The notes below the pieces were generated by a model. That model was given only the letters and a program-made list of their open reading frames with translations, had not been told where the DNA came from and made no database searches. DNA of 64,000 nt, from positions 1-64,000 of the forward strand of contig NZ_JAKNHJ010000003.1 in the NCBI RefSeq assembly GCF_022133705.1, written 5' to 3'. Shown here piece by piece: positions 1 to 64,000 of this stretch. Position 1 is the stretch's first letter. Each line of letters begins with the position of its first letter. The DNA comes from Varibaculum cambriense (GTDB taxonomy: Bacteria > Actinomycetota > Actinomycetes > Actinomycetales > Actinomycetaceae). Both the position numbers and the translations under genes were made by a program.

Positions 1-41
1 AAACAATCCTCTCAAAAAATCAAAAAAACCTAGGAACAAAA

Positions 42-70
42 CCTGGGACGCTTCAAACCTGGGACGCTTC
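42..70. repeat. Two tandem 13-mers, CCTGGGACGCTTC
   Basis: Two exact copies of CCTGGGACGCTTC lie at 42-54 and 58-70, a period of 16, preceded by a partial CCTAGGA at 30-36. Reading GACGCTTCAAACCTGG as the unit, 12 of 16 positions match the unit GACGCTTCCACCCTCC at 58922-58937 in the array near the other end of the window. No gene explains the repeat. It may be the end of a larger array cut by the window edge. Confidence 0.6.
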
Positions 71-96
71 ACCACAGAGTCCTATCCGAGCCCCAC

Positions 97-309
97 ATGA
101 AAAAAGCAGCCCAATGGTGGTGCTACCAACACAGCGAACACCCACTCAAACCAGGCCAACTAATCCAACCCCACCACCTAAAACCAGGCCCCAAACCAGC
201 AGCCAAACAACCAAAACCAGGCCCGAAACTATGGGACAACGCCATCGACCAAGACCCCAAATACCAAGACGGACCCCTACACATCCGCAAAGGCTGGGCA
301 GGACACTAA
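97..309 (+). CDS. Hypothetical small protein, low complexity, possibly a gene remnant
   Basis: An open frame of 70 codons starting ATG AAA AAA. The product begins MKKAAQWWCYQHSEHP and continues with lysine-proline-glycine repeats (KPGPKPAAKQPKPGPK), with no domain I recognise. The plus strand is very rich in C and A and poor in G here, unlike neighbouring genes, and all three forward frames stay fairly open, so the reading frame alone is weak evidence of coding. No clear Shine-Dalgarno precedes the ATG. It sits 27 bp after the tandem 13-mers. It could be the 3' remnant of a transposase or nuclease gene, but I cannot show that. Confidence 0.25.
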   Translation: MKKAAQWWCYQHSEHPLKPGQLIQPHHLKPGPKPAAKQPKPGPKLWDNAIDQDPKYQDGPLHIRKGWAGH

Positions 310-390
310 ACCACCCCAACACGCCCAGCAAAAGACACACAAAATGTTACTTAGCCCTTAAGTGCTGTTCAATCCTCCCCTTATCAAACA

Positions 391-422
391 TTTAGCCCGC
401 CACTTTGCGGTGGCGGGCTAAA
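391..422 (-). terminator. Strong hairpin downstream of the surface-protein gene
   Basis: A perfect 13-bp inverted repeat, TTTAGCCCGCCAC (391-403) and GTGGCGGGCTAAA (410-422), with a 6-nt loop. It lies 21 bp past the stop of the minus-strand surface-protein gene and just after the plus-strand small ORF. The T tract is short on both sides, so it may work in both directions or be only moderately efficient. Confidence 0.75.
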
Positions 423-443
423 TATTAAATGGCGTACTGGCTA

Positions 444-2306
444 CTAGCCGCGGCGCCTAGAGATCGCTACCGTAGCTGACCCCAAGACCAACGCCACTAA
501 GGCAGCTAGCGCTACCCCAATTTCTAGCGAATCCACACCCGACTTAACCATAGATTGAGTCGGATGCTGAACATTGGGCACAGGCTTCGATTCCTCAGCC
601 CACTTCGCATACACCGTGGTATCGGCGGTAATCGCGATATTAAAGTCAAACGGAGTCTTTAATTCTTTGTCGGCATACCATCCCTTGAATACCCAGCCTT
701 TAGCGGTGGGCGCGGTGGGCACAGCAGCTTTCTGGCCTGCAACCACCGTCTGGGCAGGCACCTGTTTGCCGTGCTCCCCCATTTCAAAATTAACGTTATA
801 GGTCTGCACTTTGCTGTAGGTTGCTATCCATTCCAGGTTATTGGCTGGCTGGATGTAGTTAAAGGACGGCTTCGTGAGATCCTCTGCGGTAATACCGATG
901 CTCTCATAAAAGGCGGCAAGTTCTGCCTCGGGAATAGCTACGCCGTTCTTTTTCACGCTCCAGCCTAGGGTGTAGCCGGCGGGGGCTGGCTCCGCCGTCA
1001 TCTGCACGGTGTTAGCTGCTCCGATTGCCTGCACTTCCGGTAGCGCGTCCCCTACTCCGAAAGGCTTTTTCAATGGGTAGGCTTTACTGCCATCAAAGTA
1101 CATAGCCGTCGGCGCCTTAGTAACCCCCGAGTCATTGGCAACCAGAGCGGTAGAGATGGCATAGACTCGACCAATCTCCGCGGAGACAGATTCACCCTTG
1201 GCAACCTTAACGGCTTCTCCGTCATTTCCTTGCAGGTAGCCCTGTTGGATGGAGCCTCCCGCAACCGGATTCAGATACCCCACGTACTCGTGATTATCAT
1301 TGTTGGCTTGAGTGGTATTGGTCTTAAATGGAAATACAGAGGATTCTTGCTTATTGCCGTTGGTCCACTTGTAGGTCACCTTTCCCGCACCGTTGAAAAT
1401 AGCGTCGGTTTCAGCCCGTTTACCTTCGGGGGTGACTGAGGAGCTGAGGCGACCGGTTTGGTTATACCCTTCCAGGTGAACCTGCCCCGAGGTAGTTACC
1501 TCTAGAGTTTTCGCGTACATTGCTTTCGCTTTGCCCACGGTTGTGTTCGGGGTATCGACCTTGATATTCAAGTTGGCAGTACCCGTCACACTCACCTTCG
1601 AGGTTCCATAATCGATAACGTCAGTATCGATACCAGTGAATTCAATACCAGGATAGTGCTCCTTGTCTACCTTGTTGATGTCTTCCTGGGTGTAATGCCC
1701 GGTAATGTTAACGGTTCCAGATTCAAACTTCACTCCAGAGGATTCAGATTCTTCCAGGAAGATACCATATTGATCCAATCGAGTTCTTCCAAGAGAATCA
1801 TAGAGCGCATAGGTGTCAATATTTAGTACCGCACCCTTATCCCCAACGAAGCGTACTTCCTTACCTTCGGCATAGAACCTGATGCCCTGAATTCCATCGG
1901 CACCTGCGTTAACTGACAGGTAGTTAGTGCCTTCGAACTTGACAGTGATTGCTTCTTTCTTACCATCGTTGGCAACCATGAATCCCGCCTGAAACTTGGT
2001 ATCGTGATCTCCTGACTTCAGGCGCTCACGGTCATCATAGTTACGGAAAGTTAAAGTCGCGGTTACCGGATCCCAGCCCCAACCGTTTTCACCCTCTGCT
2101 AGCGGGTAGGCTTTTGAGTCAGCCTTAGTATTGAGTCCCTTACCCCCTGAATACTGCAAGGCATATTTAGTAGCATCCTGTTCAGTCATTGCCGAAGCCT
2201 TCGGAGTACTACCCCATGAAAAGCCCAGCGTTAAACAAAGCACGAAAGCTAAAACGACACTAAAAACCGGTCCCCACTGCTTACTACGCATCAGTCTCAT
2301 CCCCAT
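444..2306 (-). CDS. Membrane-anchored surface protein with one InlB-type B repeat
   Basis: A secreted cell-surface protein of about 620 residues. The N-terminus has a basic stretch, a hydrophobic core (VFSVVLAFVLCLTLGFSWG) and an AxA-like cleavage site near residue 39, typical of a Sec signal peptide. Near residues 510-575 is a Listeria-Bacteroides (InlB B, Flg_new) repeat ending KGWVFKGWYAD...TVYAKW. The C-terminus has a hydrophobic helix followed by RRRG, but no LPxTG, so it is probably held as a transmembrane protein rather than sortase-linked. The middle, with many Thr/Asn-rich beta-like stretches, I do not recognise. The start is uncertain among Met codons at 2306, 2300 and 2291; none has an ideal ribosome site. 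A role in adhesion is inferred only from architecture. Confidence 0.8.
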   Translation of the reverse strand: MGMRLMRSKQWGPVFSVVLAFVLCLTLGFSWGSTPKASAMTEQDATKYALQYSGGKGLNTKADSKAYPLAEGENGWGWDPVTATLTFRNYDDRERLKSGDHDTKFQAGFMVANDGKKEAITVKFEGTNYLSVNAGADGIQGIRFYAEGKEVRFVGDKGAVLNIDTYALYDSLGRTRLDQYGIFLEESESSGVKFESGTVNITGHYTQEDINKVDKEHYPGIEFTGIDTDVIDYGTSKVSVTGTANLNIKVDTPNTTVGKAKAMYAKTLEVTTSGQVHLEGYNQTGRLSSSVTPEGKRAETDAIFNGAGKVTYKWTNGNKQESSVFPFKTNTTQANNDNHEYVGYLNPVAGGSIQQGYLQGNDGEAVKVAKGESVSAEIGRVYAISTALVANDSGVTKAPTAMYFDGSKAYPLKKPFGVGDALPEVQAIGAANTVQMTAEPAPAGYTLGWSVKKNGVAIPEAELAAFYESIGITAEDLTKPSFNYIQPANNLEWIATYSKVQTYNVNFEMGEHGKQVPAQTVVAGQKAAVPTAPTAKGWVFKGWYADKELKTPFDFNIAITADTTVYAKWAEESKPVPNVQHPTQSMVKSGVDSLEIGVALAALVALVLGSATVAISRRRG

Positions 2307-2457
2307 AGTTTTATAGGGCTAACGCCCATTTCATACGTCAAATCAGTTCAACTATTCTACGCCGGTATTCAAAATTTGCGGAATTACCACCCTTTGTCAG
2401 GTCGGCGGCACCAACACGTCTTTACCATGCAAGTATGCACCTAAGCAACACCACCCC

Positions 2458-2469
2458 TTGTGTTACAAT
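2458..2469 (+). promoter_or_regulatory. Candidate operator and -10 box of the first RHH/RelE module
   Basis: TTGTGTTACAA at 2458-2468 is a near-palindrome overlapping a good -10 box, TACAAT (2464-2469), 26 bp before the antitoxin start. The same 11-mer with one change, TTGTATTACAA, precedes the related module at 5.2-5.5 kb. RHH antitoxins usually bind such sites to autoregulate, so this is a likely antitoxin operator. No clear -35 box is seen. Confidence 0.5.
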
Positions 2470-2495
2470 GTTTTATAGATAGAGGAGAGGAAGCG

Positions 2496-2720
2496 ATGGC
2501 TAGCACAACTATTACCATCAGACTAGAGGGGGAAGAAAAAGCTCTCATCTCTGATTATGCCGCTGCCTTCGGAATCTCTGTATCCGAGTTTATTCGCAGG
2601 GTCGTGCTAGAGCATTTAGAGGACGAGCTAGATTTGCAGGCCTGGGAAAAAGCGAAAGCAGAATTCGAAGCTGACCCCGAAACAATTCCTTCCGCCGAAA
2701 TCGCAAAGAAATACCTTTAG
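2496..2720 (+). CDS. RHH antitoxin, DUF6290/RelB-like
   Basis: A 74-residue ribbon-helix-helix antitoxin. The N-terminus (ASTTITIRLEGEEKALISDY) forms the expected DNA-binding beta strand followed by helices (FGISVSEFIRRVVLEHLEDE). The acidic C-terminal half (WEKAKAEFEADPETIP) should wrap the toxin. I chose ATG at 2496 over an upstream in-frame ATG at 2460 because GAGGAGAG lies at the right distance. It is followed by the toxin gene after a single base, so the two are co-translated. It should neutralise the RelE-like toxin downstream and repress the shared promoter. Confidence 0.85.
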   Translation: MASTTITIRLEGEEKALISDYAAAFGISVSEFIRRVVLEHLEDELDLQAWEKAKAEFEADPETIPSAEIAKKYL

Positions 2721-2721
2721 T

Positions 2722-2985
2722 ATGTGGAAACTGGAGTTTTCTAAGCGCGCCGATAAACAGTTATCAAAAATGGACCCCGGCATCAGGCGGGTTATTGTCG
2801 CTTGGCTGCTCAAAAACATTGATGAGTGCCCAGATCCTCGCGCACACGGTAAATGTTTGAGCGCCAACCTATCTGAAAAATGGCGTTATCGGGTAGGCAA
2901 CTATCGCATACTTTGCGATATCAAAGATCAGGAACTGGTCGTGATCGCTATCGAAATCGGACACAGAAGCCGCATTTACCGGTAA
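2722..2985 (+). CDS. RelE/ParE-family toxin
   Basis: An 87-residue basic protein with the RelE fold signature: N-terminal strand (WKLEFSKRADKQLSKM), a helix pair, then the core WRYRVGNYRILCDI and the C-terminal strand VVIAIEIGHRSRIYR. The R-rich GNYR and GHR motifs are the residues RelE toxins use to bind and cut ribosome-associated mRNA. It starts one base after the antitoxin stop. Its closest relative in this window is the toxin at 4958-5227, which has the same WRYRVGNYR core. Full length. Confidence 0.88.
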   Translation: MWKLEFSKRADKQLSKMDPGIRRVIVAWLLKNIDECPDPRAHGKCLSANLSEKWRYRVGNYRILCDIKDQELVVIAIEIGHRSRIYR

Positions 2986-3079
2986 ATACCAGCAGTTATC
3001 GCTTCAAGGCAATCCCGCTATTGCAGCGCCGCCGATTCCCAGCAGACAACAGGCTCAAATGCGTATGTCCCCCTACAAG

Positions 3080-3358
3080 CTAGAGGGCGACTAGTGGCTC
3101 CACCCTGGGAGTCTCTTTGCTGCGAGCCTGAGCCAGCTCGTAGGCAGTCTGCATATCCAGCCATAGACGGGCATTACCGATTCCCGCAAGCTCCAGGCGC
3201 AAAGCCAGGTTTGGGGTTAACGCCGCTTTCCCATTCAGAACCCGCGAAAGGGTAACTCGAGACACCCCCAACTTACGACTGGCGTCGCTCACCGAAATGC
3301 CAAGCTCCTTCAAGAAATCCTCCCGGATTACCGCCCCGGGATACACCGGATTTTTCAT
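3080..3358 (-). CDS. higA: HigA-family antitoxin (XRE helix-turn-helix)
   Basis: A 92-residue HigA addiction-module antitoxin. It opens KNPVYPGAVIREDFLKELG, the usual HigA N-terminus, followed by a helix-turn-helix (SVSDASRKLGVSRVTLSRVLNG) and the family helix ALRLELAGIGNARLWLDMQ. GTG or ATG codons exist further upstream; I chose ATG at 3358 because GAGAGG lies 6 bases before it. It follows the toxin gene by 21 bp, the toxin-first order typical of higBA. The first 45 bp of the gene region are duplicated exactly at 4847-4891. Confidence 0.9.
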   Translation of the reverse strand: MKNPVYPGAVIREDFLKELGISVSDASRKLGVSRVTLSRVLNGKAALTPNLALRLELAGIGNARLWLDMQTAYELAQARSKETPRVEPLVAL

Positions 3359-3379
3359 ACCCATCCTCTCTAACCCTCC

Positions 3380-3664
3380 TCAGTGATAGTCAAGATAATC
3401 AACAAGTTCCACATCTTCACCCACGAATCGAAAGATCAACCGCCAGTTCCCACTGACTCGCAGCGACCAATAACCCGCAAGCGATCCCGTCAGTTTGTGC
3501 GCGCGGTAACCTGGAAAGGCCAGCAGCGGCGCCGGATCATGCACTTGATCCAGCACCGAAAGCATCCGCGCAAGTTTATCTGCGTGGGCAGGATTGATAC
3601 CGGACTTTGATCCAGACTCGTAAAACCGTTGCAATCCTGCGTGCTTAAAACTGAGAATCACCAC
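3380..3664 (-). CDS. higB: HigB-family toxin
   Basis: A 94-residue RelE-superfamily toxin of the HigB type, an mRNA interferase that acts on translating ribosomes. Family marks are KHAGLQRFYESGSKSGI, HADKLARMLSVLD, PGYRAHKLTG and the C-terminal core GYWSLRVSGNWRLIFRF followed by DVELVDYLDYH. It begins with tandem GTG codons (3664 or 3661), with AGGTGG overlapping the first. It is the first gene of the higBA pair. Confidence 0.9.
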   Translation of the reverse strand: MVILSFKHAGLQRFYESGSKSGINPAHADKLARMLSVLDQVHDPAPLLAFPGYRAHKLTGSLAGYWSLRVSGNWRLIFRFVGEDVELVDYLDYH

Positions 3665-3786
3665 CTAAGTGTATCGCATAGCTTTACAGCCCGCAAGGAG
3701 TAAACATAAGGCATGACGCAGCTCAGAGCTTCTGCTGCTCCGTCAAGTAGACCTCGCAACCGACAGGCGCGGAAGATAGACGCATT

Positions 3787-4101
3787 TTGAACAACAGCAG
3801 TGTTCAAAAAAACGCCAACTTGCACAACCAAAACGGTCCAACTTGCACAACGCCCGATAAAACCGGGCTAGAAGCCGACGCTGTTTTGATGTTAGACGAT
3901 GGGCGCTGGGCTCTAGTAGAAGTAAAACTGGGGAAACAATCAATTAACCAAGCAGCCGAACACCTAAAGAAACTCGCACAACGAATCAACACCAATCACG
4001 AGGGCGAACCGGCGTTTTTACTCGTGCTCACCGGTACCCAAGCGGCATATCGACGTGAGGACGATATCCTAGTCTCGCCTCTAGCTGCACTTAAACCTTA
4101 A
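3787..4101 (+). pseudogene. C-terminal remnant of a DUF4143 AAA ATPase
   Basis: From about residue 25 the translation (GLEADAVLMLDDGRWALVEVKLG...FLLVLTGTQAAYRREDDILVSPLAALKP) matches the C-terminal end of DUF4143 ATP-binding proteins, which are normally around 400 residues. The AAA domain and most of DUF4143 are missing. The first 24 codons run through two copies of a 14-bp tandem repeat and look unrelated to the family, so the break lies at the repeat. It may still be translated, but I regard it as a decayed gene. Confidence 0.8.
3815..3851. repeat. Tandem repeat at the broken end of the DUF4143 gene
   Basis: CCAACTTGCACAAC occurs at 3815-3828 and again at 3838-3851, a period of 23 bp. The surrounding spacing (AAAACG before each copy) is also shared. 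The array falls exactly where similarity to the DUF4143 family begins, so it marks a rearrangement breakpoint. Confidence 0.6.
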
Positions 4102-4173
4102 GAAGCAACGCTTGAACCCGACTTTCCTTATGCGTCGCGCCCCACGGCACCGAGACAAAATCGACGCCAACTC

Positions 4174-4201
4174 TTGACTAATGTAGCTTTTAGGCTACAC
4201 T
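4174..4201 (+). promoter_or_regulatory. Promoter and palindromic operator of the relE-higA-like module, leaderless
   Basis: A -35 box TTGACT (4174-4179) and -10 box TACACT (4196-4201) are 16 bp apart. Between and overlapping them is an inverted repeat, TGTAGC (4182-4187) and GCTACA (4194-4199), with a 6-nt spacer, well placed for repression by the module's helix-turn-helix antitoxin. The expected transcription start, about 7 bases after the -10 box, coincides with the GTG start of the toxin gene at 4208, and no separate Shine-Dalgarno exists, so the mRNA is probably leaderless. Confidence 0.65.
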
Positions 4202-4207
4202 CGGGGT

Positions 4208-4516
4208 GTGGAGATTATTTCCAGCAGCTTGTTTGACGCCTGGTTAGGCAAACTGAAAGATAAGCACGCTCAGCGTCGTATCTTGCATGCGATAGCTAGA
4301 TGTGAAGCACACGGCAAGATGCTTGGTGACATCAAAACAGTGGGCGAAAAGGTCAGCGAAATGAGATTTCATTTCGGTGCCGGCTATCGGATTTACTACA
4401 CACAATTGGGAGCGGTAACGGTTTTTCTGTTGGCAGGAGGGGACAAATCTAGCCAAATCAGAGATATTAAAACCGCTCAGGAACTCGCAAAACAGATAAG
4501 GAAGGAACAATCATGA
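4208..4516 (+). CDS. RelE/HigB-like addiction-module killer protein
   Basis: A 102-residue toxin of the RelE-superfamily group annotated as addiction-module killer proteins (PF05973-like). The sequence has the expected FDAWLGKLKDKHAQRRILHAI helix region, then VGEKVSEMRFHFGAGYRIYY with the conserved aromatic and arginine core, and ends LLAGGDKSSQIRDIKTAQEL, a hallmark of this subgroup. It starts with GTG at 4208, directly at the predicted transcription start. It overlaps the next gene by 4 bases (ATGA), giving the toxin-first order seen in higBA-like pairs. Confidence 0.88.
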   Translation: MEIISSSLFDAWLGKLKDKHAQRRILHAIARCEAHGKMLGDIKTVGEKVSEMRFHFGAGYRIYYTQLGAVTVFLLAGGDKSSQIRDIKTAQELAKQIRKEQS

Positions 4517-4800
4517 ACGAGGTGACTTTTTCTGCGTTTGACGCGAGCAAATACCTTGACACTGACGAAGCGATAAATGACTATCTAGCTATCGCACTCG
4601 AAGACGGTGACACCAAAACAGTGCAAGTGGTTCTACGTGATATTGCCCGCGCACACGGCATGACTCAGCTCGCTAAAGAAACTCAGCTAAACCGCGAATC
4701 CCTCTACAAATCATTATCCAAAGAGGGCAACCCCTCCTTTGCGTCCATCACGAAAATCATGAAAGCCCTGGGGCTAAAAATGACCCTCTCCACTCAATAG
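4513..4800 (+). CDS. Addiction-module antidote protein (HigA-like XRE)
   Basis: A 95-residue antitoxin of the TIGR02684-like antidote group. It has the N-terminal FDASKYLDTDEAINDYLAIAL, a linker, and a helix-turn-helix (GMTQLAKETQLNRESLYKSL) followed by NPSFASITKIMKALGLKM, which is diagnostic of the family. It overlaps the toxin stop by 4 bases. It should neutralise the toxin and, through its helix-turn-helix, bind the palindrome at 4182-4199. Confidence 0.9.
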   Translation: MNEVTFSAFDASKYLDTDEAINDYLAIALEDGDTKTVQVVLRDIARAHGMTQLAKETQLNRESLYKSLSKEGNPSFASITKIMKALGLKMTLSTQ

Positions 4801-4802
4801 CA

Positions 4803-4889
4803 CTAAACTCCGTAGCGGAAAAGATCAACCCTAAGTTTTTCCAAACAATCCTCCCGGATTACCGCCCCGGGATACACCGGATTTTTCAT
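4803..4889 (-). pseudogene. Truncated second copy of the higA 5' end
   Basis: The 45 bases 4847-4891 are identical to 3316-3360, which cover the start codon and first 14 codons of higA. In this copy translation begins MKNPVYPGAVIRED as in higA, then diverges (CLEKLRVDLFRYGV) and stops after 28 residues. There is no matching higB upstream. It is a duplication scar, in the same orientation as the intact gene, so the two copies are direct repeats bracketing about 1.5 kb. Confidence 0.85.
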
Positions 4890-4957
4890 ACTCACGTTCT
4901 TCTCACCCTCCCCTAGCTACCTTGTCCCCGGATAACTGCAGCCCTGACCATAACTTA

Positions 4958-5227
4958 TTAACGGTAAACGTCTTTACGATGCCCCAAGTCCACCAGAACA
5001 ATAATCAGTTCGCGGTTCCGAATTTCAGTAATGAGGCGATAGTTTCCCACCCGGTAACGCCAGTAACCAGAGAATTTGCCCTTTAATGGTTTCCCATACT
5101 TTCTTGGCTCAGCGGTATTGACTAGGTTCTTTTCTACCCACGCTTTAATCATCACCAAAACCGGCTTATCCAGTTTTTTCAGGGCTTTCTTGGCTTCTTT
5201 CGTGTAGTAGAGCGAATACCGCTTCAT
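4958..5227 (-). CDS. RelE-family toxin
   Basis: An 89-residue RelE-like mRNA interferase: KRYSLYYTKEAKKALKKLDK, then KYGKPLKGKFSGYWRYRVGN, then LITEIRNRELIIVLVDLGHRKDVYR. The WRYRVGNYR core and GHR motif match those of the toxin at 2722-2985, so the two modules are related. I start it at ATG 5227, which overlaps the antitoxin stop as ATGA; an upstream in-frame ATG at 5245 lies inside the antitoxin gene. It is the second gene of the pair. Confidence 0.9.
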   Translation of the reverse strand: MKRYSLYYTKEAKKALKKLDKPVLVMIKAWVEKNLVNTAEPRKYGKPLKGKFSGYWRYRVGNYRLITEIRNRELIIVLVDLGHRKDVYR

Positions 5228-5448
5228 ACCCCCAATTCCGCCCATACATCATCGTGGGAGTACAGCTCGACCTCACCGGCACCCTTCTGCTTTTCATAAC
5301 GCGCGATCGTCTGTAAATCGTATTCGTCCTCAATGCGTTCCATCATGGTTGCACGAATAACCGCCGATAAACTACGGTTATGAATCTGCGCGTAATCCTT
5401 ATATAAATCCAGCTCTTTATCTGGAACCCGTAAACTAATCGTCCCCAT
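5224..5448 (-). CDS. RHH antitoxin, DUF6290/RelB-like
   Basis: A 74-residue ribbon-helix-helix antitoxin (GTISLRVPDKELDLYKDYAQ, then SLSAVIRATMMERIEDEYDL), with an acidic tail. Two ATG codons stand in tandem; the second (5448) is better spaced from AGGAG. The architecture and the LE-DE-DLQ segment resemble the antitoxin at 2496-2720, and both genes share an upstream TTGTRTTACAA site. It is likely to repress its own operon. Confidence 0.85.
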   Translation of the reverse strand: MGTISLRVPDKELDLYKDYAQIHNRSLSAVIRATMMERIEDEYDLQTIARYEKQKGAGEVELYSHDDVWAELGV

Positions 5449-5465
5449 CATCTCTCCTGCCTACG

Positions 5466-5476
5466 TTGTATTACAA
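5466..5476 (-). promoter_or_regulatory. Palindromic operator of the second RHH/RelE module
   Basis: TTGTATTACAA is a nearly perfect palindrome, extended by flanking CTACG and GTGTAG into a longer imperfect inverted repeat (5461-5482). It lies 17 bp upstream of the antitoxin start on the minus strand. It differs by one base from TTGTGTTACAA at 2458-2468 before the related module, which suggests the two antitoxins may recognise each other's operators. Confidence 0.55.
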
Positions 5477-5482
5477 GTGTAG

Positions 5483-5853
5483 TACCATCCGCTTTGGGGG
5501 CGCAACAGTTTTACCCCTCCTTCCCGAGGACGAAAACCCGGGTATCTAAAGCCATGGTTAGCTAAACCCACCCGTCACACCAACGTCCTGGAGAGAAAAG
5601 AAACCAGCCCCAACACGGCTGGCATAGAAAAATCCCTAGAACCCGAGACCTTGGAATCATTGGTTTATAGCAAATTCGGCTTCGAAAAGTTCGACAGTTA
5701 AATCTCGACACCTACTGTGCGCAGTAAATCTTGAATCGGCAGGGGTGTGAAAACTCTGTAATACCAAAGCCCCATAGTTATCTTGGAACAGGGCGGCGGC
5801 AAAATTCACTCACAGTTTGGCAGTTTCCATGAAAACCTAGAGAATAAATCAGT
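5483..5853. other. Intergenic stretch without a convincing gene
   Basis: About 370 bp between the TA module promoter and the 3' end of the acyl-CoA ligase gene. One plus-strand frame is open from about 5480 to a TAA at 5699-5701 but has no ATG, GTG or TTG start near a ribosome site; its end reads SLEPETLESLVYSKFGFEKF, which I do not recognise. It may be a decayed gene end. No strong terminator is visible for the long operon that ends at 5854. Confidence 0.5.
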
Positions 5854-7461
5854 TTAGAGAGAAACAAACAATGCTCGTACCGCGCTCTTATCCACCTTCG
5901 AACCAGCGGTCAGCGGAATGGCAGAAACCTGGCGGAAGTATACCGGAACCTGGTAGCGCGCCAACCGCTTATTTAGTTCTTGTTTCAGTTGTGTTTCACT
6001 GGTGTTTGCCCCATCCGCAAGTACCACGGCAGCAGCAGCAACTTCACCATAGACTGGATCGGGAACTCCAACCACAGATGCATCTGCAATCACGTTTAGC
6101 CTACGCAGTTCTTCTTCCACATCGATACACCAGATTTTTTCACCACCGCGGTTAATCATGTCTTTCTTGCGATCCATCAGGTATATATACCCCTGAGAAT
6201 TAGCCCGCCCTACATCACCGGTGGCTAGCCAACCATCGGCAGTCAAGGCATCAATTTCGATTTCGTCATAGCGCCTAGCAATGTTAGCTCCGCGCATTTT
6301 TATTTCGCCCACCTCGCCAACGGGCAATTCCACCCCAGAATCATCACATATCTTCACTTCTAGTCCGGGGATAGGTAATCCAGAGGATCCTAAGTAAGGA
6401 GAGCCAGCCGCATCACAGGGGAACACGAAAGCAGGAGAGCAACTTTCGGTTAGCCCATACACCGTACGGAACTGCATTTGTGGCATCCATTCGTGTAATT
6501 CTTTAATTCGCGATACCGGCATATGAGCCGCGCCGCACGCCATTTTCTGCACCGATGACAGCTCGGGAAAACGCTCACGCTCTTCCAGCATCAACGCGAA
6601 AACTGTGGGCGAGGCGTGCACAAAGCTAACCTCAGAAGTGAAAATTTCTTTAACGAACGGTCTCCCTTCCATACGTTTTTGGATATGAATTGAACCTCCC
6701 AGATAAATAAATAATCCAATGATGGCAATCATTCCGGTTACATGGTAGATGGGAACAGCGATAATAGTAGTGTCATCGCTGGTTAACTCAAGTACCCTTT
6801 CATAAGAACGTACAGCATGTACTGCGTTCATATTTGTCAGCAGCACACCTTTAGACAGAGACGTGGTTCCCGAAGTAAATAGCAGGATGGAATCCTGCTC
6901 GATTCCCGGAAGTGGAACCTCTGCCAGCACTGTTTTCGGGTCTAACTCCCCCTTCTCACTATTCAAAGGTAACCCGCAAGCACAGGTGTTAGAGGAGGTG
7001 GCAACTACTGGCTTATCCTCAAACCAAGCAGCTTGCTCAGGATGACAAATAACTAAATCTAAGTTGGCGCGAGCCACCAAAGCATCGATTTCTGCCCGAC
7101 GGAATTTACCAGGGAGCGGCACTATGATGGCGCCTAGCCGGTTGCTAGCGTAGAAAGAGGTAATAAAGTCGATTCCGTTGTCCAGCAATACCCCTATCCG
7201 GTTTCCGGGACCAATTTTGTATTCTGTGTGCAAATAGGCCGCGAACTGGTCGGTTAGCTGCTTGACTTCAGAGAAAGTGAAACGGTTACCGTCCTCAGCA
7301 AAAATTGCCACCTTACTGGCGAACCGTTGCGCGGTATTTTCTAGAGTTTCATAAAGTGAAGCAGGACCAGGTACATAGGTTTGAACCGTTCGCCCATATA
7401 CCTCAACTGGCTGCAAATCTTGCACCATATTTTTCGGCCAAAGGGCTTGTCCGGAAATCAT
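5854..7461 (-). CDS. AMP-forming acyl-CoA ligase
   Basis: A 535-residue class I adenylate-forming enzyme that activates a carboxylic acid to its acyl-CoA through an acyl-AMP. The AMP-binding core is present: LLFTSGTTSLSKGVLL near residues 193-208 (phosphate loop), YGLTESCSP (adenine site), GWLATGDVG and RKKDMINRGGEKIW before the mobile C-terminal domain, which ends ATAGSKVDKSAVR-like with the catalytic lysine region. Full length. AAGGAG lies 5 bases before the ATG. It is the last gene of the LacI-headed operon. The substrate cannot be read from sequence; the neighbouring thiolase and CoA-transferase suggest a short- or medium-chain acid. Confidence 0.88.
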   Translation of the reverse strand: MISGQALWPKNMVQDLQPVEVYGRTVQTYVPGPASLYETLENTAQRFASKVAIFAEDGNRFTFSEVKQLTDQFAAYLHTEYKIGPGNRIGVLLDNGIDFITSFYASNRLGAIIVPLPGKFRRAEIDALVARANLDLVICHPEQAAWFEDKPVVATSSNTCACGLPLNSEKGELDPKTVLAEVPLPGIEQDSILLFTSGTTSLSKGVLLTNMNAVHAVRSYERVLELTSDDTTIIAVPIYHVTGMIAIIGLFIYLGGSIHIQKRMEGRPFVKEIFTSEVSFVHASPTVFALMLEERERFPELSSVQKMACGAAHMPVSRIKELHEWMPQMQFRTVYGLTESCSPAFVFPCDAAGSPYLGSSGLPIPGLEVKICDDSGVELPVGEVGEIKMRGANIARRYDEIEIDALTADGWLATGDVGRANSQGYIYLMDRKKDMINRGGEKIWCIDVEEELRRLNVIADASVVGVPDPVYGEVAAAAVVLADGANTSETQLKQELNKRLARYQVPVYFRQVSAIPLTAGSKVDKSAVRALFVSL

Positions 7462-7556
7462 TTTTACTCCTTATATTTTGCAGTTTGGAGAGCAAAACAA
7501 GCGTGACCTCACTGCGATTAGATATTGCTAGTCCAAGTCCAAGGGGATTGGACTGT

Positions 7557-8705
7557 TCAAAATTTTTTAGTCTGTCTGGCAGCGGCAAGTATTCGGCATG
7601 CCATACGTACTGATTCACGTAACGTCGGTTGAGCTTTTGCGAGAGCATCTTTTAGGCTACCCACCTCGCGAACTGTGGGGACAATGGCGGCAAAGCCATT
7701 TTCATGCAGGGACTCAACGTCGCGTCCTAAATTACCGGTAAACGCAATAGCGGGAAGCCCCTGTTTGCGAGCAGCGAGCATAACCCCCCACGGGGTTTTT
7801 CCAAATTTTGTTTGAGAATCCATGGAGCCTTCTCCGGTAAATACGAAATCTGCCCCCACCAATTGCTCCTTTAAACTGACGGCACTGATTACCACATCTA
7901 TCCCAGGCTGCGGTTTGGCTCCCAGCAAAGCCATAAGCGCTGCACCTAGACCACCCGCGGCTCCCGCGCCAGGATTTTTACTAATAGTGCGACCACAGGT
8001 TTCATCTAGCAGGTTTCCCCATTGTGCTAAAGCCGCATCGAATATGGAGATTTCTTCAGGCTGCACCCCTTTTTGTGGACCAAAAATTGCGGTGGCGCCT
8101 CGTTCTCCCGTTAGCGGGTTATCAACATCGCATGCCAGGGTTACCTCTATTTCCTGCCATCGTTTACTGATGTTGCTAACATCAAGGCTAGCCGCATCGG
8201 CCAAGGCTAGCGCGCGACTTTCAATCGGATTACCAGAACCATTCTTAACAATGGCACCTAGTTCATATGCCATCCCCCATCCACCATCATTGGTAGCAGA
8301 CCCACCTAAACCGATAATCACCTGAGTGGGAGAAAGGTCAAGTATGTGTTTGAGAAGCTGTCCTACTCCCACGGTAGTGGCTTGATGAGGATCTAACTCT
8401 TCTACGGCTAAATGCTCGATACCGGCAGCTTCAGCAATTTCGACAACCGCGAGTTTTTTTGCTGCAATCCACCCAAAGTGCGCGGTTCTAGGGCGCCCTA
8501 GCGCATCGCTAACTTCGGCAGTACGCATTTCACCGCCTTGCGCATCAACTAAGGATCGGGTGGTCCCCTCGCCACCATCAGCCATGGGAACCTCGATACA
8601 TTCGGCATCAGGAAACACATCACGAACCCCGGCACTCATGGTGGCTGCGACAGTAGCTGCGGTCATGGTTCCCTTGAATGAATCTGGCGCTAGAATAAAT
8701 TTCAT
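7557..8705 (-). CDS. Glycerate kinase (GlxK/GarK family)
   Basis: A 382-residue glycerate kinase of the GarK/GlxK type, which phosphorylates glycerate (usually to 2-phosphoglycerate) with ATP. It starts MKFILAPDSFKGTMTA and has MADGGEGTTRSLVDA, IGLGGSATNDGGWGMAYELG and GAAGGLGAALMALLG, all hallmarks of the family, then TGEGSMDSQTKFGKTP. Full length. It lies 68 bp after the MFS gene, behind a strong hairpin, and 95 bp before the ligase gene. Its presence suggests that the operon's substrate yields glycerate. Confidence 0.92.
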   Translation of the reverse strand: MKFILAPDSFKGTMTAATVAATMSAGVRDVFPDAECIEVPMADGGEGTTRSLVDAQGGEMRTAEVSDALGRPRTAHFGWIAAKKLAVVEIAEAAGIEHLAVEELDPHQATTVGVGQLLKHILDLSPTQVIIGLGGSATNDGGWGMAYELGAIVKNGSGNPIESRALALADAASLDVSNISKRWQEIEVTLACDVDNPLTGERGATAIFGPQKGVQPEEISIFDAALAQWGNLLDETCGRTISKNPGAGAAGGLGAALMALLGAKPQPGIDVVISAVSLKEQLVGADFVFTGEGSMDSQTKFGKTPWGVMLAARKQGLPAIAFTGNLGRDVESLHENGFAAIVPTVREVGSLKDALAKAQPTLRESVRMACRILAAARQTKKF

Positions 8706-8725
8706 TGCTACTCCGATTGCTGAGT

Positions 8726-8760
8726 GGTGGGGTAGCCGGGTTTACAGCGGCTACCCCACC
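8726..8760 (-). terminator. 13-bp hairpin between the MFS and glycerate kinase genes
   Basis: A perfect inverted repeat, GGTGGGGTAGCCG (8726-8738) and CGGCTACCCCACC (8748-8760), with a 9-nt loop. No T tract follows on the minus strand, so full termination is doubtful. It more likely stabilises the upstream mRNA or partly attenuates transcription into the last two genes of the operon. Confidence 0.6.
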
Positions 8761-8773
8761 AATCTAAGGTGCT

Positions 8774-10111
8774 TTACGAATTTGCTGATTCTTCAGCGTG
8801 GGTGTTGCGGTACTTCAAGCCCCATACCAGGACGGAACCAATTACTACGGCGATGATGATGAACCACAGACCGGCCAACTCGTTACCGGTCGACTGCTCC
8901 AACTTACCCATGACCGTGGGGCCTAGGAAGCCACCTGCCAGACCGCACATATTCATAAATGCGACGGCGGCTGCAACGGTAGCGCCAGAGAAGCGCTGCT
9001 GCGGGAAGGTGAACAGGATCGACTGGATCACGAACAGCTGTGAAGCAGCGATGAAGAAGCCGATAACGGCGACCCACAGGTTCGTTGAGGCAACAGCAGC
9101 GATGGTCAGACCAGCGGCAACCGTGAGGAACCCAATCGAGGCCATGAACTTCGACTTGCGAAGGCCGGTGGCGTACTTCGGTAGGAACCAGGATCCCAGC
9201 GCAGCCGCGATCCACGGAATCGCAGTAATTAGACCCACCGTCATGCTGCCCATGTTCGCGTCGTAAGACTTAATCATGGAGGGCAGGAAGTAAGACAGCG
9301 AGTAAACCGCGATTTGGTGGGTGAAGTACGCAATAACTACGAGCCAGATAATTGGATCGCGAACGACCGGGCCGAGTGCGCGCAGATCGCTATGGCTGGA
9401 CTCTTCGCCGACGTCCTCCGAAGCGAGGTAGCGCTCGATGAGATCCTTATCCTCGTCGCTGAGCCACCTAGCGTTCTGCGGCTTGTCGGGTAGCCAGTGC
9501 CACACGCCGTATGCAAGGAAAACTGCCGGCAGACCTTCAATAATGAACATCCACTGCCAACCGTGTAGGCCGAGCAAACCATGCATCTGGAGCAGAGCGC
9601 CCGCCAGCGGGGCCCCGATGATGTTTGCGATCGATACGCCGAGGAGGAAAATGCCGATGGCGCGAGCGCGGTACTTCTGCGGGAACCAGTACGAAATGTA
9701 CAGGATGATGCCAGGGTAGAGGCCTGCTTCAGCGACACCTAGCAAGATTCGCAGTACGTAGAACGATGTATCGTTCCAGACGATCGCCATAAGCATCGAA
9801 ATAATGCCCCAGGTGACCATGATTCGGGCGATCCAGAAGCGAGCACCCGTTTTGTGCATGATCAGGTTCGAGGGGATCTCGAGCACGGCATAGCAAAGGA
9901 AGAACAGACCGGCACCGAGGCCGTAGGCGGCCGCCGAAAGGCCGATATCAGCCTGTAGCGCTTCTTTAGCCATACCGATATTGGTGCGGTCAACGAAGCT
10001 AATGATGTACACGATCACCAGGAGCGGCATCAGCTTCTTGAAGTTCTTCTTTGTTAGTAGGTCCATCCTAGATTTCTCTTCGGAGGAGAACTCAGCATGT
10101 GTAGTTGACAT
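8774..10111 (-). CDS. MFS transporter, anion:cation symporter (ACS) family
   Basis: A 445-residue major facilitator with about 12 hydrophobic segments. It matches the ACS subfamily (glucarate, galactonate, phthalate and hydroxyphenylacetate type carriers): YIISFVDRTNIGMAKEAL in helix 1, GLGAGLFFLCYAVLEIPSNL, RILLGVAEAGLYPGIILYIS and the YWFPQKYRARAIGIF loop. It should import an organic acid with protons. I chose ATG at 10111, with CGGAG 7 bases upstream, over an ATG 63 bases earlier. The gene reads more GC-rich in third positions than its neighbours, by eye. It links the operon to an external acidic substrate. Confidence 0.9.
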   Translation of the reverse strand: MSTTHAEFSSEEKSRMDLLTKKNFKKLMPLLVIVYIISFVDRTNIGMAKEALQADIGLSAAAYGLGAGLFFLCYAVLEIPSNLIMHKTGARFWIARIMVTWGIISMLMAIVWNDTSFYVLRILLGVAEAGLYPGIILYISYWFPQKYRARAIGIFLLGVSIANIIGAPLAGALLQMHGLLGLHGWQWMFIIEGLPAVFLAYGVWHWLPDKPQNARWLSDEDKDLIERYLASEDVGEESSHSDLRALGPVVRDPIIWLVVIAYFTHQIAVYSLSYFLPSMIKSYDANMGSMTVGLITAIPWIAAALGSWFLPKYATGLRKSKFMASIGFLTVAAGLTIAAVASTNLWVAVIGFFIAASQLFVIQSILFTFPQQRFSGATVAAAVAFMNMCGLAGGFLGPTVMGKLEQSTGNELAGLWFIIIAVVIGSVLVWGLKYRNTHAEESANS

Positions 10112-10125
10112 ATATTTTCTCCGTT

Positions 10126-11301
10126 TTATAGTGCGCGGAATACTGCTGCTACCCCTTGACCGCCACCAATGCACATGGTTACCATGCCAAATTCGGTGTT
10201 CGTGCGGCGCAGGTTGTACAGGGTGCGTAGGGTCAGGATGGAACCGGTAGCTCCAACCGGGTGGCCAAGCGCAATAGCGCCGCCCAGCGGGTTGGTCTTA
10301 TCCATATCCAGATCCTGATCCCGGATCACGGCCAGTGCCTGAGCGGCGAAGGCCTCGTTGAGCTCGATCCAGTCGATATCGGCCAGGGACAGCCCAGCCT
10401 TCTCGAGCGCCCGCGGAATCGCCAATGCTGGAGCAAAACCCATAATTTCGGGAGACAAACCTGCCTTTGCAAAACTAACCAGCTCACCAATCGGCTTTAA
10501 ACCTTCCGCCTTGGCAATAGATTCAGTGGTCATCACCAACATGGCAGCAGCATCGTTAATGCCGGAGGAATTACCGGCGGTAACGGATCCACCTTTGCGG
10601 AAAGCAGGACGTAGTTTGGCCAATTTCTCCTCGTTGGAGGTGGGGCGCAAATGCTCATCGGTGTTAAACACACGCTCTGACTTACGTTCCTTAACTGTGA
10701 TGTCCACAATCTCATCTTGGAACATGCCGTCAGCTTGAGCTTTTGCGGCTAACCTTTGTGAACGTGCTGCAAAAGCATCCTGATCCGTGCGGGAAATATC
10801 GAATTTATCCGCTACATTTTCTGCGGTAACACCCATCGGGTAACCACCAAAAGGATCGGTTACTAGCGACATGGTTCCATCAATCAAGGTATGGTTTCCA
10901 GTGCGCCAGCCGTTACGCGCCTGAAAATCCATAAAGGGCTGATTCGACATATTTTCGGAACCACCGGCAACTACGAATTTCGAATCTCCAGCACGCAGTT
11001 CAAGCGCAGCAGATTGAACTGCCTGCAACCCCGATCCACATAACCTATTTACTGTAAAAGCAGTGGACTCTTCGCGTACTCCCGCCTCTAAGGAAATTCG
11101 GCGTGCCAAGAAGGCATCCCCGCCTACTTGTCCCACGCAGCCAACTACTACTTCATCAATTGCATCCATGGGAACGCCAGAACGTTCCACCGCCGCTTTC
11201 ATCGCGGTTGCCCCCATGACGTGATTAGGCGTAGTGGACAGGGAACCAGCAAATGTACCGATTGCAGTCCTTGCACCCTCAATAATGACTATTTTTTCCA
11301 A
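10126..11301 (-). CDS. Acetyl-CoA C-acyltransferase (thiolase)
   Basis: A 391-residue thiolase II. The nucleophile is in NRLCGSGLQAVQ (Cys about 88), the His in GGAIALGHPVGATG and the second Cys in MCIGGGQG, all in the usual order, with GGSENMSNQP also typical. It would cleave a 3-ketoacyl-CoA to acetyl-CoA plus a shorter acyl-CoA, or run in reverse. The start is TTG at 11301, with AAAGG 7 bases upstream. It sits between the CoA-transferase and the transporter in the same operon, consistent with use of a ketoacyl-CoA made by the transferase. Confidence 0.93.
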   Translation of the reverse strand: MEKIVIIEGARTAIGTFAGSLSTTPNHVMGATAMKAAVERSGVPMDAIDEVVVGCVGQVGGDAFLARRISLEAGVREESTAFTVNRLCGSGLQAVQSAALELRAGDSKFVVAGGSENMSNQPFMDFQARNGWRTGNHTLIDGTMSLVTDPFGGYPMGVTAENVADKFDISRTDQDAFAARSQRLAAKAQADGMFQDEIVDITVKERKSERVFNTDEHLRPTSNEEKLAKLRPAFRKGGSVTAGNSSGINDAAAMLVMTTESIAKAEGLKPIGELVSFAKAGLSPEIMGFAPALAIPRALEKAGLSLADIDWIELNEAFAAQALAVIRDQDLDMDKTNPLGGAIALGHPVGATGSILTLRTLYNLRRTNTEFGMVTMCIGGGQGVAAVFRAL

Positions 11302-11356
11302 TTGTTTACCTTTCTTAATAAAACCGCTCCTGCCTTCGCGGAATCCAGTGTTTTAC

Positions 11357-12817
11357 TTAACGCGTCGTATGAATAAGCGCCGCTGCTTGGCGAGCAGCGT
11401 CATTGTCATCAACCTCGAGAATCTTCCAGCCTTCGGTGGTTAGTTGCACCATGTAATGTTCAGAAGCTAAGTAGACTTCTTGCCCTTTATCTAGGGCGGC
11501 AGCACCGTAGAAAGTTAATTGATCCACTTCATCTACCCACTTGGGATGTTTCGAATCGGCAATCATCAGGAAGCAGATTCGTTTCGCACCGTCCACAATG
11601 TCCATGAAGCCACCGCACCCGATGGCTTTGCCACCAAAAGCCGAAACGTTAATATTGCCTTTACCATCTACTTGCCCCACACCCATGTAGGTGATGTCCA
11701 CGCCTCCACCGTTGTAAAAATCGAACTGTTGCGGATGGCTGATAATAGCTGCCGGATGAATTGCACACCCAAAGTCCACTCCCCCTAGCGGGACACCTCC
11801 GTAGGTGCCGGACTCCACCGTTAAGGTAACCTTGGCGAGCTTACCGCTCACCGCGAGCGCCCGACCTATGGAGTCACCGGGGAGACCAGTACCCAGATTA
11901 ATAATGTCTCCGTCGCGTACCAGCTTTGCGCCCCTCTCCCCAATGCGTACCCGAACTGGTTCCACCTCGTGGGCAAGGATGGACTTTGCCAGTTCCTCAG
12001 AAGAGGCATACCCCGTGATCAGATCCATATTTACCTCAATCGCGGAGTTAGTTTGCTTGTGGTATTTCGCTGGATCAGAAGTCACCATAACGTAATCCAC
12101 CAGCACACCGGGAACATTCACCAGACGAGCCGGAATGTCACCACGCTCTACAATCTGTTTCACCTGGGCAATTACGATTCCGCCATTATTATGAACAGAT
12201 TGCGCAATTGCCAGTGAATCCAGAATTGTCACGTCGTCTTCTTGCGATATGTTTCCATCTGGATCTATCTTCGTTCCCCGTATAATCGCCACGTCAATCG
12301 GGAAAGACTTGTAGAACAGATATTCCTTACCATCTATTTCCACCAGTTCCACATACTCGTCAGGAGCTGTTACTGCGCGGGCAGAATCGTTTATTCGCCC
12401 TCCATCCAGCCGTGGATCAATGAAAGTACCTAATCCCACAGTAGAAAGCTGACCCGGCCTACCGGCTGCTATCGTGCGATACAGCGTGGATATTTGACCT
12501 TGAGGTAAGCAAATAGCTTCTACCTCGTCTTCACCCAATAGGTTTGCCATAGGCGGGTTTAGTCCCCAGTGTGGACCCACTACGCGTTTTAGTAATTTTG
12601 GGTGTGCCAGGCGAGCTAGCCCATCCACTCGGTTCGACTGCCCAGCTGCATGTACGAATGTCAAATTATTCGGGGTACCTTTTTCTAAGAATGACTGTTC
12701 GATATGCGCATAGATTTCATCAGCTACGCTCATCATGGTGAAGCCATCGGCAGCTACAGTAGCCCCGTTCGGAATCAGTGATGCTACTTCTTCGGGCGTC
12801 ACTTGTTTAAAGCTCAT
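11357..12817 (-). CDS. Family I acyl-CoA:carboxylate CoA-transferase (YdiF/Pct-like)
   Basis: A 486-residue protein with fused alpha- and beta-type CoA-transferase halves, as in propionate CoA-transferase, YdiF and fused 3-oxoacid CoA-transferases. The N half has PNGATVAADGFTMMSVADE; the C half has IGERGAKLVRDGDIINLGTG and LTVESGTYGGVPLGG, where the Glu is the expected catalytic residue forming the glutamyl-CoA thioester. It would swap CoA from acetyl-CoA or succinyl-CoA onto a keto or hydroxy acid. Its start overlaps the SDR stop by 4 bases, so the two are translationally coupled. Confidence 0.9.
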   Translation of the reverse strand: MSFKQVTPEEVASLIPNGATVAADGFTMMSVADEIYAHIEQSFLEKGTPNNLTFVHAAGQSNRVDGLARLAHPKLLKRVVGPHWGLNPPMANLLGEDEVEAICLPQGQISTLYRTIAAGRPGQLSTVGLGTFIDPRLDGGRINDSARAVTAPDEYVELVEIDGKEYLFYKSFPIDVAIIRGTKIDPDGNISQEDDVTILDSLAIAQSVHNNGGIVIAQVKQIVERGDIPARLVNVPGVLVDYVMVTSDPAKYHKQTNSAIEVNMDLITGYASSEELAKSILAHEVEPVRVRIGERGAKLVRDGDIINLGTGLPGDSIGRALAVSGKLAKVTLTVESGTYGGVPLGGVDFGCAIHPAAIISHPQQFDFYNGGGVDITYMGVGQVDGKGNINVSAFGGKAIGCGGFMDIVDGAKRICFLMIADSKHPKWVDEVDQLTFYGAAALDKGQEVYLASEHYMVQLTTEGWKILEVDDNDAARQAAALIHTTR

Positions 12818-13575
12818 AGCTTGTATCCCCCTCCGATGCGAATGGTTTCACCGGTCAGGTAGGAGGCATCGTCAGATACCAGGAACGCAACCAGATTGGC
12901 TACATCCTCTGGTTTTCCGGCACGCTTGAGGGACACCTTTGCGACTTGCTCTTCATAGAGGTTCTCGAATCCAGCACGTGAAGGAATCTCCTTAAGCTTG
13001 CAGGTCATATCCGTTTCAATAAAACCGGGAGCAATTGCATTGGCAGTCACATTCTTGAACCCCAGCTCCTTGGATATAGAGCGGGTTAGGGAGACAACGC
13101 CACCTTTTGCTGCCGCGTAGTTAGTTTGCCCCACGTTTCCTTGCCAAGATTCGGAGGCCACGTTACAAATGCGCCCATACTGGTTTTCACGCATATGGGC
13201 TCCTACCTTGCGACACAAGTAGAAAACGGCAGAAAGATCTACTGCGAGCACCACATCCCACATGTCATCGGTCATCTTATGAAGCATGCCGTCACGGTTG
13301 ATTCCGGCGTTATTTACCAGGATGTCAATCTTGCCCAGTTCCGCAATCACCTGCTCTATGGCAGCATCCACAGCTTCACGATCGGCAACATTCAATGCAA
13401 TGGATTGTGACTTGCCTCCACACTGTTCAGCCACCACCTTGGCAGCCTCGCCATTAATATCTACAACAACCACGGTGGCTCCGCGCTGCGCAAGTTTTAG
13501 CGCGATGCCTTTACCAATCCCCTGCGAGGCTCCGGTTACTACCGCAACCCTGCCGTTTAGCGATATCGAATCCAT
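12814..13575 (-). CDS. Short-chain dehydrogenase/reductase, FabG/PhaB/BDH-like
   Basis: A 253-residue classical SDR. It has the nucleotide loop VTGASQGIGKG, the NNAG motif, the catalytic Ser region NVASESWQGNVGQ with Tyr and Lys in NYAAAKGG, and the late motif ANAIAPGFIETDM. An Asp at the end of the second strand (VVVVDING) favours NAD(H) over NADP(H). I chose ATG at 13575, with GAAAGG about 10 bases upstream; longer frames would run into the regulator gene. In context it probably oxidises a hydroxy acid or hydroxyacyl-CoA to the keto form for the CoA-transferase and thiolase. Confidence 0.92.
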   Translation of the reverse strand: MDSISLNGRVAVVTGASQGIGKGIALKLAQRGATVVVVDINGEAAKVVAEQCGGKSQSIALNVADREAVDAAIEQVIAELGKIDILVNNAGINRDGMLHKMTDDMWDVVLAVDLSAVFYLCRKVGAHMRENQYGRICNVASESWQGNVGQTNYAAAKGGVVSLTRSISKELGFKNVTANAIAPGFIETDMTCKLKEIPSRAGFENLYEEQVAKVSLKRAGKPEDVANLVAFLVSDDASYLTGETIRIGGGYKL

Positions 13576-13597
13576 TATTCTTATACCTTTCATTAGA

Positions 13598-14638
13598 TTA
13601 AATAGGTTGACAGCGGCAAGAATTGCCGATATGTAGTTCATATGGACATACGATGTCCGTTTGCTTGACACGCTCGTTACGCATCAGGTTTTCTAGCTGC
13701 ACCACAGCTTGATCCGCCATCGCACGAATTGGTTGCACGATAGTGGTAAGTGAAAATCCTGGCCATACCGCTGGGGTAACACCATCAAAACCTCCCACAG
13801 CGACGTCGTCAGGAACGCTAATACCATGAGCGTTAAAATCCTCTATTATTCCGAAAGCAATGGCATCTGAGCCACACAGAATTGCCTCTGGTAACCCACG
13901 TTTAAGCGAACGAAAATGTTTTGCGGCGTTATACCCGCCCCCAGTTCCCAGATCGGTACGCACAATCCACTCGGTAGGGGTGGACAATCCGCTTTCGATT
14001 AGACCTTCAAGATACCCAACATGACGCTCGTTTGAAGCCGAAGAGCTCCGGGGACCAATAGCCAGCGCTATCTTCTTATATCCGTGGCTCACCATATGTA
14101 GAGCCATATCTTTTGCCGCGTTCTTGTTATCTATTCCCACAAAAGCTGCACGTACTGTTGGCATTTTGCGTGATACCTGTACATAAGGCAGGTTTGCATT
14201 GCGCAATAGACGAGCTACCGAAGCATCACCATCTTGCGTTGCGGTAAGAATGATTCCATTAACTCCATGCTGAGTCATGGTTTGCACGGTCGAGAGCAGA
14301 TCTTTAGGACGGTCGCCGGTATGAGCTAACAGCGTGTTTAGATTATGTGACCGAGCGACCTCTGCCACAGCAACGCCTAGCTCCTGGTAAAACGGGTTGG
14401 AAAGATCCGCAAGTACCAAACCTACCAACGAGGGGATAGTGTGCATATTTGTAGCACGTTCTGGTACTTCTATGCCGTAAGCACGTGCCAATTCGATTAT
14501 TGACCGCCGGGTTTCATCAGAGATTCCGGGCTTCCCATTTAATGCATAGGAGACCGCTGCCTTCGACACTCCCAACACCTGGGCGATATCAGATGCCGAT
14601 CCGCGAGTAGCCCTACTACGGTTCTCATTAACCCTCAT
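13598..14638 (-). CDS. LacI-family transcriptional regulator
   Basis: A 346-residue LacI/GalR repressor. The N-terminal helix-turn-helix and hinge helix are clear (SASDIAQVLGVSKAAVSYALNGKPGISDETRRSI, with the family SYALNG signature), followed by a periplasmic-binding-like ligand domain (GLVLADLSNPFYQELGVAVAE, then GVNGIILTAT and VGGFDGV). I chose ATG at 14638, with AAGGAG 6 bases upstream. It is the first gene of the minus-strand operon, 22 bp before the SDR, so it probably controls its own transcription together with the catabolic genes. The ligand is unknown. Confidence 0.92.
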   Translation of the reverse strand: MRVNENRSRATRGSASDIAQVLGVSKAAVSYALNGKPGISDETRRSIIELARAYGIEVPERATNMHTIPSLVGLVLADLSNPFYQELGVAVAEVARSHNLNTLLAHTGDRPKDLLSTVQTMTQHGVNGIILTATQDGDASVARLLRNANLPYVQVSRKMPTVRAAFVGIDNKNAAKDMALHMVSHGYKKIALAIGPRSSSASNERHVGYLEGLIESGLSTPTEWIVRTDLGTGGGYNAAKHFRSLKRGLPEAILCGSDAIAFGIIEDFNAHGISVPDDVAVGGFDGVTPAVWPGFSLTTIVQPIRAMADQAVVQLENLMRNERVKQTDIVCPYELHIGNSCRCQPI

Positions 14639-14729
14639 GCATTTCTCCTTGTAACGCCCAAGGCTCGCTTCTTTGCTGAGACCTTTTGGGACGCTTATGC
14701 TCATAATCACATCAGGACTGGGAGTTAAG

Positions 14730-14742
14730 CAACGTTAAGTTG
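14730..14742 (-). promoter_or_regulatory. Possible LacI operator upstream of the operon
   Basis: CAACGTTAAGTTG contains inverted CAAC and GTTG arms around GTTAA and sits 92 bp before the regulator's start, within A/T-rich DNA. LacI proteins bind short palindromes near their own promoters, so the position fits, but the site is short and the call is weak. The rest of the 14639-15072 region shows no gene that I can support. Confidence 0.25.
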
Positions 14743-15072
14743 TAGAGTCTATTTTTTACGTTTCTGCTGTTTAACCCAATTTTTACCGCGTAGGAGACCG
14801 ACGCTTTTTAAAATCGAGCAATCATCACCAACACCCGTAAGCTACGATTTACCCCAAACAATCTTCAAAAATGAACATTCTCCGATGCTGATATAAGCAG
14901 CACGACCTTGACGCGTTCTAAAGCACTATGAGTGATTATCGCTATCCGCCGCTCTTATGCATATGAATCATTCTTGCTGCGCTACCTCTCCCACTCGACT
15001 GAATAATGAGAAAGGGTTAGGGAGTACTCACCAATATGTGACTCGGGAGGAAACTGTGAGGACTTGGTATGG

Positions 15073-15351
15073 ATGAAATTCACCGACCGAGGTTTCCTGG
15101 GAGTGGTAGCGACAAGTAACGACATCAATTTTGACATTCCAAAGGACGAAGAAAACCATTATTGTAAACGAACCACGTCAGGAATCATCATTCATAAGCT
15201 CAAGCAATCGTGGGACAGAAGCTTCGTGCTAGCGTTTCCTCTTAAATCAATACCAGAAGATTTGAAACGTGGTCACATAGAAACCGGTATCGGGAACTAC
15301 CTGATAGACAAGAATGTCCCGATATTGGACTATTTCTCTCACAGATACTAA
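15073..15351 (+). CDS. Hypothetical protein of about 92 residues
   Basis: An isolated plus-strand gene. I choose ATG at 15073 (KFTDRGFLGVVATSN), with AGGA about 9 bases upstream; TTG at 15064 is possible. The C-terminal part (FVLAFPLKSIPEDLKRGHIE, then TGIGNYLIDKNVPILDYFSH) has the look of a conserved domain, but I cannot name it. It is predicted soluble, with no signal peptide. It stands alone between the LacI operon and tRNA-Thr, with no partner gene, and may be a remnant of an island inserted next to the tRNA. Confidence 0.5.
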   Translation: MKFTDRGFLGVVATSNDINFDIPKDEENHYCKRTTSGIIIHKLKQSWDRSFVLAFPLKSIPEDLKRGHIETGIGNYLIDKNVPILDYFSHRY

Positions 15352-15455
15352 ATCCCAGGCGAGTCAGGAAACTTACCCGACAGCAGGTTTCCCTCTTAAT
15401 GGGAAAAATACCGGAATCATAACCTGACCCAGCAAACAAAACAACCACCTCTAAG

Positions 15456-15531
15456 TGGAGCCGACTATCGGGCTCGAACCGATGACCTGCTGTTTACAAG
15501 ACAGCTGCTCTACCAACTGAGCTAAGTCGGC
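15456..15531 (-). tRNA. tRNA-Thr, anticodon TGT
   Basis: A 76-nt tRNA including an encoded CCA. The acceptor stem is GCCGACT paired with AGTCGGC, the D arm contains AGCTCAGTTGGTAGAGC, the anticodon loop is CTTGTAA (anticodon TGT, reads ACA), and the T arm contains GGTTCGAGCCC. It lies alone between a small hypothetical gene and the DsbA-like gene. Confidence 0.97.
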
Positions 15532-15625
15532 CTTAGGAAGCGCTTCAATCAGCACTACCCTAGCGTCTTCGAAAAAGACGACGCCTTTAGTTTGCCATGT
15601 CTTTTATCAATGAACAAAACCGCTG

Positions 15626-16531
15626 CTATTTACCCAGTAGCGCGTCCTCGTCCAAAGTACCGTCATTCTTGTACGGCTTTTCGACCACCTTTCCATTGGA
15701 GGCAAACATCGGAGTGCCGACCTGCTGGGTTTGCTTACCCGCAGCATCTGCCCATTGCTTTTGCCACTTCTCAAGTAGTGCAGATTGGGTCTCGGCCTTA
15801 AAGGAGCTAATAATTTCGTCTTTAACCCCGACCTTCTTGGCAACTTCCTTGATCTTCTCCAGTGACTTGTTCGGATCCGCCATCAGCGTGGAATTTCCTT
15901 GATCTTTCCAGCCGGCTTCCTCCCCTTTGGCAAACATCACCTTATATCCAGTATCAACCAACGCTTGATGGAAGGCCAGTGCTTTGTCTGGCTGCTCCAT
16001 AGCTACCAGCATGGAAGCTTCGCCAGCAATCACTGTCCAGGGCAAGGCGTGAGTCATCACCGTATGTAGCACCAGATTGGCTTTACCTTCGGTAGCCAAA
16101 GCCATAATCTGGTCCCCCAACTGGTGTTCTAACCCCAGGCAAGACGGGCATCCATAGGAATACCACATTTCAATAGTAGGTACTCCGGATTCGGCTTTAT
16201 AGACCCCCGGTTTACCAACCAAAATCCCCTGCGCCGCATTAACTGCTTCCTTACCCGACAGGGCAGCGATTTTTTCTGGGCGCTGACCAGAAAGCACATC
16301 CCCATTAGCTTTATCATTTCCGCTCTGGGCAACCAGGTATCCGGCGAGGGCGACCGCCGCTACCACCAGCACCGAGACTATCGCGATTATGGCGCGTTTA
16401 CGGGTTTGCGTGCGCCGCGCGGCTTCCCGTTGCGCCTCTACCTGTTTCCAAACTTTTTGTTGCCGATTTTTTTCATTCTTCGACGAGCTTTTGGCCTGAG
16501 CGGCCTGCATTTTACCTTTTTTCTGTGCCAT
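15626..16531 (-). CDS. Membrane-anchored DsbA-like thiol-disulfide protein
   Basis: A 301-residue protein. A charged cytoplasmic N-terminus (KNEKNRQQKVWKQVEAQREA) is followed by one transmembrane helix (AIIAIVSVLVVAAVALAGYLV) and an extracytoplasmic thioredoxin-fold domain of the DsbA/Thioredoxin_4 type. The redox motif is CPSC (WYSYGCPSCLGLEHQLG), with the cis-proline region QVGTPMFASNGKVV near the end. It should form or shuffle disulfides in exported proteins, as in other actinobacteria. I chose ATG at 16531; its ribosome site is weak. A kinase gene lies directly upstream. Confidence 0.9.
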   Translation of the reverse strand: MAQKKGKMQAAQAKSSSKNEKNRQQKVWKQVEAQREAARRTQTRKRAIIAIVSVLVVAAVALAGYLVAQSGNDKANGDVLSGQRPEKIAALSGKEAVNAAQGILVGKPGVYKAESGVPTIEMWYSYGCPSCLGLEHQLGDQIMALATEGKANLVLHTVMTHALPWTVIAGEASMLVAMEQPDKALAFHQALVDTGYKVMFAKGEEAGWKDQGNSTLMADPNKSLEKIKEVAKKVGVKDEIISSFKAETQSALLEKWQKQWADAAGKQTQQVGTPMFASNGKVVEKPYKNDGTLDEDALLGK

Positions 16532-16649
16532 TACTATTCCGCTGCTACTTTCCTGCGACTTTCCAGATTTTCTGTTACAAGCATAAACGAGGACGGGCTT
16601 AGCTCCCACCCTATCCGGGCTTTGATCACCGAAACCCGGGCTAATCAGG

Positions 16650-18353
16650 CTACCAAAGGAAATTTACCACCATATATTCGGCGCCGATGCTGACTGCCAG
16701 TGCCACTACCCCCCAAAACAGACGGGCACCAGCTCCCCCGATCAGGCGCACCATAGAGCCAAACCCCACTCTGAAGGAACGAGAAAAAAACGCCACTATC
16801 GTGGCAAACAGCGAATACGCCAGGTAGAGCAGCACCCGATAAACCGCCTGTTGTTCGCGCCAGCCCTCGGGCAAAATCCGCTGTGCAGGTTCCAATAAGA
16901 GCACATACCCGTACTCTCCTATTAGGGTCACGCCCACCCCCACCAGTATGGTCACCACTATTACTCCATGTAGCGGCGCCCATAATGGTTGGGCTTTGAG
17001 CGCCGCACTGGGCGGAGTAACCATTCCCGAAGCCAGTTGCGCATCTCGCATCCGCGCCCTAAACGCCCCAAACAGACCGCAAAAGGCCACTAAGGCAGTC
17101 AGAACTACCGTACTCAGGGATACTGTCAGCGGTGCATGCAAATTATTTTTTAGCGCAAATACTTCGGTAGCCAGCGATAAGGACAGCATTAAGGCCAAAC
17201 AAGACAACCAGGCGTTAGGTAACTTATTGGGGATATAGCGTGGCTCCCACTGCGCAGCTGAATCTGGTACCTCATCCGCCTGCCCAGTGTCGGGGACGCG
17301 AAAATGGGCAACTCCCGGCTCTTCATTCACGCTGCCTGCAGCTAAGTTGTTCACATAACCGCCATTTGCTTCCCAGAATCTATCGGCTTCCCCCCTAATC
17401 GCTGGCACCGCAGGAGGATAACGCCGGGTTTCCTGCTCGGGAGGAAACACCTCGGGTCCAGAAACCGAGGTGGCCTCCACTCCTTCAGTAACAAGGGACG
17501 CGCCCGCTGGAAAACCTGCCGGCAAATAAGGTGCCGGGTCGTTACCCTCATTTACTGCCTGCAAAGCCGCTATAAGTTGCTGAGGGGCGGCTCTGTGCGC
17601 CGGATCAACCTGAAAACCAGCCGCAAAAACCCGTTGTAAAGACTCCGGTAGACCCGACAAGTCAGGTTTACCGGTACTAATCCGCCCCAGCACCACTTCC
17701 ACCGGGCCAGCCCCGAAAGGCGGATGTCCACTCGCGCAATACAGCAACACACACAACCAAGCCCACCAGTCATCGCGTGGACGCGCATCCTCACCGTGGA
17801 TAAGCTGCGGCGAAATATAGCCGGGAGTACCGGTGACCAGTCCGGTTGCGGTCAAACGTTCAGCACCTAGAGTTTGAGAAATCCCAAAATCAATCAAAAC
17901 CGGCCCTTGCTTCGCAATCATGATATTAGCTGGTTTAATATCGCGATGCACTACCCCGGCACGGTGTAGCTCCTCCAATATTTTTGCTAACCATTGCGCC
18001 AAGTCAATCAAGTCAGGCAAATCCCAAGTACCATTGGCACTGACGTCCTCGGCAATCGTGATCCCCCGAATCAGTTCCATGGCCACATACGGGGTTTGCC
18101 CGGCGGTGTTTACCTCAAAAACTTTCGCTACCCCAGAGGAGCTGACTCGGTTAATCGCATCTGCCTCGCGTTGCAGACGCTTGCGAGCATTGGGATCGTT
18201 AGCAATCTGCGGGTGCAAGAACTTCAGCGCGACTTCGCGCCCATCGGAAGATTCAGCTTGATAAACCGAAGCCATCCCCCCTGCGCCCAAGGCCTTAAGC
18301 ACCTTGTATCCGCCGATTTCCTGTTCGAGCACTGTCTCCCTAACTGTTTTCAA
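16650..18353 (-). CDS. Membrane Ser/Thr protein kinase (PknB/Hanks type)
   Basis: A 567-residue kinase. The N-terminal catalytic domain has the glycine loop GAGGMASVYQ, the Lys in VALKFLH, the catalytic loop HRDIKPANIMI, the Mg loop DFGIS and the activation segment GTPGYISPQLI. The linker (about residues 265-365) is Pro/Glu rich. The C-terminus carries four or five hydrophobic helices instead of the single helix plus PASTA domains of PknB, so it probably senses something at the membrane through a different module. It diverges from the DUF4032 gene. The helices carry no family signature I recognise. Confidence 0.9.
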   Translation of the reverse strand: MKTVRETVLEQEIGGYKVLKALGAGGMASVYQAESSDGREVALKFLHPQIANDPNARKRLQREADAINRVSSSGVAKVFEVNTAGQTPYVAMELIRGITIAEDVSANGTWDLPDLIDLAQWLAKILEELHRAGVVHRDIKPANIMIAKQGPVLIDFGISQTLGAERLTATGLVTGTPGYISPQLIHGEDARPRDDWWAWLCVLLYCASGHPPFGAGPVEVVLGRISTGKPDLSGLPESLQRVFAAGFQVDPAHRAAPQQLIAALQAVNEGNDPAPYLPAGFPAGASLVTEGVEATSVSGPEVFPPEQETRRYPPAVPAIRGEADRFWEANGGYVNNLAAGSVNEEPGVAHFRVPDTGQADEVPDSAAQWEPRYIPNKLPNAWLSCLALMLSLSLATEVFALKNNLHAPLTVSLSTVVLTALVAFCGLFGAFRARMRDAQLASGMVTPPSAALKAQPLWAPLHGVIVVTILVGVGVTLIGEYGYVLLLEPAQRILPEGWREQQAVYRVLLYLAYSLFATIVAFFSRSFRVGFGSMVRLIGGAGARLFWGVVALAVSIGAEYMVVNFLW

Positions 18354-18443
18354 ACTCTCTTTATCTGAGTTTAGCTAACTGCGTTCGCACTTACCCAACT
18401 ACCTATGCCAGAATTGTCCTAGCAATCACGAGGAGGAGGAAAA

Positions 18444-19724
18444 ATGCCAAGCAAACAGAAAATTCGGGTAACTACCTCTGGTACCTCCTCGTTCTATTCT
18501 TTAGTCCCCACTCTCCCCTGGTCGCTCCCCTTGGAAGACTGGCCAAACAAGCTACTAGCTGCTCTTCCGCGGGGCATTTCTCGTCACGTGGTGCGTTTCA
18601 TTAAGGCGGGGGGCGCAATATATGCGGTAAAAGAGATTTCCGAAGAGCACGCCCTGCATGAATACCAAATGCTGCGTCAACTACAAAGCAAAGAACTACC
18701 TACCGTATCCGTGGCCGCGGTGGTAGCGGGAAGAATCGATAAAAACGGTGAAGAATTACCGGCCGCCCTCGTTACCCACCACCTGCAGTATTCCCTGCCC
18801 TACCGGGTGTTACTATCCAAACAATTATCTAAAAACAAACTCAATCGGGTACTTGATTCCCTGGTTGCCCTGCTGGTTCACCTGCATCTAAACGGCTTTT
18901 ACTGGGGAGACGTTTCCCTATCTAACACCCTGTTCCGCCGGGACGCCGGCACCTATGCAGCCTACCTGGTAGATGCGGAAACCGGACGCTTTTATGACAA
19001 CATTTCCGACCGTTCCCGCGAATATGATGTTTCGTTAGGTGCCATGAACATTATCGGAGAACTGATGGATTTGCAGGCCGGAGGGCTGGTAGATGAAGAC
19101 TTTGACGTCACCATTGTTGGCGACTACCTGGAGAAACGCTACCACGACCTCTGGAATGATCTAACCGGATCCGAACGTATTCCGGCCGATGAAATTTGGC
19201 GCGTAGGTGCGCGGGCCGAGCGGCTCGGTCAACTCGGTTTCGATATCGGTCAAGTAGAAATCGAAAGCGACGAGGACGGAGATTTTCTAAGCTTCGCGCC
19301 GCGCGTAGTCGAGGCAGGTCATTTCCAGCGGCGAGTAAAAGATCTAACCGGTCTGGAAGTTCAAGAAGAACAAGCCAAACGGATCTACACCGATATTGTG
19401 ACCTATCAACGCCGCAAGAAAATGGAGAAAATTCCTCTGCGTCTGGTGGCGACCACTTGGCTAGAACGGGTTTACCTGCCCACTATTAGCGCGATTCCCG
19501 ATGATTTACGAGCAAAGCTAGAGCCTGCCCAGATTTTCCACGAAGTATTGGAACATCGCTGGTTTATGTCGGAAAAAGCGGGCCATCATATCCACACCCG
19601 CAAAGCAGTTAAAGATTATATCCGCACCCAGTTGGCGGTTCGCCCTGACGAACAGGTGGTGCTACCGATGCCGTTGACGGCGACAGCAGATGCTATAGAT
19701 TATCTGGATCTAAAAGAGCTGTAA
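18444..19724 (+). CDS. DUF4032-domain protein with kinase-like fold
   Basis: A 426-residue protein of the actinobacterial DUF4032 family. The N-terminal half resembles small-molecule or lipopolysaccharide kinases: GGAIYAVKEISEEHALHEY (Lys region) and HLHLNGFYWGDVSLSNTLFR (catalytic loop equivalent, HxD replaced by WGD), then YLVDAETGRFYDN. The C-terminal DUF4032 segment contains VEAGHFQRRVKDLTGLEV and KAVKDYIRTQ. GAGGAGGAGG lies close to the ATG. The biological role of the family is not established. It is transcribed away from the Ser/Thr kinase gene. Confidence 0.88.
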   Translation: MPSKQKIRVTTSGTSSFYSLVPTLPWSLPLEDWPNKLLAALPRGISRHVVRFIKAGGAIYAVKEISEEHALHEYQMLRQLQSKELPTVSVAAVVAGRIDKNGEELPAALVTHHLQYSLPYRVLLSKQLSKNKLNRVLDSLVALLVHLHLNGFYWGDVSLSNTLFRRDAGTYAAYLVDAETGRFYDNISDRSREYDVSLGAMNIIGELMDLQAGGLVDEDFDVTIVGDYLEKRYHDLWNDLTGSERIPADEIWRVGARAERLGQLGFDIGQVEIESDEDGDFLSFAPRVVEAGHFQRRVKDLTGLEVQEEQAKRIYTDIVTYQRRKKMEKIPLRLVATTWLERVYLPTISAIPDDLRAKLEPAQIFHEVLEHRWFMSEKAGHHIHTRKAVKDYIRTQLAVRPDEQVVLPMPLTATADAIDYLDLKEL

Positions 19725-19821
19725 CCACTTTTCCCGTACACACCGGACATGAGTACTTAATTAATCGAGCCACCCGGCCCGTAGCCAATCTCCGCCAGTA
19801 ACAGCTATCTACGCTATTTGC

Positions 19822-21144
19822 TTATTTGCGTCCGTGGCGGCGTCCCACCACCACTAATCCTCCCTGCGGCAAGAGACGATCCGGAGACATAGCTTCGGAT
19901 ACCGCCGAGAGGGAAATCGTGAATACTACCGGTTGGCGACTGGTGAGCTCGATACGCCCCCCATCGGCTTCTATCAGATCTTTCGCGAGCGCCAGCCCGA
20001 TACCGCTGGAGCCATGACCGCTAACCCCACGGCGGAAAATATGGGGAGCTATTTCTTCACTCACACCCTCGCCCTCGTCAGTAACCTCCACAAATATGGA
20101 GCGACTAGAGACCCCTTTACGAGTAGAAACCGTGACCGTACCTGCCCCATACTTCAAAGAGTTCTCCACTAAAGTGGCGATTGCCTGCGATAACGAAGAG
20201 GGAGTGGCTAGGGGTAAACGATCAGTTACCGGGTTGTCGAAAACAATCTCGCGGCCTACCGCTGCAAATTGGGATGCCCATTCATTCTTTTGTTGACGGA
20301 AAATATCCTCTATCTTTACCGCTTGGGTATTTCCATGATTGGCTTGCGCGGCGCGCTTCTTTAAGTCCTCTACCACTTGGGTAATTCGTTCTACCTGTTC
20401 CAGGCAGGCTTCGGTTTCGCTACGTACTTCCTGATCATCGGTAAGGTATTCGATTTCTTCAATCCGCATGGACAGGGCAGTAAGGGGGGTGCGCAGCTGG
20501 TGGGTAACATCAGAAGCGAATTGGCGTTCCTTGGCGATCCGGCCAATAATCCGTTCCCCAGAGCGCGATAGTTCCTCGCTAACCAGGTCTATTTCTTCGA
20601 TTCCGGTAGGTTGGATGTGGGCTTGGACTGCTCCTGACCCGATTTGCTCAGCCTGGGCTGAAAGATAGATAAGTGGAGCCGCCAAGCGTCGGGAACCGCG
20701 GAAAGCAAAGCCAGTACCCGCACCTAGAGCTACTGCCCCGCATATCAATACCGCACAGACCGCCCCCACCGCTGACCAAATCACTGGCAAAGCCGAGGAA
20801 TGCAAAGACACATACAGGCCTCCGGCGCTGCGGGCATGGGAATACAGCTGCCAGTTAGCATCTACCGAACCCGAGTGATAAATCCGTCTTTCCCGTTGAT
20901 CAATACTGATTTCTGACTCGGGTGCATAAACCCGCTGCCAGTTGGAAACCGCTTGCCGGGTATGTCCCAGATCGCGGGTACCGATCTGATCCAAGTAACG
21001 GGAAAGATTAACCGTGAGTTGATCTTGACTAGACTGGTTAGACTGCCACACATAAGAGGGCGCCAAAATCGCCAGCGGCAACCCCAGCAGGGTCAGAGAA
21101 ACCAGGACCGACTGGAAAACCATTAACAGCGCACGCCGGCGCAT
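19822..21144 (-). CDS. Sensor histidine kinase (OmpR-system type)
   Basis: A 440-residue membrane kinase. Two transmembrane helices (about residues 5-30 and 118-146) flank a short extracytoplasmic loop, then HAMP, the HisKA box SDVTHQLRTPLTAL carrying the phosphorylated His, the N box VENSLKYGAGTV, the G1 box DEGEGV and the G2 box GSSGIGLALAKDL. It lies 6 bp after the response regulator and is surely co-transcribed with it. The signal is unknown; the small sensor loop suggests an envelope cue. Confidence 0.93.
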   Translation of the reverse strand: MRRRALLMVFQSVLVSLTLLGLPLAILAPSYVWQSNQSSQDQLTVNLSRYLDQIGTRDLGHTRQAVSNWQRVYAPESEISIDQRERRIYHSGSVDANWQLYSHARSAGGLYVSLHSSALPVIWSAVGAVCAVLICGAVALGAGTGFAFRGSRRLAAPLIYLSAQAEQIGSGAVQAHIQPTGIEEIDLVSEELSRSGERIIGRIAKERQFASDVTHQLRTPLTALSMRIEEIEYLTDDQEVRSETEACLEQVERITQVVEDLKKRAAQANHGNTQAVKIEDIFRQQKNEWASQFAAVGREIVFDNPVTDRLPLATPSSLSQAIATLVENSLKYGAGTVTVSTRKGVSSRSIFVEVTDEGEGVSEEIAPHIFRRGVSGHGSSGIGLALAKDLIEADGGRIELTSRQPVVFTISLSAVSEAMSPDRLLPQGGLVVVGRRHGRK

Positions 21145-21150
21145 GGCAGG

Positions 21151-21831
21151 TTACTTTCGTTCAGTCTCGAACCGGAAGCCCATTCCCCGCACCGTCGAAA
21201 TGTAATAGGGGTAGGTGGCGTCATCTCCCAGTTTACGGCGCAGCCAGGAAATATGCATATCTAGGGTCTTGGTAGATCCAGCCGGATCCGAACCCCAAAC
21301 TTCCTGCATAATTACCTGACGTGGCACTACGTTCCCGGCTTCTTTAATCAAGATCCGCAACAGGTCGAACTCTTTAGCGGTTAACTGCAGCTCCCGCCCA
21401 TCTTGGAACGCGCGGTGAGCCGAAACATCGATCTTAATATCCTGTGCCTCTAGCGCATCATCTTGGAAGTCGCTGCCTGCCCGACGTAACAGAGCACGTA
21501 CTCTGGCTAGCAGCTCCGCCAAACGGAACGGCTTGGTTACGTAATCGTCAGCACCGGCATCTAAGCCCACCACCATGTCGACTTCGTCAGCGCGGGCAGT
21601 CAGCACCAAGATCGGCACCGATGACCCTTGGGAGCGAATCTCCCGAGCCACATCTAAACCATCAATATCAGGCAAACCTAGGTCTAAAACCACCAGATCG
21701 GCTCCTAAAATATCACCGAGAGCTCCCCGACCGGTACCGTGGGCGCGTACTTCGTAGCCTTCGCGACCGAGAGCCCGTGCCAAGGGTTCGGAGATTGCCG
21801 GGTCATCTTCAACAAGTAAAACTGTAGTCAT
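21151..21831 (-). CDS. OmpR/PhoB-family response regulator
   Basis: A 226-residue regulator. The receiver domain has LLVEDDPAI, the phosphorylated Asp in LVVLDLGLPDIDG, the Thr in VLTARADEVD and the Lys in DDYVTKPFRLAEL. The C-terminal winged helix (LQLTAKEFDLLRILIKEAGN, then VSTVRGMGFRFE) binds DNA. It is the first gene of the two-gene minus-strand operon with the sensor kinase. The adenylate cyclase gene ends 60 bp upstream on the same strand. Confidence 0.95.
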   Translation of the reverse strand: MTTVLLVEDDPAISEPLARALGREGYEVRAHGTGRGALGDILGADLVVLDLGLPDIDGLDVAREIRSQGSSVPILVLTARADEVDMVVGLDAGADDYVTKPFRLAELLARVRALLRRAGSDFQDDALEAQDIKIDVSAHRAFQDGRELQLTAKEFDLLRILIKEAGNVVPRQVIMQEVWGSDPAGSTKTLDMHISWLRRKLGDDATYPYYISTVRGMGFRFETERK

Positions 21832-21891
21832 ATTCCCATGCTAATCTAAAAAAAACTTTGTCGCCACTACAGCGAACTGAAAATAGCTTTA

Positions 21892-22992
21892 CTATTTTTT
21901 TACTGCCGGAGAAGCTATCTCCAAGGTACTACTACGAAGCAAGGGCTGTTCGCCCCGTTTGCCTTCTCTGCGCGTAAGCAGCCATCCTTCTACCTCACCT
22001 AACCCCTGCAGTTCTTGAGTTGTAGCTGGCCTAACCGCGAAGTACCCTTTCTTATCACTGGCTTGGAGCTGCTTGGCGGAATCAGCATCCATCAAGATTT
22101 GCCCCCGCGGCGCGATATCTACCAAACGCGAAGCCAAGTTAACCGGGGGGCCGAAAATATCACCAGAACGAGAAACCACCCGTCCATGAACTAAAGACGC
22201 GCGCACTGGCAGGATTTCCGGCCGAGAATTTAAGAACTCTACGATGGCACACACAATATCCGCAGCTACTAGCAGTTCGTCTGCAACATATAAGACTGCA
22301 TCCCCCAGAGTTTTCACCACTCGCCCTCCGCGAGTAGTAACGACATCCCGACAGGCCATCTCAAAACTTTGCACCAGATCGGCCAAAGCGGCTCCGCTCA
22401 TCGTGGAAGAGCGGCGCGTAAATGCCACCATGTCCACAAACCCCATACAACGATCCAAAGGATAGGAATCGATGGCGTCTGCTTTACCTTCCCGCGTTTC
22501 CACTTCCCGGTTAGTATTCAGCAGCAGATACGCCATTTGTCGGCGCCAAGCGTATCCCAGTTGCGATTGCAATAGATCGACATATTCGTCGATTTTGTCT
22601 AAGACCAGCAAACGGGCGGAGGTGTCATCCAGGTTCATGCGTTCTTGAAAATCCGTTACAATCGCCTCTAGCTGCCATAACACCAGGCGATCGGCCATAT
22701 AGGATTGCGCGCGCAGCAAGGAGGTCACTGTACCGCGTCCCAGGGTACCCTCACCAAATTCTTGCCGCCATTCCATGATTGCCTGCGCGTCTTGCTCAGT
22801 AAACATGTAGGTATCGGGATCAGCTTTCGGGAATCCACAAGACGTCCAAAAGTGGTCGATTTCTACAACACTAACCCCTAGCTGCTGCGCCATTTCCCGC
22901 ATAGTCATAGTGGGCGCACCCCCGATAAGTTTCCACACCGGACGCATCACGGTGTTGCGCGCTATCTGGGCTGCAGACAAGGATTCACTCAC
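21892..22992 (-). CDS. Class III adenylate/guanylate cyclase
   Basis: A 366-residue soluble cyclase. The N-terminal 190 residues form a helical actinobacterial regulatory region (REMAQQLGVSVVEIDHFWTS looks like a degenerate MerR-like helix-turn-helix). The catalytic domain shows MGFVDMVAFTRRSS (first metal Asp), GRVVKTLGDAVLYV (substrate Lys and second metal Asp) and GPPVNLASRLVDIAP (transition-state Asn and Arg). It should make cAMP from ATP. It diverges from the maf-dapD genes. Confidence 0.92.
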   Translation of the reverse strand: MSESLSAAQIARNTVMRPVWKLIGGAPTMTMREMAQQLGVSVVEIDHFWTSCGFPKADPDTYMFTEQDAQAIMEWRQEFGEGTLGRGTVTSLLRAQSYMADRLVLWQLEAIVTDFQERMNLDDTSARLLVLDKIDEYVDLLQSQLGYAWRRQMAYLLLNTNREVETREGKADAIDSYPLDRCMGFVDMVAFTRRSSTMSGAALADLVQSFEMACRDVVTTRGGRVVKTLGDAVLYVADELLVAADIVCAIVEFLNSRPEILPVRASLVHGRVVSRSGDIFGPPVNLASRLVDIAPRGQILMDADSAKQLQASDKKGYFAVRPATTQELQGLGEVEGWLLTRREGKRGEQPLLRSSTLEIASPAVKK

Positions 22993-23202
22993 CCTTCAAC
23001 CTTAAGGTGAACGACCTCACTTTTTCCAGCAGAGCCGGCAATCTTTGCATATTAAGCGGAAATTTTTCCCGGTATTAACTCTGAAAGTTCCGCTCTTGCC
23101 ATCTTCTTCTCAAATTTTGGGTTTTTGTCTGAGCGCTACTTCCATACAACACGTTTCCCCGCCCTCTGCGGCCTCCCGGCCTCGTCTCCTAAAATAGTCG
23201 CT

Positions 23203-23925
23203 ATGACCGATCGACTTGTTTTAGCCTCCGCTTCCCCGGCTCGCCTTAAAGTATTAACCCAGGCGGGTATTCCCCCACTTGCCTGGCCTGCCAATATTGA
23301 CGAGGACGCGGTGAGAGCCGAACTAAACACCACCGATCCAGCGCAGGTAGTTACCGCTCTTGCCCAAGCGAAAGCCCGTCATATCGGTCAGTTATTAACT
23401 AGTCCCGATCGCTTACACCCTGGGGACTTCTCTCAAGGCGTTAAGGTCCGCGAAGAGTTGGAAAGCATTCCGGCAGGTGAACGTCTAGTGGTTGTAGGCT
23501 GCGATTCCATGCTGCTACTGAACGGCAAGTTACGGGGAAAGCCACACAGCTTTGAACGGGCTCTGATGCAGATTCATGAACTTTCAGGAGCTAGTCCCAC
23601 TTTATTCACCGGCCACTGCGCCCTCGCCTTAAAGCGTTCTACTACCGGTTTTACCTGGGAAAACGAAGTCGCGGATCATTCGCAAGCCACCTTATATTTC
23701 AGTGAGATCACCGCAGAAGAATCCCGTGCTTACGCCAAAACCAAAGAACCACTAGAAGTTGCCGGAGGCTTTACCATCGATGGTTTAGGCGGGGCATTTA
23801 TTGAATCAATTAAGGGCGATCCCCACGGAATTATTGGCATTTCTTTACCATTAGTGCGCAAACTATTAAATGAACTTGGCTTTTTTTGGCCAAACTTATG
23901 GAAGGTCTTACCAAACGAATCCTGA
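23203..23925 (+). CDS. maf: Maf-family nucleotide pyrophosphatase
   Basis: A 240-residue Maf protein, a pyrophosphatase for non-canonical or modified nucleotides. It opens RLVLASASPARLKVLTQAGI, with VVVGCDSMLLLNGKLRGKP carrying the catalytic Asp and EPLEVAGGFTIDGLGGAFIE the conserved late motif. I chose ATG at 23203 because family similarity starts there; a longer frame from 23125 adds unrelated residues. No Shine-Dalgarno is present. TAAAAT at 23190-23195 is 7 bases before the ATG, so the mRNA may be leaderless. dapD follows 17 bp later. Confidence 0.92.
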   Translation: MTDRLVLASASPARLKVLTQAGIPPLAWPANIDEDAVRAELNTTDPAQVVTALAQAKARHIGQLLTSPDRLHPGDFSQGVKVREELESIPAGERLVVVGCDSMLLLNGKLRGKPHSFERALMQIHELSGASPTLFTGHCALALKRSTTGFTWENEVADHSQATLYFSEITAEESRAYAKTKEPLEVAGGFTIDGLGGAFIESIKGDPHGIIGISLPLVRKLLNELGFFWPNLWKVLPNES

Positions 23926-23942
23926 GCGGATAAGGTGGAGTT

Positions 23943-24926
23943 ATGAGTGAAAGAAAAGCACGCGGGGTAGGCCTCGCAACCGTCAGCGAAACTGGTCAAA
24001 CCCTGGATGTTTGGTATCCTCGCCCCTACCTAGGTGACCAACCCAACGAATCAGATGCCGAGCTAATCGAAAAACTAAGCCAGATTGAAGGACGCGATGA
24101 TGGGCGCGGGGTTAACCGTACCGCTACCGTGGTAACGATCGATCTGGACGAATCTGCCCGCTCCACCGCCGATGCTTACTTGCGTTTACATCTACTTTCC
24201 CACCGGCTAGTAAAACCGAACACCATTAACCTAGATGGCATTTTTGCTCGTCTACCTACTGTTGCTTGGACAACCGAAGGCCCTTGTGCGGTCGAGGATT
24301 TTGAAAACACCCGTATGCGGATGCGTTTAAGCTTTGGCCACCCAATTCACCTACTTAGCGTAGATAAATTCCCTCCGATGGTTAACTATATTATTCCCTC
24401 CGGGGTACGCATCGCCGATGGTGCAAAAGTGCGTCTCGGCGCCTATTTAGCACCGGGTACCACCGTGATGCATGCGGCTTTCGTTAACTTTAATGCCGGC
24501 ACCCTGGGGGCTTGCCTGATTGAGGGGCGAGTAGCACAAGGAGTGGTTATCGACGACGGCTCCGATATCGGAGGAGGCGCCTCCACCGCAACCACGGTTT
24601 CCAGCCAGACAGGCAAACAGATTTCACTAGGAAAACGCTGCCTACTGGGCGCAAACTCGGGGCTAGGAATCGCGCTGGGTGATGACTGCGTGGTGGAAGC
24701 CGGATTGAATTTGACTGCCGGCACCAAAGTGTCAGTTCTCCCCCACGCCGGGGTAGCCCCCACTGCGGAAGGGTACTTCGCGGAGCCAGTAGTAGTTGCC
24801 GCCTCGGAACTCTCGGGAGTTTCCGACGTCATCTTCCGGCGGAATTCCCAATCTGGTCGCGTAGAGGCACTGCCGCGGGCTGGTAAAGAAATAAAACTCC
24901 CCGCCACCTCCCGCATCAACCCGTAA
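23943..24926 (+). CDS. dapD: 2,3,4,5-tetrahydropyridine-2,6-dicarboxylate N-succinyltransferase
   Basis: A 327-residue DapD of the actinobacterial type, which makes N-succinyl-2-amino-6-oxopimelate from tetrahydrodipicolinate and succinyl-CoA in lysine and diaminopimelate synthesis. The C-terminal left-handed beta helix shows hexapeptide repeats (GVRIADGAKVRLGAYLAPGT, then FNAGTLGACLIEGRVAQGVV and GGGASTATTVSS). AAGGTGGAG precedes the ATG. It follows maf closely and ends in front of a region of large inverted repeats. Confidence 0.95.
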   Translation: MSERKARGVGLATVSETGQTLDVWYPRPYLGDQPNESDAELIEKLSQIEGRDDGRGVNRTATVVTIDLDESARSTADAYLRLHLLSHRLVKPNTINLDGIFARLPTVAWTTEGPCAVEDFENTRMRMRLSFGHPIHLLSVDKFPPMVNYIIPSGVRIADGAKVRLGAYLAPGTTVMHAAFVNFNAGTLGACLIEGRVAQGVVIDDGSDIGGGASTATTVSSQTGKQISLGKRCLLGANSGLGIALGDDCVVEAGLNLTAGTKVSVLPHAGVAPTAEGYFAEPVVVAASELSGVSDVIFRRNSQSGRVEALPRAGKEIKLPATSRINP

Positions 24927-24975
24927 CTCTTATCCCGCCAAGCGCAGCGCGGAGCCGAGATTTTTCCTCCGGTAC

Positions 24976-25175
24976 GGTTCGAGCCGTAAAAGCACTCGGG
25001 GGACCCCAGTGAGCCTTGCTTCGCTCGGCTCAAGCCCCCTCTCGCATCTTTTACCGCTCGAACCTTGTGCGCGGGGGATTAGTTTTATCCGAGCAGGCTA
25101 GGTGGGCGCAAAACTTGGAAAACGCCGCTACGTTTTCCAAGTTTTTGGGCAGGAGGAAAAACTAATCCCCCGCGC
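24976..25175. repeat. 200-nt block of nested inverted repeats between convergent genes
   Basis: Three strong structures lie between the stops of dapD (24926) and the NarL-type regulator (25206). The first is an imperfect long inverted repeat, about 27 nt at 24976-25002 against 25035-25064, whose loop holds a small hairpin (GAGCC and GGCTC). The second is a perfect 18-bp pair, GCGCGGGGGATTAGTTTT (25069-25086) and its complement at 25158-25175. The third, inside the second, is a perfect 15-bp hairpin, AAAACTTGGAAAACG (25110-25124) and 25131-25145, followed by a T run. It could be a bidirectional terminator, but it is far larger than one needs; a REP/MITE-like element or structured RNA is possible. 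Confidence 0.8.
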
Positions 25176-25205
25176 TGGGTACGCTATTGATTCTGCTTAC
25201 GAGAA

Positions 25206-25871
25206 TTACGACTGATGCCGCCAAGCAGCGGAGCGCTGACTGGCTACCCAGGCAGCGACCTGCGTGCGGCGCTGCAACCCCATTTTGGCCAGCAGCGAAG
25301 TGATATGGTTCTTCACGGTCTTTTCCGCCACCCCGAGCTTTTCCCCGATTTCCCGGTTAGAAAGTCCATCCCCGATTAGGTTTAGTACTTTGCGTTCTGC
25401 CGGGGTGAGATTGGCGGTAGGGTCTTCATTCCCGGCGCGGCGGCGGGTCACGGTGCGATCATCTAGCAGTACTCGCCCTCCGACTACTGCCCGGATAACA
25501 TCGGTAATTTCAGCGCCGCGCACAGTTTTTAGCACATAGGCTTTTGCCCCGGCCTGCAGGGATTCCGCTAAGGCATCGTCATCATCAAAACTGGTGAGCA
25601 CAATTGCCAGGGAATCTGGTGACACTTCCCGCAATTGTTTCATAACGTCAATACCGGTACCATCGGGCATTTGCAAATCTACCAGCACTACATCTGGACA
25701 AACCAGTTCGGCGCGGCGTACCGCATCTTCTACGGTTCCCGCTTCGGCCACTACCTCCATGCCGGCAGTTCGATCTACGATTTCGGCAATCCCCCGACGC
25801 ACAATCTCGTGGTCATCAATGATCATTACCCGCGTGGGTTTTTCTACTGTCTGCGATTGCTGGATCTTCAC
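25206..25871 (-). CDS. NarL/DevR-type response regulator, orphan
   Basis: A 221-residue regulator with receiver domain (RVMIIDDHEIVRRGIAEI, phosphorylated Asp in DVVLVDLQMPDGTG, then VLTSFDDDDAL and VLKTV) and a LuxR-type helix-turn-helix (LTPAERKVLNLIGDGLSNRE, then GVAEKTVKNHITSLLAKMGL). It resembles mycobacterial DevR/DosR in length and layout. No sensor kinase is adjacent, so it is an orphan here. The start is GTG at 25871, whose ribosome site is too close; ATG at 25826 would cut off family residues. Confidence 0.92.
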   Translation of the reverse strand: MKIQQSQTVEKPTRVMIIDDHEIVRRGIAEIVDRTAGMEVVAEAGTVEDAVRRAELVCPDVVLVDLQMPDGTGIDVMKQLREVSPDSLAIVLTSFDDDDALAESLQAGAKAYVLKTVRGAEITDVIRAVVGGRVLLDDRTVTRRRAGNEDPTANLTPAERKVLNLIGDGLSNREIGEKLGVAEKTVKNHITSLLAKMGLQRRTQVAAWVASQRSAAWRHQS

Positions 25872-26023
25872 CCTTTGATTCTACCTAATCCTCTCAGCAG
25901 GCAAATAACCTTTCCACAAAGTTGCACCTAGTGAGGTAGAGAAAGCTCCAAACACTCAGGTGGTTCCGGGTAACGGTGGCATTTATATTTACCAAACCCA
26001 GATGACAAGCTCCAGGGGTCCGG

Positions 26024-26932
26024 TTAATCCTGTAGCGGCTGACATTTCGGACAGTAGGTGGCGTTACGTCCTGATTGTTGCAGTTTCTCCAAGGTGGTGC
26101 CACAGGTTTTACAGGGCTGACCGCCGCGTCCATAAACCTTTAGTTCCTGCTCGAAATACCCGGGGTTTCCGCTGGTGTCCACGTACAGTTCATCAAAAGA
26201 GGTTCCGCCGTGTTTGATTGCGGTTTTCATGATTTCCCCGGCGCATTTAAACAGTTCCTGGATTTGCTTTTCTGAAAGAGAGTCTGCTCTCTGTCCCGGG
26301 TTTACCCCGGAAGCAAACAGGGTTTCGTCGGCGTAAATATTGCCGATCCCGGAAACTAACTTTTGATCCAAAAGGGAGTGTTTAATGGAACTCTTGCGTT
26401 TACGCACTGTGGTGGAAACTTTTTCTAAATCAACATGGGGATCGAGGGCATCGCGGGCCACATTCAGTTCCACATTGCGGGGAACTAGGTGGTGCTTTGC
26501 CCCCAGGCCTCCCGGTTTCTCATCTCTGGTTTCTACCAGTGGTTCTACTACCATACGTCCGAAAGTGCGTTGATCAACAAAGTTGACGGTTCTGTCGTCT
26601 TCCATAGTTAATCGCACCCGCAGATGTCCTTGATTTTTATGGGACAGCTCTATTTGCGGTTGGTTAATCAGCAATTGCCCGGACATTCCCAAATGAATCA
26701 CTAGCGAATACAGGGTTTGTTTACCTTCTTGGTTTTCTCCCAGCAACCACAAAAACTTACCGCGCCGTACCGCAGCGGTAATGGTCCAGCCCTCTAGAGC
26801 AGCACAAAATCGTTTAATGTCCTGTCCCCGCAAAGAGCCAGGGAATAACACTTCGACCTGTTTTATCTTGGCACCCAGCAGCTGCGATTCTAAGCCGCGC
26901 CGCACAACCTCAACTTCTGGCAATTCTGGCAT
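26024..26932 (-). CDS. mutM: Formamidopyrimidine-DNA glycosylase
   Basis: A 302-residue Fpg/MutM, a bifunctional glycosylase and AP lyase that removes 8-oxoguanine and ring-opened purines. The N-terminus PELPEVEVVRRGLE supplies the catalytic Pro and Glu after Met removal. LLDQKLVSGIGNIYADETL is the H2TH region, and the C-terminal zinc finger is CKTCGTTLEKLQQSGRNATY followed by CPKC. It follows rnc, as in many actinobacteria. The usual smc and ftsY genes do not follow. Confidence 0.96.
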   Translation of the reverse strand: MPELPEVEVVRRGLESQLLGAKIKQVEVLFPGSLRGQDIKRFCAALEGWTITAAVRRGKFLWLLGENQEGKQTLYSLVIHLGMSGQLLINQPQIELSHKNQGHLRVRLTMEDDRTVNFVDQRTFGRMVVEPLVETRDEKPGGLGAKHHLVPRNVELNVARDALDPHVDLEKVSTTVRKRKSSIKHSLLDQKLVSGIGNIYADETLFASGVNPGQRADSLSEKQIQELFKCAGEIMKTAIKHGGTSFDELYVDTSGNPGYFEQELKVYGRGGQPCKTCGTTLEKLQQSGRNATYCPKCQPLQD

Positions 26933-26987
26933 GTTTCAGTTCCCCTCAAAACCTCATGTAACCATCTAAATCTGACTGGCAAACGTT

Positions 26988-27707
26988 TTAAAACCCTAGG
27001 GGGGTAGTCACCCCGTGTTCTTCGCGTAGGGTCATAACCGCCTGGCGGGCGGCCTCATGTTCCGCCACTTTTTTCGAGCGTCCCTTACCGGATCCCAGTA
27101 CCCGATCCCCGATTAGGGCTTGGGCAGTAAAGCGTCGATCATGATCAGGACCGGTGCCTTCTACCGAGAATTCAACAGTCCGCACCCCCAGCTGACCAGT
27201 AAGTTCTTGTAAGGTAGTCTTCCAGTCCATTACTGCTCCCCGCTCTAGGGCGTGATCCAGTAAATCCTGCAACAGGTTTTCAACTACTTTGCGAGTGGCT
27301 TCTAGTCCGTGACACAGGTAGGTTGCTCCAATCATTGCTTCTACCGTGTCGGAAAGGATCGAGTCTTTTTCTCGCCCTTTGGTTTTTTCTTCTCCGCGCC
27401 CTAGTAGTATGAATTCTCCCAGATTAATATCGCGGGCAACCCAAGCTAAAGCGGGCTGCGAAACCGTGGCCGATCGCATTTTTGCGAGATGACCCTCTGG
27501 GTGAGAGGGATAGGTCTTATACAGCCGTTCCGTGACTATCAGCTGTAAAACCGCATCTCCTAAAAATTCTAGGCGCTCATTATTGGGGAGATTATCTTGT
27601 TCGTGTGCAAAAGAACGATGAGTTAGTGCCAATACCACCATCTCGGGGTCTAACTCGATTCCCCATCTGGTTAGCAGCTCCGCTAGATCTTGCGAACCGC
27701 GACTCAT
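26988..27707 (-). CDS. rnc: Ribonuclease III
   Basis: A 239-residue RNase III that cuts double-stranded RNA in rRNA and mRNA processing. The signature NERLEFLGDAVLQLIVTERL carries the catalytic Glu and Asp; DTVEAMIGATYL holds the second metal site. The C-terminal dsRBD is at residues about 160-230 (DWKTTLQELTGQLG, then GKGRSKKVAEHEAARQAV). Its start overlaps the DUF177 stop by 4 bases, so no rpmF lies between them. Confidence 0.96.
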   Translation of the reverse strand: MSRGSQDLAELLTRWGIELDPEMVVLALTHRSFAHEQDNLPNNERLEFLGDAVLQLIVTERLYKTYPSHPEGHLAKMRSATVSQPALAWVARDINLGEFILLGRGEEKTKGREKDSILSDTVEAMIGATYLCHGLEATRKVVENLLQDLLDHALERGAVMDWKTTLQELTGQLGVRTVEFSVEGTGPDHDRRFTAQALIGDRVLGSGKGRSKKVAEHEAARQAVMTLREEHGVTTPLGF

Positions 27708-28294
27708 TCGTCCTTTTTCTCCTGTTCCTCAAATAGGTTAGTTAACACTGACCAGCGCGGATCAATCTTTTCGTGGTGATGATCCGCACCCGCATTCGTT
27801 AGCATGATTCCACATTCGGGGCAAAGCCCGGGACAATCGGGAGCACAGAGCACCGAATAGGGAATCTGTGGAACGAGGGCGTCTATCAAAAGTGGTTCGA
27901 GATCCAATCGTGAATCTGGCTGCACCTGATAGGCCTCGTCCACGTCAGCATACACGATTGAGTCCTCACTCACCTCATTTAGCAGGTGCGCGAGTTCCTC
28001 GGGATAGTAGTAGACGCGACTCAAGGAAAAATCAAGGGTTTTTTCCACTGCTTTCAGACAACGCACGCACGCCCCTTCAGCGCGGGCTGTTCCGCTAACG
28101 CTCAGGGATACTCCCTCGGAAATTGCTACCGCTAGCAGCTGTAAGTCTAGGGACTGTCCCGCCGGAACCGCCATATCTTCGGTTCCGATAGCGGTAGGTA
28201 AAGTTACCTGCAGCTGCCAGGTTTTACTATCCCCCTCGCCAGTTCCTAATCCGGTTAGTTCTAGCGGGATTGCGGCCTTCTTTACTTGCTTCAT
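27704..28294 (-). CDS. YceD/DUF177-family protein
   Basis: A 196-residue DUF177 (YceD) protein, a family linked to 23S rRNA accumulation and large-subunit assembly. Conserved marks are CVRCLKAVEKTLDFSLSRVY near the middle and LCAPDCPGLCPECGIMLTNA near the end, with four Cys that could bind zinc. In most actinobacteria the L32 gene rpmF follows; here rnc follows directly with a 4-base overlap. The N-terminal 90 residues are poorly conserved, as usual. Confidence 0.9.
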   Translation of the reverse strand: MKQVKKAAIPLELTGLGTGEGDSKTWQLQVTLPTAIGTEDMAVPAGQSLDLQLLAVAISEGVSLSVSGTARAEGACVRCLKAVEKTLDFSLSRVYYYPEELAHLLNEVSEDSIVYADVDEAYQVQPDSRLDLEPLLIDALVPQIPYSVLCAPDCPGLCPECGIMLTNAGADHHHEKIDPRWSVLTNLFEEQEKKDE

Positions 28295-28349
28295 GCCCCT
28301 TACCTTAAGGGGTATTCAGCTTCGGCGCTAGCAAGCCCAACCTCAGTTA

Positions 28350-29039
28350 TTAGAACTGGGGGCGCTCCTGACGCGAAAACTGGGCGCGGCCGCTGCGAGT
28401 TTGCTCCGCGATTGCCCCCAGCAGTTCCTCTAATTGGGAAAGTGCCTGGTTAACGTACTGGTCAGACTGATCCATAAAGTCTTTGGCTTCCGCGCGCGCA
28501 GTGTCGGTCATCTGCTGCGCTGCTTGTTTCGCCTCGCGGTAAACATTGTCCTGCGAAACCAATTGATCCGCGCGGGCTCGTGCCTCCTGCAAGATCTGAG
28601 CCGCCTGCTCATTGGCTTGGGCAACGGTTTCTTCCGCCTGGGCGCTGGCGTGGGCGATTGCCGATTCTGCCTGCCGGTCAGCGTCATCGATAGTTTCCTG
28701 CGCCTTGGCATTGGCTTGCGCTATGGTATCTTCTGCGTTCTGGTTCGCTTCGGTAGTTACTCGCTCCGCTTCTGCGCGCGCATCCGAGATGGTCTGTTCG
28801 GCCTCTTCATCGGCGGCATCCAGCACTTTATTAGCATCGGCCACAATCCGATCCGCATTAACCAGGTCAGCCGGTAGTGCAGCGCGTGCATTGTCGAGCA
28901 GCTCTACCCCTTCGGCCTGGTTAATCATGACTGACGCAGAAAAGGGAACGCTGCGTCCGGCCTCAATCATCTCGCTCAGACGGTCAAGGACTGCGATAAC
29001 GTCTGACGGTGCGTACTGCGGTTCTTCCTGGGGTTCCAT
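28350..29039 (-). CDS. Coiled-coil protein, Rv2927c-like (DivIVA-related)
   Basis: A 229-residue protein. After a short N-terminal domain (DVIAVLDRLSEMIEAGRSVP) comes a long Ala/Glu/Gln-rich coiled coil of residues about 75-215 with heptads such as AEEAEQTISDARAEAERV. It corresponds in context (coaD, this gene, DUF177, rnc, mutM) to mycobacterial Rv2927c, a DivIVA-like protein. It is likely a scaffold at the membrane or septum. I chose ATG at 29039, with AGGAAGGA upstream. The coiled coil is encoded by imperfect DNA repeats. Confidence 0.82.
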   Translation of the reverse strand: MEPQEEPQYAPSDVIAVLDRLSEMIEAGRSVPFSASVMINQAEGVELLDNARAALPADLVNADRIVADANKVLDAADEEAEQTISDARAEAERVTTEANQNAEDTIAQANAKAQETIDDADRQAESAIAHASAQAEETVAQANEQAAQILQEARARADQLVSQDNVYREAKQAAQQMTDTARAEAKDFMDQSDQYVNQALSQLEELLGAIAEQTRSGRAQFSRQERPQF

Positions 29040-29055
29040 ATTCTTCCTTCCTGTT

Positions 29056-29580
29056 TTAGGCTGGCGGGTTGTCGGATTCACGGGTAGGGTTTTCATTTCC
29101 CGAGAACGCATCGAATTCTTGTTGCAGCGCCTGGGCTACTTCGGGGGGAACAAATCCGGAGACGTCTCCTCCGTAGGCAGCTATTTCTTTAACTACCGAG
29201 GACGAGATCAAAGCATTTTCGGGGGAAGTGGGAATCAAAATAGTGTCAATGCCGGAAAGCTGCCGGTTAGCGAAAGCCTGGGTCATTTCGCTGTCAGTGT
29301 CTTTGGAGTTACGAATCCCTTTTACCAGGGCTGCTGCCTGATAGCGGGTTGCGAGGTCACAAGCTAGCCCCTCCCAGGTAACTACCTGCACATTCGCTAG
29401 GTCTGCGGTGGCTTGAACGATAAATTCTTCGCGTTTGCTGGCCGGGAATAGATAGGTTTTCTTGGAGTTTTTCGCTACCGCCACGATCACGCGATCAAAA
29501 ATATGGGCTGCGCGGCTAATTACGTCCAGATGCCCATAGGTAAGGGGATCGTAGGATCCGACGCAGACAACAGTACTCAT
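29056..29580 (-). CDS. coaD: Phosphopantetheine adenylyltransferase
   Basis: A 174-residue nucleotidyltransferase that makes dephospho-CoA from phosphopantetheine and ATP. It opens STVVCVGSYDPLTYGHLDVI with the (H/T)xGH nucleotide motif, then KNSKKTYLFPASKREEFI, LVKGIRNSKDTDSEMTQAFA and ENALISSSVVKEIA. I chose ATG at 29580 because family similarity begins there. It is about 15 residues longer than usual at the C-terminus. It follows rsmD, the standard pairing. Confidence 0.95.
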   Translation of the reverse strand: MSTVVCVGSYDPLTYGHLDVISRAAHIFDRVIVAVAKNSKKTYLFPASKREEFIVQATADLANVQVVTWEGLACDLATRYQAAALVKGIRNSKDTDSEMTQAFANRQLSGIDTILIPTSPENALISSSVVKEIAAYGGDVSGFVPPEVAQALQQEFDAFSGNENPTRESDNPPA

Positions 29581-29643
29581 AGCTACCAAAATACCGGTAA
29601 GCACTCCCGGTGCGGAGCGTCCCACGCGGACAAAGAGAGAAAA

Positions 29644-30246
29644 CTAGGCTTGTGCACCTTCATTTTCCGGGTATTCGAGGGCGGGACGCAGTAGGTAAAC
29701 CGCGCTTTCTCCGTAAAGTTTGCGCGATTCTTCCTCCCACTGCTCCGTTTCCCAATCGGGAGCCTCGTCGCGCGCCGAACGTTCCACCACTATCCAGGCG
29801 TCCGGGTCGCATAGCGGATGCAGCTGGTCTAGTACCTGCAGGATTTCGCTATTTTTCATAGCGTAGGGCGGATCAATAAAAACTAATTCCCACTGGGGAT
29901 TGGGGTTAGCTCCTAAAAGGCGCGACGATAAGAACGAAAGAGCCGGCTGTACATATAGTTTTGCAGCGGAAAAAACTGGGGAGGCAGCCCGGTTCTTTCG
30001 GATCGTTTTGGCGGCGCTGTGGGCATGGTCTACCAAATCTAAGCTGAGCGCCCCGCGCGATAGCGACTCGAAACCGTAGGCTCCTGATCCGGCAAAAAGA
30101 TCCAAAACACAGGCGTCTTCCGTGGCTCCGCGAGATTGCAGAGCGGAGAAGATTGCTTCCCGAACTCGATCTTGAGTGGGGCGCGTACCGGAGGAGGGTA
30201 CGGCTAGCTGAGTACCTCGGGCAGTTCCAGCTATTATTCTCATCAT
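29644..30246 (-). CDS. rsmD: 16S rRNA (guanine966-N2)-methyltransferase
   Basis: A 200-residue RsmD. It has RIIAGTARGTQLAVPSSGTR, PTQDRVREAIFSAL, the SAM loop VLDLFAGSGAYGFESLSRGA and the catalytic LVFIDPPY (DPPY type). It methylates G966 of 16S rRNA during small-subunit assembly. Start may be 30246 or 30243 (tandem ATG). It lies 66 bp after recG on the same strand. Confidence 0.95.
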   Translation of the reverse strand: MMRIIAGTARGTQLAVPSSGTRPTQDRVREAIFSALQSRGATEDACVLDLFAGSGAYGFESLSRGALSLDLVDHAHSAAKTIRKNRAASPVFSAAKLYVQPALSFLSSRLLGANPNPQWELVFIDPPYAMKNSEILQVLDQLHPLCDPDAWIVVERSARDEAPDWETEQWEEESRKLYGESAVYLLRPALEYPENEGAQA

Positions 30247-30312
30247 GATGACATTCTAACCCTAGCGACGTTCACACAGTAGCAGCTCATGGTATAGCGA
30301 TTACAGCGCACC

Positions 30313-32550
30313 CTATCCCCGTTCTAAAAATTCTCGTTCTTCTTCGCTAATCCGCCGCGATATCGCCTGGTGTAACCCGGGATGCTGTTTCAGCTGCGGA
30401 TCGGCTTCAACCAGCCGTTTTGCATCCTTTCGTGCTTGGGAAATTGCGTCTTCGTCTGCCAATAGATCCAAAATTTTCAATGAGGAGGCGCGTCCCGATT
30501 GACTATCCCCCAAAATATTTCCGCTTTCGCGTAGACGTAAATCAATCGCCGCTAGCTCGAAACCATCGGTAGTTTTGGTGAAAGCATCGAGACGGTTACT
30601 GGCAAGGGTATCTGGCTGCGCCCCCGACCAGACCAGACAGATGCCTGCGAACTTGCCGCGCCCGACCCTCCCGCGCAGCTGGTGTAACTGGGCGAGCCCG
30701 AAACGGTCGGCATCGAGGATTACCATCATGGTTGCTTGAGACACGTCTACTCCCACTTCAATTACAGTGGTAGACACCAAAAGGGGCGTTTTCCCGCTTA
30801 TGAAATCAGCCATCGCACGGTCTTTTTCTTCCGCATCCATTTGACCGTGTAGCATCCCGATTTCGATTCCGGCAAGTGCCGGTAGCGTGCGCAACTGGCT
30901 TACGGTGTCGTAAACGTTAGCGAGGGGTTCTTTTTCGGCTGCTACGCTGGCCTGCGCGTCGTCCTCGTCCTCTATCAGGGTCACCCCTTCTTCGCTTTGC
31001 ATACCGGGTTTAATCGCCGGACACACCACAAATACCTGATGACCAGCTTTGATTTCTTCGGCGGCGCGTTGCCAGGTACGGGCTGTCCAGCTCTGATTAG
31101 CGGTATCTACCCGGAAAGTCTCGACTTTGGCTCGCCCTGGCGGCATCCCTTGCAAGGTCATATAATCAAGATCCCCAAAAGAGGTCATCGCTACCGAGCG
31201 CGGTATTGGGGTTGCGGTCATCACCAGCAGATGGGGAGTGCCCGATTCAGCTTGGCGCAACCGGTCGCGCTGACGCACTCCGAACTTGTGCTGTTCATCG
31301 ATAACCACCACGCCGGGAGAAGTAAGTATTACCCGTTTAGATAGTAGCGCATGAGTTCCCACAATCAGTGCTGGTTGCCCCGTTTTAAGCGCCTCTAAAG
31401 TGCGGCGTTTTTCCGCGGCCGGCATCGAGGATGTCAGGCGATAAATCGGGACTCCCTGCCCCCCGCGCAAACTAAACCCTCCCGGCTGAGCCAGCTCCCC
31501 TAACAGGTTAGTGAGAGTGGCAAAATGTTGTTGTACCAGAACTTCGGTGGGCGCCATGAAGATCCCTTGCCGGCCTCCATCTACGGCTCGCAGCATTGCC
31601 AGCAGGGACACCACGGTTTTCCCCGATCCCACATCCCCTTGCAATAACAAATTCATTGGGCGCGCAGATGCTATCCGCTGATCAATATCGGTTAAGGCCT
31701 GCTGTTGGGAGTCGGTTAGGGTAAAAGGCAGCGCGGAGGCAACCTGCTCGGTAAAGCCCCCGGGTACCGCTTGCAGAATCGGGGCATCTTCAGCCAGAAC
31801 TTGCCGCCGCTGGGCTAAAGCCGCCTGCAATACAAAGGCTTCTTCGTAGCGGAAACGCTGGCGAGCTGCCTCATATTGCTCGCGAGTTTGCGGGCGATGA
31901 ATCTGCTCCAGCGCTGTGTTTAGTTCCAATAGCCCCTGTTCTGCGCGAATATCGGCAGGCAGGGGGTCATCGAAAGGTTGGGACTTTAATAGCTCTAAAA
32001 CTACCGCAATCGCTTTTTGGGTAGTCCAAGTCGGCAGCCCTGCCTTCGCGGGATAAATCGGTTCAGGACGCTGTGCCTGCATTTTAGCAGCCTGATTGCT
32101 GGTGGCATCGAGGTTTTCGTCTTCCACCTCCTGATAGGAAGGGTGGGACAGTTGCAGGCGTCCGCGGTACATACTGGGGCGACCAGAAAAGAGTTTTGTT
32201 TGCCCCACCTGCAACTGGGAGGACATCCAGTTGATTAGGTGCTGGCTTTTTGCCCAAAATACCGCATCCATGAGCCCTTCCCCATCGCTTAGTTGCAGGG
32301 AAAGCATCCATTTTCCTCCGCGGGTACGACGCCGGGAAGAGTCAGAGATTTGGGCGATTACCGATTGTTCTTCCCCTAAGATTAGCCCGGAAAAAGCCGT
32401 GAGTTCACCTAACTCGTGATAGCGCCGCGGAAAAAAATACAGCAGTTCCAGGGGAGTTTCAATCCCAAATTTCTTTTCTAGTTTTCCACCTGCCCGTCCC
32501 AAGATTTTCTTTAAAGATTCACCGGCCAGGGAGTTGGTTTTATCGCTCAC
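30313..32550 (-). CDS. recG: ATP-dependent DNA helicase RecG
   Basis: A 745-residue RecG that reverses stalled forks and processes branched DNA. The N-terminal wedge domain (FGIETPLELLYFFPRRYHE) precedes the helicase motor: LLLQGDVGSGKTVVSLLAML (Walker A), VVIDEQHKFGVRQRDRL (motif II DEQH), VMTATPIPRSVAMTSFGDL (motif III) and ADRFGLAQLHQLRGRVGRG (motif VI). The C-terminal TRG-like region is present. It starts with GTG overlapping the DAK2 gene stop (GTGA). Confidence 0.96.
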   Translation of the reverse strand: MSDKTNSLAGESLKKILGRAGGKLEKKFGIETPLELLYFFPRRYHELGELTAFSGLILGEEQSVIAQISDSSRRRTRGGKWMLSLQLSDGEGLMDAVFWAKSQHLINWMSSQLQVGQTKLFSGRPSMYRGRLQLSHPSYQEVEDENLDATSNQAAKMQAQRPEPIYPAKAGLPTWTTQKAIAVVLELLKSQPFDDPLPADIRAEQGLLELNTALEQIHRPQTREQYEAARQRFRYEEAFVLQAALAQRRQVLAEDAPILQAVPGGFTEQVASALPFTLTDSQQQALTDIDQRIASARPMNLLLQGDVGSGKTVVSLLAMLRAVDGGRQGIFMAPTEVLVQQHFATLTNLLGELAQPGGFSLRGGQGVPIYRLTSSMPAAEKRRTLEALKTGQPALIVGTHALLSKRVILTSPGVVVIDEQHKFGVRQRDRLRQAESGTPHLLVMTATPIPRSVAMTSFGDLDYMTLQGMPPGRAKVETFRVDTANQSWTARTWQRAAEEIKAGHQVFVVCPAIKPGMQSEEGVTLIEDEDDAQASVAAEKEPLANVYDTVSQLRTLPALAGIEIGMLHGQMDAEEKDRAMADFISGKTPLLVSTTVIEVGVDVSQATMMVILDADRFGLAQLHQLRGRVGRGKFAGICLVWSGAQPDTLASNRLDAFTKTTDGFELAAIDLRLRESGNILGDSQSGRASSLKILDLLADEDAISQARKDAKRLVEADPQLKQHPGLHQAISRRISEEEREFLERG

Positions 32551-34496
32551 GAAGACAGCACCCCCACTACGGTGGCTCCGCTTTGCCCGCCGCTAATCAG
32601 TTCGATCCGGATTCCCGGAGCCCCTTGGAACAGTGCGTTTTGTACCCGGGAGATCAGTTCTGAGTCTTCTCCGTGCCCGCTCAAGATCCTTGCCTGCACA
32701 TCATCACGGTTCACCGAGGAAGAGAGTAACTCAAAAGGCATTTGCGGGGAAACGCTAAAAGTACGCTGCCTGGCCAGGGAATCAAAAGTGCGCGAACGCT
32801 GCAACTGGATTAATTCGGCGGGCGTAATTGCGGAAGATACCACTTGGGTGAGGGTGCGGGCAGCTTCTAGTACTTGCAGGTCATCTTGCGTGGGAGCCAC
32901 CATCAGATCGATACCTTGATCTTTGGCGGGTCGAACTAGGTTGGTTAGCTCCGCCGCGCTCACCTGGTCACAGGGCAAGACTTGCACTACTTCTTGTTCC
33001 ATTTCCGCGATTACCGGCAGTATTTGCAGGGGGATTCCCCGGCGAGAATACACTACCGTAGCCCCCAAGTTAGCTATGTCTGCTACCAGGCCGGGAGCCG
33101 AAGTGTAGGCTAACACCGCTGGTCTAATGGGGTGGATCGTATGGGAAGACCCCAGACTCACCAGGTTGGAAGTCGAGGCTTCGGTTTCGACTGGTAGCGG
33201 CGGGCGAATCAAAACCATTCCCGATTTTTCGGGTAAAAGTTCGATTACTCTGCGCGGATGCCGGCTGCGCACCAGCAATATGCGCGGCCCAATTCCCAGC
33301 ATGTCCGCCCTGCCGGTCATCGCCCCATAAACCCCGTTTTCTTCTAACTGCCTGCGTAGTTCCTCAAAACGTGAGTTATCGGTTTCTCCGCGCCAAGTAA
33401 GCATCAAAGAGTTCATTTGCCCGGGCGCATGCACTGCAGAATGGGACTGCGGAACCATATCCCGTACCATCTGCAAACTGGTATTTACCGCCCCAACTTC
33501 TTGCTGATTTTCTCGCGCATAAGTTTCCAGCATGGCCGCTATTAAAAGCATTAATACCGCTGCCCGGGCGTCGGGACGTCCTCGGTTATCTTCCGCGCCC
33601 TCAACTAAGGCAACTTGGCTCGCCAGCCAAGCCCGCGAAAGAATGTCTTCGATCGACATTTGTTCTGGCTGGGTTTCTAGCTCCGCATTTACCTCCTCTA
33701 TCAGCCCCGATAGGGTGGGAGGATCTAGGCGCTCAACTGCGGGCAGCAGGCAGCGATCAGGGCAATCTCTACTGGAACGCAATATTTTTAACAGCTGGAC
33801 TGGGTTTAGGGTGGGGGCGCTGGTCGCCCCGGCAGCAACGCTGGCTAACTCCGCCAGTACAATCCCGATCATTCCTCTGGCTCCCGCCAAGGAGGCATCG
33901 GCAACTGCCTCTAACACCCAGCGTGCATCCTTATCGGCACCGGCAGGTAATCCGGCAACGGTCAGCGCCACCTTGTCCCAGGTGTATAGGGCATTGGCTC
34001 CGGTGTCGGAGTCAAGTTCACTGTGTAGATCCATGGCATCTAGGGCTGACTGACCCGCCTGTAGAACTTCCCCGCTAATCTTTACCCAGGTGCGGATATT
34101 AGCCCCGGTCACCAGAAGGTCAATCCGTTCGGCAGATTCCAGGGTTTGTGCCACATTTTCCCGATGCCGTTTAGCTTTTGGTTTCGCCGACTTCGTCGCT
34201 ACCGGCGGTACTTCGAAATCAAGTAAACCGGTGGTTCCGTTAGGCTCGGCGCTCTGCGGCACTTGCGCCGAATTATCTTTTTTTCTTTGGGCACGAGGAC
34301 GCGCAGGGGTTTTGCTCTTCTTGGCATTTTGGTTGCCGCTCTCGGTACCCTTTTCCCCCTGGAAATCATCTGTTTGGGAAGCAGCTGCAGTTTTAGCAGT
34401 TTTAACCGAGTTTTTATCTCGGGCGGCGCGAGCGAAATCTGCAAAAGAAAACAGATCCGCGAGGGGTTGTTCTTCTCCCACCGCCGCCTCCTTCAT
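32547..34496 (-). CDS. DAK2/YloV-family protein with N-terminal extension
   Basis: A 649-residue relative of the fatty-acid-kinase/DAK2 family (FakA, YloV). Residues about 10-120 are a Lys/Ala/Pro-rich low-complexity extension. The DAK2 domain follows: the metal-Asp motif is reduced to ELDSDTGANALYTWDK (normally DGDTGTNM), and GARGMIGIVLAEL replaces GARGNSG, so catalytic competence is uncertain. The C-terminal domain ends IELISGGQSGATVVGVLSS. It lies between rpmB (divergent) and recG, the typical actinobacterial position. Confidence 0.88.
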   Translation of the reverse strand: MKEAAVGEEQPLADLFSFADFARAARDKNSVKTAKTAAASQTDDFQGEKGTESGNQNAKKSKTPARPRAQRKKDNSAQVPQSAEPNGTTGLLDFEVPPVATKSAKPKAKRHRENVAQTLESAERIDLLVTGANIRTWVKISGEVLQAGQSALDAMDLHSELDSDTGANALYTWDKVALTVAGLPAGADKDARWVLEAVADASLAGARGMIGIVLAELASVAAGATSAPTLNPVQLLKILRSSRDCPDRCLLPAVERLDPPTLSGLIEEVNAELETQPEQMSIEDILSRAWLASQVALVEGAEDNRGRPDARAAVLMLLIAAMLETYARENQQEVGAVNTSLQMVRDMVPQSHSAVHAPGQMNSLMLTWRGETDNSRFEELRRQLEENGVYGAMTGRADMLGIGPRILLVRSRHPRRVIELLPEKSGMVLIRPPLPVETEASTSNLVSLGSSHTIHPIRPAVLAYTSAPGLVADIANLGATVVYSRRGIPLQILPVIAEMEQEVVQVLPCDQVSAAELTNLVRPAKDQGIDLMVAPTQDDLQVLEAARTLTQVVSSAITPAELIQLQRSRTFDSLARQRTFSVSPQMPFELLSSSVNRDDVQARILSGHGEDSELISRVQNALFQGAPGIRIELISGGQSGATVVGVLSS

Positions 34497-34677
34497 TACC
34501 TAAAGATGCACAGGGTTATCTCCTGCTTGCTCTAATAGTTTAGCGAGTTTTCAGTGAAGCCCGGCACAATAACCACCTGGTAGTTGGCTGTTGCCCCTCT
34601 AATCAGTTAACCTAGTCGGGTTGCCGATATCTGGATATCTTATCCCAGAACTAGAAGAATACTTGAAGGAGACTATC

Positions 34678-34863
34678 GTGGCTGCCACCTGTGACATCTG
34701 CGGAAAAGGCCCCGGTTTCGGGAAGAGCGTTTCGCACTCCCACCGGCGCACGAACCGCCGTTTTAACCCGAATATTCAAAGCGTGCGTGCAGTTGTTGGT
34801 AGCACGCGCAAGCGCATGAATGTTTGCACCAAATGCCTCAAATCTGGGCGGGTAGCTCGCTAG
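34678..34863 (+). CDS. rpmB: 50S ribosomal protein L28
   Basis: A 61-residue L28. It has [39 protein letters not shown] and [12 protein letters not shown]; the two CxxC pairs mark the zinc-binding (C+) form. Start is GTG at 34678 with GAAGGAG upstream. It diverges from the DAK2-recG genes. A strong terminator follows 18 bp later. Confidence 0.96.
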
Positions 34864-34880
34864 CTGAGAGGTAAAAATTG

Positions 34881-34915
34881 GCGCCGTCTGCGAAACGCAG
34901 GCGGCGTTTTTATTT
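34881..34915 (+). terminator. Rho-independent terminator after rpmB
   Basis: GC-rich stem CGCCGTCTGCG (34882-34892) and CGCAGGCGGCG (34896-34906) with one G-T pair and a 3-nt loop, followed by TTTTTATTT. A textbook intrinsic terminator for the single-gene rpmB transcript. Confidence 0.88.
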
Positions 34916-35015
34916 CTAGCTCCTTTTACTGGCGTCCCGGCCGCCCCCCCTACCGAAGGCGTGATGTGAGGAAGTTCAAAGGCCACCGGAGGGTTCTCAG
35001 CTTTCCTTAAGGCGC

Positions 35016-35173
35016 CCTGGTCTGCTAGGTTAGTTAGTAACCGACCAGGAAACTGGTGCGAAAGTGGAGGTTTTCCCACCTGGATGCTCTCGGGTATCGG
35101 GTAAGAACAGATGCTTAACGCGTCTGCGCGTTTTTCGCTGCCTCCGCCAAACAAGCGGGGGCTTTTCTTATTT
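35016..35173 (+). promoter_or_regulatory. Structured leader with terminator-like hairpins before infC
   Basis: The 300-bp region between rpmB and infC contains a bulged hairpin (CCTGGTC at 35016-35022 with GACCAGG at 35043-35049, plus inner GGTT/AACC). Then comes a short hairpin ACGCG/CGCGT (35118-35131) followed by TTTTT, and finally GCCTCCGC (35140-35147) with GCGGGGGC (35155-35162) followed by TTTTCTTATTT. The last two look like intrinsic terminators upstream of infC, so transcription attenuation of the infC-rpmI-rplT operon is likely. L20 or IF3 feedback is known in other phyla; the ligand here is unknown. Confidence 0.6.
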
Positions 35174-35209
35174 GGTAAAGCCTCCAGAAATCTCAAGCAA
35201 GGAGTAGCT

Positions 35210-35866
35210 ATCAGCAACGAGACACGCATTAATGACCGCATCCGGGTGAAAGAAGTACGCCTAGTTGGCCCCAGTGGTGAACAGGTAGGGGTAGTCCGGA
35301 TCGAGGATGCATTGCGCCTAGCCACCGAAGCGGGCTTGGATCTAGTGGAGGTCGCGCCTACCGCGAAACCTCCGGTTTGTAAGTTGATGGATTACGGCAA
35401 GTTCAAATACGAGGCCGCACAAAAGGCTCGTAACGCTCGCCGCAACCAGGCAAACTCCCAGTTGAAAGAGATTCGTTTCCGTCTAAAGATCGATGACCAT
35501 GACTACGAAACCAAGAAAGGTCACGTAGTGCGGTTCCTTGAAGGCGGGGACAAAGTGAAAGTCATGATTATGTTTCGCGGGCGTGAACAGTCTCGCCCAG
35601 AGCTTGGCGTAAAACTATTAGAGCGCCTAGCCGAGGACGTAACCGAGATGGCCACCGTAGAATCAATGCCCCGCCAAGACGGGCGCAATATGACTATGGT
35701 GCTGGCTCCCACGAAACGTAAACACCACACCAAGTCGGATCAGCGTCGTCGCCGTGATCAACAAAGCGGCGAGACTATGAACCGGCAACAACTTAAGGAT
35801 GCCCGTAAAGCGCGGAAAGCTAAAGAGGCTCAGGAAGCTGCAGCCGCCGCGAGAGCAAAAAAGTAG
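35210..35866 (+). CDS. infC: Translation initiation factor IF-3, probable AUC start
   Basis: A 218-residue IF-3, which keeps ribosomal subunits apart and proofreads initiator tRNA. The N domain begins [19 protein letters not shown] and the C domain has [20 protein letters not shown] and [16 protein letters not shown]. No ATG, GTG or TTG fits the family start: AAGGAG is followed after 5 bases by ATC (35210) and then AGC AAC GAG. Rare AUU/AUC starts on infC are known from other bacteria and allow IF3 to limit its own synthesis. A Lys/Ala-rich tail of about 35 residues extends the C-terminus. Confidence 0.93.
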
Positions 35867-35927
35867 GGACGTCCTAACGCCTAAGAAACAGGCAGAACCA
35901 CCGGCGTGCCGGTAGAGAGGAAATACA

Positions 35928-36128
35928 ATGCCGAAGATGAAGACGCACTCCGGTGCGAAGAAGCGCTTCCGCAGAACCGGAAGCGGCAAACTGATGCGGG
36001 AAAAGGCGGGCAAACGCCACCTGCTAGAACACAAGTCTTCAAAACAGACCCGTCGCCTCAGCCGTGATCAGGTAGTGGCTCCTGCCGATACCAAGCGCAT
36101 AAACAAACTGCTGGCTGGCAACAAGTAG
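35928..36128 (+). CDS. rpmI: 50S ribosomal protein L35
   Basis: A 66-residue, highly basic L35: [20 protein letters not shown], then [15 protein letters not shown] and the family end. AGAGAGGAAATACA precedes the ATG. It follows infC by 61 bp and precedes rplT by 21 bp, the universal infC-rpmI-rplT order. Confidence 0.97.
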
Positions 36129-36149
36129 GCAAGGAGAGGATTAAGAGAT

Positions 36150-36530
36150 ATGGCACGCGTAAAACGAGCAGTCAACGCCAAGAAGAAACGTCGCACCGTA
36201 CTGGATCGCGCCTCTGGTTACCGTGGTCAGCGTTCCCGCCTGTACCGTAAGGCCAAAGAACAGCTGCTGCACTCGGGCGTTTATTCCTACAACGATCGCC
36301 ACAAGCGCAAGAATGATTTCCGTAAACTGTGGATTCAGCGGATCAATGCCGCTTGCCGCGCCCAGGGCATGACCTACAACCGGTTCATCCAGGGTCTGCG
36401 CCTAGCGGAAATCGAAGTTGACCGCCGGATGCTTTCCGAACTCGCGGTTTACGATATTGACACCTTTAATCAGCTGGTAGAAAAAGCGAAAGCTGCTCTA
36501 CCTGAGGACGTAAACGCTCCAGCTGCTTAA
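36150..36530 (+). CDS. rplT: 50S ribosomal protein L20
   Basis: A 126-residue L20, an rRNA-binding protein needed early in 50S assembly. It starts [20 protein letters not shown] and includes [20 protein letters not shown] and [29 protein letters not shown] precedes the ATG. In several bacteria L20 represses its own operon by binding the leader. Confidence 0.97.
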
Positions 36531-36553
36531 AGCCCCTTAAAGAAGTTAGCTTT

Positions 36554-37384
36554 TTGCTTAATCTACGCCTAGACACGATTGATAATCCTCGCTCCCAGCG
36601 AGTGCGGACACTGGTCAATCTGTCTAGGCGTAGTTTTCGTTTAAAGCAAGGACTGCTCCTGGTAGAAGGACCGCAATCCTGCGCCGAGCTGCTGCGTTTT
36701 TATCCGGAAGCGGTTCGGGATATTTATCTTTGTCACCGTGCTCCCGAGCCCGCTATCCAGGTGGCGAGGACGGCTCTAGGGATTACCCGCTGGGTACATC
36801 CGGTTACCCCCTCGGTAATGAAGTTATTCGCGCCCTCGGCGCAAGGAATTGCGGCTACCGCCGAGCTTTCGCTGCTCTCTGGCGACAAGCTTCCACCCGC
36901 GGAGGTTTCGGAAGAGGGCGCCTGGGCAGTATGTGCGCGGGTACAAGACCCTGGGAACCTGGGGACGATTATTCGGATTGCAGATGCCTGCGGCCTGGCC
37001 GGCGTCTTAGCCCTATCGGGCTGCGCTGATGTTTCTAGCCCGAAAGTTATTCGCGCCAGCGCTGGAAGCCTATTCCACTTGCCGGTCTATTCCGGCGCGT
37101 CTTTTGCCGATTTAGCGAGGCTGAGCGAGGAAAATGACGGCTACCTGGTGGGGCTCTCGGGAGCGGCCGAAATAGATTTACCTACCTTTACTACCGCTAG
37201 TAACGCAACCGCCTCTCCCCTGTTTATTTGCCTGGGTAATGAAGCCCAAGGTTTAAGTAGCGAGGAAATCGCCCTCTGTAATGAAACTATCGCCATCCCT
37301 ATGTGGGGAAAGGCAGAATCCTTAAACGTGGCAACCGCCGCCGCAATCGCCCTGCACGCCATCGCCAGTGCCCGCGCTCGCTAA
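36554..37384 (+). CDS. TrmH/SpoU-family RNA 2'-O-methyltransferase
   Basis: A 276-residue SPOUT methylase. The N-terminal substrate-binding part (NPRSQRVRTLVNLSRRSFRL, then LLVEGPQSCAELL) is followed by the knotted SAM domain with motifs VCARVQDPGNLGTIIRIADA (motif 1), LFICLGNEAQGLSSEEIALC (motif 2) and IPMWGKAESLNVATAAAIAL (motif 3). It likely modifies rRNA or tRNA ribose. The start is TTG at 36554 with a weak ribosome site. It is the last gene of the infC operon, its usual place in actinobacteria. Confidence 0.9.
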   Translation: MLNLRLDTIDNPRSQRVRTLVNLSRRSFRLKQGLLLVEGPQSCAELLRFYPEAVRDIYLCHRAPEPAIQVARTALGITRWVHPVTPSVMKLFAPSAQGIAATAELSLLSGDKLPPAEVSEEGAWAVCARVQDPGNLGTIIRIADACGLAGVLALSGCADVSSPKVIRASAGSLFHLPVYSGASFADLARLSEENDGYLVGLSGAAEIDLPTFTTASNATASPLFICLGNEAQGLSSEEIALCNETIAIPMWGKAESLNVATAAAIALHAIASARAR

Positions 37385-37417
37385 AAGCAATCCGCCTTAA
37401 ATCGCCCTATCCAGGGA

Positions 37418-37450
37418 AAATGACAAATATCATTTCTAAAAAGTGACAAA
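37418..37450 (+). promoter_or_regulatory. Repeated TGACAAA sites upstream of the ABC/two-component unit
   Basis: AAATGA (37418-37423) and TCATTT (37430-37435) form an inverted repeat around CAAATA, and TGACAAA occurs at 37421-37427 and 37444-37450, 23 bp apart (about two helical turns). Downstream, GATAAT at 37480-37485 is a -10-like box 6 bases before the ABC gene ATG. A related GACAAATGA lies, inverted, at 40728-40736 before the response-regulator gene. These are candidate sites for that regulator. Confidence 0.4.
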
Positions 37451-37491
37451 CCCTGATGGTATAGCGCCAGATTAACCGCGATAATTTGGGT

Positions 37492-38535
37492 ATGAAAGAA
37501 CAAGCAGACCCCAACCTATCTACCTCCATAAAGGTAGTGGATAAAGAAGCATTAACAAATGCTGCCGGAATAGCAGAAAGTTACGAAACTACCCGGAAAA
37601 GTAGAGAAAATAAATCCCTTATTTCCGCTACCCCAAAGCCGGCAATAGCGACTCAAAACCTGACCCAAACTTTTGGCGCAATCCGCGCCCTGAACAATAT
37701 AACTTTAACTATTCCAACCGGAAAAGTAACCGCTCTGCTTGGACCAAATGGAGCCGGAAAATCAACCCTAATTGATTTAGCTACCGGACTTACCAAACCA
37801 AAATCCGGTAACATTAAAGTATTCGGTTTAGATCCCTTACGTGCCGTTCGCTGCGGCAGGATAGGAGTTAGTCAGCAAAGCGGTACTTTTCCGGAAATAC
37901 TCACAATTAAATCCGCCTTACAACTCCTAGCTGCAGCTTGGCCAAAACATTTGCCAATAGAGCAATTAATGGAGCTTTGCGATCTGAATAAAATAGCCAA
38001 ACGGAAAATAAAAAAGTGTTCTGGCGGAGAAGTTCAACGGCTTAAACTTGCTTTAGCGCTCCTACCTAATCCGGATTTACTTATTCTTGACGAAGCCACC
38101 ACCGGAATGGATGTGAACGCAAGAGCAGCATTTTGGCAGATTATGCACCACCTAGCCCAGCAGGAGCGCACGATTGTTTTCGCCACCCACTATTTAGCGG
38201 AAGCCGAAGATTTCGCGCACAATATATCCATCCTCGATCACGGGCAGTTGGCAGCCAGCGGCAGTCCCGATAAGATTCGTTCCCTGGCACGTTCACACCT
38301 ATCTGCCCTATTACCGGAGTCGTCACGCACCGGCGCTCAGCGCGCCCTCGCCAAAGTCCAAGGAGGGCGAAACTGGAATATCTGGTTCGATAACGAGCGT
38401 ATCCATATAGATGGTGCTGACCTTGATGATGCGTTACGCACCCTCGCCCAATTCGATGAAGCCACAGATTTCAGCCTCACCAGGGCATCCTTAGATGAAG
38501 CCTTTACCCATATCACCCAGGAAGCACATAGTTAA
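37492..38535 (+). CDS. ABC transporter ATP-binding protein
   Basis: A 347-residue ATPase of the drug/antibiotic-exporter (CcmA/DrrA-like) type. Residues about 1-45 are a polar extension. The domain has LLGPNGAGKSTLIDLATGL (Walker A), GVSQQSGTFPEILTIKSALQ (Q loop), KCSGGEVQRLKLALALL (signature) and LLILDEATTGMDV (Walker B), with VFATHYLAEAED (H loop). Start is ATG at 37492 with no Shine-Dalgarno; GATAAT 6 bases earlier suggests a leaderless mRNA. The region 37.4-41.4 kb is AT-richer than its surroundings by eye, so it may be acquired. Confidence 0.92.
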   Translation: MKEQADPNLSTSIKVVDKEALTNAAGIAESYETTRKSRENKSLISATPKPAIATQNLTQTFGAIRALNNITLTIPTGKVTALLGPNGAGKSTLIDLATGLTKPKSGNIKVFGLDPLRAVRCGRIGVSQQSGTFPEILTIKSALQLLAAAWPKHLPIEQLMELCDLNKIAKRKIKKCSGGEVQRLKLALALLPNPDLLILDEATTGMDVNARAAFWQIMHHLAQQERTIVFATHYLAEAEDFAHNISILDHGQLAASGSPDKIRSLARSHLSALLPESSRTGAQRALAKVQGGRNWNIWFDNERIHIDGADLDDALRTLAQFDEATDFSLTRASLDEAFTHITQEAHS

Positions 38536-38581
38536 GATGCCGATTGCGAATGACCACTCGTCCTTAAAAAAGAGAAATACC

Positions 38582-39421
38582 ATGTCGAAAAATAATGATT
38601 CTCCTCTAAATACAAAAACCGATAATAAAACGTTAAAAATGCTGGATTTTCCCGCCCCCAGTAAAAGGCAATCCCCCTATAGCTCCTGGCAGAATCTAGG
38701 ATTAATTATGCGGCGTTGCTTTTTTGTTTGGGTACATCCGACTACTTTAATTCTATTTACTTTTATCCCGATAGCCTGTTTCTCGATTTTCGGTTTAGGG
38801 CAGGAATACTCGAATATCGATTTAGGGGAAACCACAATTGCCGGATCCATCATGTGCAATATGTGTCAATACTCGGTAGTATTTGTCGCCGCCTGTATCA
38901 CTGCCCGTATCGGCACCGAACAGGCAACCGGCTGGACGCGACAAATCGCCCTCACCCCGATAACTTCCCGGCTGTATGGCACTGGCCGCGTTATCGCGAC
39001 CGCTATTTCTTGCCTGGCAATGACCATTATTACTTACAGTTACGGGTTCGCTACCGGGGTACGCATGAGCGCAAAGGCTCTAATATTATCCCTAGGTGTT
39101 TTAGTAATTTCCGCACTTTTCGGAGCGGTATTTGGATTATTAACAGGTCTGCTCATCCCCTCAGATGCGGCGCAAGGAATAGTTGGAGGCGGCTCGTCAC
39201 TAATCGCTATTTTTTCGGGAATGTTTACTCCTTTAGAACAGATGGGCGCGTTTGTCCAAAAACTGGGTGAGTTTATGCCTATGTGGGGATATAACCAGCT
39301 TTTACAAGCCACATTTAATAATCAAACTATTTTGGGGTGGAAAATCTATTTGAATATGGCAGTGTGGACTGTGCTGCTATTGGGAATAGTGTTAGCGTTA
39401 CTGCAACGAAAAAAGTCGTAG
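38582..39421 (+). CDS. ABC-2-type permease
   Basis: A 279-residue integral membrane protein with six hydrophobic segments, the ABC-2 permease that pairs with the upstream ATPase. Helix regions include LILFTFIPIACFSIFGLG, VISALFGAVFGLLTGLLI and VWTVLLLGIVLALLQRKK, and GWTRQIALTPITSRLYGTGR is a typical cytoplasmic loop of the family. I chose ATG at 38582; ATG at 38537, directly after the ATPase stop, is equally possible. Likely exports a peptide, lipid or antibiotic, giving resistance or secretion. Confidence 0.88.
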   Translation: MSKNNDSPLNTKTDNKTLKMLDFPAPSKRQSPYSSWQNLGLIMRRCFFVWVHPTTLILFTFIPIACFSIFGLGQEYSNIDLGETTIAGSIMCNMCQYSVVFVAACITARIGTEQATGWTRQIALTPITSRLYGTGRVIATAISCLAMTIITYSYGFATGVRMSAKALILSLGVLVISALFGAVFGLLTGLLIPSDAAQGIVGGGSSLIAIFSGMFTPLEQMGAFVQKLGEFMPMWGYNQLLQATFNNQTILGWKIYLNMAVWTVLLLGIVLALLQRKKS

Positions 39422-39490
39422 TTACCGCCTAGAACTTTATCGCCGATAATGCCAGCAAAACTGACTAGCGACTGGTGGAAATGAGGGAAT

Positions 39491-40687
39491 ATGTTAAAAA
39501 ATAGGGACTCTTGGGCTTTCGCTTTCCCTCCCCTACTATTTCTTATTCTGCCCCTTTACTATATGTCGGCAGGATTTCCACAAATCAGTTACCTTGTCGC
39601 TTTCTTTTTGATGGTGCTGTTTGGCGCCTTCTACGTGGCGGCTTGGCTACAAATCCCCTATCGTCCGCGCCGTTTATCCTCGCTTAATATCGCTATTCTA
39701 GCCGGGCTAATCGCCACCTATTTGGGAGGATGGTGGATAGCGGGAATTAACGCCCCGGTAGCCTTTCAAGCTTCCTATCTTTGCTCGGTAGCTATATTTT
39801 TACTGCCTGCTCGTCTTGACTATTACGCATTAGGGATAATTTATCTGCTGACAATGCTGCAAGTAGCTATCTCTCCCTCTATAACCCACTGGTCGGCGGT
39901 GCTGATAACTATCTTTACTTCTTTAGCCTGCTTTGCTGGTCGCAGCTCCGTTGAGGCTGAAAAACGCCGGACGCTGGCGGCAGCTAGTGAAACACAGGCG
40001 GCTAAAATGCGCGAGCGAGCCAGGATTAACGCTGATTTGCATGATGTTTTAGGGCAGACCTTAACGGCTATTTCCTTAAATGCTCAGCTCAGTTCCCGGC
40101 TTTTGGAACAAGGCAGGAATCAGGACGCGGCCTCGGCTCTCCGCACTGTTCAGCTCCTTTCACGACAGGCTCTCGCGGATGTGCGACAGGTGGTTAGCGC
40201 TTCTCGCGAGACTGTAATCGCTGAAGAAATAGAAAATGCACGGGCACTTTGCCAGGCAGCAAATATCACTTTTTCTGTTAGCGCCCTGGATACTATCAAG
40301 CCCGAAATCGAGAATCTGGCTGCTTGGATGATTCGCGAGGGAATCTCTAATCTGGTTCATCATTCCGGCTCCGACAAGGCCTGGCTGCTCTGCACCGCTA
40401 AAAGCGTTTGTTTAATCGATAACGGTAAAGGTTACCAGGAGCTAGTTTCAGATAGTGATAACGCCGGGTCAAGTGGTAACGATGCTACCGGTAATGGTCT
40501 TTGCGGTCTTAAGGACAGAGCCAAAAATCTAGCAGTTATTTCTTACGGTAACCTGTTTAGCTCGGCTTGGGAGCAGCTAATAGCTATAGACCCCGAGATT
40601 TCTACCAGGGCAGATGAGCTGATTTTACCCCCTAAATATCCTCGTAAACGCCCTCATGGATTCTTCCTTGCGCTTTATACTCGCTAG
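39491..40687 (+). CDS. DesK/NarX-type sensor histidine kinase
   Basis: A 398-residue kinase. Five or six N-terminal transmembrane helices (to about residue 150) are followed by HisKA_3 (ERARINADLHDVLGQTLTAI, phosphorylated His in DLHDVLGQ) and a HATPase domain with the N box MIREGISNLVHHSG, VCLIDNGKGY and GNGLCGLKDRAKNL. The ATPase part carries a long C-terminal tail. It is 69 bp after the permease and precedes the regulator. By analogy with LiaS or DesK systems it may sense membrane stress or the transporter's substrate. Confidence 0.9.
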   Translation: MLKNRDSWAFAFPPLLFLILPLYYMSAGFPQISYLVAFFLMVLFGAFYVAAWLQIPYRPRRLSSLNIAILAGLIATYLGGWWIAGINAPVAFQASYLCSVAIFLLPARLDYYALGIIYLLTMLQVAISPSITHWSAVLITIFTSLACFAGRSSVEAEKRRTLAAASETQAAKMRERARINADLHDVLGQTLTAISLNAQLSSRLLEQGRNQDAASALRTVQLLSRQALADVRQVVSASRETVIAEEIENARALCQAANITFSVSALDTIKPEIENLAAWMIREGISNLVHHSGSDKAWLLCTAKSVCLIDNGKGYQELVSDSDNAGSSGNDATGNGLCGLKDRAKNLAVISYGNLFSSAWEQLIAIDPEISTRADELILPPKYPRKRPHGFFLALYTR

Positions 40688-40727
40688 CTTGCGGCGCAGT
40701 TCATTTAAGGCACTCGCCGAAAACCAG

Positions 40728-40736
40728 TCATTTGTC
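40728..40736. promoter_or_regulatory. GACAAATGA-like site before the response regulator
   Basis: TCATTTGTC lies 68 bp before the regulator start. Its complement GACAAATGA overlaps in sequence with the TGACAAA repeats at 37421 and 37444 upstream of the transporter genes. Two such positions suggest a shared site, probably for the NarL-type regulator encoded next door, though a single short match could be chance. Confidence 0.3.
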
Positions 40737-40803
40737 GCTACTGCGAGTGTTGTGCCTGATACTTGTGGTACTTACTCAACTAGCGCTATGGAATAATTAG
40801 AAC

Positions 40804-41424
40804 ATGATTTCGCTAATGCTGGTAGATGACCAAACCCTGGTGCGACAAGCTTTAGCCAGTTTGCTTAGTTTAGAGGACGACCTCAAAGTTTCAGGGCAGG
40901 CTGACAACAACCAGGCAGCGTTACAGCAGCTGCGCGCCCTACAAAATAGTGGACAGGCAGTTGATGTGGCGTTGGTAGATATTGAGATGGGGTCAGATTC
41001 CGGACTGGATTTAACTCGCGAAATCAAACAGGCTTTCCCAGACACAAAAGTACTGATAGTAACGACTTTTGGTCGTCCCGGATATTTAAGCCGGGCACTT
41101 GCGGCAGGAGCTAGCGGTTTTATTGTCAAAGACACCCCCGCGGATCAGCTGGTGAGCATTATTCGCAATATCTATGCGGGAGCTAAACATATTGACCCTA
41201 AATTGGCTGCCGATGCCCTAGCTCAAGGACCTAATCCTTTAACCCCGCGAGAAATCGAGACTCTGAACTGTGCCTTAACTGGGGCTAGTATCGAGCAAAT
41301 AGCGGCTACAGTTTTCCTAGCTCCCGGCACGGTACGTAATATCATTTCCGGTGCAATGACCAAGCTGGGAGCTAAAAGCAGAATCGAAGCTGCTCAAACC
41401 GCTAGCGCCGCCGGTTGGCTATAA
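40804..41424 (+). CDS. NarL/LuxR-family response regulator
   Basis: A 206-residue regulator with receiver (SLMLVDDQTLVRQALASLLS, Asp in DVALVDIEMGSDSGLD, then IVTTFGRPGYL and FIVKDTPADQL) and a LuxR helix-turn-helix (LTPREIETLNCALTGASIEQ, then VFLAPGTVRNIISGAMTKLG). It pairs with the DesK-like kinase 116 bp upstream. Its stop is 2 bp from the convergent YafQ-like toxin stop. Confidence 0.92.
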   Translation: MISLMLVDDQTLVRQALASLLSLEDDLKVSGQADNNQAALQQLRALQNSGQAVDVALVDIEMGSDSGLDLTREIKQAFPDTKVLIVTTFGRPGYLSRALAAGASGFIVKDTPADQLVSIIRNIYAGAKHIDPKLAADALAQGPNPLTPREIETLNCALTGASIEQIAATVFLAPGTVRNIISGAMTKLGAKSRIEAAQTASAAGWL

Positions 41425-41426
41425 TC

Positions 41427-41705
41427 CTACTGCAATAAGTCCGAGTGCGTTCCCGTTCGTGTTAGCGAAAGCTCAATTTGGTTAGAACTAATTTTATATA
41501 TCAGTAGCCAATCAGGGCGGATATGACATTCGCGATGCCCCAACCAGTTTCCCGTTAGTGCGTGATCCTTTAGTGCTTTTGGAAGTGCTTCTCCACCTGC
41601 TAACAGCCGGATAACGTCATCTAGCTCCTCTATGGGAAGCCCACGCCGAATAGCCTGCTTGTAGTCTTTCTTAAACCGGTTAGTCCATTGAATCTGGTAG
41701 CTCAT
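41427..41705 (-). CDS. YafQ-family toxin
   Basis: A 92-residue RelE-superfamily toxin of the YafQ type: SYQIQWTNRFKKDYKQAIRR, ELDDVIRLLAGGEALPKALK, DHALTGNWLGHRECHIRPDW and LLIYKISSNQIELSLTRTGT. The His and Asp residues of HRECHIRPDWLL are those YafQ uses for ribosome-dependent mRNA cleavage. It overlaps the antitoxin stop by 4 bases. Confidence 0.93.
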   Translation of the reverse strand: MSYQIQWTNRFKKDYKQAIRRGLPIEELDDVIRLLAGGEALPKALKDHALTGNWLGHRECHIRPDWLLIYKISSNQIELSLTRTGTHSDLLQ

Positions 41706-41977
41706 GATTTTAGTTCTTTTAACGCCTCTTCGACATCCGAATAGCGTTTTGCATCTGGGTCAGCTAGTAATCTCTCTGCTTCTGCTAGAGCCATCTGGGT
41801 TTGATAGTTGGGCGATTTTTGACGGATTTCAAACGGAAATCCTCCCGCTTGGATAGCCTGACGCAAAAAAATATTAATCGCGGTAGTCATATTAACCCCT
41901 AGATTGCGAAAAATATCTTCGCTTTGCTGCTTAACATCTTTATCCATGCGCACACTGAAACTGGTAGTACCGGACAT
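41702..41977 (-). CDS. RelB/DinJ-family antitoxin
   Basis: A 91-residue DinJ-like antitoxin. It starts SGTTSFSVRMDKDVKQQSED, then LGVNMTTAINIFLRQAIQAG, the diagnostic RHH core, then GFPFEI and a C-terminal part (LAEAERLLADPDAKRYSDVE) that binds the toxin. I chose ATG at 41977, with GAGAGGA upstream, over an earlier in-frame ATG at 41998. It should repress the pair's own promoter; TCTATAATAAGTCTATTAT-like repeats lie just upstream at 42007-42026. Confidence 0.92.
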   Translation of the reverse strand: MSGTTSFSVRMDKDVKQQSEDIFRNLGVNMTTAINIFLRQAIQAGGFPFEIRQKSPNYQTQMALAEAERLLADPDAKRYSDVEEALKELKS

Positions 41978-42176
41978 AGCAAATCCTCTCTCCTGCAATA
42001 AAATACATCTATAATAAGTCTATTATCCAGGCATTAGATATGCAATAGCTAGTTTATTTGTACTATCTGAGGGGTAGGATGAGGGTAAAAATAGTTCCGG
42101 AGGTGGCGCGATCCCTATAATCAGGTATTTTAACTTTGCTGAGGGCGCTCGAAAGTAATACCTGAAACCTAGGAGA

Positions 42177-42578
42177 TTATTCTGCGGGTTGGTTCGCACA
42201 GTTGGCGCACAAACCGAATACGTCTGCCATATGTTCAATATTGCTGAACTTATAGCGCCGAGAAATCTCGCCAATCCACTGTTCTAACTGGTCATCTTGC
42301 ACATCTACCGTATAACCACAGTTTCGACACACCAGGTGGTGATGATGCCGGCGCGCCGCGCAACGCCGGTAGAGGGTTTCTCCTTCCTCTGAACGCAAGC
42401 TGTCGAGTTCCCCGGCCTCAGTTAGCGCCTGCAGGTTGCGGTAAACAGTAGCCAGTCCCACCGCTTGTCCGGCTGAAACCAGGGCAGTATGCACTTGTTG
42501 AGCAGAACGAAAATCCGTTTCATCAGCCATGATTGCCATAATCGCGTCCCGTTGGCGGGTTTTACGCTGCATTGCCAT
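42177..42578 (-). CDS. Fur-family metalloregulator (FurA/Zur-like)
   Basis: A 133-residue regulator. The helix-turn-helix is in SAQQVHTALVSAGQAVGLAT followed by VYRNLQALTEAGELDSLR; the HHHHLVCRNCGYTVDV segment and CANCA near the C-terminus supply metal-binding His and two CxxC pairs. The length and CxxC pairs fit Zur or FurA. No metal transporter is adjacent, so the metal is not settled. An imperfect hairpin at 42120-42167 (CAGGTATT and AATACCTG) may terminate the transcript. Confidence 0.9.
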   Translation of the reverse strand: MAMQRKTRQRDAIMAIMADETDFRSAQQVHTALVSAGQAVGLATVYRNLQALTEAGELDSLRSEEGETLYRRCAARRHHHHLVCRNCGYTVDVQDDQLEQWIGEISRRYKFSNIEHMADVFGLCANCANQPAE

Positions 42579-42608
42579 TGCCTGTTTTACCTACTTTCCT
42601 GCATCTGC

Positions 42609-43577
42609 TCAGCTTTGCCGTAAAAGACAGATTTTCCTAACTGCCGCCTCCAGCGCATACTGTGGGTCCCGGCTAGCACCTTTAGCATCTTCATCGGCTT
42701 GCGCAATAATCTTAATCGCTTCCGCCAAGTGAGCATCACTCCATCCGCGTACTTCTCGCCGTGCTTTTTCCAGCTGCCAAGGCGCCATTCCTAGCTGGGA
42801 AGGGTTTACTCCCCGGACGCTGACTTTTGCCAGGTTACGGAACTTTAGGGCGAGCGCACCTCCGATAGCGACCGGCTGAACTCCGGAAGAAAACGCTTGC
42901 CGCAGCAGCACCAGGGCGCGCGAAAGATTCCCCACTGCGGCGGCATCGGCTACGTTAAACCCACTAGCCCCCACTCGAGACCCGTAGAACTGTTGTACTG
43001 CCTGCAAGGTTACCGCCTGCGGATAGTCGGAAACCAGCTGCCTAGCCGCGCCGATTAGTTCCGCGAGATCCTCACCAAGCGCATCTACCAGCAGCTGCGC
43101 TCCGGCCGGCTCTATGCGCCCGCCGACAGTGCGCACTTCTTCGACCACCAAGGATAATTTGTCACGCGCATTCTTAATCCTCGCGACTTTTACTTCCTGT
43201 GCTCCCGCTTTCTTAATCTTGTCTACCTGGCGTTTTCCTTTATTGGAGCCATCGTGCATGGCTACCACCCAGCAATCTGCTTGTGGCGCAGCTAGGTAGG
43301 CTGCCAGGTCTTGTCCCAAATCATCAGCGGCGGATTCGAAATCGGGAATCACTACCAGGCGGGCTTCTCCAAACAATGAGGGCGAAGTCAAGGAATCTAG
43401 GGAACCTGCCTGATAACCGTTAGCAGTCACCTCGGTCACTGCTAGGGTGGGATCTTGGTTTCGTCCCAGTTGCTTTAAACGAGTCAGGGCGCGATCTGCC
43501 AGCAGCTTCTCGGGGCCGCGTATGAGCACCCCGGAACTTAAGGTGCAATCGCGCCAACTCATTTGCTTTGAGGCCAT
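42609..43577 (-). CDS. holA: DNA polymerase III subunit delta
   Basis: A 322-residue HolA, the clamp-loader wrench that opens the sliding clamp. Family features are SSGVLIRGPEKLLADRALTR, SPSLFGEARLVVIPDFESA and the C-terminal QAFSSGVQPVAIGGALALKF with KARREVRGWSDAHLAEAIKI. It overlaps the comEC stop by 19 bp; holA after comEC is the common order. Confidence 0.93.
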   Translation of the reverse strand: MASKQMSWRDCTLSSGVLIRGPEKLLADRALTRLKQLGRNQDPTLAVTEVTANGYQAGSLDSLTSPSLFGEARLVVIPDFESAADDLGQDLAAYLAAPQADCWVVAMHDGSNKGKRQVDKIKKAGAQEVKVARIKNARDKLSLVVEEVRTVGGRIEPAGAQLLVDALGEDLAELIGAARQLVSDYPQAVTLQAVQQFYGSRVGASGFNVADAAAVGNLSRALVLLRQAFSSGVQPVAIGGALALKFRNLAKVSVRGVNPSQLGMAPWQLEKARREVRGWSDAHLAEAIKIIAQADEDAKGASRDPQYALEAAVRKICLLRQS

Positions 43578-45184
43578 GATTTAACATTGCCATTTATCTT
43601 CCTTTTTGGAAAGTAGCAGCGGTAAATATAGGTCAGCCCCGCCCCCACTATCCCCAATGCCAAAATCCCTGCCCCGCCTGCTGGCCATGGCAAGGTTGCG
43701 AATCGATTGGAGGCGACCGCCCGAGCCACTGTCATCACCCAAGTGCAGCCTATCCCCAGTATTTTTGCCAAAAATGTTCCAGGCAGTGGCAGGAATGTCA
43801 GGCAGGCTCCGCCCCAGATCAACAGGGTCACTACCGGGGCGATAGCTACATTTGCGAGGACGGTCAAGGTATTGATTCCAGGACGAATTAACAGTTGCCC
43901 CGGCAGGCAAGCTAGTTGTGCCACCAAGCTCACTGCGCAAACGGAGAGGAATGCCTCCAAGAACTTCCGGAAAAGTGCGGAATATTGCCGCAATAATCGA
44001 GGGGTTCGCCCGCTCCCCTGTCTTTTTACTGTCGCTATTGCCCGGTGTAGTTTTTCTTCTAAAGGCCGTGCCACCAGCACTATTGCTGCAGTAGCGCTGA
44101 CTGAGAGCAAAAATCCGGTATCGGATGCGAATCCGGGTTCAAAAATTAGCAGACCGATAATTGCGATTTCGAGGGCGCTAAAAGAATATGGCTCTTTGCC
44201 TCTAGCTAGCGCCAGCAGAGAAACCATCCCCATTACCGCCGCCCGCAGCAGCGAAGGAGAAGGCCCTAAGAGCAGGCAGTACCCCACTAACAAACCGGCA
44301 CCCGCCAACAGACGCCAGCGGCGTTTTAACCCCGCACTAAGTAGCGCTACCAAGGAAAGTAGCACCGAGATATGCATCCCGGACACACAGGTAATATGCA
44401 CTATTCCCGCAGTTTTTAATGCCTCGGTATTCTCCGACGCATCAGCTCTGATTCCGAGAATCATGGCCGGCAGCAGCGTAGCTGCTGCCGGAGAATCTGC
44501 AGCTACCAGTTTTTCTTCCAGCCGGGTCGCGAACTTTTCTTTCAGGGCCGCCGCCCCGAGCGGCCCGGCTCTCACTTTGGGGCTAGCGATGATTCTTCCG
44601 GAGATCTCTAAGAGAGCATTGGCGCTGATTACCGTGGTTAAATTTTGGTTAGATTCCCTGGCATTAGGTTCCCGGCCGCGGGACGGTTTTTTTAACTGCA
44701 ACACGGTTTCTATAACCGTTCCACGAGGATATTTTGGCAGGTGCTGACCAAACGCCACCAATTTCACCCCAGTATTTACCGCTGGGGTATCTGGCAGGCG
44801 GGCTGATAATAGACGTAACTGGGTTATCTGTTGCTCGCTTGCCGGGTCATATTTTCGCGGCGGCGTCTCTACCAGCGCTATCGCCTGGACTCGGTCGATC
44901 TGCCCCTGCCAGGCGCGTGCTAACGGGTCTGCGGCTATCACCCGCGCCGATTGGCTAATTGCCACCGCCACCCCGCCCAGCGCCCCTAAAGCCAGAGCGC
45001 CTGCCAAGATAATTCGGCTCAGAATTCTCCAGTAGCTGGCCAGCAAAAGCACGGCAGCGCCCCCGAGAGTTAAAGCAGCGATAAGTGGCAACCATTGTAA
45101 GGGAAGAGCAGGTAAAACCAAGGCACCCAACCAGGCAATAATGGCTGCCGGCGCTAAACGTAAATCTAGGATTCTCCCCTTCAT
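43559..45184 (-). CDS. comEC: ComEC/Rec2 competence membrane channel, no C-terminal hydrolase domain
   Basis: A 541-residue membrane protein matching the N-terminal DUF4131-like and Competence domains of ComEC: ILGIRADASENTEALKTAGI, HITCVSGMHISVLLSLVALL and LLLGPSPSLLRAAVMGMVSL are classic. Many helices follow. Standard ComEC continues with a metallo-beta-lactamase domain of about 250 residues; here the protein ends soon after the last helices, and no HxHxDH motif occurs. The coding frame of holA overlaps its stop, so there is no room for the missing domain. Confidence 0.9.
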   Translation of the reverse strand: MKGRILDLRLAPAAIIAWLGALVLPALPLQWLPLIAALTLGGAAVLLLASYWRILSRIILAGALALGALGGVAVAISQSARVIAADPLARAWQGQIDRVQAIALVETPPRKYDPASEQQITQLRLLSARLPDTPAVNTGVKLVAFGQHLPKYPRGTVIETVLQLKKPSRGREPNARESNQNLTTVISANALLEISGRIIASPKVRAGPLGAAALKEKFATRLEEKLVAADSPAAATLLPAMILGIRADASENTEALKTAGIVHITCVSGMHISVLLSLVALLSAGLKRRWRLLAGAGLLVGYCLLLGPSPSLLRAAVMGMVSLLALARGKEPYSFSALEIAIIGLLIFEPGFASDTGFLLSVSATAAIVLVARPLEEKLHRAIATVKRQGSGRTPRLLRQYSALFRKFLEAFLSVCAVSLVAQLACLPGQLLIRPGINTLTVLANVAIAPVVTLLIWGGACLTFLPLPGTFLAKILGIGCTWVMTVARAVASNRFATLPWPAGGAGILALGIVGAGLTYIYRCYFPKRKINGNVKSWPQSK

Positions 45185-45191
45185 AGCTTGC

Positions 45192-45968
45192 CTAGAGCCT
45201 GATCATTGCCGCCAAGGACGCGTATTTTTTCTCCCCAATTCCAGACACATTCTTCAAGTCTTCCAGGTTTTGAAAACGTCCCTGGGATTGGCGATAATCT
45301 ACAATCCTTTGCGCGAGCGCCTGCCCCACCCCCGGAAGCTGCTCTAACTGTTGCTGCGAGGCCTCATTAATAGAGATTTTTCCGCCGCCCGCGCCGGCTA
45401 CAGCGCCCGCACCAGCTTGTTGCCCGGCACTTTCTGCCGCGCCTGCCCCACCTGACTTCGCCCCTACTTCCGGCGCACTGTTCTCTTCGATTCCTACCCG
45501 CAGCTGTTCGCCGTCACTCAAGTGGCGTGCCAAGTTCAATCCCGACAGGTCGGTACCGGGAAGCGCTCCTCCGGCAGCTTTTATCGCGTCTTGTACCCGC
45601 GCGGAAGCCTCCAGACGGACTACTCCCGGTTTTTTAACTTTACCCACTACATCCACCAGTACCTCTCCGGTGGCAGCAGGGGGAGACCCCGGCGCGGCTT
45701 TAGCAGTAGCACTAAAACTTGGGGTTGTTGAAGATAACCCGCTGCTAGGAGTTTTACCTTGCGCCCACCCTGCCATCATCGCCACTATCACCACGGCTAT
45801 TAGCGCAGCTAGCACAATTCGCGGGGAAGGAGCCCAACGCAGACGGGCACCACCCTCGCCAGAGCGCAGCCGGGTTTCTGCCTGTTGCAAAAGCTGTTGT
45901 GCCCGCGGAACCTGAGAGGATGCCTGACGAAAATGCGAGCGGGTATAGCTGGGTTTTTCTGGAGCCAT
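45192..45968 (-). CDS. comEA: ComEA DNA-binding competence protein
   Basis: A 258-residue protein. A cytoplasmic N-terminus is followed by one transmembrane helix (IVLAALIAVVIVAMMAGWAQ), an SLBB domain (EVLVDVVGKVKKPGVVRLEA, then GGALPGTDLSGLNLARHLSD), a Gly/Ala-rich linker and a helix-hairpin-helix pair (NEASQQQLEQLPGVGQALAQ, then VSGIGEKKYASLAAM). It binds incoming DNA outside the cell for ComEC. ATG at 45968 is my choice; TTG at 46034 is possible. It lies 7 bp before comEC. Confidence 0.92.
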   Translation of the reverse strand: MAPEKPSYTRSHFRQASSQVPRAQQLLQQAETRLRSGEGGARLRWAPSPRIVLAALIAVVIVAMMAGWAQGKTPSSGLSSTTPSFSATAKAAPGSPPAATGEVLVDVVGKVKKPGVVRLEASARVQDAIKAAGGALPGTDLSGLNLARHLSDGEQLRVGIEENSAPEVGAKSGGAGAAESAGQQAGAGAVAGAGGGKISINEASQQQLEQLPGVGQALAQRIVDYRQSQGRFQNLEDLKNVSGIGEKKYASLAAMIRL

Positions 45969-46063
45969 AGAGCGAAAATAAGCCGCTGGCGCGTCCTCGA
46001 CAATCTTTAAATAAACTGCAACAGGAAAATCCAACCCCGCCTAGCGCGGGGGACAAAGCTCAA

Positions 46064-46984
46064 TCAGAATCCGCGGCGCAAGCGGGTTAATGCGTCCTTT
46101 AAATCAGCGGCCAAAGGCGCTTGAAAGCTCACCTGTTCACCAGTTACTGGATGGGTAAATCCTAAGCTCACCGCATGTAGCCACTGCCGCTTCAGCCCCA
46201 GTTCCTTCGCTAGCAGTGGATTTGCCCCATAGGTAGGATCACCCACGATAGCGTGCCCAATTGCCTGCATATGCACTCGAATCTGATGCGTCCGCCCCGT
46301 CTCTAGCTGCAGCTCAACCAGGGTTGCCCTCGGCAAGGACTCCAAGGTGCGGTAGTGAGTTATGGCCGGCCTGCCTCCCGCTACTACCGCCATTTTGAAA
46401 TCGCGAGAAGGATGGCGTCCAATCGGAGCGTCAATAGTGCCCGCGGCCGGATCTAGATAGCCTTGTACCAATGCCTGATAGATCTTCTTCACCCGGCGAG
46501 CGCGAAAATCTGCTTGCAGGCGGTCATACGCTAACTGCGACTTGGCCACTACCATCGCCCCGGAAGTCCCCACATCTAAACGGTGAACTATTCCTTTACG
46601 TTCAAGTGGACCAGAGGTATCAATTTCTTGTCCCGTAGCCAACAGGGCTCCGATTACCGTTGGCCCTTCCCATCCGGGAGCGCTATGCGCCGCCATCCCC
46701 ACCGGCTTATTGACCACCACAATATTTTCGTCCTGGTAAAGAATCGGCAGCGGTGCAGGGGTTTCTAGACTTTTTGGGCTTACATCAGGCAGCAGCACTT
46801 CCACCTGGTCACCGCGGGTTACCTCCGCTGATTTTCGCGGAACGGTTCCATTTACCTTGACATAGTTTTGTTTAATCAGTTTGGCAACCAGAGAGCGAGA
46901 AATCCCCAGTTCGGCTGCCAACACTTGGTCAAGGCGCTTACCTTGGGCGCATTCAGGAAGTTGCAGGCGAACCCGGTCACGCAT
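46064..46984 (-). CDS. rluD: RluD-family 23S rRNA pseudouridine synthase
   Basis: A 306-residue enzyme with an N-terminal S4 domain (KRLDQVLAAELGISRSLVAK, then LIKQNYVKVNG) and a RluA/RluD catalytic domain. The catalytic Asp is in GIVHRLDVGTSGAMVVAKSQ; LETGRTHQIRVHMQAIGHAI and GDPTYG follow. It makes pseudouridines in helix 69 of 23S rRNA in the RluD group. It overlaps lspA by 8 bases, a common pair in actinobacteria. Confidence 0.93.
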   Translation of the reverse strand: MRDRVRLQLPECAQGKRLDQVLAAELGISRSLVAKLIKQNYVKVNGTVPRKSAEVTRGDQVEVLLPDVSPKSLETPAPLPILYQDENIVVVNKPVGMAAHSAPGWEGPTVIGALLATGQEIDTSGPLERKGIVHRLDVGTSGAMVVAKSQLAYDRLQADFRARRVKKIYQALVQGYLDPAAGTIDAPIGRHPSRDFKMAVVAGGRPAITHYRTLESLPRATLVELQLETGRTHQIRVHMQAIGHAIVGDPTYGANPLLAKELGLKRQWLHAVSLGFTHPVTGEQVSFQAPLAADLKDALTRLRRGF

Positions 46985-47519
46985 CCTTGCCCCGCACCCG
47001 CTCCGGTTTGTAAGAGTGATTACCGCTAACCGAGGGGACGCCCAGCACCACCAGCACTACTACCGCAACTACCCCGACCACAATCGCAATATCCGCAACA
47101 TTACCGACGAACATCGAACGGTAATTCAAAAAATCGATCACATGCCCCCGGAAGATTCCCGGAGGGCGAATGAGGCGATCGACCAGATTTCCCAGCGCCC
47201 CTCCGGCCAGCAGCCCTAGGGAAAGCTGCCAGGCACGGTTAGTCATTGCCCGTCCAGTCCAGACGATAATGGCTAGTACCACCGCCGCTATCACCGAGAA
47301 CACCCAAGTGAAGCTCTCTGCCAGCGAAAAGGCCGCCCCGGGGTTACGCACCAATTGCAGACCAATAAAATTGCCAATAAAGGGTTTTTCAGGCGCTCCC
47401 AGTTCCAGGACGCTAAGTGCCCAGGCTTTAGTGATTTGGTCAACGATTAACACCGGTAGCGCTACGAAAACGAATATCACCAGGAGCGGTGCCGATTTTT
47501 GTTTTTTTCGCTGATTCAT
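46977..47519 (-). CDS. lspA: Lipoprotein signal peptidase II
   Basis: A 180-residue membrane aspartic protease that removes signal peptides from prolipoproteins. Four hydrophobic helices; the conserved boxes are LVIFVFVALPVLIVDQITKA (D in DQITK), RNPGAAFSL, GGALGNLVDRL (first catalytic Asp) and GNVADIAIVVG (second catalytic Asp). It has a somewhat long C-terminal tail. It precedes rluD with an 8-base overlap. Confidence 0.94.
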   Translation of the reverse strand: MNQRKKQKSAPLLVIFVFVALPVLIVDQITKAWALSVLELGAPEKPFIGNFIGLQLVRNPGAAFSLAESFTWVFSVIAAVVLAIIVWTGRAMTNRAWQLSLGLLAGGALGNLVDRLIRPPGIFRGHVIDFLNYRSMFVGNVADIAIVVGVVAVVVLVVLGVPSVSGNHSYKPERVRGKDA

Positions 47520-47566
47520 GTTCTTTCCAGGTCGGTTTGCTCTATGCCTAAATTTAATAAAAAAGT

Positions 47567-47598
47567 AGCGGCGCCACCACTTACGTGATGGCGCCGCT
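47567..47598 (-). terminator. Rho-independent terminator after wag31
   Basis: A 14-bp stem, AGCGGCGCCATCAC and GTGGTGGCGCCGCT on the minus strand (47598-47585 and 47580-47567) with one G-T pair and a 4-nt loop, followed on the minus strand by ACTTTTTTATT. A strong intrinsic terminator for the ftsZ-to-wag31 run. Confidence 0.9.
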
Positions 47599-47643
47599 CT
47601 AATCCTCCCTGGCTCTTAGGAGGAACTAAGTTTAAGTTACTCG

Positions 47644-48444
47644 CTATGCCTCTTGAGCATCTAGTTGACCGATCAAAGCCTGTAGGTGTTCGCGCACCTT
47701 CTGGCGGTAATCGTTTTCGAAGGCCTTCAGGTCATCGACCCGAGACTCTAGGTCTGCACGTTCGGATTCAAGCTGCTCTAGCACGCGACGACGCTCATCA
47801 TTGGCTTCCCGTACGATCTGGTCACCCTTGAGGCGGGAATCTTCCAGAATCTGATCAGCTTCTTGCTGTCCATTGCGCACGTATTCGTCATGCACCCGCT
47901 GTGCCAGCGCCAGCATAGAGGTGGCATCCTCTGGCTGTTCAGAACCAGGCTGCGCGCCGGCCTGTGCGTTTTGCTCTGCCTGTGCCAGTTGCTCCCGCAG
48001 CTGCTCAATTTCCGCCACGGCCTGTTGGGTTTCTGCTTGAGACTGTGCCAGTGCCGCTTGGGCTTCCTGCTGGGTTTGGGCCAAGTGTGCCTGCAAAGCC
48101 TGGATTTGCTCCCCGGCTTGCGGATCGCCCTCGGCAGCAGCCGCCTGATACTGCTGTACCTGCGCCTGCATTTCCGCGATTTGCGCATTAGCGGTCTCAA
48201 GCTGCGCCTTTAGGGCTGCGGTTTCTTCACCGCTGTCGCTGGCAGTTACCTGGCCACCATCAGCTGCCTGCTGGCGCGCCTCATCTAGTTCAGTCTTTAG
48301 GGACGCATTCTGATCCTGCAAAGTCGCGATAGTTTCCACGACTTCATCTAGAAACTCGTCAACTTCTTCTTGATCGTAGCCTTCACGGAACTTGGTCGCC
48401 TGGAATTGCTTCCAGTGGACATCTTCAGCAGTCAGCAGAGCCAT
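47644..48444 (-). CDS. wag31: DivIVA/Wag31 polar-growth protein
   Basis: A 266-residue DivIVA homologue. The conserved N-terminal membrane-binding segment is ALLTAEDVHWKQFQATKFRE followed by GYDQEEVDEFLDEVVETI. The centre is a long Gln/Ala-rich coiled coil (residues about 80-200) and the C-terminus another, ending FENDYRQKVREHLQALIGQL. It recruits cell-wall machinery to poles and septum. ATG at 48444 has GAGGTG upstream. It closes the division gene cluster. Confidence 0.94.
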   Translation of the reverse strand: MALLTAEDVHWKQFQATKFREGYDQEEVDEFLDEVVETIATLQDQNASLKTELDEARQQAADGGQVTASDSGEETAALKAQLETANAQIAEMQAQVQQYQAAAAEGDPQAGEQIQALQAHLAQTQQEAQAALAQSQAETQQAVAEIEQLREQLAQAEQNAQAGAQPGSEQPEDATSMLALAQRVHDEYVRNGQQEADQILEDSRLKGDQIVREANDERRRVLEQLESERADLESRVDDLKAFENDYRQKVREHLQALIGQLDAQEA

Positions 48445-48626
48445 ACCTGTCACCTCAGTTATCTATCGTGTTTTTCCCGAGGTAGGCGCTCTACCTGCCA
48501 GCGGGAACTTCTGCGCTATAGGTTGCAGTTGGAAACAAGCATACCGAAGATCTGCTCAACTTCCACATCATCAACAATAGTAACATCTATCATTTTGAGC
48601 AACACTTTAGCCAATTTTCTGCACTT

Positions 48627-48956
48627 TTATCCGTGCAAAAGAATTAGCAGCGCGTTAATCAGGTGGATCCAAATATTTATCAATACTGTGACCAGCAAGA
48701 ACAGTACGATAAAACTCAAATCTAGGGCAATAGTCCCAAGTCGCAGGGGTTTAATGAATCTGCTTAAGAAACGCAAAGGCGGATCGGTTAATCCAAAAAC
48801 CACATTACAAAGAAATAGCGTAACCGAGTTTTTTGGCCGCCAACTCGGGTTCAGTGCCATCACCCAAGACAGCACCGCCCGCACTATCAACGCCAGAATA
48901 TACAGCTGGAGAAGCCATCTGCCTATCTGACCGACCCAATAGACTAAAGTGAGCAT
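48627..48956 (-). CDS. YggT-family membrane protein
   Basis: A 109-residue protein with two hydrophobic halves (WLLQLYILALIVRAVLSWVM and LSFIVLFLLVTVLINIWIHL), and the family motif LTDPPLRFLSRFIKPLRLGT. YggT proteins are found beside sepF and divIVA and are linked to osmotic tolerance or division; the mechanism is unknown. It starts 3 bp after the sepF stop. Confidence 0.9.
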   Translation of the reverse strand: MLTLVYWVGQIGRWLLQLYILALIVRAVLSWVMALNPSWRPKNSVTLFLCNVVFGLTDPPLRFLSRFIKPLRLGTIALDLSFIVLFLLVTVLINIWIHLINALLILLHG

Positions 48957-48959
48957 CTA

Positions 48960-49424
48960 TCAGCTTTGATTGAAAAAGTCTCTTTTGGATCCCAGCGAAG
49001 ATTCGCCCTCGTCAACCTGTACAGACTTCGGAGAAAGCAAAAATACCCGGTTAGTAACTTTTTCAATTCCCCCATCCAGGGCGAAGCTGAGTCCGGCAGC
49101 AAAATCAATCATCCGCCGCGCTTCCAGGTCATTCATTGCCCCCAGGTTCATAATCACCGGAGTGCCCTCTTTAAAGGCTTCCCCAATACTTTGAGCCTCG
49201 TTATAGGTGGTAGGCCGGATCGTCACAATCCGTTTAAGCTCTGAAGCAGTCTCCGGCTGGGAACTGACTGCATGCGGGAAACGCAAAGCCGGTTCTACAA
49301 TCCTAGGACGAGGGGTGGGAACTTCAGCATCCGGAACTGCGCTTTCCAGTTCATCGCTGAATTCTTCGTTCTCTTGTGGTTCGGACAGACCTAAATAGTC
49401 CATCGTCTTCCTCAAAGCGCCCAT
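48960..49424 (-). CDS. sepF: Cell division protein SepF
   Basis: A 154-residue SepF, the FtsZ anchor and ring-bundling protein. The N-terminal amphipathic helix (ALRKTMDYLGLSE) binds the membrane; after an acidic Pro-rich linker the core domain reads IVTIRPTTYNEAQSIGEAFK, then GTPVIMNLGAMNDLEARRMI and DFAAGLSFALDGGIEKVTNR. It lies between pgeF and yggT. A yggS gene, commonly between pgeF and sepF, is absent. Confidence 0.94.
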   Translation of the reverse strand: MGALRKTMDYLGLSEPQENEEFSDELESAVPDAEVPTPRPRIVEPALRFPHAVSSQPETASELKRIVTIRPTTYNEAQSIGEAFKEGTPVIMNLGAMNDLEARRMIDFAAGLSFALDGGIEKVTNRVFLLSPKSVQVDEGESSLGSKRDFFNQS

Positions 49425-49533
49425 CAGGTTCTCCTTCTTTTAATACTGGTCTACAAAAACGTTAAACGGGACTGGGTTCTTTTTGAAGTATTACTACGGC
49501 GTGTTTCCAAAACTATGCACCTAAATGCGCAGT

Positions 49534-50280
49534 TCAGCCGGCTGGGACTTCTCGCTTGCCCACCACTATTCCCGCGAACCTGCCCGTATGGGCGTCACGG
49601 CGGTAGGAATAGAGGTTGCGATCTTCAAAAGTGCAGCGTTTAGAGGCAAAAGTAATCCGGGCTCCCGCCGACTTGAGTTGCGAAATTACCCCCGCCTGTA
49701 AATCCAACCCGGGACTTCCCATCCGGGTACGTGACCACGCGGCAGGCACATGTCCGGTCACGTGGGCTCGCATTGCCTCGGGAACCTCGTAGCAGGCTCC
49801 ACAGATAGCCGGGCCAATAGCAGCGTGAATCTTTCCGGTTTGCGCCCCTAGTTTCCGCAACGCCAGCACCGCTTCGCGAACAATGCCGGTAACCATTCCG
49901 GCTCTACCGGCATGTACGGCCGCCACTAGTAGACCATCATCGGAAGCCAGTAGTAGGGGCACGCAATCAGCCACCATCACTCCCGCTGCCGGGGTGGTTA
50001 GTCCCAGCTCTGCGAACTCGCGAGTATCGATGACAATCCCATCGGCCTCTACCGGAGCATTGGTGTGACCAGGCCGGACTTGCACCACCCGGTTGGAATG
50101 GGTCTGGTGCATCCAGACCACTTTGCGCCCGATCGCCTCATCAACGATCCGGCGGTTCTCTGCTACGATGTCCGGGTTATCTCCGACATGATCTCCCAGG
50201 TTGAGGGTAGCGTACTCGCCGGAGGATTTCCCCCCGATCCGGTTGGTAAAAACTGCCTGTGCGCCGCCGATGCGAAACAT
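49534..50280 (-). CDS. pgeF: PgeF/YfiH laccase-domain protein
   Basis: A 248-residue multicopper-oxidase-like purine nucleoside phosphorylase and peptidoglycan editing factor family member. Conserved motifs are VVWMHQTHSNRVVQV, MVADCVPLLLASDDGLLVAA and AVHAGRAGMVTGIVREAVLA, with AIGPAICGACYEVPEAMR holding the metal Cys and His. It starts 6 bp after ftsZ, so the two are co-transcribed. Confidence 0.93.
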   Translation of the reverse strand: MFRIGGAQAVFTNRIGGKSSGEYATLNLGDHVGDNPDIVAENRRIVDEAIGRKVVWMHQTHSNRVVQVRPGHTNAPVEADGIVIDTREFAELGLTTPAAGVMVADCVPLLLASDDGLLVAAVHAGRAGMVTGIVREAVLALRKLGAQTGKIHAAIGPAICGACYEVPEAMRAHVTGHVPAAWSRTRMGSPGLDLQAGVISQLKSAGARITFASKRCTFEDRNLYSYRRDAHTGRFAGIVVGKREVPAG

Positions 50281-50286
50281 TTGGGC

Positions 50287-51630
50287 CTACCGCATGAAGT
50301 CGGGTACGTCTAAACCCGATTCTTGGTCGTCGTCCTCGAATACGCGCGGCACAGTTAAGGTGCTATCGTCCTCGCTCTTGCGGTTAACCCCGAAATTGTC
50401 GCGGTAGCTGCTGGAGCTTTCGTTTTCTTTGCGGCTAAAGGCATCGCGCGAGGGCGGGGTCACCGGGAGCCGGTGCGCCCCTCCGCTGACACTGGAGCGC
50501 GGAAGATCCCCCACGCTGCGTTCGTCCTGGTTCAGAACTGCACGGCGCGGAAAAGCCGGGATCGCAGAAGTGGCCGTGGAATCCTCGTTTTTCTCTGGCA
50601 CGGAGGAGGTGGAGGAGGCGGCGGGTTTCGAGGCCGGCTCGGGCGTTGCTTTCTTCTCTACCCGCGCGCTCTTCTTGCCCTTCTTGGGATCATCAAACCC
50701 GGCCGCAATGATTGTCACCCGGATCTGGTCGCCCAAGGATTCGTCTACGTTGGCACCGAAAATAATATTGGCTTCGGGGTGCACCATTTCGCGTACCATA
50801 TCGGCGGCGCGATGCACTTCCATAAGACCCATATCCGAGCCACCTTGGAAGAACATCAGCACTCCCAGTGCCCCATCAATATCTGCCTCTAGCAGCGGAG
50901 ACATGAAAGCGGCCTCGGCGGCGCGAATCGCGCGATCCTCACCGGTGGCCGAGCCAATTCCCATCAGGGCGGTACCCGCTCCCTTCATCACGCTTTTTAC
51001 ATCGGCGAAGTCCACGTTAACCAGGGCGGAAGTAGTGATCAGGTCGGTAATGCCTTGTACGCCGGAGTGTAAGACCTCATCAGCAGCCGAGAAAGCATCA
51101 ACCATAGTGATGTTTTGATCTGAGATTTCTAGGAGGCGATCGTTGGGGATCACAATAATGGTGTCTACTTCTTTTCGTAGCGCCTCTACCCCGGCTTCCG
51201 CCTGCGTCTGCCGGCGTTTACCCTCAAAAGAGAAAGGCCGGGTGACTACCCCGATAGTCAGAGCGCCCATTTCACGCGCAACCCGCGCCACGATGGGAGC
51301 GCCCCCGGTGCCGGTACCGCCGCCCTCGCCAGCGGTAACGAAGACCATGTCTGCACCTTCCAGGGTGTCTTTAATTTCTTCTTCGTTGTCAGCGGCAGCG
51401 CGTTCGCCTACCTTGGGGTCAGCTCCTGCTCCCAGACCGCGAGTTTCTTCCCGCCCGATATCCAATTTGACGTCTGCATCTGACATCATCAGCGCTTGCG
51501 CATCTGTGTTAATCGCGATGAACTCTACGCCTTTAAGCCCGAAATCGATCATGCGGTTAACGGCGTTTGCTCCGCCCCCGCCGATGCCTACGACTTTAAT
51601 ATCTGCCAGGTTAGTATCTGGTACTGTCAC
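50287..51630 (-). CDS. ftsZ: Cell division protein FtsZ
   Basis: A 447-residue tubulin-like GTPase that forms the Z ring. It starts [20 protein letters not shown], with the GTP signature [20 protein letters not shown], the T7 loop [12 protein letters not shown] and a C-terminal linker of about 130 polar residues ending in the conserved tail [11 protein letters not shown], which binds SepF and FtsW-type partners. It is the first gene of the minus-strand run here; ftsQ and the mur genes that normally precede it are not next to it, since a HIT gene diverges. Confidence 0.96.
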
Positions 51631-51823
51631 GGTCGCCCTCCGATCTAACCCTAAAGCTTTAGTTTAGAGTTAGGATTATTAGCCCTCTTGGTCAAACGAA
51701 AATCCTATGTAAAGAGGAGTTTTCAGCAAGCATTCTGGGCGCGTGTTGCCCATTTCTCCATAAAAGTCTCTCATTTGCCATCCCGGCATATCATTAGAGA
51801 CAAGAACTACCCCAGGAGGAAAT

Positions 51824-52252
51824 ATGTCCACTATTTTTACTCGCATTATCGCTGGCGAAATACCCGGCGAGTTCTGCTGGAAAGACGATATTTGTGTCGC
51901 CTTTGCCGACATTAACCCCATCACCCCCGGACATGTATTGCTGGTTCCTCGCCGGGAAGTAGAAAACTATTGGGATGCCCCCACAGACGAACTGCAACAC
52001 CTGATGAAAGTGGCACAGATTATCGGGCGTGCTCAACGGCAGGCATTCGGCGCTGAGCGCTCCTGCCTGAGTATCGCGGGATTCGACGTACCCCACCTGC
52101 ACCTACACCTGATTCCGGCGAACTCTATGGAGGACATTAAGTTCGCTCACGCCCAACCGGCCACTGCGGAGGAGATCGCTACCTCTATGCAGACGTTGCG
52201 TCAGGCGATTGCCGCCCAGGGATACGCCCGCGAGGCGGAAGCTAGCGCCTAA
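51824..52252 (+). CDS. HIT-family nucleotide hydrolase
   Basis: A 142-residue histidine-triad protein: TIFTRIIAGEIPGEFCWKDD, ADINPITPGHVLLVPRREVE and the triad HLHLHLIP (His about 91, 93 and 95). HINT-type enzymes hydrolyse AMP-linked phosphoramidates. AGGAGG precedes the ATG closely. It diverges from ftsZ and its stop overlaps the convergent DUF6912-like gene by 4 bases. Confidence 0.93.
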   Translation: MSTIFTRIIAGEIPGEFCWKDDICVAFADINPITPGHVLLVPRREVENYWDAPTDELQHLMKVAQIIGRAQRQAFGAERSCLSIAGFDVPHLHLHLIPANSMEDIKFAHAQPATAEEIATSMQTLRQAIAAQGYAREAEASA

Positions 52253-52812
52253 GAAACAGAATTTTCAGCTAGCGAGCGGCGCAGATAATCAAGTTCGCTG
52301 GCATCAAACCAGGAAAGTGGCTCCGCCGCTAGCTCTTCCCAAAGCTCCAGCTGCGCTGATTCTGCTTCCGGTAGGTCATTGCCGCCGTTTTCTGGTATTT
52401 CACTGCGGGTATCACTAAAGTTACCGCGGCTCCACGCCGCTGCCAGCCGGGAAGGAAGCTGCGTCCTAAGCTGGGTGCAAAGCTCCAAGTTATCCGGAGA
52501 GTCCACATGCAGGCTCACTAAGCGCTCCCAGTCAAAGCCAGACTTGACTGCAAATACGCCGGGGGCATTTTCCGCGCCCAACTCCTGAGGGTTAACATCG
52601 AGCGCCGCGACTATTCGCCCCGGATACCCCACTACTTCTCCTTGCAGACAAGACATAGCGGACATAGTCATCGCCAAATCTTCCGCCTGCTCACTATCGA
52701 GAGGATCAATTCCCCAAAGCTGACAGAAATCAGCACTGCCCTGCCAGGCATTACGGGAATATAGATGCGGCTCAAACAGGTCAGATACCGCTAGGGGAAG
52801 ATAAATTCTCAT
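52249..52812 (-). CDS. DUF6912-like actinobacterial protein
   Basis: A 187-residue protein. The N-terminus RIYLPLAVSDLFEPHLYSRN resembles actinobacterial DUF6912 proteins, and the central acidic part contains EDLAMTMSAMSCLQGEVVGY, PGRIVAALDVNPQEL and the C-terminal SWFDASELDYLRRSLAE. Function is unknown. I chose ATG at 52812, where the family start falls; a frame from 52884 adds an unrelated 24 residues. On the minus strand TACAAT lies 6 bases before the ATG and no ribosome site is seen, so the mRNA may be leaderless. Confidence 0.75.
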   Translation of the reverse strand: MRIYLPLAVSDLFEPHLYSRNAWQGSADFCQLWGIDPLDSEQAEDLAMTMSAMSCLQGEVVGYPGRIVAALDVNPQELGAENAPGVFAVKSGFDWERLVSLHVDSPDNLELCTQLRTQLPSRLAAAWSRGNFSDTRSEIPENGGNDLPEAESAQLELWEELAAEPLSWFDASELDYLRRSLAENSVS

Positions 52813-53104
52813 CTCGCAATTGTAGCGGTTTGCCAAGAGTTCTTTGGCCTGCGGCGCGGCGTTGCCCGGATACTCGATTGTCAACTAGCAACCAACCCAA
52901 AGGCCTCATTAAAAACTCACCTGTCTTTAATTCTTTCTTAATTTAGGGGTCGCTGACAGCTACGCTTTAGAGACTTTTATTAAAAGAAGAATCTGCATAT
53001 ACCTGTTTAAACAGTTCGAAAACGCCAATTGGCAACGGAGCCCCCTTACCCGCGCCTCTCTAATGAATTAGAGTTTTCCTCTCATATTTAAAGGATGTGA
53101 GTCG

Positions 53105-53728
53105 ATGAGTTCAGCAGCGCCAGCCCTCCTTCTCCGGGAGGTCACAGAAAATGATGTTTCCCCAGAGGTAAAAAACGTAAACCGGACTCAAGAGCTATTT
53201 CCGCCCGGCAAGCCCCTGGTAACAATTTGTCCCCAAGACAGTGACACGCCCGGACCCTACGCCATAATTTGTCCCGCACTTCCGCGAATTCCCTTAAGCC
53301 CCAAATATGGCCCCCTGGAAGTGCAGACCCTGCTTCCTCGCCCTCAAGCCCGTAAGAAAACCCCCGCAAACCCGCAAGCTGCCTCATTATCGTCATTACC
53401 CCAGATAAAACCATGGGTGGCAACGGCCGTGAAAACCATATTCGAAGTGTTTTCTGGCCGCCGATCCGCGCAGGCGGTAACCAACTGGTTTACCCCCGAG
53501 TTACAAGGATCCTTCTTGGCATTAGCACGCAGCGAGCGTCATCGTCCTCTGCCTACAGCGATTCAGATCCGCCGAATTCTTTGTAGCAAAGCCGGGATCG
53601 GGACTGAGGGCGGCGGCGCCTTCGAAGTGGCAGTGAGTATCAGCGATGGCTCGCGGGTACGGGCGGTGGCGATGCGGATCATCCCCTGCGGCAAAAAATG
53701 GAGAATCTCCGCGCTTGAGATCGGGTGA
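53105..53728 (+). CDS. Rv3235-family protein (DUF6459-like)
   Basis: A 207-residue protein. A Pro-rich disordered N-terminal half is followed by a compact domain (TAVKTIFEVFSGRRSAQAVT, NWFTPELQGSFLALA, then VRAVAMRIIPCGKKWRISAL) matching the Rv3235 family, which is encoded beside secA across actinobacteria. The function is unknown. AAAGGATG precedes the ATG. It converges on secA. Confidence 0.85.
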   Translation: MSSAAPALLLREVTENDVSPEVKNVNRTQELFPPGKPLVTICPQDSDTPGPYAIICPALPRIPLSPKYGPLEVQTLLPRPQARKKTPANPQAASLSSLPQIKPWVATAVKTIFEVFSGRRSAQAVTNWFTPELQGSFLALARSERHRPLPTAIQIRRILCSKAGIGTEGGGAFEVAVSISDGSRVRAVAMRIIPCGKKWRISALEIG

Positions 53729-53871
53729 ACGCATACGCCAGCAGCTGCGGAAAAGCCATCAGTTCCGTATGGGTTTACCTAGGGATTCCCCGCCCGATTA
53801 CCGCAAGCCCAGCCACAACGAAATCTCAAAAGTACCGCTAAGCGTTGAGCTACAAGCGCTCCCCGGAAGGA

Positions 53872-56649
53872 TTAGCGACGCTTCTTACGCTTCTTTTGAG
53901 CCCGGCGCTGAGCCCGGTTTCCGCCTTGCGCGGCAGTTTGCCGCGCCGCCTCGGCGCCAAAAGCGGAGCCTTGCCTAGAAGCTCCCGCGCCCGCCGGCAC
54001 CGTTTCCGAGGATTCCTTATGTCCGGTATCCCCCATCACCGAGCCTTCCGCTATCGCCTTCTTCTTGGCTTGTTCAGCCTGCTGCTTTTCTACCTCTAAC
54101 TGCTGCTCATAGACCTGCTGGAACTGGTGGGCAAAATTGAAGATCCCGGTCACGGTATCTTCACGCACCTGTCCCATCATGTTTTCGAACATGAGCGCAC
54201 CCTCGGACTTGTATTCCACCAAGGGGTCACGTTGCCCCATTGCCCGCAGGCCAATACCCTCTTTAAGATAATCCATCTCGTAGAGGTGCTGCTGCCAAAG
54301 ACGATCAACCGTAGCTAGCAAAACGCGGCGTTCCAGTTCCGCCATCGGCTGGTCACCCAGCTGATCAATCGCAATCGGGTTCTCATTAACCTGATCGAGA
54401 ATTTCTTCATAGGCATCGGCAATATCATTTTGCAGCATATTTTCCAGCTCGGAAGCCGAAATATGTAGGAAAGAGCCGTCCTCGTCTTTGAGCTCCGAAA
54501 GGGAGGCACGCACCGGGTAAACCGCGCGCAAATTGTTCCACAGTGCTTCTAGATCCCATTCATTGGAATCGGCGCCTTCACTGGTAGTATGGGTGACCGC
54601 TTCTTTTATCAGCGTGCGCAGGTAGGAAGGAATCAGCTCATCGAGATCTATTTCCTTTTGCAGCACTTCTTGACGTTCGGTATAAATCAGATCGCGTTGA
54701 TCGGTCATTACGTCGTCATATTTGAGGACGTTCTTACGGATCTCGAAGTTCTGCGCTTCGGTTTGATGCTGCGCGGATTGGATACGCCCGGAAACCATCT
54801 TGGATTCTAGCGGTAGATCTTCCGGGTAGAGCGAAGAATTCATAAAGCGGGTAACGAACGCCGCCATATTCTTCATCATTAACGGATCGTCCATTGCCAG
54901 GTAGAAGCGGGATTCCCCGGGGTCACCTTGACGACCAGAACGCCCTCGCAACTGGTTATCAATCCGGCGCGCATCGTGGCGTTCAGTACCGAGGACGTAT
55001 AGTCCGCCCAGGTCAACGACCTCTTCATGTTCGTCGGCTACCTCGGCCTCAGCCTGAGATAAAGCATCCGACCAGGCTTCACGCCACTGTTCGGGAGTTT
55101 CTTCCGGGTCAAGTCCCTGCGCACGCAGCTTCTGATCCGCGATATGTTCCGGATTGCCGCCCAGCATAATGTCGGTACCACGACCAGCCATATTGGTGGC
55201 CACGGTAACCATGCCTTTACGTCCGGCATCAAAAACCACCTGGGCTTCATGGGCATGCTGTTTAGCGTTCAGCACATTGTGCGGCACCCCGGCCTCATCC
55301 AACATGATGGAAAGCTCTTCCGACTTGGCCACATCGGTAGTACCCACCAGAATCGGTTGGCCTTTTTCGTGGCGCTCCTTAATATCGCTAACAATCGCCT
55401 TGAGTTTGCCGCGCCGGGAAGGATAAACCAAATCCGGTTGATCGATGCGGATCATCGGTTTGTTCGACGGAATCGGGATTACCCCAATCTTGTAGGTGTT
55501 CATGAACTCGGCCGCCTCGGTTTCGGCGGTACCGGTCATGCCTGAAAGTTTGTTGTACAGGCGGAAATAGTTCTGCAAAGTGATGGTGGCCAGGGTCTGG
55601 TTTTCGGCTTTAACCGGGACGTGCTCTTTGGCTTCAATCGCCTGGTGCATGCCCTCGTTGTAGCGCCGCCCTTCCATTACGCGCCCGGTATGTTCGTCAA
55701 CGATTAGCACTTCCCGGTTACGAACTATATAGTCACGATCCCGTTTGAACAGCTCTTTCGCTTTAATCGCGTTGTTGAGGAAGCCGATTAAGGGAGTGTG
55801 GGAGGCTTCGTAGAGGTTCTCGATTCCTAAGAAATCCTCGACTGCGGCGATCCCCACATCGGTAACCCCCACGGTGCGTTTCTTTTCGTCGACCTCGTAA
55901 TCCATATCTTTTTCTAAGCGGGTTACCAGGGAGGCAAATTTGTTGTACCACTGGTCTGCTTCGCCTTGGGCAGGACCGGAAATAATCAGCGGGGTACGCG
56001 CCTCGTCGATAAGAATCGAGTCCACCTCGTCCACGATGGCGAAATTGTGTCCTCGCTGGACGATATCTTCTACCCGCTGCACCATATTGTCGCGCAGATA
56101 ATCGAACCCAAATTCGTTATTAGTCCCGTAAGTAATATCCGCTTGGTATTGTTTTACCCGCTCCGTGGGGGTTTGACCATTGACAATACAGCCCACGGTT
56201 AGCCCCAAGAAGCGATAGACGCGCCCCATTAGTTCACTTTGATAGCTGGCGAGGTAGTCGTTAACCGTGACTACGTGCACGCCCTTGCCACTCAGCGCGT
56301 TGAGATAGCTGGGCATGGTGGCGACCAGGGTTTTACCTTCACCGGTTTTCATTTCGGCGATATTTCCATTATGGAGGGCGATACCCCCCATTACCTGCAC
56401 GTGATAGGGCTTTTGTTTGAGGACGCGCCAGGCAGCCTCCCGCACAGTCGCAAAGGCGTCAACCAGGATTTCATCCTCGCTTGCCCCGTTTGCCAGTGCC
56501 TCTTTAAACTCGTCGGTCTTGGCTTTTAGTTCTTCGTCGCTGAGGGCGGCGTATTCGTCCTCTTTCGCCACAACTTCGCGAGCTGTCCGGTCTAGGCGTT
56601 TGAGGATACGCCCCTCGCCCATGCGCAGGATTTTTTCAAAAAATGACAT
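53872..56649 (-). CDS. secA: Preprotein translocase ATPase SecA
   Basis: A 925-residue SecA1. It starts [20 protein letters not shown], with Walker A in [14 protein letters not shown], the DEAD motif [20 protein letters not shown], and motif regions [20 protein letters not shown] and [21 protein letters not shown] chose ATG at 56649 with GGGAG upstream. The C-terminus ends in a basic tail ([14 protein letters not shown]) and lacks the Cys-rich SEC-C zinc motif, which is common in actinobacterial SecA1. Confidence 0.96.
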
Positions 56650-56811
56650 CAGTTCTCCCGTGTGTTCGCTCCGTTTACCGATTCTATATGGCTGCGGCAA
56701 AAAGCACGATTAGTTGTTTTAGTTTTTTCTTTAGGCTGAGCACCTGGTGGCGCTAGTTTTAGGCTCTGAGCTTGGCTCGCTGGTGGTCACGCCCCAGCTT
56801 GCCTCCTGTTT

Positions 56812-58005
56812 TTATGCCCCCAGCTTTGCCCGCAACTCCCGCGCCATGTCGGCATCTTCCCAGGTGAACCCGGAACGCCCGAAATGCCCGTAGGCGGCGG
56901 TACGCGAATAGATAGGTCGGCGCAGCGAAAGGCGGTCGATAATAGCTGCCGGTCGCAAGTCGAAAGTTTCCCGGACTGCCTGCAAAATCTGGGTCTTATC
57001 CGCTTTTTCGGTGCCGAAGGTTTCCAGTTCTATCGACACCGGGTGCGCCGAGCCAATAGCGTAAGCCACCTGCAGTTCCGCCCGATCCGCAAGGCCGGCC
57101 GCCACCACGTTCTTGGCTACCCACCTGGCAGCATAGGCCGCGGAGCGATCAACTTTAGAAGCATCTTTTCCAGAGAACGCGCCTCCGCCGTGGCGCGCCA
57201 TCCCCCCGTAGGTGTCGACGATCAGTTTGCGACCGGTAACGCCAGTATCAGCGGCCGGGCCTCCTAAGATAAAGCGTCCCGCCGGGTTTACCAGGGTGCG
57301 GAAATCGCTGTCCTCGATCCAAGGCACCTGAGCGATAACTGGGTCAATCACCGCGGATTTTACTTCTTCACGCAGGTCTTTGAGGCTGACGGATGCTAGA
57401 TGCTGAGTCGAAAGCACGATGGTGTCTAGCCCTACTGGGCGCCCGTCCTCATAACGTACGGTTACCTGGGTTTTTCCATCGGGGCACAGGTAGTCGAGGA
57501 TTTTTTCCCGCCGTACTTTTTCGAGCTGCTTCGCTAAGCGGTGTGCCAGCCAGATCGGGGCGGGCATTAAATCAGGGGTTTCGTTGCAGGCGTAGCCGAA
57601 CATCATCCCTTGGTCGCCGGCCCCCTGCTGGTCAAAAGCATCTACTGCCGACCCTTCGCGGGTTTCCCACGAGTCTTGCACTCCTTGAGCAATGTCGGGG
57701 CTCTGGCGGTCGATAGATACCAGCACTCCGCAAGAATCTCCATCGAAACCGATATCAGAGGAGGTGTAGCCGATTTCGTTAATGGTTTCGCGCACCAGGG
57801 TTTGCAGGTCTACATATCCGGAAGTGGTGATTTCGCCGGCCAGATGTACCTGCCCGGTGGTCGCCATGACTTCCACGGCAGACCGGGCTTCTGGGTCTTG
57901 TTCTAGCAGGGCATCGACTATGGAGTCGGCAATGCGGTCACAGACTTTATCGGGGTGACCACTGGTTACGGATTCAGAAGTAAAAATCGACTGCTTTGGG
58001 CTCAT
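56812..58005 (-). CDS. metK: S-adenosylmethionine synthetase
   Basis: A 397-residue MetK that makes SAM from ATP and methionine. It has [20 protein letters not shown] (ATP and Mg site), [20 protein letters not shown] (substrate loop hexapeptide GAGDQG) and [20 protein letters not shown] (P loop). Full length. No partner gene lies close on the same strand; the TA pair is upstream. Confidence 0.97.
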
Positions 58006-58070
58006 GGTTTCCAGTTTATGGCAGGGCTGGCGGTTGCGGGAATTGGGAGAGACGTGAACGGAGTTAAGCG

Positions 58071-58334
58071 TCAGAAGTCACCATAATGGGTTCCACACTG
58101 CACTATACGCAACACCTCGCCATCGATTTTGAACACCAGCCGATTTTTTTCATCGATGCGAACGCTCCAGTATCCAGAAAGATCTCCCCGCAAAGGTTCA
58201 GGTTTACCTATGCATTTGTACCCGTTACGGTCAATTGACTGTATCAACTTCAATATTCGTCTCACAGTTTTCTTGTCTTGTTTCAACCAATACTGAAATT
58301 CTTCCCAAGAATAATCTGTCCAAGCCTTAATCAC
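58071..58334 (-). CDS. YoeB-family toxin
   Basis: An 87-residue Txe/YoeB toxin: [60 protein letters not shown], and KNRLVFKI with the C-terminal CGTHYGDF. The Glu, Arg and C-terminal His-Tyr residues are those used to cut ribosome-bound mRNA after the start codon. It overlaps the antitoxin by 8 bases. YoeB normally pairs with YefM (Phd type); here its partner is DinJ-like. Confidence 0.93.
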
Positions 58335-58584
58335 CGGGCAAAACCTCGTGAATGGTACCGCCAGTTTGTTCCATTTGGGCTATTGAACTGCGCAAACGCT
58401 TCATATTTGATTCTGAATAGAACGGGTCAATAGCCACCTCGAACGGGATCCGCTTCTCCCGCACGACCTTTGCTGCAAACATGGTGTAGGCGCTGGTAGC
58501 TGTAAGCCCCAGTTCTTTACACGTGGCTTCAAGCGATTTTTTCAAGCTCGCGTCCATCCGAAAGTTAACAGTTGCTTGCGCCAT
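58327..58584 (-). CDS. RelB/DinJ-family antitoxin paired with a YoeB-like toxin
   Basis: An 85-residue RHH antitoxin: AQATVNFRMDASLKKSLEAT, CKELGLTATSAYTMFAAKVV and REKRIPFEVAIDPFYSE, the standard RelB/DinJ layout, with an acidic C-terminal helix. It overlaps the toxin gene by 8 bases. Upstream on the minus strand, CTCTAG and CTAGAG (about 58609-58635) form an inverted repeat that could be its operator. Confidence 0.9.
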   Translation of the reverse strand: MAQATVNFRMDASLKKSLEATCKELGLTATSAYTMFAAKVVREKRIPFEVAIDPFYSESNMKRLRSSIAQMEQTGGTIHEVLPGD

Positions 58585-58748
58585 CTGGTTCTCCTTATAT
58601 ACAAACTCTAGCTTCTCAAGTACATACTAGAGGTTTTGCACTACAAATGGAATGGTTTTTTATATTTTGTATTTATCTAGGGTCACCTTCGCCAGCCCGA
58701 CACAGCAGCTGCTTACCCTGGACTTGCTCCCCACACCTTAAGCGGAAC

Positions 58749-58937
58749 GGGAGGGCAATTTTGTCGCCTTACCCGCACCGGAGGGTGCTTTTGTGTCGGG
58801 AGGGCAATTTTGTCTGTGGAGGGCGATTCTGCACACCCCCACAAGCCACTACAGGCACAACGCAGACAGTTCCACCCTCCCGCGACAATAACGCCCTCCC
58901 GCGACATTTCCACCCTCCTAGGACGCTTCCACCCTCC
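58749..58937. repeat. Bidirectional array of a 16-mer, GAC-N7-CCCTCC
   Basis: Four copies read on the plus strand as GGAGGG-N7-GTC or close (58749-58766, 58780-58797, 58798-58816, 58818-58834). Four copies of the complementary form GAC-N7-CCCTCC lie at 58865-58880, 58884-58899, 58903-58918 and 58922-58937, with an exact 19-bp period. The two half-arrays face each other across about 30 bp. All copies keep the ends and vary in the middle. The last copy carries GACGCTTC, the motif also tandemly repeated at 42-70. No CDS covers the array; frames through it are repeats read as protein. Confidence 0.8.
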
Positions 58938-59725
58938 AGAGTGAATTGTTGGACAGTCAGTTGCAGATCCTGCGCGGCGTTGAAGAGACGAGAGTACGGG
59001 GCGCTTAAAAAACGGCAATAAGAAAACATTTATCTGAACTTAATCCAGATTTGATGAACCGTCTCGGAGCGATAACAGCGGCATATTTGGCGACATCCTG
59101 TGGATAACTTTGTTGCGTAATTCATCGAAATTGAAATTAGAAATGCGACAGGAAAATTCGTTAAATTAAACGTGCAATTTCGTTTATTTTTAAATATAAC
59201 TAACTATTCTTTTGTAACGTTTATCGCGAAATTGGCATTTTTAAATGCTTTCAAGCATAAAACAGCACATTTTGGGCGTCGGGGCGACATTCGCGCCCCA
59301 TAAAAGTCCCGCAAAACCACTATCGCGACACACAGCTAACTTGTGCCGTATTTCATATACACTTTTAATTGCCTGCACGTTCACTAGGGGGCTGCCACAC
59401 CTATAAACCAAAGAAAGAAGAATCTCCACAGGTGAAGCAGGTAAGCGTCAGGACGATAAAGCTTGAGGCAGACAGTAGAGTCTCAGGAATCAACAACGAC
59501 GGAGCCAGAAAACTCATTTTGATTCGTAAAAATACAGATTTAATACCTCAAGTGCGCGTATAAAATCGTTATTTTGGGGCTCTGATCAGGGGCTATAACT
59601 CTTTAAATTCGCTTTGGGAGCATATTACGTGAAGAGTGCTTGTGATCGACCAGTTTGTGGTGTACGCGAACAGAAGCTCGTGAAGAACGGCAAGAGGAGA
59701 ACAAAACTCGAAAAGATTCTTCGTA
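58938..59725. other. AT-rich intergenic region without a supported gene
   Basis: About 790 bp. The part 59020-59260 is AT-rich with runs such as TTAAATTAAACG and ATTTTTAAATATAA, and a single DnaA-box-like TGTGGATAA at 59099-59107. A possible short frame begins with GTG near 59431 (VKQVSVRTIKLEADSRVSGI) and ends at 59563, but it matches nothing I know. GACATTCGCGCCCCA and similar GC-rich stretches near 59290 hint at decayed coding DNA. I see no RNA gene. Confidence 0.4.
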
Positions 59726-59804
59726 TTGCGTTGCAACGAAAAGTGCAACGCAAAATAAAACCTTGCAACGCAAATACAACGAAACCATTTGCGTTGCATT
59801 TGCG
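59726..59804. repeat. Left 79-bp palindromic direct repeat of the AlbA_2 gene
   Basis: Identical in length to 61285-61363 and matching it at 71 of 79 positions; six of the eight differences fall in one 7-nt spacer. It holds two hairpins: TTGCGTTGCA with TGCAACGCAA (loop ACGAAAAG), and TGCAACGCAAAT with ATTTGCGTTGCA (loop 11 nt). The unit GCGTTGCA therefore occurs four times in alternating orientation. The right end overlaps the -35 box of the AlbA_2 gene promoter, so it is well placed to be an operator. Confidence 0.9.
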
Positions 59805-59840
59805 TTGCCCTAGCGCTACAATAAGCTGCAAAAAGGGGAG
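59794..59840 (+). promoter_or_regulatory. Promoter and ribosome site of the AlbA_2 gene
   Basis: -35 box TTGCAT (59794-59799), spacer of exactly 17 bp, -10 box TACAAT (59817-59822), and ribosome site GGGGAG (59835-59840) 6 bases before ATG 59847. The -35 box lies inside the right arm of the palindromic repeat, so a protein bound there would block RNA polymerase. Confidence 0.7.
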
Positions 59841-59846
59841 TCAACG

Positions 59847-61097
59847 ATGAGAGAATCCGCGTTCTTGGAGTTCAAGTCCAAAGTGAGCAACACATTTCTC
59901 AAGACTGTAAGCGCCTACGCGAACTTTCATGACGGGGAAATACTGTTTGGAATCGATGATGCGGGAAACGCGGTTGGCCTAGACCACCTAGAAGAAACGT
60001 GCCTGGCAATCGAAAATCGCATTAACGACTGCATTACCCCACGCCCCAGATTCTCTATCCAAATAAATCAGGACGACAAAACCATCTGTCTTCACGTGCA
60101 GGAAGGCTCTAACAAACCCTATCTTTACAATGGGAAAGCCTACCGCAGGAGTGACAGCTCCACTGTCGAAGTGGATAGAGTTGAACTCAGCCGCTTGGTA
60201 TTGGAGGGAGAAAACCTCTCCTTCGAAGAACTTGACTCCCCCGAGAAAAATCTTCAGTTTAAAACTTTATCCGCAGCTCTTCGCGACCAGCTAGATATTT
60301 CGGATACCAGCACCGATGTGCTCAAGACCTTGGGGTTAATCGGACCGAATGGTTTCAACCGTGCCGCCGCCCTATTGGCCGATAAGAATAGCTATCCCGG
60401 AATCGATGTCATCAAGTTTGGAGCCTCTATTAATGAAATACTGGATCGCACCACTGTTGAACAGGTTTCTGTTTTGAAGCAGCTGGACACCGCGATGGAG
60501 GTTTTCGACCGCTACCTGCGTCTTGAGGAGATTGAGGGCGCAACCAGAACCACCAAAGAGCTGGTGCCGCGCGAAGCTTTCCGAGAGGCGATCGCTAACG
60601 GTCTGGTTCATCGAACTTGGGATATTAATTCGCGCTTACGGGTCAGCATTTTCCCTGACTGCGTGGAGGTTTACTCTCCAGGAGGACTTCCCACTGGGCT
60701 TTCCGAAGCAGAATATTTACGAGGACGAGTATCAGTTCTCAGAAATCCAATCCTGGCAGAGGTCTTCTTCCGTCTGGGACTTATTGAAAAGTTCGGCACC
60801 GGTATTCTGCGCATTCGAGAGTCTTATCGTGGCCAAACAGAGATTCCGAAATTTGAGGTTCTGGACAACTCCATCACGATTACTTTGCCTTTTATCGGTT
60901 CGCGTCAGCAGCTGAACTCGCAGGAAAAGATGCTTTTAAATTCCATGGCGCGAGGCAGAAGATATTCGCGCTCCGAGCTTGATATCAGCTCGGGATTCGA
61001 AAAAACCAAAACCCTTCGCCTACTAAATTCCCTGGTAAGCAAGCAGTTAGTCCTAGCTCATGGGGAAAGCAGAGCCCGGCGTTACTCGCGTCTTTAG
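59847..61097 (+). CDS. AlbA_2 (Schlafen-like) DNA-binding and ATPase-type protein
   Basis: A 416-residue protein. Residues about 1-120 match the AlbA_2 domain (ESAFLEFKSKVSNTFLKTVS, then AYANFHDGEILFGIDDAGNA, later KPYLYNGKAYRRSDSS). Residues about 230-350 match HATPase_c_4 (PREAFREAIANGLVHRTWD, FPDCVEVYSPGGLPTGL, then LGLIEKFGTGILRIRE). The C-terminus (SRSELDISSGFEKTKTLRLL) looks like a winged helix. Proteins of this type are annotated as ATP-binding transcriptional regulators or RecG-like; some act in phage defence islands. It stands alone, bracketed by two 79-bp palindromic repeats. Autoregulation through these repeats is my inference. Confidence 0.88.
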   Translation: MRESAFLEFKSKVSNTFLKTVSAYANFHDGEILFGIDDAGNAVGLDHLEETCLAIENRINDCITPRPRFSIQINQDDKTICLHVQEGSNKPYLYNGKAYRRSDSSTVEVDRVELSRLVLEGENLSFEELDSPEKNLQFKTLSAALRDQLDISDTSTDVLKTLGLIGPNGFNRAAALLADKNSYPGIDVIKFGASINEILDRTTVEQVSVLKQLDTAMEVFDRYLRLEEIEGATRTTKELVPREAFREAIANGLVHRTWDINSRLRVSIFPDCVEVYSPGGLPTGLSEAEYLRGRVSVLRNPILAEVFFRLGLIEKFGTGILRIRESYRGQTEIPKFEVLDNSITITLPFIGSRQQLNSQEKMLLNSMARGRRYSRSELDISSGFEKTKTLRLLNSLVSKQLVLAHGESRARRYSRL

Positions 61098-61284
61098 CCG
61101 AAACGTTGTGTGGATGAGGGCGCTGCAAGAATTCGTGCGAACCGCAGACAAGGACGCGGATGAGGGCGCAGTCAAAGGCACGTTCAGCAACCGACAGTAT
61201 TACTCCCCTGCCCTTCTTCTGGACTGCACCCCAGATACCGGAACCTCGACGGACAGAGATTAGCAATAGAAAAAGCGCACCGTT

Positions 61285-61363
61285 TTGCGTTGCAACGAAA
61301 AGTGCAACGCAAAAATTAGGGTTGCAACGCAAATGCAACGAACCCATTTGCGTTGCATTTGCG
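61285..61363. repeat. Right 79-bp palindromic direct repeat of the AlbA_2 gene
   Basis: The second copy, in the same orientation as 59726-59804 and 90% identical. Hairpins: TTGCGTTGCA with TGCAACGCAA, and a perfect 13-bp pair TGCAACGCAAATG with CATTTGCGTTGCA (loop 9 nt). It ends 10 bp before the uspA stop. On the minus strand the 13-bp hairpin is followed by ACCCTAATTTTT, so it may also terminate uspA. The 1.56-kb unit between the repeats could be lost or circularised by recombination. Confidence 0.9.
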
Positions 61364-61373
61364 CGGTAACCGT

Positions 61374-62279
61374 TTAGTTTTTGGCGGCAGATTCACGTTC
61401 GCCAGTGGGTACTACCAGCACTGGGCAGGCCGCATGAGCCAGCACGGATTGCGAGGTGGAACCCATTAGTGCCCCTGTGAAACCGCCGCCTCCGCGAGTA
61501 CCTACCACCACCAGGTCAACGGCGGTGGAAAACTCTGTCAGCAACGCCGCCGGGTTCCCATCCAAAGCATGAGAATGTACTTTCACTCCACTATCAGCGG
61601 TTTCTTCCTTACAGGTTTGTTTAAGCCCGTCACGCACATCCCGCAAGATGCTGTCACGATCGACCGTGGCCGGCAACCAGGAAAGGATCCCGGCGGATGA
61701 TGCCAGGGGAACCGCATCCACGGCAGTCAGTTCCGCGCCCCATACTTGGGCTTCTTTGATGGAGCGGCGCAGGGATTTGCGAGAACGCGTGGAACCGTCA
61801 AATCCGATCACGATTTTCTTTACCGGCACGAATTGGTCATCCGTTTTCCGCCGAGGCACTACCACGACTGGACATCGAGAGTAGGCCGGCAAAGCCGAGG
61901 AGGTTGCCCCCAACAACCGGTCAGTGAACCCGCCGCCTCCGCGGGTGCCGACCACAATCAAATCGACTTGCTGCGACAGTTGCACCAAAATCGCGGTGGG
62001 GTCTCCGGCTTCCACCCGCCCTTCGGCCTGGTAGCCGCGTTTTTTAAGGTGCGCTACAGCTTCGTCTACTACGGTTTGCGCGCTTTCGCGAATCGCATCA
62101 TTGTCTACTACCGCGAATCCGGAATCCATGGACGCTGCCGTATAAGAGGGCAGCGCATAGGCACATAATACTTGCAGTTTCCCGCCGCTTTGCTTAGCGC
62201 GCGCGCCCGCCCATTCCGCGGCCTCTAGGGACTCTGGGGAGCCGTCAACCCCCACTAAGATAGTTTCTGTTCCCGACAT
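61374..62279 (-). CDS. Universal stress protein, two tandem Usp domains
   Basis: A 301-residue protein with two UspA domains (about 1-145 and 155-295). Each starts with a nucleotide strand (ILVGVDGSPESLEAAEWAGA; KIVIGFDGSTRSRKSLRRSI) and ends with the ATP motif G-2x-G-9x-GST type (VVGTRGGGGFTDRLLGATSS; VVGTRGGGGFTGALMGSTSQ). Two-domain Usp proteins of this layout are common in actinobacteria under hypoxia or starvation. AAGGGGGAC precedes the ATG. Its 3' end abuts the right palindromic repeat. Confidence 0.94.
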   Translation of the reverse strand: MSGTETILVGVDGSPESLEAAEWAGARAKQSGGKLQVLCAYALPSYTAASMDSGFAVVDNDAIRESAQTVVDEAVAHLKKRGYQAEGRVEAGDPTAILVQLSQQVDLIVVGTRGGGGFTDRLLGATSSALPAYSRCPVVVVPRRKTDDQFVPVKKIVIGFDGSTRSRKSLRRSIKEAQVWGAELTAVDAVPLASSAGILSWLPATVDRDSILRDVRDGLKQTCKEETADSGVKVHSHALDGNPAALLTEFSTAVDLVVVGTRGGGGFTGALMGSTSQSVLAHAACPVLVVPTGERESAAKN

Positions 62280-62475
62280 GTCTGCGTCCCCCTTCTGCTG
62301 CGCCCTTGCCTGCTTATTTCTATTTTATAGGCCGGAGGGCGGGTTTGCTCTGAAATGAACCCTGGTCGCGGGAAGGGGATGGAAAGGGACAGCTTTCGGT
62401 GGAGCTTTTTTATTTTTTTTGAGGGTGCGCTTGGCTGGTTTTTGCGCTGGTTTCAGGGGTTTTGAGGGTGCGCGA

Positions 62476-63435
62476 TTATTTACGCGGTCGCGCTGTATGG
62501 CGTGCTCGTTTGCGTTTTGCTGAGCCTTTAAATTTTTTCGCTCTTTGCGTGCGGGTTAACCTGCCGATTTGCGTGGGAGTATCTGTCTGGTCTGGAGTGG
62601 TTTCTTCATCGCGTTTTTTACGGTCTTTTCGCAGGTAGCGAGCTACTATAACGCCTCCTATAGCCGAGATAATGATCGGGAGGATCATCCACCAACGCAA
62701 CGCATCCCACCAGGTAGGGCCATCTTCGTTCATCGGGGGCGCTTCCTTAAGAGCGATACGCTCAGCGGTCACTACCAGCCGGTGCGTGTTCAAACCGTAA
62801 GGAGTACAAGTAAACAAGGTCAAAATATCCTTACCAGCTTTAGGCTCGAACAACTCTAACTGGGTGGGTTTAATCACGTGGATAGCACGGACTTTATAAG
62901 CCAGTTTCTTCCCCGCCACCTGCACATAAGCAATATCGCCGACCTTGACGTCCTGCAAGCCATCAAACAAACTAGCAGTCCTCATTCCCGAATGAGCAGT
63001 AAGTACCGCGTTAACTCCTTTACCCCCAACCGGAAGACCGGTACCAAAAAGATGCCCCGCACCACGAGCAATCGCGTCATCCTCGGTACCGTGCCGCACC
63101 GGAAGATCTATTTTCGCTGAGGGCACCACTAGCCGGCCCATCACATCCCCGGGCAAAGTCCTTAAATATTCCTGATACTCTTTAGACCCGGTTTTGGTCA
63201 TCTTATACAAATAGGGGTCAAGAATCGGGATACCCCGAATATTAGCGTTATACTCATGCGCCTGTTTAAGTAATGCCTGGGATTGATCGGGACGCACAGA
63301 AACCTGCTTCATTTCCTGCGCCTGCATCCTGGATATTTCCCCAATACGCACATTACCAACAAAAATAGCCACCACCGGATAAAGCAAAAGTAATGCTCCC
63401 AGCACCGTCAAAACAACAATCACAGCCTTACGCAT
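62476..63435 (-). CDS. Class C (pilus) sortase
   Basis: A 319-residue sortase that polymerises pilins. It has an N-terminal transmembrane helix (AVIVVLTVLGALLLLYPVVA), the lid DPY (Asp73-Pro74-Tyr75), catalytic His148 (LTAHSGM), Cys210 (TLFTCTP) and Arg219 (NTHRLVV), and a second C-terminal transmembrane helix with a very basic tail (about 45 residues). Lid plus second helix define class C. AGGAGG precedes the ATG. The pilin gene ending at 63755 lies upstream on the same strand and is its likely substrate. Confidence 0.95.
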   Translation of the reverse strand: MRKAVIVVLTVLGALLLLYPVVAIFVGNVRIGEISRMQAQEMKQVSVRPDQSQALLKQAHEYNANIRGIPILDPYLYKMTKTGSKEYQEYLRTLPGDVMGRLVVPSAKIDLPVRHGTEDDAIARGAGHLFGTGLPVGGKGVNAVLTAHSGMRTASLFDGLQDVKVGDIAYVQVAGKKLAYKVRAIHVIKPTQLELFEPKAGKDILTLFTCTPYGLNTHRLVVTAERIALKEAPPMNEDGPTWWDALRWWMILPIIISAIGGVIVARYLRKDRKKRDEETTPDQTDTPTQIGRLTRTQRAKKFKGSAKRKRARHTARPRK

Positions 63436-63575
63436 CCCGGTTCCCTCCTCTCAAAACTGTAAACACTTCTCACCTGGCTACCCTGATATAACCCGGCTTT
63501 TTATTTGCCCCACCCCAGGGTATCGTCATCCACCTTAGAGCCGTTTATTCTTAGGCAGTTTTGCCCCTCTTGCCT

Positions 63576-63607
63576 GACAGGTTAACCCGCCTGCCGGTTA
63601 ACCTGTC
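63576..63607 (-). other. 12-bp inverted repeat upstream of the sortase gene
   Basis: GACAGGTTAACC (63576-63587) and GGTTAACCTGTC (63596-63607), loop 8 nt, perfect. No T tract follows on the minus strand, so it is not an ordinary terminator. It sits 141 bp before the sortase ATG, where it could bind a dimeric regulator or shape the intercistronic mRNA. The 320-bp gap otherwise shows no gene. Confidence 0.6.
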
Positions 63608-63667
63608 TGCCCGCTATTAGCCGATACCTATAACGGGAAAAGCGTTTCCCGTATGAGGGCGCAAAGA

Positions 63668-63699
63668 AGGGGGCGGTGCAGTAACGTACACCGCCCCCT
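63668..63699 (-). terminator. Hairpin between pilin and sortase genes
   Basis: AGGGGGCGGTG (63668-63678) and CACCGCCCCCT (63689-63699), an 11-bp GC-rich stem with a 10-nt loop, 56 bp past the pilin stop. The minus strand continues TCTTTGCGC, a weak T tract. It probably reduces read-through, so the sortase is made at a lower level than the pilin. Confidence 0.7.
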
Positions 63700-63754
63700 C
63701 TCTTTGGTCTTAGGGGCTATTGATCACTCTATTAGTAGTATTCCAAGACTTACG

Positions 63755-64000
63755 CTAGTCCTGGCGGCGCTTAACGGTTAGCACCACGCCAACAGACACT
63801 AGAATCAAGCCCAGAACCGAAACGAGCAAAATCCCCTGGGCACCGGTAAGCGGCAGACCCGGGTTCTTGTAGTTAGTAACCTGCACGAAGCTACCATCAC
63901 CTGCTTTAGCAGTATTTAGATCAACAACCGTGCCCGCTTTCGTCAGCTTAAATTCAATTGCCTGCGGCAAAAGCTGATAGCCCTTCGGCGCGGTTTTCTC
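63755..64000 (-). CDS. LPxTG pilin, 3' end only (cut by window edge)
   Basis: The last 81 codons of a pilus subunit. The visible part includes APKGYQLLPQAIEFKLTKAG, the end of a Cna_B/SpaA-like domain, then the sorting signal LPLTG, a hydrophobic helix (AQGILLVSVLGLILVSVGVV) and the positive tail KRRQD. The reading frame continues beyond 64000. It should be linked into pili by the class C sortase encoded downstream. Confidence 0.93.
   Translation of the reverse strand, partial: EKTAPKGYQLLPQAIEFKLTKAGTVVDLNTAKAGDGSFVQVTNYKNPGLPLTGAQGILLVSVLGLILVSVGVVLTVKRRQD

Follow-up and report, generated by a model that had tools for sequence, protein, structure and literature searches.

We analyzed a 64,000-nt stretch of a Varibaculum cambriense contig (hereafter, the window), in which metK (56812–58005) is followed by a YoeB/RelB toxin-antitoxin pair recognized by family matches (58071–58584, minus strand), a Schlafen-type gene (59847–61097, plus strand), a convergent gene for a universal stress protein (usp; 61374–62279, minus strand), and a class C sortase gene. 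The Schlafen-type gene encodes a 416-amino-acid protein and is preceded by a Shine-Dalgarno-like AGGGGAG (59834–59840, plus strand), as read from the sequence. In the intergenic DNA upstream of it, at 58750–58899, we also noted a GGAGGGTGA/TCACCCTCC-type repeat family, which recurs near the locus in two other species of the genus (referred to below as G003 and G004); in G004, a repeat of this type is found downstream of the Schlafen gene as well.

The gene lies between two 79-bp repeats in direct orientation, i.e., a left copy (L; 59726–59804) and a right copy (R; 61285–61363, plus strand) situated just 3' of usp. This bracketing had been pointed out in a preliminary description of the sequence, and our alignment confirmed both the match between the copies (71 of 79 positions) and the concentration of six of their eight differences (59756–59758, 59760–59762, 59776, and 59784) in a single 7-nt spacer. 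The longest stretch identical in both copies spans 30 nt (59726–59755) and corresponds to the first of two imperfect palindromes in L, the second being located at 59763–59804; an inverted repeat with arms at 59765–59784 and 59789–59808 lies within and over the end of L. A repeat search extended the pair to 108 nt at 81% identity, and outside the 79-bp cores the agreement falls to 16 of 30 positions on the left and 10 of 40 on the right. The 8-mer GCGTTGCA occurs nine times in the window, with eight of these occurrences inside the repeats (100 shuffles: mean, 2.73; nine reached once). As described previously, each repeat holds it four times; its orientation follows the order +,-,-,+ in L and in R alike, and not the strict alternation that had been reported.

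That only one gene separates the copies also held, in the sense that 59847–61097 is followed by 187 nt without a convincing gene between its stop codon and R (61098–61284); small overlapping open reading frames (ORFs) are present as well. No recombinase was recognized between L and R in the ORF list and the family scan.

The protein belongs by its domains to a described Schlafen type

Pfam identified an SLFN_AlbA_2 domain (PF04326; E = 2e-17, 64.2 bits against a cut-off of 25.3) followed by HATPase_c_4 (PF13749), a GHKL/histidine-kinase-like ATPase domain (E = 4e-17, 62.4 bits against a cut-off of 26). No Pfam family covers the C-terminal region; there, a profile built from six homologues (positions ~337–412) matches MarR-type winged helices with E values from 0.0018 to 0.28, the best being 4ija (0.0018) and 3oop (0.0042). 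The same profile revealed that the best solved relative of the mid-protein and GHKL-type part is the uncharacterized protein 3lmm (E = 3.5e-16), which we take to be Corynebacterium DIP1874 and whose AlbA_2 part is matched only marginally. At its N terminus, the profile matches mammalian Schlafens. More specifically, E3, E8, and D38 align with residues 218, 223, and 261 of rat SLFN13 (5yd0_A; E = 7.3e-05), and all three are invariant in both homologue alignments that cover them (6/6 in A1 and 7/7 in A3). According to the available excerpt of the report on SLFN13, a mammalian tRNA/rRNA endoribonuclease, residues E205, E210, and D248 form a putative active site tested by mutation (PMC5862951). 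We equate E3/E8/D38 with this triad because the spacing is equal, the numbering offset of 13 being deduced from that spacing. The similarity is weak at the E value given, and the bacterial protein has one short AlbA_2 lobe in place of the pseudo-dimer of SLFN13.

On its domain content, the protein is thus best placed in an already described bacterial Schlafen type that combines an RNase-type AlbA_2 domain, a GHKL-type ATPase, and a winged helix, and it has the same domain order as the bacterial Schlafen RNase–minimal histidine kinase–wHTH type (SLFN_AlbA_2, GHKL-type, winged helix). RNase activity and a role in phage defense would be expected by analogy. The surroundings at two homologue loci are also similar to those of the described type, since they include defense or prophage genes: one homologue (L071) adjoins a type I specificity-domain gene and a methylase-like gene (the latter match being below the cut-off), and another (L070) adjoins holin and amidase genes. 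Unlike in the BREX-linked comparison available for that type, the gene studied here stands alone and adjoins a toxin-antitoxin pair. At two further loci (L058 and L028), no defense or prophage neighbors were found among the scanned genes, which encode tetrapyrrole methylases and a DUF3866 protein.

Homologues are sparse. They were found in 4 of 213 genomes of the taxonomic family and in 1 of 394 in a sample of the class, this one being the genome under study; relatives at ~40 to 50% identity come from a Fusobacterium record, a gut phage-labelled scaffold, a Clostridia metagenome-assembled genome, and two IMG/VR contigs. In the homologue on the gut phage-labelled scaffold (L059:2231–3475), codon 5 is an in-frame TGA, and the rest of the frame is uninterrupted; the start may lie further on, the gene may have decayed, or the sequence may contain an error. 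Assignment to a named defense system was rejected, as PADLOC returned only weak argonaute-associated matches (best, 7.2e-09), and a PHROGs match to phrog_12156, labelled DNA helicase, was likewise set aside. NCBIfam returned no match for the protein.

The left repeat is a candidate operator

The promoter that we propose for the Schlafen gene (59794–59822, plus strand) consists of a -35 box TTGCAT (59794–59799), a 17-nt spacer, and a -10 box TACAAT (59817–59822). Its -35 box has three of the six consensus bases, and the promoter is absent from a consensus promoter scan at the threshold of that scan; both the hexamer and the spacing are shared by the homologues in G004 and in a further genome, G183. 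L had been described as ending inside the -35 box. With the boxes assigned as above, the -35 lies wholly inside L, and the repeat ends in the spacer between -35 and -10.

We compared the best inverted repeat in the 140 nt upstream of the gene with those of 150 dinucleotide shuffles at nine homologue loci, i.e., those of the studied genome (G000), G004, G183, G044, L058, L059, L015, L070, and L071. At five of them (G000, G004, G183, G044, and L071), the score was reached by none of the 150 shuffles, and at all five the assigned -35 lies within the right arm, 17 nt before the -10. The inverted repeats at L058 (145/150 shuffles), L059 (43/150), and L070 (32/150) were not significant. At L015, the best one (3/150) is located ~76 nt upstream of the start, off the promoter, and is probably the terminator of the preceding gene. 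A paralogue in the studied genome (L010; 32% identity) also has no significant inverted repeat (10/150). The half-sites drift, being of the GTTGCAT type in G000, G004, and G183, of the AACGTAAA type in G044, and of the ATCGTA type in L071. The inverted repeat over the -35 is in register in G004 and G183, whose proteins are 86% and 67% identical to that of G000, respectively, as well as in G044 and L071 with their differing half-sites.

The half-site pair GCGTTGCA-N{4,45}-TGCAACGC is confined to L and R in the studied genome; therefore, no wider regulon is visible by that pattern. Outside the genus, the pair occurs at chance level (7 of 200 genomes, as against 7 of 200 with a reversed control pattern), and no relative of the Schlafen protein was found at the loci where it occurs (L016 to L022).

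Collectively, these data make it most likely that L is the gene's own operator, at which the Schlafen protein would bind and repress its own transcription. A palindromic operator over their own promoter is well known for autoregulated toxin-antitoxin and restriction-controller genes, and the locus shares this feature with both. It differs from them in that one protein would serve as effector and repressor and in having a further copy of the operator past the 3' end of the gene. For the described bacterial Schlafen type, the available excerpts make no mention of autoregulation, an operator, or an inverted repeat. The suggestion in the preliminary description of a regulator with an operator at both ends of its gene accordingly stands for the left end, given the conserved inverted repeat over the -35 and the MarR-type C terminus. 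At the right end it does not carry over to the homologues: when we searched the 1,000 nt past each homologue gene for a copy of its own upstream region, we found one at only one of the nine loci, that of the studied genome, and we placed no -10 box after R.

Strong copies of the repeat lie at one locus

Strong copies of the repeat occur at one locus only in the studied genome as well as in two other species of the genus (G001 and G002), and G005 has one further match of 22 nt (E = 0.003) besides its locus copy. No match to the 79-bp repeat was found in phage sequences, and a plasmid match of 31 nt at E = 0.9 was taken as noise. In viral contigs, the 17-mer TTTGCGTTGCATTTGCG was found in two stretches (L072 and L073), which encode no detectable relative of the Schlafen protein. 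We also rejected a genome-wide REP-like element: TTTGCGTTGCA occurs 11 times in the studied genome, 7 of them at the locus; of the 4 copies elsewhere, all but 1 fall within ORFs of 80 codons or more. Repeats scattered over the genome away from the gene, which the preliminary description had named as a refuting result, were not seen. Solo copies do stand without the gene, and all of them are at this locus.

Related species carry the locus with a single repeat or none

We compared the locus in five congeners (G001 to G005, one genome per species), all of which have usp as its right-hand anchor. G004 has the toxin-antitoxin pair and the Schlafen gene with its upstream operator only, which lacks the first palindrome (59726–59755), and there is no right copy. 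In G002 and G005, the gene is absent, a yoeB remnant is present, and a single full repeat remains that is identical to L and R at 70 and 71 of 79 positions in G002 and at 67 and 70 in G005; its left flank resembles the left flank of L, and its right flank the right flank of R. G001 has no gene, no detected toxin-antitoxin pair, and a shortened repeat. G003 has the toxin-antitoxin pair and no gene, and the repeat search gave no match there. Analysis with tblastn found no Schlafen remnant in the gene-less loci (L049, L050, L051, and L053). The clean empty site that had been proposed as a check was therefore found in gene-less relatives, with one full repeat in G002 and G005 and a shortened one in G001.

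Two further differences among the species were observed. The YoeB/RelB pair is whole in G003 (98% amino acid identity) and G004 (93%), and the yoeB remnants in G002 and G005 are 3' pieces of 29 to 30 residues with near-identical break points. In addition, R nearly touches the usp stop in the studied genome (61364–61400), whereas ~90 to 200 nt more separate the two in G001, G002, and G005; the shorter gap perhaps arose by deletion between similar GGCG-CAGATTC stretches.

The exact one-repeat, gene-less sites in G002 and G005 would also be left by a mobile cassette, in which the gene together with one repeat inserts into a solo repeat serving as attachment site and leaves again, perhaps aided by its protein. 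The patchy occurrence of homologues in the family and class samples, in Fusobacterium, and on gut phage-labelled contigs suits such an element, as does the 5' end of the unit between the -35 and the -10, by virtue of which the repeat would be kept upon excision. However, the orthologue in G004 occupies this locus with no right repeat, an outcome that the preliminary description had itself named as refuting; the missing downstream copies at eight of nine homologue loci, the single locus with strong copies in each congener that carries the repeat (apart from the 22-nt match in G005), the 10% difference between L and R, and the lack of a recognized recombinase between them all argue against it. 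We therefore regard the self-bounded mobile cassette of the preliminary description as quite unlikely; an empty one-repeat site, as expected of such an element, was observed, but flanking pairs around homologues and copies at several genomic loci were not.

Alternatively, R and the solo copies may be retained, regardless of the Schlafen gene, because they serve the convergent usp as a transcription terminator or 3' hairpin. Read on the usp strand, R forms two hairpins (z = -4.47, 0/200 shuffles), the solo copies of G002 (z = -2.98) and G005 (z = -3.37) also fold well (1/200 shuffles each), the shortened copy of G001 reaches -1.89, and one terminator-like site is listed at R. Yet such sites are no more common than in shuffles (2 found against a mean of 2.4), L folds better still on the other strand (z = -6.46), the copy is further from usp in G001, G002, and G005 than in G000, and G003 and G004 have usp without such a copy beside it. 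As a full account this is doubtful, although a role as a usp 3' hairpin might favor the retention of solo copies once the gene has gone.

Loss of the gene is favored over gain

A crossover joining the two repeats would yield sites of the form seen in the solo copies, and loss of the gene by such recombination appears more likely than its gain, since G004 has an orthologue at this very locus. A solo operator would be a natural relic of such loss. The yoeB remnants in G002 and G005 indicate that the locus has lost genes. The repeat pair need not be young, because L and R differ from each other (8/79) about as much as either differs from the solo copies (8 to 12/79). The four cores (L, R, G002, and G005) are related in a nearly star-like manner, with 67 to 71 of 79 positions identical in the six pairs, and are thus compatible with different ages and directions of the duplication. 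At two sites, L and R share a state set against the solo copies (ACGAAAAG versus ACGC/ATGCAAAG, and CATTTG versus CA/TACTTG); an old duplication would account for this no better than a more recent one or gene conversion.

Trees of the two anchoring genes disagree. The metK tree groups the four gene-less genomes (support, 100) and joins G000 with G004 (100), in conflict with the usp tree, which places G000 with G001 and G002 (84); gain by transfer of the locus is therefore possible. Along most of the region the closest genome is G001, which indicates that the locus has been reshuffled between species. Consistent with an interspecies mosaic, G000 and G004 share 92.6% identity in metK and only 73% in usp, 3.4 kb away. 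Elsewhere in the window, a block of 3,464 nt at 38649–42112 shares 98.8% identity with G003, and a 1,574-nt part of it shares 96.8% with G004; the DNA flanking it is ~80% identical, and the block is unaligned in the compared stretches of G001, G002, and G005. Judging from these identities, it is a recently exchanged block with genes for an ABC transporter, a histidine kinase, and a response regulator.

These relationships bear on an alternative history in which the gene-less state is the older one and G000 acquired the allele with the gene from a relative of G004 through homologous recombination. The contrast between metK and usp in their identity to G004, the fully supported pairing of G000 with G004 in the metK tree, and the two states shared by L and R against the solo copies are all in keeping with such an allelic transfer. 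Against it, the G004 allele has neither the right repeat nor the left palindrome at 59726–59755, the Schlafen gene is 80.6% identical to that of G004, a value in line with the remainder of the region, and a solo operator without a gene is difficult to account for as the ancestral condition. We consider this history unlikely.

Discussion

We propose, with a probability of about 0.58, that the locus comprises a self-repressed Schlafen gene whose operator was duplicated behind it and that in relatives the gene was deleted by recombination between the two copies. This proposal is built on observations of the repeats and of the protein's domains, on the inverted repeat that covers the proposed promoter, and on the solo copies with matching flanks and the gene in G004, from which we infer loss rather than gain of the gene. 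The Schlafen protein would probably be a dormant, phage-related defense effector and its own transcriptional repressor, with the winged helix (or the AlbA_2 domain) binding the inverted TTTGCGTTGCA half-sites of L and thereby blocking the -35 box. Duplication of the operator to the far side of the gene would have taken place in an ancestor of part of the genus; as the copies are direct repeats, ordinary homologous recombination could then delete the gene, and the single hybrid repeat in G001, G002, and G005 would be its scar.

A more elaborate version, in which the protein bridges both operators and loops its own gene into silence, with the pair providing a route for disposal of the gene when the RNase misfires and a scar that can regain the gene by recombination with incoming DNA, strikes us as improbable. 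Under the simpler proposal of self-repression followed by deletion, the parts are known and the layout is unusual: a Schlafen-type gene, its probable self-operator, a duplicate of that operator behind the gene, and single-operator sites in sister species.

The locus bears on how bacterial Schlafens, which have been linked to phage defense, are kept silent. Self-repression is what the palindrome conserved over the promoter of the gene predicts, and the palindrome marks the site at which it would act. The solo sites, in turn, would offer a natural picture of the one-step loss of a potentially self-harming defense gene after duplication of its operator, and the locus may represent a natural example of a defense-type gene rendered disposable by a second copy of its operator.
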